A DNA stretch of 30,318 nucleotides, from the IMG/VR virus record IMGVR_UViG_3300005340_000521, positions 1 through 30,318 of that record; one strand, 5' to 3'. Source of the DNA: a virus. The translations under genes were made by a program, and so were the position numbers. The notes below the pieces were generated by a model, which searched no databases, was not told the origin of the DNA, and saw nothing but the letters and a program-made list of their open reading frames with translations. How positions within the stretch are numbered: position 1 is the stretch's first letter; the number at the start of each line of letters is the position of its first letter. Of this stretch, positions 1 through 30,318 are shown piece by piece.

Positions 1-1533
1 AGCCCCCAGCTCGCCCTGCCAGTAGGAGAGCAGCTCGCGTCCCGTCGGGAGCTCCTCGTAGGTGCCGAGCGCGGCGATTCCCGCATCGGTGATGGTGAGC
101 CGGTCCCGCGAGCCCTCCATCCATCCTGCGGCGCGTCCCCTTCCCAGGTAGGTATCGAAGGTGCCGCTCTTGCTAGAGAGCCCGGCGCGCACGCCGAGCT
201 GCTGCGCGGAGAGCCCCTGCGGGCGCTGCGCGAGAGCGGTGAGCATCCGACGCAGGCCGCCTCGGCCCACAGCGGGGTCTGGGTCTACGCCGCGGGACGC
301 CTTCGTTTCACGGGTAGCACGCGGGCGGGTCGGCGCGGGCACCACCAGATGCCGCGCGGGAAACGAGGGCCCCGCGCGTCCGTTCCCAAGGCTCTTCAAC
401 GACGCAACGACCTGGTTCCCGACCTGGTGCGCCACACGCACCTCGGCCAGAAGTCGCTCGTACCGCTCGTAGAACGAGTTCGTCCATGTCTCGAGCTGCT
501 CGACGAGCTCAGCGAAGACTTCGATCTGCACCTGCTGGATGGCGGGAACCTCGACGCGCTCGATCTTGGCCTCTGCCGTCGGCCGCGCCTTCAGCTGGCG
601 CTCGAGCTCGAGGATCTTCTTCCGCAGCTCGCGCGGGTCCTCAGCCTTCGCGCGTTCGATCGTCTCCGCCATCCTGGTCTTGATCGCGCCCAGGTCGACG
701 TCGGCGAGGGTCGCCGGCGGGCGGGCGCCGTGGACGTCCTTCGGTGTCGCCCCGCTGTCGAAGGTGGTAGAGCGGCGCGTCAGGACACGCGCAGTCGTCC
801 GAAGCCACGACGGGGACCAGACCCACGCCTCGCCGTTCTTCAGCCCTTCGAGGCTGGCGAGCAGCTCCTTCGCCTGGCCGTGGAACTCGACCCAGGCAGC
901 GATCGCCTTGCGGTCTTGGGGCGACGTCGTACGGAGGACGAAGAGGGTCTCGACCTGCGTCAGGACGCTCTTGTTCAGGGACGCGGACCGCTGCGTGATC
1001 ATCGTGATGCCGAGCCCGCGAGCCCGGCCGCGTCGGACGATGTTCTCCCACGATCGGAGCAGGCGCGCCTGCTCCCTGAACGGCCGCTGCGGACAGTAGT
1101 CGTCGGCCTCCTCGAGGAACAGGTGGAGCGGGTCCTGGTTCTTCCGGTAGAGCCGCTCCGCGAAGTCGATCAGGAACCGGATCTTGTCTCCCTCGCTGAA
1201 CTCGGAGACATCGAGCACGCAGGAGAGCCGGTCCCCAACGACCAGGTCGGCGATGAGGGCGCCGCCGGTCTTCTCGAGGGGGACGTCCTGTTTCCTGCCG
1301 CCGAAGATCGGGATCTCGATCCCCGCGCCCTTCCCATCGCGTGAGGAGCGCAGGCCCCACCAGGAGCCGACGGGATCCACGGCGACGAACGGGAGCTTCG
1401 CCGCATACATTTCCTCGGCCATGACGCGCGCGAGGTTGGTCTTCCCTGCCCCACGCATCGCGAGGATCCCGAAGGTCTGCGTGACGGCGTTGAGAGGGAG
1501 GAACAGGTCCTCGGAGATGCGGAGGCCCTTCAT
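1..1533 (-). CDS. HerA-like AAA ATPase (partial, runs off left edge)
   Basis: The frame is open from an ATG at 1533 to the window edge, giving at least 511 residues with no stop. A P-loop is visible near residues 22-32 (GILAMRGAGKT), followed by a Walker-B-like strand ending in two acidic residues near 141-142 (HLFLEEADD). A glycine/arginine-rich segment and a sensor-like strand follow near 170-185 (GLGITMITQRSASLNK). This pattern is typical of the HerA/VirB4 branch of the FtsK-HerA superfamily, which moves DNA or drives end resection with a nuclease partner. After about residue 260 comes a probable coiled coil. The visible C terminus looks like a winged helix (LTALAQRPQGLSAQQLG). The ATG overlaps the upstream stop as ATGA. 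It is the last visible gene of an operon that also encodes two nucleases, which supports a DNA-processing role. A packaging or partition role is an alternative. Confidence 0.82.
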   Translation of the reverse strand, partial: MKGLRISEDLFLPLNAVTQTFGILAMRGAGKTNLARVMAEEMYAAKLPFVAVDPVGSWWGLRSSRDGKGAGIEIPIFGGRKQDVPLEKTGGALIADLVVGDRLSCVLDVSEFSEGDKIRFLIDFAERLYRKNQDPLHLFLEEADDYCPQRPFREQARLLRSWENIVRRGRARGLGITMITQRSASLNKSVLTQVETLFVLRTTSPQDRKAIAAWVEFHGQAKELLASLEGLKNGEAWVWSPSWLRTTARVLTRRSTTFDSGATPKDVHGARPPATLADVDLGAIKTRMAETIERAKAEDPRELRKKILELERQLKARPTAEAKIERVEVPAIQQVQIEVFAELVEQLETWTNSFYERYERLLAEVRVAHQVGNQVVASLKSLGNGRAGPSFPARHLVVPAPTRPRATRETKASRGVDPDPAVGRGGLRRMLTALAQRPQGLSAQQLGVRAGLSSKSGTFDTYLGRGRAAGWMEGSRDRLTITDAGIAALGTYEELPTGRELLSYWQGELGA

Positions 1534-1712
1534 GTTCGCGCCTCCAACACCTTCTTCACCTGCTGGCAGTCCGCGCACCGCACACGGCTCAGCCCCGCGC
1601 GGTGCCAGGCCGAGGAGTGCTCCGCGCGGCAGTCGACGCAGCGCTTCCGATCGCGCAACTCCGCCTGGAGAGTGCGCTCGTCAACGGCGCGTAGGTCGAT
1701 GCGAGGCTTCAC
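1530..1712 (-). CDS. Small zinc-finger-like protein, 60 aa
   Basis: A short basic protein with two cysteine pairs, CVDC and CADC, separated by about 20 residues that include a histidine (AEHSSAWH). This spacing would suit one structural zinc site. It starts at a GTG that overlaps the upstream stop as GTGA. Its own stop overlaps the ATG of the HerA-like gene. A longer in-frame reading from 1757 would run deep into the upstream gene and is less likely. Function is unknown. Its position between nuclease genes and the ATPase suggests a small accessory or DNA-binding protein, which is inference only. Confidence 0.6.
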   Translation of the reverse strand: MKPRIDLRAVDERTLQAELRDRKRCVDCRAEHSSAWHRAGLSRVRCADCQQVKKVLEART

Positions 1713-1987
1713 CGTTTCATCCCCCGATCCCGCTTCACATCGGCCGCCTTCGGGCACGTCGACCAGTGGGAAACCATGTGGGTGCGGTCCTGTCGAGGCG
1801 CGAGATCGATACTACCCACGGGCCCGATGCTCGAGTACCCCTTCCCGTTCGCGCGATCGCATCGTTCCGCGGATGGACTCACAAGAAAGACGGGGGCGGA
1901 GGGATCGAGGATCTGCCTCGTGCCCTTATCGTCGGTGGCCCACACCACGGACTTCCCGCAGAAGCTGCAGGTGGCGCTCAATGGCAC
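1709..1987 (-). CDS. Small zinc-finger-like protein, 92 aa
   Basis: The chosen GTG start at 1987 overlaps the upstream gene by 10 bases; TTG at 1981 is an alternative. The N terminus has a CSFCGK pair and the C-terminal half carries a single Cys (SAERC) and a HMVSHWSTC segment, so one zinc site with mixed His/Cys ligands is plausible. I do not recognise the family. It lies in the tightly overlapped early operon, directly before another small zinc-finger-like gene. The long open frame upstream of the start (to 2569) is a shadow of the neighbouring gene. Confidence 0.55.
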   Translation of the reverse strand: MPLSATCSFCGKSVVWATDDKGTRQILDPSAPVFLVSPSAERCDRANGKGYSSIGPVGSIDLAPRQDRTHMVSHWSTCPKAADVKRDRGMKR

Positions 1988-2469
1988 GCCTTCCTGACGT
2001 CGGCGATCGACCCGTTGACATAGTCGCGCCAGTGGATGAACCGACCGCGGTTCCAGAATCCCCAGGGCCGGACGGACTTCAACACGATGACGAGCGTCCA
2101 GCACTCGGAGCCGACGAGGCGCAGCCGGTGGATGTGATGTGCCGGGAAGGTGCGAATCCATGGGGCGCGGTAGAGCCGCTCGTGAACGAGATTGATCAGC
2201 TCGAGCGGCCTGGCCGGGTAATGCAGATGTCGGGGATCGTATCGGGGCGTCTGTTCGATGTAGGAGCCACGCAGCCCCACCGAGATGAAGCGCTTCGGGT
2301 GATCGTGGAGGTCGAGCGCCCAGTCGTCGCCGACGAACCGATGGACGTAGATGCCGCGGCCGCGGTACTTCAGGAGAGTCCAGCGGTAGAGGTACACCGG
2401 ACAACGGCCGGCGCCGCTGATCTCCTCCGGTGATCCGAAGAGTCGCGTCAGAAGCCGTGCGAGGCTCAT
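1978..2469 (-). CDS. Cupin-like conserved phage protein, 163 aa
   Basis: The protein has a histidine-rich beta-rich core: a DLHDHPKRF segment near residue 55, a glycine-containing strand (GLRGSYIE), then FPAHHIHRL near residue 110 and a hydrophobic strand (CWTLVIVLK). Two His clusters separated by about 50 residues resemble the metal site of a cupin-type small-molecule-binding fold. Substrate and role are unknown. Similar proteins with a D-H-P-K core are, from memory, often found as accessory genes in phages of Gram-negative hosts. The ATG overlaps the upstream exonuclease stop as ATGA, so the two are probably translated together. Confidence 0.65.
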   Translation of the reverse strand: MSLARLLTRLFGSPEEISGAGRCPVYLYRWTLLKYRGRGIYVHRFVGDDWALDLHDHPKRFISVGLRGSYIEQTPRYDPRHLHYPARPLELINLVHERLYRAPWIRTFPAHHIHRLRLVGSECWTLVIVLKSVRPWGFWNRGRFIHWRDYVNGSIADVRKACH

Positions 2470-3176
2470 CGCGCGGGCGCCTCCACGATCTCTCGAACCT
2501 CGAACGGCAGCGCAAGCTCCGCGAGGTCCTCGGGGACGATCCTCTTGTGCCAGATCTTCGCATCCCCATCCCAAGCGAACCCCGCCGCCTTGGCGAGCTC
2601 GCGATCGTCGTAGCTCACGAACGCGCGGTACTTCTTCTTCGGCCGCAGCGCGCGCTCCATCATGGCGGTGAGATCCGCCCCCAGCTCGGCCGCCCGCTCG
2701 AAGAGCCGCACCAGGAGCAGCACGTCCTCCAGGGCGCGATGCGCGGACCCGACGCCGAGCCCATGCGCGAGGCAGATGCCGACAAGGGACTTGTTCGGGG
2801 ACGTGCGGGGCCACTCGATGTCGTCCATCGAGCAAACCCAGGGTCCCGGCTCCTCGACCTCCATGAGGCGGCGCGGGACGAACGAGCGGTCGAAGCTGGC
2901 GTGATGCGCCACGATCACATCGCCGAGCGCGAACCAGTCCGCAACCTCGGACCAGTCGCCCTCCCCCCTCGTTCCGAATCGAGCCAGGAGCGCCGGGGAA
3001 AGCCCGTTCACGAACTCCGCCGGGTTCTCCTCCGCGTGGAACAGAAACGACGCGGCGCGCACCAGCGTTGCGTCAGGTATCGAGAAGAGCCCGACTCCGA
3101 CTTCGAGGACGCGATCCTTCGCAGGGTCGGTGCCGGTGGTCTCGACGTCGAAGAGGAGGGCGGTTTCGAGCTTCAT
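2466..3176 (-). CDS. DnaQ-like 3'-5' exonuclease (DEDDh) with extra C-terminal module
   Basis: Residues 1-165 carry all the DEDDh exonuclease residues: D10 and E12 in FDVETTGTD, D96 in HHASFDRSFV, and H146 with D151 in AHRALEDV. Such enzymes remove 3' nucleotides from DNA or RNA with two metal ions. Residues about 178-215 add a compact module (YRAFVSYDDRELAKAAGFAW, then a WHKR end). It resembles the short DUF5710-type domain attached to phage DNA enzymes; that match is from memory. The gene starts with an ATG that overlaps the stop of the Cas4-like nuclease gene, so the two nucleases are likely co-translated. A proofreading subunit is less likely because no polymerase gene is nearby. Confidence 0.88.
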   Translation of the reverse strand: MKLETALLFDVETTGTDPAKDRVLEVGVGLFSIPDATLVRAASFLFHAEENPAEFVNGLSPALLARFGTRGEGDWSEVADWFALGDVIVAHHASFDRSFVPRRLMEVEEPGPWVCSMDDIEWPRTSPNKSLVGICLAHGLGVGSAHRALEDVLLLVRLFERAAELGADLTAMMERALRPKKKYRAFVSYDDRELAKAAGFAWDGDAKIWHKRIVPEDLAELALPFEVREIVEAPAR

Positions 3177-4225
3177 CGGCCTTCCCCAGCCGGCGCCGCG
3201 CCGATCCTGTCCAGCTCGAGGAAGAACTTCCCCTTCTCGTCCACCTTCTTGAACTTCGCCTTGATGTCGTCGGGCAGTTCATAGGTGGTGTTCTTCCCCC
3301 AAGAGCCGCGGACCTCGTAGTCGCCCATGATCGCCAGCTCGACGCCGCGCAGGGACTTGGACAGATCTTTCCACGCGCGGTCGTAGGCCTTGGACGCGGG
3401 CTCGTTCTCTTCGCAGATGCGCGCGAGGTTGATCAGCCGCTCGTCGGTGATGATCGTGGCGCCGGGCCCGTAGTCGAGAGGCGGCGCGCAGCTCTTCCCG
3501 AGGTGATCGCACCGGCGACATTCGGCGCGGTCGTCCGTGAAGGGCGGCATGGCCCCTTCTCCGGTACGGGCGAGGACGGCGACACGGGCGTCCGCGAGGA
3601 ACCGCTCGGCGCGCTCCAGGTGATCCTCGAGGTTCACCCGCAGGAACTTCGGGACGGCCGGCCGATCCAGGATGAGGAACCCCCAGGGCTCGGACTCGGC
3701 GAGCAGGTAGCTCAGGAGCTGGTCGAGCATGTGGCGCGTCCAGGGGGAGCGCTCCAGATCCTCGATCGTCTCGACGTGGCGCACCGACTCTCCGCTCTTC
3801 ACCTCGAAGACCGGACGCGGCGCGCTTCGGCCGAAGTAGAGCCGGCCGTCGATCTTTCCCACGATCAGCACCCGGTTGTCCCGATCGCGGATCTCGAACC
3901 GCTTCTGTCCCTCGATCATCGAGAAGGGCGGCGTGCACCGTGGCCCGACCTGGAGCAGCCTCGCCACGATCGCGGCCTCGCGCTCGACGCCTCGCCTCAT
4001 CCGCTCGAGCTGGTCGGGGGTGAACTCCGGACGGTCCCCCGGATAGAGCAGGTCCAGAGCCATCCGGCGCGTGCAGGCACGCCTCTGCGAGGCGTAGACG
4101 TAGGACAGGGAGCCCGTGGAAGGCCCCCCGTCCCCCGCCCGCAGGTAGCCCTCCCACGCCGACACGATCGCCGCGATGTGATCCGCGCCGGGCGCCGGCG
4201 AGCCGATGAGTGCGGGCTCGCTCAC
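3173..4225 (-). CDS. Cas4-like PD-(D/E)XK exonuclease with iron-sulfur cysteines
   Basis: The 350-residue protein shows the RecB/Cas4-type nuclease pattern in order: a first cysteine at C51, an acidic helix near E81, D126 in VGKIDGRLYF, the E141-V-K143 strand (VFEVKSG), and a Q-xxx-Y helix at Q169/Y173 (MLDQLLSYL). Three more cysteines at 236, 239 and 246 complete a probable 4Fe-4S site with C51. This set is typical of Cas4 and AddB-like exonucleases that resect DNA ends. The C-terminal 100 residues are extra and of unknown role. It starts at GTG overlapping the upstream stop as GTGA. The context (probable annealing protein upstream, DnaQ and HerA-like genes downstream) suggests phage recombination rather than CRISPR adaptation; no CRISPR array was seen. 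Confidence 0.88.
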   Translation of the reverse strand: MSEPALIGSPAPGADHIAAIVSAWEGYLRAGDGGPSTGSLSYVYASQRRACTRRMALDLLYPGDRPEFTPDQLERMRRGVEREAAIVARLLQVGPRCTPPFSMIEGQKRFEIRDRDNRVLIVGKIDGRLYFGRSAPRPVFEVKSGESVRHVETIEDLERSPWTRHMLDQLLSYLLAESEPWGFLILDRPAVPKFLRVNLEDHLERAERFLADARVAVLARTGEGAMPPFTDDRAECRRCDHLGKSCAPPLDYGPGATIITDERLINLARICEENEPASKAYDRAWKDLSKSLRGVELAIMGDYEVRGSWGKNTTYELPDDIKAKFKKVDEKGKFFLELDRIGAAPAGEGR

Positions 4226-5235
4226 CGGCCTCCGCCGCCTTCCTTCCCGTCACGATCGGCCGCGTCACCGAAGACGGGGTGGGCCTTGAGCTTCGCCAGG
4301 GCCTTCTTGACCTGCCAGTCCTGCGTGAGCCGCGTCACGGTGTCGAAGCCCTTGAAGCCCTTCTCCTTGTCGGACGTGATGTCCTGGGTGAGCTGCGCGG
4401 CCGCGGCCAGGTCGCCCCCGACGCGCCGGACGATCTCCTCGCCGAGCTTCGCCGCCTCGCTCTTCGTCTCGGCGCTCGTGACGGCTGCCGCCCCGCGCTC
4501 GGACCCGGAGCCGTAGCCGCTCCCCTTCCTCGCGTTCTCGACCTTCTTGTCCGTCCCCGCCCACGACTTGCGAAGGTCGGACACGGGCACGCGGGACATC
4601 CCGCAGAGGATCCGCACGGCCTTCGTCCGGAGGGAAGTCAGGGTCGACATCCTCAGATCGGACTCGAGCGCCGCGCCGTCATCAGGCCGGCGCCCCTTCA
4701 CCAGGTGATCGTCCTTGTCGACCGAGCGGCCCGTGAAGTCCTCGTCCGACCATCGCGCCGCCTCGATCCCCTCCAGCGATCTCCCGTTGAAGCGCGCGAA
4801 CCCGTCGCAGGCGCCGCGATAACCGTAGGCGTCGGCACGCATGAGCTTCTCGGGAGCGAAGAGCCCCTTGTCATCGGTGGGGCGGATGTTCTTGATGACG
4901 ACGCCGTACATCTCGGCGACGAGCGAAGCTCCCGAATCCGCGAGCATGCCGACCTCCGCGCCGGCGTTGTCCTTGGACAGGATCCAGTCCTCGGGCCGCG
5001 TTCGTCGCAGGGCGGCGAGGTAGCAGGCCTCGATCAGCTCCGTGCGGCGAACGAACACCTCCGCGGAGTCCTTCATCGCCGTGAGGCGTTCGAGCAGGGA
5101 GCGCTCCGCCTGTTCCGTGAGGCTCAGCTCGTGATCGATCTCGTCGCGTCGAACGACGATGGACGTATCCGTCGTGGGGATCGAGTAGTCGGGCATCCTG
5201 CGCGCCTCCTGGGTTGTGACTCGTTCGGGTTCCAC
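4222..5235 (-). CDS. Possible phage recombination or ssDNA-annealing protein
   Basis: Up to 337 residues. The start is unclear. GTG at 5235 has a GGAAGG site, but ATG at 5196, preceded by AGGAGG at about 8 bases, is equally good and gives 324 residues. The N-terminal third is helical and charged. The centre has a region reading YGYRGACDGFARF, then EAARWSDEDF. A helix-rich stretch (LTSLRTKAVRILCGM) follows, which resembles the conserved helix of several phage annealing-protein families. The C terminus is charged and low in complexity. The assignment rests mainly on its position directly upstream of a Cas4-like exonuclease, the usual place of a single-strand annealing partner. The sequence alone does not prove it. 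Confidence 0.6.
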   Translation of the reverse strand: MEPERVTTQEARRMPDYSIPTTDTSIVVRRDEIDHELSLTEQAERSLLERLTAMKDSAEVFVRRTELIEACYLAALRRTRPEDWILSKDNAGAEVGMLADSGASLVAEMYGVVIKNIRPTDDKGLFAPEKLMRADAYGYRGACDGFARFNGRSLEGIEAARWSDEDFTGRSVDKDDHLVKGRRPDDGAALESDLRMSTLTSLRTKAVRILCGMSRVPVSDLRKSWAGTDKKVENARKGSGYGSGSERGAAAVTSAETKSEAAKLGEEIVRRVGGDLAAAAQLTQDITSDKEKGFKGFDTVTRLTQDWQVKKALAKLKAHPVFGDAADRDGKEGGGGR

Positions 5236-5293
5236 GGATTGACCTTCCTTTCGGGCCGGGCTACGATCTCCGGCGAATCCTCTTCATGCCTTT

Positions 5294-5323
5294 GGCCCCG
5301 CTACCCTGACCCGGTGCGGGGCC
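5294..5323. other. Intergenic hairpin, 8-bp stem, terminator-like on plus strand
   Basis: GGCCCCGC (5294-5301) pairs perfectly with GCGGGGCC (5316-5323) around a 14-base loop. On the plus strand the stem is followed by TTTCGTTTCT, which resembles a Rho-independent terminator. On the minus strand, where all adjacent genes lie, the stem is followed by AAAGGC and has no U-tract. It sits in the gap between the 38-residue membrane ORF and the possible annealing protein. It may block antisense transcription or act as an RNA-processing structure. Confidence 0.45.
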
Positions 5324-5332
5324 TTTCGTTTC

Positions 5333-5449
5333 TCAGCTGGGCGTGAACGCCGCGACCACGATCGCGACGATGACGACGGTGAGCAGGGCGACGGCGAGGA
5401 CCTGGACCGGCCAGGGCTCGGGCGCGTCGAGCGCGACGGGGGCGATCAG
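5333..5449 (-). CDS. Small single-span membrane protein, 38 aa, CTG start proposed
   Basis: The C-terminal 25 residues form a clear transmembrane helix (LAVALLTVVIVAIVVAA). The only plausible start is CTG at 5449, whose last two bases begin the TGA stop of the upstream gene (CTGA overlap), mirroring the ATGA and GTGA overlaps elsewhere in this operon. The same frame stays open far upstream across the neighbouring gene, but that part reads as low-complexity shadow. Function is unknown. It is the only visible membrane protein between the conserved 88-residue gene and the recombination genes. Confidence 0.4.
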   Translation of the reverse strand: MIAPVALDAPEPWPVQVLAVALLTVVIVAIVVAAFTPS

Positions 5450-5712
5450 CGCGGGAGGGTTGGCTTCGTCGGCTCCGGGCGCGGCCCCCCGGTGACGTTC
5501 GTTGGAGCGTGCTTGCCGCGTTTCACGATCGACAGCTGCGGCTCGTCGAAGGTCTCCGGCTCGAAGGTCTTTCCGTCCTTGCCTACGCCCGTTGGCTTGA
5601 GCGTGATCCGCCTGCACCCGTGGAGCCATTCCGAGATGCAGATCACGACCCCGTGGAATCCCGTGATCGAATCCTTCGCCACATCGCCCAGCTGCACTCG
5701 CGGCATGGACAT
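5446..5712 (-). CDS. Conserved phage hypothetical protein, 88 aa
   Basis: A compact protein with a core that begins KDSITGFHGVVICISEWLHG and continues with a cysteine, R-I-x-L, a lysine-rich turn and FDEPQLSIVKRG. I recall this pattern from many short phage proteins, but no function is known. The ATG at 5712 has a GAGGG site about 7 bases upstream; a second ATG lies two codons downstream. It follows the roughly 500-base stretch with no convincing gene, so it may be the first gene of the downstream segment of the early operon. Confidence 0.72.
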   Translation of the reverse strand: MSMPRVQLGDVAKDSITGFHGVVICISEWLHGCRRITLKPTGVGKDGKTFEPETFDEPQLSIVKRGKHAPTNVTGGPRPEPTKPTLPR

Positions 5713-6210
5713 CTATTCCCTCGCATTCACCGGAATTGGTGGGGCGGGCAGCCTCCTCGGAAAGCCCGCCCCGGTTCGCTGCAAGGCGCACCGCGCGGCG
5801 CGCCAGTCGGATGAAGCGAGAGATAGCGCCGGAGGGACTCGAACCCTCCCCGCGCGTACGGACCGACTGCGGCCGAACCGGAATCGGGGCAACGTGCGCG
5901 GTGGCCTGGCCGGGTTGCGATCCCTCGCCTCGGCGCTCGTGAGAAGTGGCTTCCCCGCGGGCGGCAGGGGTCGCCGGTGAAGGATCCCGCCCGATCCGCC
6001 TCTTGGGGGAGGGTGTGCCGGGAATCTCCACCGTCCCGGCGCGGTTGACAGGAGGGGCTTCGGTCGCCACTCGGGTGGAAGGCCGAGCCGTACCGAGAGC
6101 CTCAGCTGGAGCTCCAAATCGGCGGGGATGATCGAAGGCCGCGCCGCCCGACGTGAGAGCCACCGGCGAGCTCGCGCGCGTACGTAGGTAGCCGATGGGG
6201 CGGCGCGTCG
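5713..6210. other. Stretch of about 500 bases without a convincing gene
   Basis: Frames are open here on both strands, as expected at high GC. None gives a protein-like composition: the minus-strand readings are rich in Pro, Ala, Arg, Ser and Thr with no hydrophobic core. One minus frame could start at GTG 6214, overlapping the upstream stop as GTGA, and would run through to 5333. It would overlap the conserved 88-residue gene completely, so I do not call it. The stretch contains the tRNA-like element at 5824-5937. Confidence 0.5.
5824..5937 (-). other. tRNA-like element (T-arm plus 7-bp acceptor stem), unusual length
   Basis: On the minus strand the 3' end reads GAGGG-TTCGAGT-CCCTC, a perfect 5-bp T-stem with a canonical seven-base T-loop. 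It is followed by CGGCGCT and a discriminator A at 5824. A sequence complementary to the acceptor strand, AGCGCCG, lies at 5937-5931, which makes a 7-bp acceptor stem. The total is 114 bases, too long for a normal tRNA, and the D-arm is poor. A 4-bp CCGA/TCGG helix with a seven-base loop (anticodon would read CCG) lies roughly midway. CCA is not encoded. It could be a divergent tRNA, a decayed one, or the 3' part of a host tRNA carried in a phage attachment site. Confidence 0.35.
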
Positions 6211-6471
6211 TCACGAGGCCTTCGCCTCTTGCTTCGCCGTGCGCTCGACAACGACGCGCTCGGACTCGAGAATCTCCGCCTTCACCCCGCCGAGGTTGTA
6301 GGTCTCGAGCTTGTGCTTGCGAAGGATCTTGCCGATGTGCGCCTGACGCTCGTTGACGACCTTGCGGGCCTTCGCCACCTTTTCCCGCGCATCGAACAGG
6401 TCCTCGCACGCGTCGTGCAGCTCCTTGATCGGCTTGGGCACCACTCCCGGCAACAGCTGCTCTCTCGCCAT
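6211..6471 (-). CDS. Small coiled-coil protein, 86 aa
   Basis: The protein is helical and highly charged. A long probable coiled coil spans about residues 15-50 (DLFDAREKVAKARKVVNERQ), followed by a short patterned segment (LETYNLGGVKAEI) and a charged tail. The ATG overlaps the upstream stop as TGATG. It reads like the short host-takeover or replication-accessory proteins common in phage early operons. No family was recognised and no catalytic motif is visible. Confidence 0.65.
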   Translation of the reverse strand: MAREQLLPGVVPKPIKELHDACEDLFDAREKVAKARKVVNERQAHIGKILRKHKLETYNLGGVKAEILESERVVVERTAKQEAKAS

Positions 6472-6692
6472 CAGCTCTCATTCCCTTCGCTCAACTCGCG
6501 CTCCTTCGTGACGTCGACCATTGCCGCGATGACCTGCGCGAGCTCCTCCCATGTGAGATCCAGGAAGAGCCTGCGGTCGCCCTTCGAGAGGGAGAGGATC
6601 GCGACGTCTTCCTTCTGCTGAATCTCGACGGCGCCTCCGTGAGGCACGGCCTTGACCGGGACCCGCAACGTCAACAACCTCTTCGTCGCCAT
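6471..6692 (-). CDS. Hypothetical phage protein, 73 aa
   Basis: A short protein with alternating beta-strand-like segments (LLTLRVPVKAV, EDVAILSLSKGDRRLFLDL) followed by one amphipathic helix (TWEELAQVIAAMV). No catalytic motif is visible and I do not recognise the family. It is preceded by a strong 13-bp hairpin in the upstream gap and coupled to the next gene by a TGATG overlap, so it opens a short sub-operon. Confidence 0.62.
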   Translation of the reverse strand: MATKRLLTLRVPVKAVPHGGAVEIQQKEDVAILSLSKGDRRLFLDLTWEELAQVIAAMVDVTKERELSEGNES

Positions 6693-6713
6693 CGACCCCT
6701 CGTGCTCAGGTGA

Positions 6714-6747
6714 GAGGCCGGAACGGGTGACGCTCCGTTCCGGCCTC
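6714..6747. other. Very stable 13-bp perfect hairpin between early genes
   Basis: GAGGCCGGAACGG at 6714-6726 is the exact reverse complement of CCGTTCCGGCCTC at 6735-6747, with an eight-base loop. It lies in the 60-base gap between two minus-strand genes (stop at 6753, next start at 6692). Neither side has a strong T-tract, so it is not a textbook intrinsic terminator. Attenuation, Rho-linked termination, RNase processing or 3'-end protection are possible. Confidence 0.65.
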
Positions 6748-6752
6748 AGGTT

Positions 6753-6992
6753 TCAGATCCTCGCCGTGGGAAGCGGCGAGCTCCGGGGCCCATCCCCGGG
6801 AATCGATGTCGTAGGTGGATGAAGACCGAGCGCTGCGCACAGCGCGGTGCCGTCGTCGTCCTGCGCAGACAGATCCATGAAGTGGCCGTCGCAGATGCGC
6901 TTTCCGAGATAACTCATGTCCGAGCTGTGGCGCCTCGACCCGCGGACCTGGCAGTCCTCACCGTGCAGAGCGATCCGACGCGCGCCGCCCAT
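6753..6992 (-). CDS. Hypothetical phage protein, 79 aa
   Basis: The start ATG at 6992 overlaps the upstream stop as TGATG and has a GGAGGT site 7 bases upstream, so it is preferred over the ATG at 7007. The middle of the protein has a motif-like segment (DMSYLGKRICDGHFMDL) with a Cys/His pair, resembling short phage proteins that bind a metal. The C terminus is rich in Pro and Ser. Function is unknown. Confidence 0.6.
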   Translation of the reverse strand: MGGARRIALHGEDCQVRGSRRHSSDMSYLGKRICDGHFMDLSAQDDDGTALCAALGLHPPTTSIPGDGPRSSPLPTARI

Positions 6993-7114
6993 CAGATCCA
7001 CCTCCATTCCTCGCGCCCCACGAGGAAGCGGCAGGCAGAGACGAACGCGCCCACGATCCCCGCCAGGACGAGGACACCGAGCGTCGCCCCGTGGAAGCCG
7101 TAGCGGCGCCGCAT
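6992..7114 (-). CDS. Small membrane protein, 40 aa
   Basis: A short basic N terminus (MRRRYGFHG) is followed by one transmembrane helix (ATLGVLVLAGIVGAFVSA) and a short charged tail. The ATG overlaps the upstream stop as TGATG and the stop overlaps the next ATG in the same way, which supports real translation. The positive N terminus suggests an N-in topology. Function is unknown. Confidence 0.6.
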   Translation of the reverse strand: MRRRYGFHGATLGVLVLAGIVGAFVSACRFLVGREEWRWI

Positions 7115-7410
7115 CAAACCAGGCCTCCGTGGATCGTCTCCACCAGAGACGCCGGCGCTGGTCCGGACTCTTCCGCTGGCGCGGGCTCGTAGCGGGTCGG
7201 ACCGGAGGGCTCGCATCCGCTTCCCCCGCAGCACTCGCAGAGGTAGGAGCCGCGCCCCTCGCACAGCGCGCACGGGCGAAGCGCCGGGACGATCTCGTAG
7301 ACGCGGCGCGAGCCCAGGCAGAACCGGCACTCGCGCGCGAGGACGTCGCCCCAGTGCCGGCAGCCGGGGCACTTGATGATCGGAGCGCGATCCGGGATGG
7401 GTGTCGTCAT
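7114..7410 (-). CDS. DnaJ-type zinc-finger protein, 98 aa
   Basis: Four cysteine-pair motifs follow one another: CPGC, CRFC, CALCEGRG and CECCGGSGC. The C-x-x-C-x-G-x-G form is that of the DnaJ cysteine-rich domain, which binds two zinc ions and contacts unfolded proteins. There is no J-domain. The C-terminal 30 residues are rich in Pro and Glu. ATGA overlap with the upstream gene fixes the start at 7410. Stand-alone DnaJ-like zinc fingers are common in phages with no settled role; RNA or protein binding is possible. Confidence 0.7.
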   Translation of the reverse strand: MTTPIPDRAPIIKCPGCRHWGDVLARECRFCLGSRRVYEIVPALRPCALCEGRGSYLCECCGGSGCEPSGPTRYEPAPAEESGPAPASLVETIHGGLV

Positions 7411-7697
7411 CGCCGTCCCGCCCTGACTGCAGCCTCGCGGTCGCGGGCGCACTCCGTGCTGGTGTTCGAGCACTCACGGCACGCGCGTTTCTCGCCGTCC
7501 ACGTAGGCGGCCCAGGTGTTGAGCCCCGAGACCCCGTAGGACTCGACGAGGTTGATCCCGCAGTAGGAGCATCGGATCCCCTGCTTCTCGGCGACGGCGT
7601 GCGCCTGTTGGTAGATGTCGGAGGTGCGCTCCATCCGCAGATAGCCGGACTCCTGCGCCTGGTGGCGCTCGTGGATGGCGCCGAGCACGCGGCTCAC
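7407..7697 (-). CDS. Zinc-binding hypothetical protein, 96 aa
   Basis: Two cysteine pairs, CSYC near residue 43 and CREC near residue 73, flank a 25-residue segment (NLVESYGVSGLNTWAAYVDG), as in small treble-clef or HNH-like zinc sites. No clear HNH catalytic histidine is seen. The N terminus is helical. The GTG start at 7697 overlaps the upstream stop as GTGA. Function is unknown; a nucleic-acid-binding role is inferred only from the zinc-site pattern. Confidence 0.65.
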   Translation of the reverse strand: MSRVLGAIHERHQAQESGYLRMERTSDIYQQAHAVAEKQGIRCSYCGINLVESYGVSGLNTWAAYVDGEKRACRECSNTSTECARDREAAVRAGRR

Positions 7698-7924
7698 TGG
7701 TCCGTCTCCCGCGGCGGGATCACGATCACACCCAGGCGGATCGACTCACGCACCATCCGGCGCAACGTCTCGTTCTCCTCGCGCAGCCGGATGACCTCTT
7801 GCGCCAGATGCGGCGCCGTCGTGGCCAGGAACTGCGTCTCGCACAGCTTCAGCTCCGGATCACGCTCGCGGTCAGCCCGCTGGTAGCTGGCGATGACGCG
7901 CTGGGGATCGATCTTCAGTTCCAT
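7694..7924 (-). CDS. Coiled-coil hypothetical protein, 76 aa
   Basis: The ATG at 7924 is preceded by GGAGGAGG with 4-base spacing, one of the best ribosome sites in the window, so the longer in-frame reading to 7993 is rejected. Residues 40-65 form a coiled coil (EVIRLREENETLRRMV). No enzymatic motif is visible. It starts a run of overlapped small genes that reaches down to 6753. Confidence 0.65.
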   Translation of the reverse strand: MELKIDPQRVIASYQRADRERDPELKLCETQFLATTAPHLAQEVIRLREENETLRRMVRESIRLGVIVIPPRETDQ

Positions 7925-7961
7925 AGGACCTCCTCCGCGAACAGGACTCCGCGCGAAACCT

Positions 7962-8360
7962 TCATCGCTCACCTCCCCCGAACGGCAATGCACGCTGCCC
8001 GTCGATGATCACGATCCGGCCGCCCTCGGCCTTCCGACGCGCTGCGCGAGCGGCAGCCCAGGCCAGAAGGACGTGCGCCAGGCGGGAGATGAACTCCGGG
8101 TCGTAGTCGAACTCGGCGAGAGCGAACAGGTGCCGGAACTGCGTCTCCCCCGGATGTCCAGCGATCTCGTAGACGCGGGAGCGGCCGAGATCGAGCTCGG
8201 CGCCAACCGTTTCGGCCTTGTGGATCTTGAAGACCCGCTCCCAGGAGGCACGCAGTTCGGAGTCGAGCGAGGGCGAAAGCGCCGTGGACGGCGAGTGGAC
8301 CGGCGGTCGGACTGACGACCCGCCCGGCTGGATTCCTTTCGCCTTGTCGCGCGCGCGCAT
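7962..8360 (-). CDS. Hypothetical protein, 132 aa, second gene after the RHH regulator
   Basis: A basic, low-complexity N terminus of about 30 residues is followed by a helical core (ELRASWERVFKIHKAETVGA, then GRSRVYEIAG) and a long C-terminal helix rich in Ala and Arg. The core could be a DNA-binding helical domain, but I see no clear helix-turn-helix. It lies directly downstream of the ribbon-helix-helix gene in the same direction, so a regulatory or early replication role is plausible. The start at 8360 is not well supported by a ribosome site. Confidence 0.55.
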   Translation of the reverse strand: MRARDKAKGIQPGGSSVRPPVHSPSTALSPSLDSELRASWERVFKIHKAETVGAELDLGRSRVYEIAGHPGETQFRHLFALAEFDYDPEFISRLAHVLLAWAAARAARRKAEGGRIVIIDGQRALPFGGGER

Positions 8361-8383
8361 CGGTCGTATCCCCTGCCCCGTGC

Positions 8384-8548
8384 TCAGCGCTGCTTCTTCA
8401 GGTAGTCGGCGATGAGCCGGCGAAGGATCTGGGACACGGACAGGTCCTGCGCCTTGGCGATCTCCTTCAGTCGCTCAGCGACCTCGGGAGAGACGCGTGT
8501 GTTGACCATCACCGTCTCGGCATCCGTGACTGCTGTTGACGCTGTCAT
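8384..8548 (-). CDS. Ribbon-helix-helix (CopG/Arc-type) regulator, 54 aa
   Basis: The protein has the RHH layout: a short strand (TVMVNTRVS), helix A (PEVAERLKEIAKAQ), a turn (DLS) and helix B (VSQILRRLIADYLKKQ). Proteins of this type bind DNA as dimers and often repress their own operon. It is the first gene of the minus-strand early operon and stands next to the divergently transcribed plus-strand island. A good promoter lies immediately upstream with no room for a leader. TGTTGAC repeats around the intergenic region are candidate operators. No Shine-Dalgarno sequence is visible. Confidence 0.83.
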   Translation of the reverse strand: MTASTAVTDAETVMVNTRVSPEVAERLKEIAKAQDLSVSQILRRLIADYLKKQR

Positions 8549-8620
8549 GGCGTGAAGGTACATCCGACTGAATACACTGTCAACACAAAATATCGAAAAG
8601 ATGCACGAATCTCTGTTGAC
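8500..8620. repeat. Four TGTTGAC heptamers around the divergent promoter region
   Basis: TGTTGAC occurs at 8500-8506, 8534-8540 and 8614-8620 on the plus strand and inverted (GTCAACA) at 8579-8585. One copy overlaps the -35 element of the regulator promoter, and two lie in coding sequence of the regulator gene. Start-to-start distances are 34, 45 and 35 bases. A role as operator half-sites for the adjacent RHH protein is an inference. Confidence 0.5.
8555..8583 (-). promoter_or_regulatory. Sigma70-type promoter for the RHH gene
   Basis: On the minus strand TTGACA (8583-8578) is separated by exactly 17 bases from TACCTT (8560-8555). The ATG of the RHH gene is at 8548, only 6 bases after the -10 box. 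Transcription would therefore begin at or beside the start codon, giving a leaderless message. This fits the absence of a ribosome site. The region is also locally AT-rich. Confidence 0.65.
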
Positions 8621-9128
8621 CGCGTGTAGGCTCGGAAGCGTGGGGCGTAAACCTAAGGAAACACAGCCTCCTGAGGGCGACAGGCCTCAGCGACCGGTCA
8701 TCAATGCCAGCGTGGGATGGGAGTTTTACCAGTGGCTGGCGAAGCTGCCTCCGACCGAGGGCGAGGGGCCGAACATGGCCCGGCACGTCCGCAAGGCGAT
8801 CGCGCTCTATCGCCACATGCAGGAAGAGGGCACGCTCGAACACGCCGAACAGGCGCTCGCCGAGCTGCGCGCCCTACGCGAGGCGCACGGACCGGGAGAG
8901 GAAGATCCCGCCGTTCAAGGGCTCAGCGATCTCTCGGGGGAGAACCGAGACGCGATCCTGGATCTTGCCTCCGAGGCTCGTCGGTCGGAGCAGCGCGCCG
9001 CGCTTCTTCGATCGCTCGCAGACGTGCTCGCTCCCGATAGACACGTTTCGCGCGCTGGAAAGGACACTCATCGCGCCAAGACCCGAAAGGGAGCGGCCTC
9101 TGCGACGGCCGGGAGGGGAAAGGGATGA
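8601..9128 (+). CDS. Possible RHH-like DNA-binding protein, 175 aa
   Basis: This is the first gene of the plus-strand island, divergent from the RHH regulator. Residues 30-75 read as a possible strand-helix-helix unit (RPVINASVGWEFYQWLAKL, then NMARHVRKAIALYRHM), which would be an RHH variant with a long loop. Residues 75-150 are helical and acidic; the tail is basic. The start is uncertain: ATG 8601 lacks a good ribosome site, and GTG 8640 would remove a poorly conserved-looking lead of 13 residues. Function unknown; regulation of the island is a guess from position. Confidence 0.58.
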   Translation: MHESLLTACRLGSVGRKPKETQPPEGDRPQRPVINASVGWEFYQWLAKLPPTEGEGPNMARHVRKAIALYRHMQEEGTLEHAEQALAELRALREAHGPGEEDPAVQGLSDLSGENRDAILDLASEARRSEQRAALLRSLADVLAPDRHVSRAGKDTHRAKTRKGAASATAGRGKG

Positions 9129-9274
9129 TCTTCGCGGCCATGGCTGGCCTCGACGGGGTACTCCCTGTCGCGACAGGCGCCGCGGGCTCCCTCCGCCCGA
9201 AGAGGGGAGCTACAGGGGATCAGCAGTGACGAACGTGAAGCGAAATAGTTACCGCGGGGGAAGGTGAAAGTCAA

Positions 9275-9808
9275 GTGAAAGTCGCCCTCGTCATGGGGCT
9301 CGTGCTCGTCGGCGCCATCGTGGCGTTCATGGCGTTATCTGTCTTCCTGGGGCACAGGGTTCCGGATGCCGTGCAGCGGCCGGCGCGTCGAGTGGTGACT
9401 CAGGCCGAGCGAGAGGCGTTCGAGAAGGCGAAGGTCAAGAACCTCGAGGACATGGAGACGGCCCGTCAGGCAGCGGCGGCGAACGCGCGGCTCGCCGAGT
9501 TGTGCCCTGCGGGGATCGACGAATACAAGCGGAGAAACGATCGCGTCGAGTGGTTCATCCGGAACGACATCGCCCGGATGGAGCTCTCCACAAAAGACGC
9601 GCATCGAGATACGACCTGCCGCGTGAAAGTGTCGAGCCTCGCCTACTGGAACGCACTGAGCAACGACGACGAGCGCGCTTTCGCGCGCCTCTGGTTCTGC
9701 ACGCTGAACGAGATGGACGGATGCGCTACGGTCACGCTCTTCAACGAGCACACTGGCCGGAAGCTCGCGACCTACGACCGCCTCGGGATCTACGAGGACC
9801 TCCCGTAG
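9275..9808 (+). CDS. Single-span membrane-anchored orphan, 177 aa
   Basis: GTG at 9275 follows an AAGGTG site by 8 bases. Residues 3-25 form a signal-anchor helix (ALVMGLVLVGAIVAFMALSV). Next comes a charged helical stretch (residues 40-75) and a C-terminal domain with four cysteines, which could form disulfides if it faces the periplasm. I do not recognise the family. Single-span phage proteins of this sort sometimes act in superinfection exclusion; here that is only a possibility. Confidence 0.6.
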   Translation: MKVALVMGLVLVGAIVAFMALSVFLGHRVPDAVQRPARRVVTQAEREAFEKAKVKNLEDMETARQAAAANARLAELCPAGIDEYKRRNDRVEWFIRNDIARMELSTKDAHRDTTCRVKVSSLAYWNALSNDDERAFARLWFCTLNEMDGCATVTLFNEHTGRKLATYDRLGIYEDLP

Positions 9809-9839
9809 TGTCCGCGATATCGAAGCCGGAGGAGAAGTG

Positions 9840-10160
9840 GTGAAACCGGAATTCGACTGCTGGTGCTCCTACATGCAGAACCATCAGGTGGTGCGCGAGA
9901 AGGTTGCTCAGGACACGATGTACTCCCCTACCCCACCGCGCACGCTTTCGATCATCGCGACGCCTGGATCGGAGATCTCGCAGACATCGATCGGGGATCA
10001 GCTCAATGACTTTCGGGTCGATTTCCCCCCGCTCGTACGCGAGGACACTGGCGGCCTCGTGCCTCAGGAGTCGTGGGTCGCCGCTCGCGTCGTGGTCAGA
10101 GCGAACGCGGACCTGGGTAGTGGCATACATTTGGTCGAGCTGCTCGAGGTGATCAGCTGA
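9840..10160 (+). CDS. Orphan protein, about 106 aa
   Basis: GTG at 9840 has a GGAGGAG ribosome site with 5-base spacing; the GTG one codon earlier is too close to that site. The N terminus has a C-W-C motif and the C-terminal half is beta-rich (SWVAARVVVRANADLGSG). No known family is recognised. A minus-strand frame overlaps the region, but it lacks a ribosome site and has shadow-like composition. Confidence 0.5.
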   Translation: MKPEFDCWCSYMQNHQVVREKVAQDTMYSPTPPRTLSIIATPGSEISQTSIGDQLNDFRVDFPPLVREDTGGLVPQESWVAARVVVRANADLGSGIHLVELLEVIS

Positions 10161-10181
10161 TGCGTCACACCTTCAACGCGG

Positions 10182-10209
10182 TGCTACGATCCCGGGCCTG
10201 ATCCCGGGA
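10182..10209 (+). promoter_or_regulatory. Extended -10 promoter with overlapping inverted repeat
   Basis: TGCTACGAT at 10182-10190 matches an extended -10 element (TGnTAnnnT). It runs directly into a perfect 7-bp inverted repeat, TCCCGGG (10190-10196), loop CCTGAT, CCCGGGA (10203-10209). The 3' arm overlaps the GGGAG ribosome site of the gene starting at 10218. No good -35 is visible. It marks the start of the PIN cassette as a separate transcription unit. Confidence 0.5.
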
Positions 10210-10217
10210 GACAACCG

Positions 10218-10994
10218 ATGGCCACGCGCAAGCGCCGATTCCGCTTCACGATCAGCGAGTCCTTCACGCCGGACACGCTCCCGATGGCTCGCCTCGCCGA
10301 GTACATGTGGGACATCGCCACGTTGCTGGGGGAGAAGGACAACGTGCACTTCGTCGGGCTCGAAACTGGGAGCGTGGGAATCGTAGAAGACGTCGACTGG
10401 CAGGCCGTTCCGAAGGTACGCGATCGGGTCAGACGGGTCAGGCGCAACGATGCGCCTCCAGATGCACAACGGGCGTACGAAACCCTCAATAGACGGCTTG
10501 CTGATGACAACACGTCTGGATATCTCATCGAGGAACGGGACCCAGGGGCCCACGCCGAGGACCTTGCTCCATCAGCCCGAATCCTGGAGTTTCCCGGCAT
10601 CAAGCGACATGTGCAGCCGGAGTACGGGCCCTTCAACCAGCCCAGCACGCTGCAGGGAACGATCATCGTCATCGGTGGCGTTGGGGATCCGGTCCCAGTG
10701 CATATCGAGGACGGCGACGTCGTCCACCTCTGTCAGGCACGGCGCCGCATCGCTCGCGAGTTCGGTTCACACATCTTCGGCCCACCGATCCGTGTGTTTG
10801 GGACGGCGCGATGGTCTCGCGACGCCGAAGGGACATGGGTAATGAGGAACTTCACGATCGAGTCCCACACGGTTCTCCGAGACGAGACGGCGAAAGAAGC
10901 CTTTGAGCGGCTTCAGGCCCTCCCAGGAAAGTGGAAGGAACGCCCGGATCCATTAGGCCAACTGGAGAGAATTCGCGGGGGCGGCAAGGACTAA
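10218..10994 (+). CDS. Orphan partner of the PIN nuclease, 258 aa
   Basis: The first gene of the four-gene cassette. GGGAG lies 7 bases before the ATG. The N terminus is basic and beta-rich (TRKRRFRFTISESF), followed by a helix with a patterned core (MARLAEYMWDIATLLGE). A second half has a strand-rich region (GTIIVIGGVGDPVPVHIEDG) that could be an OB- or SH3-like barrel. I do not recognise a named family. Its place 4 bases before a PIN-domain gene resembles an antitoxin-toxin or sensor-effector order, though at 258 residues it is larger than a typical antitoxin. Composition looks less GC-rich than the flanking late genes. Confidence 0.72.
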   Translation: MATRKRRFRFTISESFTPDTLPMARLAEYMWDIATLLGEKDNVHFVGLETGSVGIVEDVDWQAVPKVRDRVRRVRRNDAPPDAQRAYETLNRRLADDNTSGYLIEERDPGAHAEDLAPSARILEFPGIKRHVQPEYGPFNQPSTLQGTIIVIGGVGDPVPVHIEDGDVVHLCQARRRIAREFGSHIFGPPIRVFGTARWSRDAEGTWVMRNFTIESHTVLRDETAKEAFERLQALPGKWKERPDPLGQLERIRGGGKD

Positions 10995-10998
10995 CTGA

Positions 10999-11610
10999 AT
11001 GGGGCCAGTCCTCTTCGACGCAGATCACCTGATTCTCTTCTTTAACCCGACGGTGGCGAATGTCGTTCATCCCACCACCAAGAAGCCTGTGGACCGGGTG
11101 GGCGACCGGGTTCGGTTCTATCTCACCGAAATGTCCAGGACCAGGACGCGGGTGATCGTGCCTACACCGGCGCTCAGTGAATTCCTCGTTCTCGCCGGAA
11201 GCGAGGGGTCTGACTACCTCACACGGATAGAGGAATCGTTCGCATTTCGGGTCGCAGGCTTTGATGCCCAGGCTGCCGTGGAGGCGGCAGCCAATCTTCT
11301 CTCGGCAATAGGCGCAGGCGATAAGAAGGGCGGGGCTACAGGGGCCTGGCAGAAGATCAAAGTCGATAGGCAGATCATCGCGATTGCCAAGGTCACCGGA
11401 TGCGTGGCGATCCATTCGAACGACAAAGACATCCGAAAGCTTGCGAAAGAAGTGGGCATTCCGGTGGTCCACGTCTCCGAGCTCCCGCTTCCGCCCCCTG
11501 AATCGGGCCTACTGCCCTTCGAGGGTCCACAGCAGCAGGCTCTGCCCGCTGCTGTGCCCGTCGTCGAGACGCCGCCTGCGGCTCCTCCAACGACGCCAGA
11601 GGGATCATGA
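10999..11610 (+). CDS. PIN-domain nuclease
   Basis: All four PIN acidic positions are present: D7/D9 in LFDADHL, E61 in ALSEFLV, D123 in KVDRQIIAIA and D142/D144 in SNDKDIRKL. PIN domains are metal-dependent ribonucleases; stand-alone forms are often VapC-like toxins that cut tRNA, rRNA or mRNA. The protein is about 50 residues longer than a typical VapC because of an inserted segment and a Pro/Ala-rich tail after residue 160. AAGGA lies 8 bases before the ATG. It follows the 258-residue orphan by 4 bases and overlaps the zinc-ribbon gene as ATGA, so it belongs to one cassette. Confidence 0.85.
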   Translation: MGPVLFDADHLILFFNPTVANVVHPTTKKPVDRVGDRVRFYLTEMSRTRTRVIVPTPALSEFLVLAGSEGSDYLTRIEESFAFRVAGFDAQAAVEAAANLLSAIGAGDKKGGATGAWQKIKVDRQIIAIAKVTGCVAIHSNDKDIRKLAKEVGIPVVHVSELPLPPPESGLLPFEGPQQQALPAAVPVVETPPAAPPTTPEGS

Positions 11611-11780
11611 GCTCTGAGCCGGCCGCGATCCGCGGCTGCCCCGGCTGCGCGCGCTCGGTCCGCGCCGGAATCCCCAGCTGCCCGCACTGCGGGGCGATGC
11701 TCACGATCGGCGTCACGCTGAACTGGATGGACGGGAAGAAGGAAACCGTGAGGGTCGAGGTTCCGTCTAGCGATGACTGA
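11607..11780 (+). CDS. Zinc-ribbon protein, 57 aa
   Basis: Cysteines at 11 and 14 (CPGC) and 25 and 28 (CPHC) form a classic zinc ribbon in the first half; the second half is a short beta hairpin (LTIGVTLNWMDGKKETVRV). The ATG overlaps the PIN gene stop as ATGA, and the next gene starts 8 bases before this gene ends, so translation is coupled on both sides. The position inside the cassette suggests a small nucleic-acid or protein adaptor for the nuclease, which is inference. Confidence 0.72.
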   Translation: MSSEPAAIRGCPGCARSVRAGIPSCPHCGAMLTIGVTLNWMDGKKETVRVEVPSSDD

Positions 11781-12630
11781 GTGGAAGAAAAAGACTACCG
11801 TCGCCGTGCTGTCGGCTCTGTCGGCTCTGTCGGCTCTCAGTCTGTGCCTATTCGCACCAATCCTTTTACGACGCCTCGGAGTCACCATGGACGATTTCCT
11901 AGCGATGCCATTGCTCATCGCCAGGTGGCCCGTGGTTGCCCTCGTACTCGGTCTAGTCATCCTCGTGCGTTTTCGTGAGCCTATCTCCGCTCTGATTCAG
12001 CACGGGACATTCAAGTGGGGCGAGCTGAGCCTTGAGCCTTTGAGCAGGCAGGCCGAAAGTAACGTTCCGGCGAAAGAGCTCGGAATGAGCCTGGAGAGGG
12101 GCGAGGGCGTGCCGGGCGCCGAATTCCGGGAGCAAGCGCCTCCGAATCCAATGGGAGAAGCAGAGGCCCTAGGCAACGCGCTGCAGGAGGAGGGAGGAGT
12201 GGGGCGCGCCCCGTTTCAGCCGGAATCTCTCCCATACTATTTCGAGCAGATGGTCCGTCGAGGCACTGCGAACCTGTCCCCAGAAGACCGAGAGAAACAG
12301 CTTGTTGCAAGCGTCGCGCAGCTCTCCACGGTCTTTGTCTTCGAGCTCTTGTATCAGCAGATCTATGGGAGCCAGATAGCCCTATTGCAGGAATTGAACG
12401 CCCGCGACCTGAGCAGAGACGACGCACGCACGTTCTACGAACGCGGGGTTGCTAGCGCCCCCGAACTGTACAAGAACGATACGCTCGATAGATGGCTCAC
12501 GTGGCTACGCGACAACGGGAATCTCATCGCGATTGACGACAAGACGAAGGAGCTGTCGCTCACAATCGATGGGCGCGCCTTCCTGATCTATATCTGGAAT
12601 CGCAAATACAGTCCGAACAAGACGGGGTAG
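11773..12630 (+). CDS. Two-helix membrane protein with winged-helix-like C terminus, 285 aa
   Basis: Two hydrophobic helices near residues 8-33 (with an LSA repeat) and 42-67 (PLLIARWPVVALVLGLVILV) anchor the protein. A linker rich in Pro, Glu and Gly follows, then a helical domain. The last 90 residues (from about FELLYQQIYGSQIALLQELN to LTIDGRAFLIYIW) look like a winged helix: a helical bundle ending in a beta wing. Membrane anchoring beside a PIN nuclease suggests a sensor or effector localiser, as in membrane-linked phage-exclusion or abortive-infection systems. That role is inferred. Confidence 0.75.
   Translation: MTEWKKKTTVAVLSALSALSALSLCLFAPILLRRLGVTMDDFLAMPLLIARWPVVALVLGLVILVRFREPISALIQHGTFKWGELSLEPLSRQAESNVPAKELGMSLERGEGVPGAEFREQAPPNPMGEAEALGNALQEEGGVGRAPFQPESLPYYFEQMVRRGTANLSPEDREKQLVASVAQLSTVFVFELLYQQIYGSQIALLQELNARDLSRDDARTFYERGVASAPELYKNDTLDRWLTWLRDNGNLIAIDDKTKELSLTIDGRAFLIYIWNRKYSPNKTG
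11810..11836 (+). repeat. Three tandem 9-bp repeats in a transmembrane helix
   Basis: TGTCGGCTC is repeated exactly three times and encodes LSA-LSA-LSA within the first transmembrane helix of the membrane protein. Because the unit is a multiple of three, gain or loss of copies would lengthen or shorten the helix by three residues without a frameshift. Confidence 0.75.
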
Positions 12631-12634
12631 GATC

Positions 12635-12862
12635 CTACGACGGCCTGTCCGGCATCGTCCCGAGCAGCGGGGGTGTCGGATCCGGCGCCTCGTAGGGCCT
12701 GAGTTGTGCGCCGCACCACGGACAGAACTCCATAGGGACGTACTCGTAGACGAACCCGTGGACCTGCGCGATCTTCACGGCCGCGTTGAGCGCGCCGCTG
12801 CCGCGCTTCCAGCGCTCGCAGGTGCAGTCGACGAAGATCAGGCGGGGTTCGCCTTCAGCCAC
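12635..12862 (-). CDS. Zinc-binding orphan, about 75 aa
   Basis: The protein has a C-x-C (DCTCERW) and a C-x-x-C (FCPWCGAQL) pair about 36 residues apart, fitting one zinc site. GTG at 12862 overlaps the upstream gene by 25 bases; a CTG at 12841 that overlaps the upstream TGA would give the shorter form and matches the overlap style of the operon. Its stop lies 4 bases from the stop of the convergent plus-strand gene. It is the last gene of the late operon. Function unknown. Confidence 0.55.
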   Translation of the reverse strand: MAEGEPRLIFVDCTCERWKRGSGALNAAVKIAQVHGFVYEYVPMEFCPWCGAQLRPYEAPDPTPPLLGTMPDRPS

Positions 12863-13029
12863 GCCTCGCCGGCGCGGATGTAGCGATCGGCGTCGAGCTG
12901 AAGTGCCTCGAGGACCTGGGCGTCGTTTGGCATCTTTCCGCCGCTGGCGTTGGCGTGGGCGCGGATCACCGCGGCGATCTCGGGGATGATGATGTCTTTC
13001 AGGAGCAGCGCGAGGAGTTCGGGGTTCAC
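12838..13029 (-). CDS. Small helical orphan, 63 aa
   Basis: Starts at GTG overlapping the upstream lipoprotein stop as GTGA. The first 25 residues form an amphipathic to hydrophobic helix (ELLALLLKDIIIPEIAAVI), then a glycine-rich turn and a second helix (DAQVLEALQLDADRYI). It lies at the end of the lysis block. Unknown function; a membrane-active lysis accessory is possible, but the sequence does not show it. Confidence 0.58.
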   Translation of the reverse strand: MNPELLALLLKDIIIPEIAAVIRAHANASGGKMPNDAQVLEALQLDADRYIRAGEAWLKANPA

Positions 13030-13415
13030 CGGGCATTCTCCATGATCGCGTCGAGGATCCCCAGGTAGGGTCCGAGCCGCGCGCGCTCCGCCGGCGCGAG
13101 CTGGTTTTTCATCCCCACGTAGGCCGGACCGACCGTCGTATGCCAGCCATCGGGCGAGGCCTTCAGCGTTTTCGCCGCATCCACCGTGAACTGAACGACG
13201 TGGCGCGTCGTCTCCGTCGAGAGCTCGCCGGCGGCGTTGGCGTCGATCGCCGCCGTCTGGAGCTCGCCGATCCGGAGGACGACCTGATCCGCCGCGTAGG
13301 CGGTCTTCCCTGCCGGCGTCTGTACCGACGGAGGAGGGCACGCGATGCAAGTCAGCGCGAGAACGCCCAGGGCCACGATGAACACCAGGAGCTCGGCGCG
13401 TGTCTGTCGGCTCAT
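13026..13415 (-). CDS. Probable lipoprotein of the lysis cassette (outer spanin candidate)
   Basis: With the ATG at 13415, which overlaps the upstream stop as ATGA, the protein begins MSRQTRAELL. A hydrophobic signal region follows (LVFIVALGVLALTCIAC), with the last cysteine in an imperfect lipobox. The mature part, rich in Ala and Thr, starts PPPSVQTPAG, a proline-rich opening seen in many outer-membrane spanins. At 129 residues it is long for a spanin of that type. ATG at 13433 is an alternative start. If correct, it would pair with an inner-membrane coiled-coil protein (13980-14252) to fuse membranes at the end of lysis. Confidence 0.55.
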   Translation of the reverse strand: MSRQTRAELLVFIVALGVLALTCIACPPPSVQTPAGKTAYAADQVVLRIGELQTAAIDANAAGELSTETTRHVVQFTVDAAKTLKASPDGWHTTVGPAYVGMKNQLAPAERARLGPYLGILDAIMENAR

Positions 13416-13543
13416 CTTCGTCGTCCGGTCCATCCTTCCCGTTCCTTTCGCCGCGTCTCGATGAACGCGAAGAGCCAGGCGGCGCCGCAGACGATCACGA
13501 CGATCGCTGCGGCAACGACGAAGCCCTGTGTGAACCCGCTCAC
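13412..13543 (-). CDS. Small membrane protein, 43 aa
   Basis: GTG at 13543 overlaps the upstream stop as GTGA. One transmembrane helix (FVVAAAIVVIVCGAAWLFAF) is followed by a strongly basic tail (ETRRKEREGWTGRRR). The charge pattern suggests the tail stays in the cytoplasm. Its place between a holin candidate and a lipoprotein makes a lysis role likely, for example antiholin or accessory holin. Confidence 0.6.
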   Translation of the reverse strand: MSGFTQGFVVAAAIVVIVCGAAWLFAFIETRRKEREGWTGRRR

Positions 13544-13782
13544 TCCTCGGGCGGCTCCTCAGTCGATTCGATGGTCGCGGTGAGGAGCTGGCCCTTGGGG
13601 TTCTTCTCCCCTGCCGGCAGGAAGCCGCCGGCGCCGGCGAGCAGGATCCCGATCCACTGCAGCTTCGAGGGCAGCGGCAGGTATCCGCCTGCCGCGGCGG
13701 TGCCGAGCGCGATGAGGATCATGCGGACCGTCCGGACGAACCGCGTCTCGTTGGTGAATAGCTCTCGGAGCCACGGGATCAT
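13540..13782 (-). CDS. Holin-like membrane protein, 80 aa
   Basis: The ATG at 13782 overlaps the upstream stop as ATGA, which rules out the longer in-frame reading to 13878. A basic N terminus (FTNETRFVRTVR) precedes one helix (MILIALGTAAAGGYL) and a second weaker helix (WIGILLAGAGGFL), then an acidic tail. Small size, two helices and a place among lysis genes are typical of holins, which pierce the inner membrane and release the endolysin. Which of the small membrane proteins here is the true holin cannot be told from sequence. Confidence 0.62.
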   Translation of the reverse strand: MIPWLRELFTNETRFVRTVRMILIALGTAAAGGYLPLPSKLQWIGILLAGAGGFLPAGEKNPKGQLLTATIESTEEPPEE

Positions 13783-13958
13783 GGGAGGTGGACCGCCTTT
13801 CCCGCTGCCACGGTGAGAAGCCACGCGAGAAGTCCGCATGCGAAGGCGAGCCGCCCGAGCTCCTGGAGCTTCCCCCACCAGGCCGCTGGCGCGGTCGGGC
13901 TCGGCAGGTAAACGAGGGCGCCGAGTAGAGCGACGATCAGACAGACGTAGGCGGTCAT
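13779..13958 (-). CDS. Small two-helix membrane protein, 59 aa (holin candidate)
   Basis: An AAAGGAGG ribosome site (13971-13964) lies 5 bases before the ATG, the strongest site in the lysis region. The protein has a first helix (YVCLIVALLGALVYL), a short linker with two Trp residues, and a second helix (LAFACGLLAWLLTVAAG). The stop overlaps the next gene as ATGA. Size and topology fit a class II holin. The two genes (13779-13958 and 13540-13782) may be a holin-antiholin pair. Confidence 0.7.
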   Translation of the reverse strand: MTAYVCLIVALLGALVYLPSPTAPAAWWGKLQELGRLAFACGLLAWLLTVAAGKAVHLP

Positions 13959-13979
13959 TGGTGCCTCCTTTGGTCCTAG

Positions 13980-14252
13980 TCAGTTCTTGCTGACAGTCGC
14001 CATCTTCCAGGGCTGGCTCTTCAGCTCCTCGAGCTTCACGAGCGTCCGATCCAGCTTCTTCTCGATGTCCTCGAGGCGCGTGTCGTAGTCGGTGGCTTTC
14101 TTCGCGAGCGTGGACTGCGCCTGGCGGTAGTAGTCGCTGGCGATCGAGCGGCGCTTTCGGGTCGCGTAGCGCAGAGCGGCCGCGAGGGCGGTCACCGCGG
14201 TGGAGAGTCCGCCGATCGCGACGGCGAGGGTCGTCGGTTCAGGAGGCGTCAT
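13980..14252 (-). CDS. Membrane-anchored coiled-coil protein, 90 aa (inner spanin-like)
   Basis: A single transmembrane helix (LAVAIGGLSTAVTALAAALR, residues 8-27) is followed by a basic stop-transfer patch (RKRR) and a long coiled coil (residues 40-80, e.g. YDTRLEDIEKKLDRTLVKLE). This is the design of inner-membrane spanins and of XhlA-type proteins. Both help disrupt the envelope during lysis. The charge pattern does not settle the topology. It overlaps the upstream gene by 14 bases and is followed by the strong ribosome site of the holin candidate. Confidence 0.62.
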   Translation of the reverse strand: MTPPEPTTLAVAIGGLSTAVTALAAALRYATRKRRSIASDYYRQAQSTLAKKATDYDTRLEDIEKKLDRTLVKLEELKSQPWKMATVSKN

Positions 14253-14493
14253 CGGAGACCTCGGTGTGGAGTGGATCGTCCAAGTCCCGACCGCACCATT
14301 CGCAATAGGACTGCTGCTCCCCAGATGTCTTCATGCAGATTTTGAAGACGTGCGGATACGGCCACTTGTCGAGGACCCATCGCAGCTGCATCGCCACGGC
14401 CTCGAGCGTGGCTTTCGCGATCGGGAGAGGTTCCTGCTTCACCGCGGCCTCGATCTCCACGAGGCGCTCCTGGACCTCGGCCTGGGTCCTCAC
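14239..14493 (-). CDS. Small orphan with one C-x-x-C pair, 84 aa
   Basis: GTG at 14493 overlaps the upstream stop as GTGA. The N-terminal half is a helix (EVQERLVEIEAAVKQE), the middle has a conserved-looking WVLDKWPYPHVFKIC segment, and the C terminus carries YCEWCGRDL. Cysteines at the core and the pair could hold one zinc ion. It lies between the DUF6527-like gene and the spanin-like gene. Function unknown. Confidence 0.58.
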   Translation of the reverse strand: MRTQAEVQERLVEIEAAVKQEPLPIAKATLEAVAMQLRWVLDKWPYPHVFKICMKTSGEQQSYCEWCGRDLDDPLHTEVSDDAS

Positions 14494-14834
14494 GCGGGCA
14501 CCCACTTCCCTTCCCGGATGAAGCCGTGGTCTCCGCACGCCACGCACAGGAGCGACGGGGTGACCGTGAAGGGCTCCCAGGAGACGACGGGCCAGAACAC
14601 ACCGCGAGTGTCGATCCGGCGCGCCGTCGGCGAGTCGAGCGTGATCGCGCTCTGGCATGGCTTCCCGTCTTTCGTCTCGTGCGCGACCCACACCGAGTAA
14701 CGCTCGACGTCGGGGACGTCGGCATACTGAGGATTCAGCGCGCGGTCGGGGTGGAAGCCCATGAACTGCATGAAGTGGTTGTGTCCCAGGTCCGTGAACC
14801 GCGACGGATCGTCGTGCTCGTAGAAGGCGCTCAC
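14490..14834 (-). CDS. DUF6527-like protein, 114 aa
   Basis: The C-terminal third shows SLLCVACGDHGFIREGKW, the Cys-x-x-Cys-Gly-x-His-Gly-Phe-Ile pattern with a following Gly-x-Trp that I recall from DUF6527 proteins in phages and plasmids. The function of that family is not established. Residues 40-75 are strand-rich. The GTG at 14834 overlaps the endolysin stop as GTGA, so it is coupled to the endolysin gene. Confidence 0.65.
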   Translation of the reverse strand: MSAFYEHDDPSRFTDLGHNHFMQFMGFHPDRALNPQYADVPDVERYSVWVAHETKDGKPCQSAITLDSPTARRIDTRGVFWPVVSWEPFTVTPSLLCVACGDHGFIREGKWVPA

Positions 14835-15316
14835 GCGGCCCTCACGAGCGCGATCGCCGCGGCGGGTGAATCGACCAGGCGATAGAGAGTCCCGTGCCCA
14901 GGCTTGCGGAAGGCGGCGAGCAGCTGGTGACGTCCCGGCTCGCGCCGGTCGTACGAGACGTGGACCCAGGCGCCGAACTCCCAGATCAGTTGATCGAAGG
15001 GCGCGTTCTCCCAGAGCCAGACCAGCAGCTCGTGCAATGTCGCAACGAGTGGACGCAGGTCCCCGGCCTGACCCTTCGTGTGCTGGCTTCCCGGCGCACC
15101 GCCGACGAGCGCGTTCACGGCTGGGGAGCGAAAGCCGCTGTTGACGTGGATGGGACCCAACGCGGCGCGCGCGGGCTCGAGGACGTGTTTGCAGAGAGCC
15201 TGCAGGTTGAGGAGCTCGTCCGGGCCCGGGACGTTCGGTAGCCCGTGTCGGATCGCCGTCTCGGAGAAGGTCATCTCCTCGGGCGTGAAGTGGTCCGTGA
15301 GCTGGACGACGCTCAT
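14831..15316 (-). CDS. Peptidase M15-type endolysin, 161 aa
   Basis: The zinc-peptidase residues of family M15 are all visible: H79 and D86 in SQHTKGQAGDL, E113 near IWEFG and H119 in WVHVSY. The substrate-side motif VNSGFRSPAVNALVGG precedes them. M15 phage enzymes cut D-Ala-containing or L-Ala-D-Glu peptide bonds in peptidoglycan. There is no signal peptide, so export needs one of the holin candidates encoded further downstream (13958-13412). It is the first gene of the lysis segment, behind a 216-base gap with two inverted repeats. Confidence 0.88.
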   Translation of the reverse strand: MSVVQLTDHFTPEEMTFSETAIRHGLPNVPGPDELLNLQALCKHVLEPARAALGPIHVNSGFRSPAVNALVGGAPGSQHTKGQAGDLRPLVATLHELLVWLWENAPFDQLIWEFGAWVHVSYDRREPGRHQLLAAFRKPGHGTLYRLVDSPAAAIALVRAA

Positions 15317-15341
15317 CGGCCGCGCTCGGGGGCAAGGCTCG

Positions 15342-15359
15342 ATACGGTGAAGACCGTAT
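15342..15359. promoter_or_regulatory. Perfect 18-base inverted repeat upstream of endolysin gene
   Basis: ATACGGT-GAAG-ACCGTAT, a 7-bp perfect inverted repeat with a 4-base centre, lies 25 bases before the endolysin ATG. It is AT-richer than its surroundings and has no T-tract, so it looks more like an operator than a terminator. The neighbouring upstream gene encodes a helix-turn-helix protein that might bind it. Confidence 0.5.
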
Positions 15360-15429
15360 TGATTGCCGAAGCGGCTAGGATGATATTGACGCTGACGCTC
15401 ACCGGGGGCCTACCCTCCGGAAGGCGGTA

Positions 15430-15469
15430 GGGGCGCCGGGCTCGTCCTGAGCACCGTGCCTGGCGCCCC
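15430..15469. other. Inverted repeat downstream of the HTH gene
   Basis: GGGGCGCC (15430-15437) pairs with GGCGCCCC (15462-15469) across a 24-base loop. It lies 64 bases past the stop of the minus-strand HTH gene. No T-tract follows in the minus direction, so a terminator role is uncertain. Each arm also contains the self-complementary GGCGCC. Confidence 0.4.
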
Positions 15470-15532
15470 GCTCTCACGGTTCATGAGGCCGGATACACCG
15501 CGACGACGCCTCACGATCGGGCCCCGGAAGCG

Positions 15533-15850
15533 TCAGGGCAATGACGCGGCGCAAGCCTGGTTGTCCGCGCACCACAGCTCGGCGCTCGCCGTGCGCATCC
15601 CCTCGAGGAAGTCGATGTAGTGGGAGAGGTTCTTTCCCGCGAGCCAGAGCCGGAACGCCTGGCCGGAGATCTGGTAGCGCCTGGCGGCGAACTCGTCCTG
15701 GGTCAAGCCCGAGGCCTTCCACTGGTCGTGGAGGACCTCGGCGAGCAGCTCGGCGGAGATCGGCCCCCGGGGGATGGCGCGCCGCAGGCGCTGAGGTCCT
15801 CGGGCCGTCACGGGGGGCATTCTCCGACGAACCGGCGGATTCCGTGCCAT
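15533..15850 (-). CDS. Helix-turn-helix protein, 105 aa
   Basis: After a basic N-terminal 28 residues (RNPPVRRRMPP...), residues 30-90 form a Cro/C1-like helical unit: AELLAEVLHDQWKASGLTQD is the first helix pair, and YQISGQAFRLWLAGKNLS the turn and recognition helix. It is encoded between the tail fibre and the endolysin, an unusual place for a phage regulator. It may time late lysis genes through the inverted repeat at 15342-15359. Alternatively it may be a cargo gene acting on the host. Confidence 0.62.
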   Translation of the reverse strand: MARNPPVRRRMPPVTARGPQRLRRAIPRGPISAELLAEVLHDQWKASGLTQDEFAARRYQISGQAFRLWLAGKNLSHYIDFLEGMRTASAELWCADNQACAASLP

Positions 15851-15914
15851 GGGCCGCTATCTAAGTTGCGGATGCGAAAGGGGTTGGGACGCCACTTCAG
15901 GCGCCCCTTGTCCC

Positions 15915-18900
15915 TTACATCGCTCTTGAGAAGACGATCTCCACCATCGCGAGCTGGCGCGCGGTCGCTCCGATCGTGTCGTTGCCGGCAGCGGGGTTGC
16001 GGGTGAGCTTGATGTGCATGAGCTCCCCCGCGGAGCATCCGGTGACGCCGTTCGTCATCGTGATGGACGACAGCTTCGGCTTCGAGGCCACGCCTGGTGC
16101 CGCCACAGCTCCAGTGCAGTCCGCTGTGTTGAAGGACGGGTCATTCGTCTCGGTGCCATCGTTCGCCACGCAGGTTGTCGCCACGCACCATTCCATGTTC
16201 CCTGACGTCGCCGTGGTCATCCACGACACCTTGAACGTGGGAACCGACGACAAGCTCACATCGGAAGGGATCTGGTACTGGTAGTAGCTCGACCTGGTCG
16301 TCCCGTCGTCGTTGTAGTCGAGAACGGGCTGAATCGTGTTGGTTCCCGCGATGCACGCACCTGCGGGAGGATTCGTCGAGGGGAGGTTGGCGTCCGTCGG
16401 TGCGAAGGTCCCTGCATTGCAGCGGCCGACCTGCAGTCTCACCGGCCATGGGATCGTGACCGTGTTCCCGGTACCTGAGGCGTCGAGGGTCTTGTTCGTG
16501 AAGGTGTCCGTCGAGCTGGGGGTCGTCACCGCGAAACAGCTCTCCGCCGCTCCGGAAGCGTCGACACCAAGAGGCGCCTGGCCGGCGGCGCAGTTCGAGC
16601 CATTGGCGGCCAGCGCGGTGGTCGTCGTGGCGTTCCCCGAGAGCGCCCCCGAGAACGTGGTTGCCGTGACCGTGCCGCTCGACACCGTCGCATCGACTGT
16701 GCCGTCCCCGTTCCCGTCGAGCTGCAGGCCGGAGCCGTCCGTCTCCTTGATGATCGCGAAGGTGCCGTCGGCGTCGTCATTGAGGGAGATGTCGGAGCTG
16801 GAGAATTTCCACCGCCCCGTCGCCGTGTGACTCGTGAGCTCGAGCCTCTGGATCTCTGCGCCGCTGCCGTCCGTGCCCCAGCCCTCGAAGGAGCTGTCCC
16901 CGTTCGAGAAACCTGTGAAGTAGTGGTAGCCATCGGGCGAGCTCAGACTCCCGATCCCTGCCGAGTGGGCCGTCGAGGAAATCAAGTCCCCGAACGCGTT
17001 CATGATCCGCTTGGCCGTGCCGTTGTTCTTCCAGCGCATGAGGTTTCCGCTCATCGTATTGGAGGTATCGAAGTCGTAGGCAGTGCCGGAGGCGGTCACC
17101 GAGCTGCCGAAGGTCCCAGGCGTCGTGGTCATCTTGCCCGTGAGACTGACAGCGTCGAACTGAGACGAGCTCGATGTCGGTGCCTGAAAACCTCCGGTGC
17201 TCAGGACGAAATTCCCTGAGTTGTTCGTCCCCTGCAGCGTCGCCGTGAATGCGGCCGCGCAGGTGGAGTTCCATGCCTTCAGGACCGTGTTCCTTCCCAC
17301 GGGCGCGCTCGTACAGCCCGAGTCCACGGTGCTCGCGTAGACGGGCGCGTAAGGTGAGGTTGACGTCGCGGCCGCATCCGTGCAGCTCTCGGAGGCGCCC
17401 GAGACATCGACTCCCAGCGGGTACTGACCGGCCGAACAGTTGGATCCGTTGGCCGCGAGAGTCGTGGCGGTTCCCGCATTTCCTGAGACGTTCCCGGTGA
17501 CGTCCCCGGTCAGATTGCCCAGGAACACGGAAGCACCGACGTAAGCTACGTGCTCGAAGAAGCAGTGCGTCGAAGCGTCCACCGCGCCCGTCTCACAGTA
17601 GAAGCGCCGCGTGGGGACGCTGAGGTTGTTCAGCGTGAAGGCCTGGAACGGATCCGCGTCACCGTAGAGGCCGACGAAGTGCCCCTCGCTCCATCTCTGG
17701 CCTCCGATTCCGACGTATTGCCCGATGTCGTTGTCGTTGGAAGGGAGCAGCGGGCCATCGAGCGTGATCCCTCCGCTGATCTCGCCTCCGCCGAGGTTCT
17801 CGAACGGTAGGCCGTCGAAGTTGACCGTCGTGACGCCGCCAGGCGAGGTGATGCATACGTGAGTGGTGCCATCGAGATCCCCGTCCGTGCCCACGACCGG
17901 GACGCATTGCGCGCTCGTCGTTGTGAGGGGCCTGCAGCTGATGCCTCCGAGGCTGTTCGATTGCCGAAGCGCCTCCCCATCCTTACAGGTGCCGTCCGCG
18001 TCATGGATGATCTTGTAGTCGAAGGTGCCGTTCGCGTCGGGATCGATCCGAATGTCGTTGTTCGTGCTGTCGCCGGTGCGGTCGAAGATCCAGCTGCTCG
18101 ACTGCGTCGAGCTGCTCGTCCAGACCGGGAGCCGCCCCGACGTGCCACCTGAGAGCGAGCCCCCGGCGTTGTCGAGCCACTCCTCTCCCCCGTCCTTCGT
18201 GCCGTTGCAGTTTTTGTCCCCGAACAGGCGCCCCGAGGTTTCATCCTCGTCGACGCAGGAGCGGCCTGTCCCGTCTGCATCCGAGTCGAAGGCGAGCGGA
18301 CCCTCGGACTGAGCCGTCACCGCGACCGTCCCGAAGGCCGGTTTCGTCATGCGAAGGCCCCCGACGAAGGGGAAGTTCGCCGTCCCGCTATTGACGCTCG
18401 TGTCGAGCGTCACCCCAGTCGTTGCTCCGAAGACCTTGTTGACGGTGACCGTCGAGTTCGAGACGGTCGAGGGCTTGATCGTCGGCACCAGGTTCGCTCC
18501 GGTGTTCTCGGAGAGCGTCAGAGCGTCCCCGGTTCCAGTGACCTTCGGCTGGAAGTTCAGCTGCGAGAGATCCAGCCCGTAGAGCGTCACCGGCGCGGTC
18601 ATCGCGGTGCCTGATGTCTGAAGCGTCACATCGTCGAGGTAGATGGGATCCGAACCGCTGTTGTTCGACCCGCCATTGAAGAACTGCACGTAGAGCCAAT
18701 AACTGTTCCCCGCGGTGCCGGGATTGAAGGGAAAGCTGTACGTGTACTTCGACCAGACGCCGTCATTGGGGAGGATGACGTAGGGCGTGCCTCCGAGGGA
18801 CGGACTCCCGGCGCCCCAGGTGGTGAAGACGCCGGAGACATTCGTGAGCGAGTAGTCGGCAGTGGTCCCCGTCTGCGATGTGAAGGCCTGGATATCCCAG

Positions 18901-19868
18901 TATGCTTTCTTCGCCCCGCCGCCGCTGTTGTTGCCGTACATCCAGAACGAGAGCGTGAGGGTGTTGCTCGAGCCCGAGACCTGCAACAGGTAGTGCAGGA
19001 ACGGCGACCCGCCGCCGGTGTACCGCGTCGAGCGGAATTCCTTCCCACTGACGGCGTCCTCGTATGGCAGCTTCGCAGAGGAACTCCCGGCATGGACGAT
19101 CGTCGTCTCCTGGATCGGCATGTGGATGGCGCTGCCGGCCTTCCAGTCGGGCAGGACCGTTGTGGATGTCCACCCTTCGACGCCTCCGTCGGAGAGCAGG
19201 TTGGGCCCGCCCAGGGCCGCGCCGGCCGCCGCGATGATCGTGCCCCGCGGCGCGAGCCCGTGGTAGACCTGCGTGCTGGGCGTCGACATGTACGTCGTCG
19301 AGTCGTCAAGGGTCACCTCCGCCGGCGAGAAGTTCAGGGAGGCGTCGTTGCCGGTCGCGAAGTCGTACCAGGAGGCGCGCCGGGTGACCGAGGAGCTCTG
19401 TCCCGTGCGTAGCTCGAGGCGGTGCGAGGAAGAGTCGTAGGTCACCCCGCCCAGGGCGCCCGAGGCCGCGCCGACCGATGAACGCCAGAACGCCATCTTC
19501 CCGGCGAGAAATCCTTCGTCGTTGGACGTCTGGAAGCTCGTCGTCCCGTCATCTTTGATCGTCGCGCAGCCGAGGTGCGTCGAGTTCGAGTACTTCGAGA
19601 GCCGGTCCGCGTTGGCGCACGCACCGATGCCGGATCCGGTGGGGTTGCCGGGTGCGCTCGAGTCGGCGCAGACCTCCCACTGCCCGGACGGATTGCAGCA
19701 GTACGTGGTTCCGCGCGCCTTGCCCTGCCGGATGATCTGCGGATCATCGGAGCTCGAGCAGGACCCCGAAGGGGCCACGCCCACCGAGTCGGGGATCCCG
19801 TCGCCGGCGAGCGCCGCGGGGATGGAGATCAGGACGCAGAGCAGGAGCGCCAGAGTTCGTCTCACCAC
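15915..19868 (-). CDS. Large tail fibre / receptor-binding protein with Sec signal peptide, 1317 aa
   Basis: GTG at 19868 overlaps the upstream stop. Residues 1-21 are a clean Sec signal peptide (RRTLALLLCVLISIPAALA, cleavage after ALA). A Cys-rich segment spans about 35-100. Residues 224-415 resemble a jelly-roll carbohydrate-binding module (from NLLSDGGVEGW to YLDDVTLQ). Several Asp-rich loops of the D-x-D-x-D-G type follow (DSDADGTG, DPDANGTF, DGNGDGTVD). Two copies of a repeat (LAANGSNC-AGQ-PLGVD) lie in the C-terminal half. The last 150 residues form a Cys-containing tip domain. Gene order after tail-tip genes says fibre; the signal peptide says export. Both readings must be explained. 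Confidence 0.75.
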   Translation of the reverse strand: MVRRTLALLLCVLISIPAALAGDGIPDSVGVAPSGSCSSSDDPQIIRQGKARGTTYCCNPSGQWEVCADSSAPGNPTGSGIGACANADRLSKYSNSTHLGCATIKDDGTTSFQTSNDEGFLAGKMAFWRSSVGAASGALGGVTYDSSSHRLELRTGQSSSVTRRASWYDFATGNDASLNFSPAEVTLDDSTTYMSTPSTQVYHGLAPRGTIIAAAGAALGGPNLLSDGGVEGWTSTTVLPDWKAGSAIHMPIQETTIVHAGSSSAKLPYEDAVSGKEFRSTRYTGGGSPFLHYLLQVSGSSNTLTLSFWMYGNNSGGGAKKAYWDIQAFTSQTGTTADYSLTNVSGVFTTWGAGSPSLGGTPYVILPNDGVWSKYTYSFPFNPGTAGNSYWLYVQFFNGGSNNSGSDPIYLDDVTLQTSGTAMTAPVTLYGLDLSQLNFQPKVTGTGDALTLSENTGANLVPTIKPSTVSNSTVTVNKVFGATTGVTLDTSVNSGTANFPFVGGLRMTKPAFGTVAVTAQSEGPLAFDSDADGTGRSCVDEDETSGRLFGDKNCNGTKDGGEEWLDNAGGSLSGGTSGRLPVWTSSSTQSSSWIFDRTGDSTNNDIRIDPDANGTFDYKIIHDADGTCKDGEALRQSNSLGGISCRPLTTTSAQCVPVVGTDGDLDGTTHVCITSPGGVTTVNFDGLPFENLGGGEISGGITLDGPLLPSNDNDIGQYVGIGGQRWSEGHFVGLYGDADPFQAFTLNNLSVPTRRFYCETGAVDASTHCFFEHVAYVGASVFLGNLTGDVTGNVSGNAGTATTLAANGSNCSAGQYPLGVDVSGASESCTDAAATSTSPYAPVYASTVDSGCTSAPVGRNTVLKAWNSTCAAAFTATLQGTNNSGNFVLSTGGFQAPTSSSSQFDAVSLTGKMTTTPGTFGSSVTASGTAYDFDTSNTMSGNLMRWKNNGTAKRIMNAFGDLISSTAHSAGIGSLSSPDGYHYFTGFSNGDSSFEGWGTDGSGAEIQRLELTSHTATGRWKFSSSDISLNDDADGTFAIIKETDGSGLQLDGNGDGTVDATVSSGTVTATTFSGALSGNATTTTALAANGSNCAAGQAPLGVDASGAAESCFAVTTPSSTDTFTNKTLDASGTGNTVTIPWPVRLQVGRCNAGTFAPTDANLPSTNPPAGACIAGTNTIQPVLDYNDDGTTRSSYYQYQIPSDVSLSSVPTFKVSWMTTATSGNMEWCVATTCVANDGTETNDPSFNTADCTGAVAAPGVASKPKLSSITMTNGVTGCSAGELMHIKLTRNPAAGNDTIGATARQLAMVEIVFSRAM

Positions 19869-20326
19869 TGGGTCACCCCGCCGGTTCCGATGATCGAGGG
19901 CACGACGTCGACGACGTCGACGGTCTTGACCTTCATCTCGATGGCGACACCCACGGGGGCCTTGTCCCCCAGGGGCTCCCAGCCGTAGGAGTCGAGGACG
20001 ACTGCGCGCTCTGTTGTTCCCCCGTTCAGTGACAGGTAGACCGTCGCGGTGTCGTCGTTGAGGGCGTTGAAGACGGCGACGAGCGAGGCCTCGTCCGCCA
20101 TGACAGACAGCTCGAACTTGAGCGTCACTCCGATCCGTACCCCGAAGCGCCGCTCGATGAGCTTCTTCCCCGGGGTCATGCGCTGCGTCTTCTCGGGGAT
20201 GTACTCGAGCCTGGTGGAGATCGGCCCCGGAGTCGAGGCGAGCCCGGTCAGGTCGTAGAGCGTGCCGTCGGTGGGGCCGTCCTCGTAGACGACCCTGAAG
20301 CGCCAGGTGTAGGCGTAGCCAGCCAT
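19862..20326 (-). CDS. Tail-tip or fibre-attachment protein, 154 aa
   Basis: A beta-rich protein (YTWRFRVVYEDGPTDG, then FGVRIGVTLKFELSVMADE) with one helix (SLVAVFNALNDD), without signal peptide or coiled coil. It lies between the hub-like protein and the fibre, in the place of siphovirus distal tail or fibre adaptor proteins. A GAGAGG site lies about 11 bases before the ATG. The gene is separated from the upstream one by 120 bases and overlaps the fibre GTG at its end. Confidence 0.6.
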   Translation of the reverse strand: MAGYAYTWRFRVVYEDGPTDGTLYDLTGLASTPGPISTRLEYIPEKTQRMTPGKKLIERRFGVRIGVTLKFELSVMADEASLVAVFNALNDDTATVYLSLNGGTTERAVVLDSYGWEPLGDKAPVGVAIEMKVKTVDVVDVVPSIIGTGGVTQW

Positions 20327-20446
20327 GGGCGAGGACCTCTCTTGCGAGCGGCCCTGCTCAGGCGGGGCGCGGTAGTTCCACGGGGAACCCGCCTCGGGTC
20401 ATGACGCCGGGGTGGGATTTCTATACTACCGGTAGATACCAATGAA
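20327..20446. other. 120-base gap with palindrome and hairpin potential, no gene seen
   Basis: Between two tail-tip genes. It holds the palindrome CTACCGGTAG, followed in the minus direction by TATAGAAAT, which resembles a -10 region but has no convincing -35. An AGGCGGG/CCCGCCT stem lies nearer the downstream gene. A secondary promoter for the fibre genes is possible. Confidence 0.3.
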
Positions 20447-22678
20447 TCAGATCGCTTCCACGAGCCTCATCTCGATCGACCTCTCCGCCCAGGAATAGTT
20501 CGTCTCGTACACCGCCCACTCCTCGGCGCCGATCCTCACTCGCTGGTAGGGGAAGTAGATCGTCTCGTCATCATCGATCGTGAGCTGGCGCCGGCGCCGC
20601 GCGCGCGAGTAGAACTGCTGATAGCCGTAGGCCAGCCCCGACTGGACCGACAGATTGTCGACGTAGGAAGCCTCGATCGAGAGCTCGTCCCCGGTGAGCG
20701 AGGCATCGCCCACCGTGATGGACTGTCCATTCGCTGTGACGGTAACCCTCCCAAACCACTTCTCCCAGACGGCGTCCTCCTCCTGGTCGATGATCAGCCC
20801 ATCGATCTCCTTTGTCTCCGTCGCGTTGAAGACCTGGCTATTCCTCGACACGAAGTAGCCGTTGAAGTCGTTGTCGACGTAGGCCACGGCGTTCACGATC
20901 TTCGCGAGCTCGACCAGGGCGCCGGCGATCGTCTTCCCGGAGAAGTCCGCATAGGAGACGATCCCGCCGTAGAGCGTATCGATCACTACGGCGCGCCCGT
21001 CGACGTAGCCGAAGACTTGGTTTCCCACCGCAGCCAGGTTGTTGGAGAAATCCCAGTTCTGACCGGGGTACTGGTTTGAAGAGCCGGAGTCACTGAAGGC
21101 GAGCGTCGTGATCGTCGTGAAGTATTGGTCCGCGATGAGGATCTGACTGCGGTCCTTGCGGAGGAGGATCCCGACCCAGCGGCCGTTCACGTAGCGCATC
21201 GTGGGGACGCGGATCCCCGCGGGAACGGTCACTTCGAACCGCAGCAGCGACCCGCGCCAGCCCTGCAGCGTCACCCCGTCGGCCTTCAGGCGCAGGAGCA
21301 GATCCGCGGAGCGGGAGTAGACGAGCCGTCCCATGCTCGATGTGGAAGTGCCGGAGGCGGCGCTGTCGAGGAAGGTATGCGTCCCGCCGGCGACGTCGTA
21401 GTAGCCGAACCGCCCGCCGTTGCTCCCGTTGTTGGCCCCGTAGGCGAACCAGACGCGGCCGTTGGCGCTGTCCCACTCGCAGGACACGATCACGTTGTCT
21501 TGGTTCCCGCTGATCGTCTCTAGGGTGTGCAGGTCCACGAGCGCCGCGGGGATGTCCCGGACGAATGGCGTCCAATCCCCATAGGAGATCTGGAAGGTCG
21601 TAGCCGCGATCCGCACCACGTACTTCCTGGGCTGGGGAGAATGCGCGTGGTCCACGCCCTCGCCGTCCGCGCGGTCCAGGCTCCCGCCGGTCCCGTTCTT
21701 GTACTGGGTCCACTGGATGGTCTTCTGCGAGGGCTCCGCGAGCTCGTACTTGGTCCAGTCCACGAAGAATGAGCCGTCCGGGTCATCGGCGTTCGATCCG
21801 CCGATCTGCGCCCCGTCGGACAGCACGGTGAATGGATCGCCCGCGCTCGTCGTCTCGTACTCCAGCCGGTTGGTCATGCGAAGCCGGATCTTCGAACCCA
21901 CCTGGAGGAAGCCCGTGGGGTTCTGATTGGGTAGCCCGTCGGTGTTGATCGGGGAGCCCACGGGGATGGCGAAGTCGGCCCCGGTGAGGTCGATCGTCGG
22001 GTTCGTGATCCCGGCCGCGGCGAACAGCTGCTGGACGAGGTAGATGATCGACTTGCGCCGGTAGTACGGCGTGAGGACCTCGACCTCGGATCCGATGGGC
22101 CATGTGTTCGAGAGCTGGGTCTTGAGGGTGACGACAGTTCCAGAATTGACCGAGGAGATCTCCGCTTCCTCGGCGTCCTGGGCGAAGGCCAGGGCCGGGT
22201 CTGAGGTGATGCGAACCCGGTCATCGCGGGTGAGACCCGCGGTCGTCGGGAGCGTGAGCTGGAACTGGTCGGCCGCGGCGTCGGCGGTCAGGGTGAGCGC
22301 GGAGAAGGTCCTCTTCACCGATTCGGCGGACACCTGATCGAGAAGCGCCAGGTAGCCGAAGGCCGTGATCGTGACGAGCGCCTCGTTCGCCGAGCTCGTC
22401 ACCTGCCCCGGCAGCGCGATGATCCCCTCGAAGAGCTTCTTCCCGTTGCGGGCGATCCGGAGCCGGTAGGTCAAGGTGGGGTCGGCGCCGGCGAACAGCG
22501 CCGAGACCGACCCGGCCTTGTCGTGCAGGGCGAGCGTGATGTCCCCGGTCCTGAACTGGAGGAGCGAGTCCTCGATCGCGTAGGAGTACGCACCCATCTG
22601 ATCGGCAACGACCAGGTCCGAGACGTCGGTCCAGTCGCCTGCCGGGTTCTGGATTTCGAAGACGTAGCTGTCGGCCAC
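20447..22678 (-). CDS. Tail hub / baseplate-like protein, 743 aa
   Basis: The N-terminal 110 residues (YVFEIQNPAGDWTDVSDLVV onward) are beta-rich, like distal-tail proteins that cap the tail tube. Next comes a stretch with a helix (RKSIIYLVQQLFAAAGI), then a long central region of Tyr/Trp-rich strands that may be a beta-propeller-like insert. The last 130 residues (from DGLIIDQEEDAVWEKWF) return to a hub-like fold with a Tyr/Arg-rich end. The gene directly follows the tape measure gene by 9 bases, the standard place for tail-tip hub proteins. No lysozyme or peptidase motif is seen. Confidence 0.7.
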   Translation of the reverse strand: MADSYVFEIQNPAGDWTDVSDLVVADQMGAYSYAIEDSLLQFRTGDITLALHDKAGSVSALFAGADPTLTYRLRIARNGKKLFEGIIALPGQVTSSANEALVTITAFGYLALLDQVSAESVKRTFSALTLTADAAADQFQLTLPTTAGLTRDDRVRITSDPALAFAQDAEEAEISSVNSGTVVTLKTQLSNTWPIGSEVEVLTPYYRRKSIIYLVQQLFAAAGITNPTIDLTGADFAIPVGSPINTDGLPNQNPTGFLQVGSKIRLRMTNRLEYETTSAGDPFTVLSDGAQIGGSNADDPDGSFFVDWTKYELAEPSQKTIQWTQYKNGTGGSLDRADGEGVDHAHSPQPRKYVVRIAATTFQISYGDWTPFVRDIPAALVDLHTLETISGNQDNVIVSCEWDSANGRVWFAYGANNGSNGGRFGYYDVAGGTHTFLDSAASGTSTSSMGRLVYSRSADLLLRLKADGVTLQGWRGSLLRFEVTVPAGIRVPTMRYVNGRWVGILLRKDRSQILIADQYFTTITTLAFSDSGSSNQYPGQNWDFSNNLAAVGNQVFGYVDGRAVVIDTLYGGIVSYADFSGKTIAGALVELAKIVNAVAYVDNDFNGYFVSRNSQVFNATETKEIDGLIIDQEEDAVWEKWFGRVTVTANGQSITVGDASLTGDELSIEASYVDNLSVQSGLAYGYQQFYSRARRRRQLTIDDDETIYFPYQRVRIGAEEWAVYETNYSWAERSIEMRLVEAI

Positions 22679-22687
22679 GGCGGGAGC

Positions 22688-25600
22688 CTACTCCCCGACC
22701 CGGGACTTCTTGATGATCGTGCGCTGGATCTCTTCCAGGCCGCGGTTGAGATCTTTGAGGAGCTGCATCTTCGTCGAGGCGATGATCCCCTCGAGGTGGA
22801 CGTGCGCTTCCGTGGAAGGGGCGAAGGTCGTCTGCCGGTTGTCCTGATTGATGATCGTCGACGGAGCGGCGCTGGACGCGGAGAAGCCGCCGGGCGCGGT
22901 GCCTGCGAGCACCGGCGCGGCGAAGTAGTTCTGGGCCATTTGCCGCGCGACGTCCGCGGGGGGGGTGCTGGCGGGGGAAATGCCCGCGGCGGGGCCGGTT
23001 CGAAGGGCCTCGACGGTGACGGAATCCCCGGGGGCCAGCCGCACGTTGCCGCCCTCACGGCGCGCCCCGCGAGCGGTGCCACCAGAGCCTTCATAGTCCG
23101 AGCGCCTGTCATGGACGAGGGCTGCGCGGCCGTAGTCGCGGCGCGGCTCCGGAGAGTCCGAGGCGCTGCGATCTTCGGGCGTTCCGCTGGGGCCGATCGT
23201 TCCGGGTGTGACGAGGCCCGTCTCGGCGCTGTAGACGTCCGTCCCCTCGCCCGCGGACGGCTGCTGCGCACCCGGGACGCTCGCCCTGGCCATCTGGACC
23301 GCCCAGCTCGCGCGGATCTCTCGCGCCTCGGGCGTGTCGGCCCAGGGATTGACCGGGGCCGGACTGTGAGCGCCAGCGGCGGCCGAGCTGGGCGCCGCAG
23401 CCGGTGGGGGTGCGGCCGTTGGAGCGGTCACTGGCACGGACGGCCGCGCCTGTATCGGCTCGGGCGGTACGGGGAAACCCTTGTCGGGCGGAAAGGTCTC
23501 GGCAAGGGTCTGGGCAAGGGCTGGAGACTGCTCAGGCTCCGCTCTCGCCGGTGCTGCGACGTTGGGCGGGGTCACGACAACGGCCGTCCCCTGCGTAGGG
23601 GCTACAGGCTTGGGCGCCGCAGGAGCGGGCGCCTGAGCACTGATCGGCGCCGCTGAAGCCGGAGCCGGGACGGAAGGTGCACCCGGCGGGACCGTCGGCG
23701 CCTGACCGGCCGGAGCGCCACTGGTGAGAGCCGGTGCCTGTTTCGCCTGCTCCGATGAGGGGGCCGTCGGGGCGGCCGGGGGTGCCACCAGGATGACCGT
23801 CCCGTGCTGGACGGTGGACTGGCCCGCGGGAGGTCCGTCTTGCGTGCGCGAGACCGGCGGAAGAGGCGCGGGGGCCACCGTGCCCGAAATGGAAGGAGTT
23901 TCGGGCGTGACACCTTGGCCGGAAGCGGGAGAAGGGCCAGCATCCTGCGCGCGACGCCCGTCAACATTGGCTTGTGGCGGCGTGGCGGATTGTGGCGGCA
24001 CGGGACCCACCGCGCCCGGAATGGGCGCCGGGAAGCGCACGGCTCCCGTCGCGGCGTCCGCTGGCAGACCGGTGACGTCGAGGCGTTCGGGGCGACCGGA
24101 TACGGCGGACGCCGACTGGGGCGCCTGAGATGGAGCCGGTGAGGCAGGCGGCCCGGCCGGTGGCGGCGCTTGGCCCGGAGGAGCGCTCGCGGACTCGCGC
24201 CACGGCTCCGGGGCGGCCGTGGCGGGCGGAAGCGATGGCGCAGTGTGCTGGATGGTCTCGGGCGGTGCGGAAAAGTCGCCCGGCGTGACCGCCGGAGCTG
24301 GACCCTGAGCCGGAGGTGCCGGTGCCTCGGGCATCTTCCCGGGCGCGGGGGCAGGCCCTGGAGCGCGGGTCAGAACCTCGGCCCAGCCGTCGGCGATCGC
24401 CTGCTGAAGCGGAGAGTCGTTCGGGGTCCCGGGCGAGCCGGCCGGACCAGGAACCGGGCGCCCCTGAGCCGCCGCGGCGGCGCCCGCCTCGAACTCACGG
24501 ACCATGTCTGTGGCCCAGCGGTAGCCCCCGACGCGGGCGGCCTTGTCGGCTCCGGGATCATCGAACCCGACGCCTTCGATCTGCGCGACACGGGCGAGAC
24601 CCGCGACGATGGCTTCAACGGCCGCCGCGACGGCAAGCTCCGGGCCCACCACGGGGATCCCGATCTGCGACTCGTAGGCTTTCTGCGCCGCGGCGTACGT
24701 CGAGATGATCGTCGCGGCGACTGCCAGCGCCTTGTTGCCGCCGAAGATCGATGAGAGCGAACCCAGAACGCCCGCGGCGATGTCCTCGTACTGGATCTGG
24801 ATCGCCTTCGCCGACATCGCGTGAACGCGCGTGATGCCGGCCTGGATCGCCTCTTCGGCGGCGGCCTCGGCTTCGGCGAGCCGGAGCTTCTGATCGTCGG
24901 TCTTCTTGGTGTCGGCGAGCTCGGTCGCGAGGCTCTTGCGAAGAGAGGCGAGTTCCTGATTGAGGGCCTGCTCGCGCTGGACGATCTCGAGAAGGCCCAT
25001 CTGGTGCAGGTCCTCGACCTGAGCCCGCAGGGCGGACTGGTGGAAGGCCTCGATCTTGGCGTCGGTCTTCCGTACTTCGTCGATCTCGACCTGGTCCTGC
25101 TTCTGGATGATCGCGATGCGCTGGTTCGCGTACGCCTGATCGAAGGAGGCGATCGCGGACTCGGTCTTCTCCTCGAGGACCATCCGCTCGCGCGCGACCT
25201 GGTAGTCGAAATCGAGGACGCGCAGCTCCGCATCCATGCGCTCGCGTGTGCCCTCCTTGTAGAGGGCGATCTCGGACTGCAGCTCGTCGTGCCGGGCTTT
25301 CTGTTCGACCGTCGCAGTGGCGAGGGTGTTGCGCTCGAGCAGGGCGGTGCGCTCATTCGCGAAGGTCTGGTGAATCTGCTGGATCGACTCTTCGGACGCC
25401 TTCTCATGCTGCGCGCGGCGCACGGAGGCGGTCTCTTCGAAATCGAGGAGCTTGGTCTCTGCGGCGATCCGCTCCTGGGTCCCGGCCTTGGTGAGCTCGA
25501 CCTCGGAGTGCAGCTCTCGGACGTAGATCTCTTCCTTCGTCCTGGCGATCTTCTCGGCGGCCTCGGCGGCCGTCTTTGCCGCAGCCTCCGCCTCGGCGCG

Positions 25601-26632
25601 GTCCTTGAGGCCCGTCTGCTCCTTCAGCTTGGAGAGCCCCTCGGTTTCCTCCCCGACCTTGGCGATGTTCTTGTTCCAGATCTGATAGAAGTCCTCGGCC
25701 GTCTGCGCGCCCGCGGCCTTCATCTCCCGCATCGAGACTTCCCAGGCATCGCTCATGCCCTTGAAGAAGTCCTTGGGCGCGGTGAAGAGCTTCGTGATGT
25801 TGGGGACGTTGCGCATCCCCGTGGCGAAGGCCTCGAACTGCGCGACCAGCCCACCCAGTCCAGTTCCGACCGACTGAATGAGTTTGATCGCGTCGTCGAA
25901 GAGGCCCAGCACGAAGACCCACGCGGGGGCGAACGCATCCCCGACGCTCTTCTTCAGGTTCTCCCACCGTACGGCCTGCTGATCGAGCGCCTTCTGCGTG
26001 TCGTCGGTCTTGGCGAGGAAACCCGAGAACTTCTCGATGACCTCCGACATCACCTCGGCATGGGTCTTCGCCTTGCCCGAGGCGTCGACCTGAGCGATCC
26101 CGAGCTGGCGCAGCGAGCCGAGCATCCGGCCCTGGATGATGTTCACGACCAGGTCGGTGGCCGCGCCCATGTCCATGTGCTTCTGCGCCGAGATGTCGGC
26201 GGCGAGCGAGGTCGCGGCCTCCGCTGCCTGCGTGTCGCGCAGGATGCCGGCGAACTTCGTGAACGCGGGGATCGCCTGCGACTCCAGCACGCCCTGGCCA
26301 CCGAGCGACTCGACGAACTCCCGCACCTTGGGGCCCTGGCTGGCCGCGTCCGAGCCGATCGTCCGAAGCGTGCTGTCGAGGTCCTCCCACGCCCGTTCGA
26401 TCTTCGCGGACTCGCTGATCCCTTCCCGGTAGAACTCCGAGAGTGCGCCGACGGCGAGAAAGCCAAGGAACTCCTGCTGGAGCTCCTGAAAACTCTCCTT
26501 GAGCTGGAGCCCCTCGTCCTTGGTCTCCTGGAGGGACTTGCGGTTCTTCTCGAGGGCGTGGTCGAGATCCTTCAGTCCCCGTTCGTCGAGGATCGTCTCG
26601 ATGACTGCCCGGATGTTCAGTTCATCGGCCAT
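22688..26632 (-). CDS. Tail tape measure protein, 1314 aa
   Basis: The longest minus-strand gene besides the fibre, helical throughout, and directly after the tail chaperone. Residues 1-300 are a TMP-type helical head; about 340-650 form long coiled coils with two similar 77-residue units starting near residues 372 and 449 (ELHSEVEL..., ELQSEIAL...). A hydrophobic glycine/alanine segment (VLGSLSSIFGGNKALAVAAT) lies near 615-690 and may enter the host membrane. Residues about 710-1250 are extremely rich in Pro and Ala, then a short helical C terminus (VHLEGIIASTKMQLLKDL). Tape measure length sets tail length, roughly 0.15 nm per residue. No murein hydrolase motif was found. Confidence 0.9.
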   Translation of the reverse strand: MADELNIRAVIETILDERGLKDLDHALEKNRKSLQETKDEGLQLKESFQELQQEFLGFLAVGALSEFYREGISESAKIERAWEDLDSTLRTIGSDAASQGPKVREFVESLGGQGVLESQAIPAFTKFAGILRDTQAAEAATSLAADISAQKHMDMGAATDLVVNIIQGRMLGSLRQLGIAQVDASGKAKTHAEVMSEVIEKFSGFLAKTDDTQKALDQQAVRWENLKKSVGDAFAPAWVFVLGLFDDAIKLIQSVGTGLGGLVAQFEAFATGMRNVPNITKLFTAPKDFFKGMSDAWEVSMREMKAAGAQTAEDFYQIWNKNIAKVGEETEGLSKLKEQTGLKDRAEAEAAAKTAAEAAEKIARTKEEIYVRELHSEVELTKAGTQERIAAETKLLDFEETASVRRAQHEKASEESIQQIHQTFANERTALLERNTLATATVEQKARHDELQSEIALYKEGTRERMDAELRVLDFDYQVARERMVLEEKTESAIASFDQAYANQRIAIIQKQDQVEIDEVRKTDAKIEAFHQSALRAQVEDLHQMGLLEIVQREQALNQELASLRKSLATELADTKKTDDQKLRLAEAEAAAEEAIQAGITRVHAMSAKAIQIQYEDIAAGVLGSLSSIFGGNKALAVAATIISTYAAAQKAYESQIGIPVVGPELAVAAAVEAIVAGLARVAQIEGVGFDDPGADKAARVGGYRWATDMVREFEAGAAAAAQGRPVPGPAGSPGTPNDSPLQQAIADGWAEVLTRAPGPAPAPGKMPEAPAPPAQGPAPAVTPGDFSAPPETIQHTAPSLPPATAAPEPWRESASAPPGQAPPPAGPPASPAPSQAPQSASAVSGRPERLDVTGLPADAATGAVRFPAPIPGAVGPVPPQSATPPQANVDGRRAQDAGPSPASGQGVTPETPSISGTVAPAPLPPVSRTQDGPPAGQSTVQHGTVILVAPPAAPTAPSSEQAKQAPALTSGAPAGQAPTVPPGAPSVPAPASAAPISAQAPAPAAPKPVAPTQGTAVVVTPPNVAAPARAEPEQSPALAQTLAETFPPDKGFPVPPEPIQARPSVPVTAPTAAPPPAAAPSSAAAGAHSPAPVNPWADTPEAREIRASWAVQMARASVPGAQQPSAGEGTDVYSAETGLVTPGTIGPSGTPEDRSASDSPEPRRDYGRAALVHDRRSDYEGSGGTARGARREGGNVRLAPGDSVTVEALRTGPAAGISPASTPPADVARQMAQNYFAAPVLAGTAPGGFSASSAAPSTIINQDNRQTTFAPSTEAHVHLEGIIASTKMQLLKDLNRGLEEIQRTIIKKSRVGE

Positions 26633-26635
26633 CGG

Positions 26636-27346
26636 TCAATGCACCGTCTCCTGGCTGGGGCCTGGCTTCTTTCTCCGGGTCTGTACCGTGACGCCGATCG
26701 CGCGCAGCTCCGCGTTGCTCGCCGCTGGGCGCTGGCCTCCAATGCGCGCGGGCTTTCCGGACCGGATCGCGCGCAGGGCGCCCATCTGCTCCTGCACGGT
26801 TAGGAACCGCTCGTAGGGCCACGCGAGGATGTCTTCGAGCCGGTACTGCGGAAGGAACGTCGCGACGTCGAGGATCACGGTCTCAAGCCCCAACCCTTCC
26901 GACTCCTCGAGGAAGGCAGGGATGGGCTCGGTGCTCTTCTCGGTGAACTTGCGAAGGATCCGCCCGAAGTCGTGAAGCTCTGCCACGGCTCTCAGGAATG
27001 CCGAAGGCGCCCCCGGGGGATCCGCGTCGATCGCCGCGAGGAGTTCCTCAGCGCCGGGCTCGCATACAAGAGCGAGGAGCGCGCACAGCTGGTCCTTGCC
27101 GATGTTCTCCAGGATTGCCAGGTAGAGCCGCGCGAGAACAGAGACGGCCGCGGCAGGATCCCATCCCGCCGCGGCCTTCTTCAGTTCCTCGAGCCAGCCC
27201 TTCGCGACCGCTTCATCCCGCGGAAGACAGGAGGCGAGGATCTCCTGCGCCCGCTGGACCCCGAGAACGGAAACGGGGCGCACCGTGAAGATGCGCCCCC
27301 CGACGTGCACGCTGGCGCGCCGTTCGGTCAGATCGTGAAGGGCCAC
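26636..27346 (-). CDS. Tail assembly chaperone, 236 aa
   Basis: The position between the tail tube and the tape measure, and an alpha-helical acidic body (VQRAQEILASCLPRDEAVAK, then ILRKFTEKSTEPIPAFLEE), fit a siphovirus tail assembly chaperone. The GTG at 27346 starts 14 bases after the tail-tube stop; no strong ribosome site is visible. The C-terminal tail is basic (QTRRKKPGPS). The usual second, frameshifted product is not evident: the whole protein is one frame that ends 3 bases before the tape measure start. Confidence 0.7.
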   Translation of the reverse strand: MALHDLTERRASVHVGGRIFTVRPVSVLGVQRAQEILASCLPRDEAVAKGWLEELKKAAAGWDPAAAVSVLARLYLAILENIGKDQLCALLALVCEPGAEELLAAIDADPPGAPSAFLRAVAELHDFGRILRKFTEKSTEPIPAFLEESEGLGLETVILDVATFLPQYRLEDILAWPYERFLTVQEQMGALRAIRSGKPARIGGQRPAASNAELRAIGVTVQTRRKKPGPSQETVH

Positions 27347-27360
27347 GTCGTCGTCTCGGT

Positions 27361-27927
27361 CTAGCTGTCGACCGTCTTGAGGTCCTGGGACGTCGAGCCG
27401 TTCGTGATCCCGAGGTCCTGCATGATGCGCACGGTCACCTCGAGCAAGAACTCGCCGTCCTTCTTGAACGAGGACTTGCCCACGTCGACGACCACGCACT
27501 TCCAGGCCGTCATCGTGCGGGTGTTCGTCGAGCCCGCGCCCATGCCCGACCCAGCGCCCACGATCTTCATCGCGAGGAGCTGCCGGGCACTGTTCGGAGT
27601 GCGGTTCAGGGTCTTGTTGGGAGCCGACCCCGAGACGTTCGCCGCAGGCTGATCCCACGCGATCGCCAGGTTCTCCATGTTCGACTCTTCCATGGCGAAC
27701 GTAGCGGTCAGGTAGTCCTCGACCTTGATCATGTCGAGGATGTTCAGGGCGTGGTCGGACTTGACCTCGTGGTAGGTCGTCTTCCGATCGAGGTTGACGC
27801 CTCCCAGGATCGCCCCGACGTCGGTGAAGGTGTGCCCCGTCGGCTCCGCGCCGCCCACGGGGGCGACGTACGGAGCGAACGAGACTGTTCCGGCTCCTAC
27901 GAAAATGCGACTTGCCGTGTCGGCCAT
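27361..27927 (-). CDS. Major tail (tube) protein, 188 aa
   Basis: A beta-rich protein (SRIFVGAGTVSFAPYVAPVG) with the pattern of tail tube proteins. A conserved-looking central segment reads LDRKTTYHEVKSDHALNIL, followed by VEDYLTATFAMEESN, and the C-terminal half ends in a strand (EFLLEVTVRIMQDLG). It is encoded just before the chaperone and tape measure, the standard place. It forms the hexameric rings of the tail. The ATG at 27927 follows a 137-base gap without a gene. Confidence 0.85.
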   Translation of the reverse strand: MADTASRIFVGAGTVSFAPYVAPVGGAEPTGHTFTDVGAILGGVNLDRKTTYHEVKSDHALNILDMIKVEDYLTATFAMEESNMENLAIAWDQPAANVSGSAPNKTLNRTPNSARQLLAMKIVGAGSGMGAGSTNTRTMTAWKCVVVDVGKSSFKKDGEFLLEVTVRIMQDLGITNGSTSQDLKTVDS

Positions 27928-28064
27928 GACGCTGCTCTCCCGCCCCGTCCGCGCTCAGGACTCGGGAGGCTTCGTTGTGGCCGGCGGGGTTCATGAGGCC
28001 CCGGCCCGGCGTGGATGGACGTTCTGTCAGCGGCCCCGCTCTGGGGGTCGCGGGTCTTCCGAAA

Positions 28065-28421
28065 CTACGTGCCGGCCTGAATGGCTTGGAGCTTCAGTTC
28101 GGCGTTGTCGACGTTGATGTAACAGGTCCCGTCCGGCTGGTTGTAGATCGCCTGGGGGAAAGGCCCGATCAATTTCTCCGAGCTGATCGGTACGGCCACC
28201 GACGGGTTTGTGACGGTCGCTCCGTCCGGGCCCGGCTGGGCGATGACGAGCGTCACGTTGCGCGTGGCCGTTGCAGCGCTGTTGCGCACGTGCAAAAACG
28301 TCTTCCCGTCGTTGATGAAGCTGTGGTTGTTCGCGGAATCCCCCGTGACTTCGCTTCCCGTCGAGCCGGTCACCAGGCCGGTGCGGGAGAGCTGCTGGAC
28401 GGGGACGTTTGTTCTCGGCAT
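28065..28421 (-). CDS. Decoration-like or head-tail structural protein, 118 aa
   Basis: The centre reads NHSFINDGKTFLHVRNSAAT followed by RNVTLVIAQPGP, a beta-sandwich pattern common in small phage structural proteins between the head-tail and tail genes. The C-terminal half (VAVPISSEKLIGPFPQAIYN) is also strand-rich. Immunoglobulin-like capsid decoration or tail decoration is the most likely role. The exact role cannot be told from sequence. Confidence 0.65.
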   Translation of the reverse strand: MPRTNVPVQQLSRTGLVTGSTGSEVTGDSANNHSFINDGKTFLHVRNSAATATRNVTLVIAQPGPDGATVTNPSVAVPISSEKLIGPFPQAIYNQPDGTCYINVDNAELKLQAIQAGT

Positions 28422-28483
28422 GGCTTCATTCCTCCGGTTTCAGGTATTCCGCCCCCAGTCATTCGCCGGAGGACGGTCGTTCG

Positions 28484-28939
28484 TCAGCTGCTCTTCTTCT
28501 CGTCCTCCGTGCTGGCCGAGGCGCCGTCACCGGACGCCGCAGCCGCTCGCCGGCGAAACGGCGACGGAGCCGGCGCGCCCTGCCCGCTCGCGATCTCTGC
28601 GCCCGCTTCGTCCAGATCGATGAGCTGGGCGAGAGGCCCGCGGGCCAGAGCCCCGTCCGCACCGAACAGCGGCGTCGTGTGGATCTTCGCGACGTCGCCG
28701 GAGTGGGGACTGTTCTGGAACCGGTCGAGCGGGACGATGTCGCCCGGGTTGATGCGGATGTACTCACCGTCGCAAAAGTGATGCCGTGCACCTTCCGCGT
28801 CGGGCTCGCACCTCTCGGTGACGATGGCCTGGGTCTTCTCGTCCCAGTTCTGCGTCTCGTACCAGTCCTCGACGCTGCGCGCGTCGTTGATCGTGGTGTG
28901 CTGGCCCGGTTTCAGGCCGGTGTACTTGAGGGCTTTCAT
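28484..28939 (-). CDS. Structural-region hypothetical protein, 151 aa
   Basis: The first 110 residues contain Trp/Tyr/Asp-rich strands (EDWYETQNWDEKTQAIVTER) and a C/H cluster (GARHHFCDGEYIRI). The last 40 residues are low-complexity, rich in Ala, Ser and Lys. It lies in the head-tail region between the tail-completion protein and the decoration-like protein. I recall similar 120-150 residue proteins at this place in phages, without a known role. Confidence 0.55.
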   Translation of the reverse strand: MKALKYTGLKPGQHTTINDARSVEDWYETQNWDEKTQAIVTERCEPDAEGARHHFCDGEYIRINPGDIVPLDRFQNSPHSGDVAKIHTTPLFGADGALARGPLAQLIDLDEAGAEIASGQGAPAPSPFRRRAAAASGDGASASTEDEKKSS

Positions 28940-28957
28940 GTCTTCATGCCTCCCTGT

Positions 28958-29443
28958 TCAAGCGGCCTGAGGGCCGAGGTTCGCTGCAAAGAGCCGGTTC
29001 GGAAGACCGATCGACGCGCTCACGGCGGCGTATTTCGGATCGATCCCCCAATCGAGGGCGTAGGAGTAGGGGCGGATGGGGAAGGTGATCTTTCCGGCGA
29101 GCTTCGCGTTCTTGTCGAAGCACAGGACCAGGTCGTCCCGGAGCTTGTTCGCGGCCGGCCGCGCGAGCGAGACGAGAGGGTCCTCGGAGTTTTCGCGCAG
29201 CCAGGCGTAGAGCCGGATCCGGGTCTCGTCCTGAAACCCGTGGTCTTCGTTCTTCAGTGGCGATTCGTCCCCCGGGGCCACGACGAAGAGCACCGGGAAA
29301 TCCCCCAGCTGCTCCCACTCCGTCGCGGAATAGAACCGGTCGTAGACCCGCCCTCCCAGGTCGGTCCAGTAGGTCGGAGCGCCGCGGATCGTTTTCAGGG
29401 ACACGATCAGGGCCGACACGATGTCGTCGAGGTGTTGCGTCAT
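28958..29443 (-). CDS. Tail completion / minor tail protein, 161 aa
   Basis: An N-terminal helix (HLDDIVSALIVSLKTIRGAP) is followed by a YDRFYS segment, strands (FPVLFVVAPGDES) and a C-terminal domain rich in Tyr and Pro (FPIRPYSYALDWGIDP). This is the layout of tail terminator proteins of the lambda gpU / gp17 type, which cap the tail and join it to the head. The ATG overlaps the upstream gp10-like stop as ATGA. Confidence 0.65.
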   Translation of the reverse strand: MTQHLDDIVSALIVSLKTIRGAPTYWTDLGGRVYDRFYSATEWEQLGDFPVLFVVAPGDESPLKNEDHGFQDETRIRLYAWLRENSEDPLVSLARPAANKLRDDLVLCFDKNAKLAGKITFPIRPYSYALDWGIDPKYAAVSASIGLPNRLFAANLGPQAA

Positions 29444-29934
29444 GCGGACGCACCCTGCCCGTCGATGAGCGCCTGCATGTGCCGGATCACGATCTGGCGG
29501 ATGTCGTTCTTCGATGCCTCGAGCGCCGGGGTGAGGAAGGGGTGAGGCTTGCGCGTGACGTCCGGGATGAGCGCCCTTTTCGCGAACACCTCGTGCCCGC
29601 CGATGAAGAAATGAAGGGCCTGAGCGAACCGTGGGCGCACCTCGTGCGCGGGGATGACGCCACCGAACTCGATGATCGGCGCGTACTCGGCCGAGCTGCC
29701 CGCGACCGCGCGCGCCGAGAAAGGCCCGGTCTGACCCGTCTCGGAGAGCCCGCCCTCCTGGAGGGTCCGCCTCAGGTTCCCGGTCCGTACCGGGGCGCCC
29801 CTCATGGCGCGGCCTGTGACGACCGCGCGGGCATCGTGCATCGCCGCGCCCAGGACCGCCCCCGTCTCGTCGTTCATCCGGGCGATGAGGGCTTTCGCCT
29901 GCTCCTGGTCGATGTCGAGGCGGATCTCTAGCAC
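29440..29934 (-). CDS. HK97 gp10-like head-tail joining protein, 164 aa
   Basis: The gene starts at GTG 29934, overlapping the upstream stop by 7 bases. A helical N terminus (QEQAKALIARMNDETGAVLG) is followed by the family hallmark of an R-x-P-V-x-T-G-x-L-R segment (RGAPVRTGNLRRTL). Next come a strand (SAEYAPIIEFGG) and a C-terminal P-x-P-F-L-x-P-A helix (KPHPFLTPALEASK). This matches HK97 gp10-type proteins that complete the head-tail connector or the tail end. Confidence 0.85.
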   Translation of the reverse strand: MLEIRLDIDQEQAKALIARMNDETGAVLGAAMHDARAVVTGRAMRGAPVRTGNLRRTLQEGGLSETGQTGPFSARAVAGSSAEYAPIIEFGGVIPAHEVRPRFAQALHFFIGGHEVFAKRALIPDVTRKPHPFLTPALEASKNDIRQIVIRHMQALIDGQGASA

Positions 29935-30318
29935 GTGCGGAATCCCCTCTCGTAAGCGGAGATCACGTCCGCGATCGCGGGGTTGAGCTTGCGGATGTAG
30001 TTCACGGTCCACTTCTCGAACGTCTTGCCGCCGTCGCCGATGCGGTTGCGCTCGTTGAAGAGGAGGACCGTGAGCTCCGTCGCGGCCTGCTCGATGTCGA
30101 AGGGCAGATCCGTGTCGAGCCAGGGCGCGACTCCGGCCGTTCCCACGCGGGGATAGTCCCAGCCGGCGGTGTAGGTGAGCTCGATGTTCTGCCGCCCCGG
30201 CGCCCATCCCGCACCACGGCCAGGGCGGTAGTAGGCGGTCCCGGTCGTCCCGATCTGCCGAATGAGGTAGCCCTCTTGCCCCACGAGCAGGACGTCGGCC
30301 GTAGGGTTGTAGCCGGTC
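29928..30318 (-). CDS. Head-tail connector-like protein (partial, runs off right edge)
   Basis: The frame is open to the window edge, with readable residues before the GTG at 30284 (TGYNPTADVLLVGQEGYL). That GTG is therefore probably internal and the gene starts outside the window. The visible part has a glycine-rich strand region (NIELTYTAGWDYPRVG) and a helix (DIEQAATELTVLLFNERN), then a C-terminal helix. This resembles the gp6-like head-tail adaptor family that binds the portal ring. It overlaps the gp10-like gene by 7 bases. Confidence 0.7.
   Translation of the reverse strand, partial: TGYNPTADVLLVGQEGYLIRQIGTTGTAYYRPGRGAGWAPGRQNIELTYTAGWDYPRVGTAGVAPWLDTDLPFDIEQAATELTVLLFNERNRIGDGGKTFEKWTVNYIRKLNPAIADVISAYERGFRTC

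Follow-up and report, generated by a model that had tools for sequence, protein, structure and literature searches.

The window analysed here is an entire IMG/VR record (G000, 30,318 bp) of a soil phage that encodes tailed-phage neck and tape-measure proteins and carries, on its minus strand, an unbroken run of seven genes in which, as read from the ORFs, a 4-nt overlap occurs at every junction. The first gene (GTG5235-TGA4222; 4222..5235) encodes p337, a 337-aa candidate RAD52-fold single-strand annealing protein, so assigned from its AlphaFold2 model and its pairing with the next gene. The second (GTG4225-TGA3173; 3173..4225) encodes a putative Cas4-type PD-(D/E)XK nuclease of 350 aa with four Fe-S cysteines, recognized by conserved residues and PHROG matches. 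Downstream lie genes for a 236-aa DEDDh (DnaQ-type) 3'-5' exonuclease with a DUF5710-like tail (ATG3176-TGA2466; 2466..3176), a 163-aa cysteine-dioxygenase-like protein (ATG2469-TGA1978; 1978..2469; phrog_4786, E 6.2e-32), a 90-aa Cys-rich protein (TTG1981-TGA1709; 1709..1981; phrog_5984, E 2.1e-5, a match that falls at residues 199-281 of a longer ORF), and a small Cys-rich, zinc-ribbon-like protein (GTG1712-TGA1530; 1530..1712), which was called from its ORF and overlap and has a weak DksA-like match (phrog_54, E 0.0023). The run ends with a HerA/FtsK-type ATPase gene (1..1533), whose product loses its C-terminus at the contig end; ATG1533 is a more likely start than 1578. The preliminary description had seen a contiguous, overlapped run of four genes. 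The overlaps are real, but the run has seven members, the three unlisted ones lying between the DEDDh gene and the ATPase gene. Its domain assignments held, in that the HerA-type ATPase core (PF01935 and PF05872, both above cut-off), the DEDDh domain (PF00929), and the Cas4-type cysteine and catalytic motifs are all present.

Because of the 4-nt overlaps, the DEDDh and small genes are probably coupled in translation to the p337 and Cas4 genes within the window. The DEDDh protein matches PF00929 (E 4.2e-7) and phrog_192 (E 3.2e-25), and PF18974 below the cut-off (E 7.4e-5). Proteins of the same subfamily were found at 2 of 62 HerA loci and, by phmmer, in none of 55 Cas4/p337 contigs, so that it recurs near neither, and a four-gene system was rejected on this count. 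Like the DEDDh exonuclease, an optional and variable accessory, the three small genes are neighbors that vary; the cysteine-dioxygenase-like gene is also found immediately upstream of HerA, in L043 and L051. When co-occurrence of the four genes named in the preliminary description was examined, only p337 and Cas4 stayed together, with HerA and DEDDh unlinked.

The pairing of p337 with the Cas4-type nuclease is nearly invariable. Both genes are present in 53 of the 55 distinct IMG/VR contigs that bear either one, and the two contigs without the pair (L087 and L096) are both cut at the contig start. Counted by query, a p337 homolog lies within the 5-kb flanks of 50 of 52 loci found with Cas4, and Cas4 accompanies p337 at all 11 loci found with p337. 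Among the 55 contigs, p337 is upstream of Cas4 with a gap of no more than 60 nt, overlaps included, in 31, at 60-1200 nt in 14, and at more than 1200 nt in 5; it is downstream in 2, fused in 1, and the remaining 2 are those without the pair. Further pairs were found in L139 and at two places in G120, and phage MW202801.1 has a Cas4-like gene directly after a p337 homolog (E 6e-41). Hydrogenobaculum phage 1 encodes a p337-like gp12 (E 9.7e-21) and a Cas4 protein, gp09. An acidobacterial locus, G118, has a distant Cas4, and p337 was not found in the ca. 1.4 kb beside it. The family occurs mostly in environmental phages; one relative comes from an Acidobacteria MAG and another from a Hydrogenobaculum phage. 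These relatives were recovered with two-row and six-row alignments, and the distant ones in named phages with the L098 query; the window's Cas4 found no relative when scanned as a single sequence, nor did tblastn of its Cas4 and p337 against phages. The family alignments (A7 and A8) were de-duplicated at 92%, held to length limits, and exclude the fused protein of L105. The genes for the candidate single-strand annealing protein (SSAP) and the exonuclease are kept together, as in SynExo recombination modules.

The cysteine and active-site residues are conserved within the nuclease family. The cysteines C51, C236, C239, and C246, one N-terminal and three C-terminal, are present in all 45 aligned members, as expected of a putative Cas4-type protein with a 4Fe-4S cluster. 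E83, K124, K143, Q169, and Y173 are likewise present in 45 of 45, and D126 and E141 in 44 of 45 each, giving the D...(E/D)xK plus Q...Y signature of Cas4/lambda-exonuclease PD-(D/E)XK nucleases. Matches to phrog_1706 were obtained for 36 of the 45 members and to phrog_1990, a Cas4-domain exonuclease family, for 30. The fold was assessed through a model of the fused relative, to which the window nuclease is 40% identical (first row of alignment A10). The C-terminal half of that model resembles Cas4 SSO0001 (Foldseek E 4.5e-6; Z 12.5 over 199 residues, 3.7 Å), lambda exonuclease (Z 12.6 over 167 residues, 3.1 Å), and RecE (Z 10.2). Thus, by way of this relative only, the nuclease is predicted to have the Cas4/lambda-exonuclease fold.

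Profile searches of p337 against annealing-protein families, which the preliminary description had proposed, matched no SSAP in Pfam and PHROGs (six members), in PHROGs (48 members), or among PDB sequences. Such a result is not defining, because fold rather than sequence unites the RAD52 superfamily. That fold comprises helix alpha1, a beta-hairpin, alpha2, a three-stranded antiparallel sheet, and alpha3 crossing the sheet (PMC9870868). The AlphaFold2 model of p337 (pLDDT 84.7) has the predicted order H57-78, E84-88/E94-98, H100-110, E112-118 to E153-162, and H187-211, and its best 12 PDB matches are all RAD52 or Mgm101. RAD52 is the best by VIA-align (131 residues, 4.8 Å), at a Z of 7.4 that falls below the 8 under which the tool itself cautions that a match may reflect merely a shared arrangement; Foldseek gave E 3.3e-3 and a TM by target of 0.36. 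Lower in the list, a dsRBD and yeast Rad52 tie at Z 4.9, ahead of lambda Red-beta at Z 4.3, with LptE and PBP further down; only RAD52 and Mgm101 stand out. The p337 half of the fused relative matches RAD52 more closely (Z 9.0 over 85 residues, 2.6 Å), and the RAD52-superfamily fold is thus seen in both predicted models. The missing sequence link to known SSAPs, together with a zinc-ribbon-like C-terminus in 40 of 48 family members, would also fit a protein that assists the nuclease by binding DNA, as a loader or a subunit conferring specificity, and does not anneal. We consider this unlikely, as the best-ranked structures for the window protein are RAD52 and Mgm101, the fused relative matches RAD52 at Z 8-9, and phages usually encode an SSAP beside an exonuclease (PMC5052646). 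The best reading of the models is that the p337 family is a RAD52-fold annealing protein that the libraries do not recognize by sequence. The annealing role that the preliminary description had suggested for this protein from its position is backed by a predicted RAD52-type fold and near-invariable pairing with the nuclease.

In one contig the two proteins form a single chain. The 625-aa ORF at L105:530-2407 matches both p337 (E 7.6e-116) and Cas4 (E 2.2e-158). Its model has a pTM of 0.48 and a linker with pLDDT below 50, and does not fix the arrangement of the domains. This one natural fusion suggests direct contact between p337 and the nuclease, although as a single metagenome ORF it may stem from an assembly error or hold an internal start.

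The ATPase is a different matter. It has the RecA-like core of the HerA/FtsK group, matching PF01935 and PF05872 above cut-off and, by profile, HerA chains in the PDB (best 9x1l, E 6.1e-19). We fetched 61 relatives, of which the 47 listed are 552-655 aa long. HerA-NurA systems are defined by an N-terminal HAS barrel that precedes this core. In the ATPase family, the Walker A motif lies at median residue 29 (36 of 50 members, those matching both motif patterns); because it is so near the N-terminus, there is no room for a HAS domain. Nor is there a stable link to a nuclease gene. The neighbors of the relatives are mixed, including ParB, integrase, SMC/SbcC-like, and methyltransferase genes, and DUF3799, a known PDDEXK neighbor, occurs in 1 of 50 HerA phages. 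Across whole records, 3 of 50 that bear Cas4 also contain HerA (50 of the 55 distinct Cas4/p337 contigs, with L111, L115, L116, L117, and L131 left out), and 1 of 50 that bear HerA contains the same Cas4 (50 of the 61 relatives, mostly short contigs being left out).

These observations bear directly on the claim that a HerA-type motor drives the Cas4-like nuclease, in which the ATPase would pull DNA through or to the nuclease and p337 would coat the product. The single overlapping operon of the window speaks for such a mechanism, as do G056, where HerA (2143-3831), p337 (3880-4905), and Cas4 (5069-6085) are consecutive, and two further records in which HerA shares the pair's strand: G002, at a distance of about 10 kb, and L100, where an N-terminal fragment of it lies about 4.6 kb downstream. 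Against it stand the rarity of co-occurrence in both directions, the lack of room for a HAS domain, and the absence of a fixed nuclease neighbor. As a general rule it was rejected on the whole-record counts, and we regard HerA-driven resection as very unlikely. Because HerA adjoins the pair in G056 and shares the operon in the window, it may play a part in some phages. A subset (the window, G056, and possibly G036 and G002) might have recruited to the pair a HerA/FtsK-type motor that lacks HAS and binds DNA through its C-terminal domains, coupling translocation, resection, and annealing in a phage analog of HerA-NurA-Mre11-Rad50 built from different parts, a proposal that we think improbable. 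The ATPase is probably a bystander and not the pair's dedicated partner.

What the ATPase does instead was considered from its matches and neighborhood. A role as a genome-packaging motor of the HerA/A32 type draws on a match of residues 31-244 to phrog_2666, labeled terminase large subunit (E 1.7e-17), and on a weak similarity, by profile, to B204, the packaging ATPase of STIV (E 0.31). However, the complete circular phage MW202482.1 encodes, besides the ATPase, a portal and a terminase of its own (Terminase_6N, E 3e-6, above cut-off), on which ground the ATPase was rejected as the packaging motor, and the neck and tape-measure genes of the window, itself an incomplete genome, imply terminase packaging there as well. 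We therefore judge this role extremely unlikely. The preliminary description had itself raised a packaging or partition ATPase unlinked to nucleases as the opposing case; the absence of a general link is borne out, whereas packaging is contradicted by the terminase of MW202482. A more credible, though tentative, assignment is an FtsK/TraB-like translocase that carries winged helices at its C-terminus and serves segregation or early steps of DNA handling, its partners being ParB- or SMC-like neighbors and not the nuclease; this is compatible with an SSAP-exonuclease pair. ParB-like ORFs occur within 10 kb on either side at 16 of 62 HerA loci, although 9 of these 16 supplied the seeds of the ParB profile and the count has no control frequency from comparable phages; the majority of HerA loci have no ParB nearby. 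Among 149 near neighbors of HerA, ParB domains were found in 5 and SMC/RecF-type domains in 3 (alignment A6, 149 of 159 picked neighbors, the long L015:3547-7215 and the last nine having been dropped, with WIN, L010, and L014 left out of the picking), and an AAA_23 protein is encoded near HerA in MW202482. Read by eye, the ATPase sequence also appears to contain C-terminal winged-helix repeats.

Taken together, it is highly probable that two genes make up the functional unit, a phage recombination module of the SSAP-exonuclease ("SynExo") kind in which the RAD52-fold p337 is followed by the Cas4-type Fe-S exonuclease, with the HerA-like ATPase a separate translocase that shares the operon. This reading builds on the conserved pairing, the one fusion, the conserved active-site and cysteine residues, and the predicted folds. 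Acting on the double-stranded ends of phage DNA, the nuclease would resect the 5' strand to leave 3' single strands, a polarity that we infer, and would pass these to p337 by direct contact. p337 would then anneal them with single-stranded complements, such as those in replication gaps, yielding concatemers and genome repair or recombination, as with Red-alpha/Red-beta. The HerA-like ATPase would act separately as a DNA translocase, sharing the operon by chance. The phrase "end-resection and annealing machine" accordingly fits p337 and Cas4 only, as these have the RAD52-type predicted fold and the near-invariable pairing, and the tempting but weak reading of a HerA motor driving the nuclease is corrected. 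Phage SSAP-exonuclease pairs would gain a family whose annealing protein escapes Pfam and PHROGs. Because annealing protein and exonuclease are covalently joined in the natural fusion, it allows a long-standing question about Red to be tested directly, namely whether contact with the exonuclease is what loads the annealing protein. In bacteria where lambda Red performs poorly, pairs of p337 and Cas4-type nuclease are candidates for recombineering.

The window's ATPase shares with HerA-NurA and HerA-nuclease defense systems a core of the HerA/FtsK group, but is compact, has no room for an N-terminal HAS domain, and has no conserved nuclease partner. An operon of the rudivirus SIRV2, reported by Guo in 2015, is said to combine ssDNA-binding, annealing, and Cas4-like nuclease activities. 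The SIRV2 Cas4-like nuclease has 5'-3' exonuclease activity (PMC4625639). By description, then, both are viral operons that join annealing to a Cas4-like nuclease, although SIRV2 is a rod-shaped archaeal virus, unlike the tailed phage of the window. Tailed phages with RecT/Red-beta genes beside a Cas4-like PD-(D/E)XK nuclease are known (PMC12403621), and SSAP neighbors include YqaJ, DUF3799, and DUF2800 (PMC8093625); the layout is alike, but the RecT/Red-beta proteins are recognizable by sequence, whereas p337 is unrecognized by Pfam and PHROGs. Two named phages encode distant members of both families: gp09/gp12 of Hydrogenobaculum phage 1, where two small genes split the pair, and UOF82125/UOF82076 of MW202801.1. 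These proteins are annotated only as Cas4-domain exonuclease, crispR-associated, or hypothetical protein. Among titles and abstract openings on phage SSAP-exonuclease fusions and SynExo, none describes a fusion, though one may exist elsewhere. The pair also resembles lambda Red-alpha/Red-beta and RecE/RecT, in which an annealing protein of the RAD52 superfamily and a PD-(D/E)XK exonuclease are likewise encoded side by side, and the modeled nuclease half of the fused relative resembles both exonucleases. The pair differs from them in its Cas4-type nuclease with four Fe-S cysteines, in an SSAP without sequence similarity to known SSAPs in the libraries used, and in having one single-chain version.

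The window, which comprises the entire IMG/VR virus record of 30,318 bases, encodes tailed-phage neck and tape-measure genes as well as an endolysin. At its left end, seven consecutive minus-strand genes overlap by 4 nt at every junction. They encode, in order, p337 (337 amino acids, 4222-5235), a Cas4-like nuclease (350 amino acids, 3173-4225), a DEDDh exonuclease, a cysteine-dioxygenase-like protein, two small Cys-rich proteins and a HerA-like ATPase (1-1533), whose gene is the last of the run and continues past the contig end. The preliminary description correctly recognized a contiguous overlapping run, but named only four of the seven genes. Because every junction overlaps, a single transcript with coupled translation is likely; such overlaps do not by themselves demonstrate a joint function for all seven genes. 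Elsewhere in the window, two plus-strand genes (10218-11610) are oriented opposite to the rest. One matches phrog_19868 and the other phrog_21691, the latter also with a PIN-like match slightly below the Pfam cut-off; the two could be a toxin-antitoxin-like pair.

The preliminary description also proposed an end-resection and annealing machine in which the HerA-type motor drives the Cas4-like nuclease. We compared the surroundings of 61 ATPase relatives, comprising 60 from viral contigs (found by scanning with the ATPase and then with its alignment) and MW202482.1, with those of the window. Among these 62 loci, the window alone carries its Cas4 and p337 families within 10 kb of HerA. Within the same distance, its DEDDh subfamily occurs at two loci, the cysteine-dioxygenase-like protein at three, and ParB-like ORFs at 16, nine of which supplied seeds for the ParB profile. 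When entire records were considered, the window's Cas4 family was found in one of 50 HerA-bearing records (G002), and HerA in three of 50 Cas4-bearing records. The 149 proteins adjacent to HerA are mixed in kind. A 70-kb phage contig nevertheless has HerA directly upstream of p337 and then Cas4, as consecutive genes (L126:2143-6085).

The ATPase belongs to the HerA/FtsK group. In the 36 of 50 sequences that matched both motif patterns, Walker A lies near residue 29 and the Walker A-Walker B spacing is about 110. This leaves no room for an N-terminal HAS domain, the domain that defines HerA and carries its nuclease contact. MW202482.1, which is complete and circular, encodes a HerA-like ATPase plus its own terminase and portal. 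We conclude that the HerA-like ATPase is probably a separate DNA translocase in most cases, although it is possible that it works with the p337-nuclease pair in some phages.

Several other neighbors of the ATPase were observed. The cysteine-dioxygenase-like gene lies immediately upstream in three phages (window 1978-2469, L043:8970-9665 and L051:8203-8667). Large ParB-domain proteins directly adjoin the ATPase in several soil phages, including L002, L015, L022 and L043, while L013 and L014 have at the same site a 546-amino acid gene to which the ParB profile gave no score. An AAA_23 (SbcC/Rad50-like) protein is encoded near the ATPase in MW202482.1 (L010:23537-24931).

Scans with small alignments retrieved 52 loci with the nuclease and 11 with p337. 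The partner was alongside in 50 of the 52 and in all 11, respectively, and 53 of 55 distinct contigs have both; in the two that lack p337 (L087 and L096), the contig starts just before the nuclease. The gap between the genes, overlaps included, is at most 60 nt in 31 of the 55. A first-round, six-sequence p337 profile found 63 ORFs and the final version 64, showing that the pairing is independent of iteration. The set includes near-duplicate contigs, with 47 p337 and 44 nuclease sequences left at 92% identity. Both genes are also present on an Acidobacteria MAG contig. Two acidobacterial genomes yielded three more places; both of those in G120 have the pair, which was not found within about 1.4 kb of the one in G118. 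MW202801.1, reached via p337, has a Cas4-like next gene (E 6e-41), and Hydrogenobaculum phage 1, reached via the nuclease, encodes a p337-like gp12 (E 9.7e-21); both E-values refer to a search of seven proteins. Gp12 (L140:1837-2472) and UOF82125 of MW202801.1 (L141:3920-4756), both distant p337 relatives, are annotated "hypothetical protein." In G002, a 188-amino acid ORF, HNH-like by eye, separates p337 from Cas4 (L065:15743-16309) and is perhaps a homing-endonuclease insertion.

A Pfam search with the window nuclease returned no matches, and PHROG gave only a weak Cas4-domain match (E 6e-4); across the family, 36 of 45 members match phrog_1706 and 30 match phrog_1990. Four cysteines, K143, Q169 and Y173 are kept in all 45 aligned nucleases, and D126 and E141 in 44. 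One relative, L105:530-2407, is a natural fusion: a single unbroken 625-amino acid ORF in which residues 8-274 correspond to p337 and 300-624 to the nuclease. The linker was modeled with low confidence and the domains without a fixed arrangement. The modeled nuclease half aligns over 167 residues with lambda exonuclease (Z 12.6, 3.1 A) and over 199 residues with the Cas4 protein SSO0001 (Z 12.5, 3.7 A; Foldseek E 4.5e-6). Sso0001 has been described as a 5'-3' single-strand DNA exonuclease whose family is Fe-S cluster-binding (PMC3466216).

The p337 sequence matched none of the SSAP families or PDB chains searched. Its model (pLDDT 84.7, pTM 0.64, 48-row alignment) runs helix, hairpin, helix, sheet, helix, the order given for the RAD52 superfamily (PMC9870868). 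The first 12 rows of the VIA-align output are all RAD52 entries or Mgm101 (Z 7.4, 131 residues, 4.8 A), and the viral structure list contains ERF-, Rad52- and RecT-labelled phage proteins throughout, the best match being nameless (E 3.7e-7). Counting against a RAD52 fold for the window protein are a modest Foldseek E of 3.3e-3 and a Z that does not reach 8. For the fused relative, RAD52 scores Z 9.0 over 85 residues (2.6 A), and yeast Rad52 scores Z 8.0. There are two main variants: in 40 of 48 members the C-terminus is zinc-ribbon-like, whereas the window p337 and five others end without that Cys pattern, in a region that is helical in the window model.

A SynExo pair of p337 and nuclease is the best-supported reading. 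The nuclease would resect the 5' strand, and p337 would then load and anneal; here polarity, contact and annealing are all inferred. The L105 fusion fits the specific exonuclease-annealing protein interaction of the Red system (PMC5052646). SSAPs with exonucleases, and RecT/Red-beta beside Cas4-like nucleases, are already in print (PMC5052646, PMC12403621), and other PDDEXK neighbors of SSAPs have been catalogued (PMC8093625). As far as the libraries and literature searches used show, what is new is a RAD52-fold family unrecognized by sequence, the almost constant association of this family with a Cas4-type nuclease, and the occurrence of both in a single chain.

Follow-up and report, generated by a model that had tools for sequence, protein, structure and literature searches.

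Tailed-phage assembly, in its textbook form, ends in the cytoplasm, and the fibres of these phages are normally free of signal peptides. The canonical fibres of the Caudoviricetes (T7 gp17-like or collar-domain fibres, including those of loci L124, L130, L196, L215 and L234 and gp74 of EBPR siphovirus 2) are encoded in the tail operon and consist of a long repetitive shaft (GDVTGN.., DTLTNKT) and a C-terminal beta tip. They carry no signal, their virion-binding part starts at residue 1, and they are nearly devoid of cysteine. The receptor-binding protein pIII of filamentous phages carries a Sec signal, forms disulfides in the periplasm and is incorporated outside the cytoplasm; it is not a protein of tailed phages, and its virions are extruded. 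Within the tailed phages, Sec export is described for the fOg44 endolysin Lys44 and for SAR endolysins (PMC6116005), and lambda encodes a signal-bearing surface protein, Lom, among its tail genes (PMC12309495). As for receptor-binding proteins, gp38 is predicted to lack a signal peptide (PMC12946066) and a further study reports none on its fibre (PMC12989515), in line with the textbook view. A search of the open-access literature returned no report of a Sec signal on a tailed-phage fibre. Sec export is known for endolysins and surface proteins, and a Sec-exported tail fibre would be without precedent in the open-access literature searched.

The protein considered here is encoded in a partial virus record of 30,318 bases (the window). 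It resembles the canonical fibres in its place in the tail operon, its repetitive shaft and its C-terminal beta tip, but differs from them in a predicted Sec signal and a content of 2% paired cysteines. The fibre as proposed below is similar to pIII in Sec signal, disulfides and extracytoplasmic incorporation, a likeness of description only. It would also behave like Lys44 and the SAR endolysins, which are made late, use the host Sec pathway and wait beyond the inner membrane, but which are lysis enzymes and not virion parts. Lom shares the N-terminal signal and the location among tail genes, but is a small outer-membrane beta-barrel whereas the window protein is long, repetitive and Cys-rich. 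A Lom-like outer-membrane moron was rejected as an identity for the 1317-residue product, for which Pfam and PHROG gave no short beta-barrel match.

The fibre gene and its N-terminal signal

In order of transcription the late block of the window comprises head-tail adaptor and tail-completion genes, the major tail protein, the tape measure, a 743-aa tip candidate, a 154-aa gene, the fibre and a Peptidase M15 endolysin (Table 1). The fibre thus has the position expected of a tail fibre, downstream of tape measure and tip, and the block showed no other recognisable fibre gene. It has no match in Pfam or PHROG and so does not fall into a recognised fibre family; the 154-aa and 743-aa proteins likewise gave no family match in these databases. 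No direct relatives of the fibre, 154-aa, tip or tape-measure genes were found in viral contigs, the phage collection gave no match for the fibre, tip or 154-aa genes, and a PDB sequence search with the fibre returned noise only. Elsewhere in the window, an ATPase at the record's end (1-1578, minus strand) matches a terminase PHROG (E 1.7e-17), reads as HerA/FtsK-type and is located far from the structural genes. A small protein near the endolysin (13026-13433, minus strand) contains a lipobox-like LTCIAC and is a possible outer-membrane spanin (Rz1-like).

Table 1. Position of the fibre gene, its parts and its neighbours in the window
Feature	Position	Strand	Basis
Fibre-like protein, 1317 codons	15915..19868	-	ORF and translation, GC3, tail-tip/endolysin neighbourhood, C-terminal domain homology
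Predicted Sec signal (type I) in the first 21 codons, cleavage ALA/GDG	19806..19868	-	Sequence, rule, shuffles
Cys-rich stretch of mature N-terminus, residues 37-101, six Cys	19566..19760	-	Translation
Cys-bracket module copy 1, GDVTGNVSGNAGTATTLAANGSNC-x17-C, residues 788-829	17382..17507	-	Translation, contig scan
Cys-bracket module copy 2, residues 1074-1111	16536..16649	-	Translation, Cys-free anchor comparison
C-terminal beta domain, residues 1140-1317, six Cys	15918..16451	-	Homology to L032; family with L187, L234, EBPR siphovirus 2 gp74
154-aa gene directly upstream of fibre, stop overlapping fibre start (GTGA)	19862..20326	-	ORF list, translation
Tail-tip or hub candidate, 743 aa, 1 Cys	20447..22678	-	Position after tape measure
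Tape measure protein, 0 Cys	22688..26632	-	PHROG tape-measure families, E 3.6e-9
Endolysin, Peptidase M15	14831..15316	-	PF08291 E 1.1e-17; phrog_894 E 4.7e-34

The fibre frame is open over 1480 codons, of which 19868 is the earliest start in the ORF list, and neither ATG, GTG nor TTG occurs in the approximately 160 open codons 5' of it. Two adjacent GTG codons are candidates, at 19868 and 19865, and the second is the likelier start because it overlaps the stop of the 154-aa gene as GTGA; the signal is retained with either. GC3 over codons 1-20 is 0.85 and matches the rest of the gene, so that this segment is coding sequence. Further in-frame starts are located downstream at GTG 29, GTG 31, ATG 125 and GTG 142.

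The N-terminus reads M(V)RRTLALLLCVLISIPAALA/GDGIPDSVG, or VVRRTLALLLCVLISIPAALA/GDGIPDSV with the first GTG read as Met, the slash marking the predicted cleavage. It is composed of an n-region MVRR, a core TLALLLCVLISIPA and the site ALA/G with the cut predicted before Gly22, and shows a positive n-region, an uncharged hydrophobic core, Pro at -5 and Ala at -3 and -1. These are the n-region, core and small -3/-1 residues of a Sec type I signal, and the segment passes a strict, home-made signal-peptide rule. The predicted mature protein would begin with GDGIPDSVGVAPSGSCSSSDDPQIIR. A sequence-only reading of this DNA had described MVRR, a hydrophobic core and an ALA site followed by a Cys-rich stretch at the head of a 1317-residue fibre and had named signal-peptide prediction as a check; the description is confirmed. 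The rule is passed by 1.8% of shuffles of the first 45 fibre residues and by 0.25% of random draws from the fibre body. Processing as a lipoprotein by SPase II is rejected, as C11, the signal's lone cysteine, falls within the core and no lipobox L-[AS]-[GA]-C is present.

A virion-binding domain is absent from residue 1, where the signal takes its place, and no recognised virion-binding motif is present at the mature N-terminus (GDGIPDS..). The cysteines of the stretch that follows are at positions 37, 57, 58, 67, 84 and 101. Further along are two copies of a Cys-bracket module, both reading GNAGTATTLAANGSNCSAGQYPLGVDVSGASESC or a close variant, at about residues 796-829 and 1078-1111. The DTLTNK-type shaft and the C-terminal domain are common to L032, L187, L234 and EBPR siphovirus 2 gp74, the C-terminal region including the shaft being 37% identical to L032 over 200 aa, and the domain is a probable receptor-binding tip. 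Its structure model is a beta-sandwich of low confidence (pLDDT 63) with best viral matches at TM 0.58-0.67, and this weak model matches phage fibre-like as well as carbohydrate-binding beta-sandwiches. Searches of Pfam, PHROG and PDB sequences did not bear out the suspicion of a carbohydrate-binding domain at residues 222-420.

Signals and cysteines in relatives of the fibre

Public contigs were scanned for the Cys-bracket module with the window sequence and two consensus variants of our own as queries, which yielded 145 viral loci of which 80 were kept, and 15 loci in bacterial or archaeal genomes; these loci are partly related and not all independent. The two cysteines of the module, 18 apart, are both kept in all 39 distinct copies when these are collected with a Cys-free anchor. 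A weak structure model (pLDDT 63) places a hairpin between them, and a fold search with this model gave no significant match. The module is also found in large signal-bearing proteins (...NYQGRLERDNAPI...) on the Elusimicrobia MAG contigs L082, L085, L090 and L093, which lack a clear phage context, and therefore does not by itself define a fibre.

A closed 5' end is present in 70 non-redundant module ORFs from viral contigs. The strict signal rule is passed by 50 of these, compared to 32 of 194 other same-strand ORFs of at least 300 aa (Fisher 1e-16). About a dozen of the 20 that fail show a signal by eye or at an internal start, as if the start had been mis-called (L006, L039, L044, L055, L079, L028 and L080 are examples), and L187, which also fails, begins with MRKWLALAALAGALQGQ, a signal by eye. 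As a control, 80 loci with canonical collar-domain fibres were taken from the same collection and 71 of their fibres scored. Only one passes (Fisher 1e-20 against the module set), and this one looks like a mis-called start. Fibres that have only the DTLTNKT shaft in common with the window protein are also without signal. The tripartite organisation and the cleavage motif are conserved among the relatives although these have no N-terminal sequence in common, and L049 and some others carry a TM-like segment in place of a cleavable one. Signal-bearing fibres with the Cys-bracket module are a recurrent class, which the sequence-only reading had overlooked.

The mature window fibre contains 26 cysteines, an even number, in about 1297 residues (2.0%), whereas the same operon has 0 in the 1314 residues of the tape measure, 0 in the 154-aa protein and 1 in the 743 residues of the tip protein. 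Median cysteine content is 1.7% in module proteins as opposed to 0.58% in ORFs without signal and 0.4% in collar fibres, and most shaft-sharing fibres have 0.0%. Counted after residue 35, cysteines come in even numbers in 49 of 69 module proteins (P 0.0006); for the other neighbours that bear a signal the figure is 44 of 63 (P 0.002), compared to 162 of 288 without signal. Paired, conserved and even-numbered cysteines are features of a disulfide-bonded extracytoplasmic protein. The C-terminal domain allows a direct comparison: its signal-bearing homologues (window, L032, L187) have four cysteines in common, and the signal-free ones (L234 and EBPR siphovirus 2 gp74, which sits near an annotated tail gene of the same phage) have none at these four columns. 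The window has an extra pair (WCVATTC and ADCTG) which is absent as a pair from L032. An exception is gp48 of Pelagibacter phage HTVC112P (L100:2738-5008), a putative tail fibre with 14 cysteines and no signal. The paired cysteines, the parity bias and the contrast between signal-bearing and signal-free homologues say that the module proteins evolve as if living in an oxidising compartment, and on these grounds the signal is judged to be in use. The signal, the cysteine pairing and the relatives lend good support to export of the fibre beyond the cytoplasm, to the periplasm or cell surface as the sequence-only reading had suggested.

Signals in front of structural proteins

Several module proteins match PHROG tail-fibre or virion families, and the neighbours of module ORFs match tail-fibre, head and terminase families. 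The gene order of the window recurs in L036, where the tape measure and a hub-like gene are followed by one more gene of the tail block, then by three that bear signals, a short one and a lysozyme. In L065 and L080 the signal is directly followed by YTPNLNL..P...(T/P)WGE..NNNF (YTPNLNL..P...TWGEQYNNNF), and the signal-free fibres of L124, L130, L196, L215 and L234 begin with sequence like this post-signal stretch. The tail-collar fibre of ctLwi270 (MW202554, a complete genome; L104:10530-11555 in MW202554.1) begins MIVLVLLFLLLSISSADA/GTITRPTKSFGGSSF.., with a signal-like segment that is unremarked in the annotation and fails the rule for want of a positive n-region. A second signal-bearing fibre-like gene is present in the same genome at L104:5994-6488.

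The same arrangement is seen in podovirus nozzle-like proteins related to P22 gp10 and KF-1 gp42, in which a signal stands before the homologous part. In L071:13264-15645 the homology to the gp10-like 'phage stabilization protein' starts right after the predicted cut, and L066:11088-13475 and L077:10781-13129 are 51% identical to each other and have unrelated signals; both show a relationship to a KF-1 (Edwardsiella phage) virion protein. A further protein, L066:3978-5126, has a signal while its homologue L077:4461-5612 (L078:4455-5606), at 37% identity, has none. Given this contrast and the cases of L065, L080, ctLwi270, L071 and L066/L077, it appears that ordinary structural proteins of phages have acquired a preceding signal on more than one occasion.

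In L036, L051, L060, L071 and L077 the module fibre is adjoined by two to four consecutive genes with signals, and some of these neighbours are lectin-like (Laminin_G_3). Two large signal-bearing proteins from different phages, L051:10958-14803 and L071:2332-5652 (1282 and 1107 aa), are 29% identical over 1078 aa.

A proposed route to the virion and its alternatives

With moderate confidence it is proposed that the gene encodes a receptor-binding tail fibre which leaves the cytoplasm through Sec, is then oxidised and trimerised, and is added to virions while the cell lyses or afterwards. Late in infection the fibre ORF would be translated in coupling with the preceding tail gene, as the GTGA overlap suggests. 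The signal would direct the chain through SecYEG, and signal peptidase is predicted to cut after ALA at residue 21. Once in the oxidising periplasm, the 26 cysteines of the mature chain would be joined in disulfides, including a bond across each of the two Cys-bracket modules, as their pairing, their parity and the contrast with non-exported homologues indicate; export, cleavage and disulfide formation may be deduced from the Sec pathway. The folded fibre would wait beyond the inner membrane and bind the tail tip once lysis opens the cell, which would make its attachment a last, extracytoplasmic assembly step. That the fibre joins virions at lysis is the main uncertainty of the scheme. It is physically plausible, since the fibres or tailspikes of T4 and P22 can attach to finished particles in vitro. 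The benefit to the phage might lie in stable, disulfide-bonded fibres and in the avoidance of sticky fibres on particles that are still in the cytoplasm. The sequence-only reading had offered addition to particles during or after lysis as one outcome; it is now favoured by the signals that precede fibre N-termini and nozzle-like proteins in other phages, from which it would extend to the window phage.

The main rival is an exported protein that never joins the virion but is displayed or released and covers receptors on the cell and on debris, either saving progeny or blocking superinfection, as does T5 Llp, a phage-coded exported protein of the receptor-covering kind. This is considered rather unlikely, although the signal and the paired cysteines fit it equally well, other signal-bearing lectin-like proteins (Laminin_G_3) adjoin module fibres, and an exported protein among tail genes has a precedent in lambda lom, located between the tail spike and fibre genes (PMC12309495). 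Were the protein a decoy only, the virion would be fibreless, as the tail module has no other recognised fibre, and the window fibre shows no recognisable outer-membrane barrel, lipobox or autotransporter domain. Moreover, the signals of L065, L080 and ctLwi270 precede fibre N-terminal sequence that is presumably needed for virion binding, and those of L071, L066 and L077 are borne by nozzle-like structural proteins. Of the receptor blocking that the sequence-only reading had considered, the export is upheld while the blocking itself finds no specific support. The gene could also be the moron of a temperate phage, a bacterial-type surface adhesin that alters the surface of the lysogen, in keeping with the module in signal-bearing proteins on bacterial MAG contigs. 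This is improbable for a gene that sits in the late tail-lysis block, shares its strand and overlaps the preceding gene by 4 bases, and whose C-terminal domain is common to fibre-like phage proteins; in addition, the genes scanned in this partial record included no recognisable integrase or repressor family.

Only slightly better placed than the moron, and still improbable, is a fibre which is assembled in the cytoplasm after all, either from a downstream start or with the hydrophobic segment as an uncleaved plug into the tail tip. The in-frame GTG codons at 29 and 31 and the TM-like, non-cleavable segments of relatives such as L049 speak for it. The downstream start is, however, rejected on the coding GC3 from codon 1 and the GTGA overlap, and the virion anchor that the sequence-only reading had held in reserve fits badly with relatives that keep the features of a signal and not its sequence, and with a signal that accompanies high cysteine content of a parity indicating an oxidising compartment. 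That 1.8% of own-composition shuffles pass the rule speaks for a chance hydrophobic N-terminus without function, but this is highly improbable in view of the strong recurrence among relatives. As an explanation for the class it is refuted by the proportions of 50/70 module ORFs against 32/194 other ORFs and 1/71 collar fibres.

If the whole class is Sec-exported and disulfide-bonded, as the proposed route has it, phage assembly would gain a compartment that has been overlooked in the literature searched. Sec and Dsb of the host would then count as a phage host factor, such receptor-binding proteins would often be hard to produce recombinantly in the cytoplasm, and annotation pipelines could mislabel these fibres as secreted proteins of the host. 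The markers of the class are simple, namely a signal, the Cys-bracket module and an even number of cysteines. It is tentatively suggested, with less confidence than for the window fibre, that in many uncultivated tailed phages with diderm hosts the tail is completed outside the cytoplasm, through Sec export, periplasmic oxidation and joining at lysis of fibres and, in some podovirus-like genomes, of nozzle-like proteins too (L071, L066 and L077), which would give tailed-phage assembly an extracytoplasmic final stage. A hint at a host comes from L061, which is 90% identical to the Bryobacteraceae MAG protein L087, so that its host would be a diderm.
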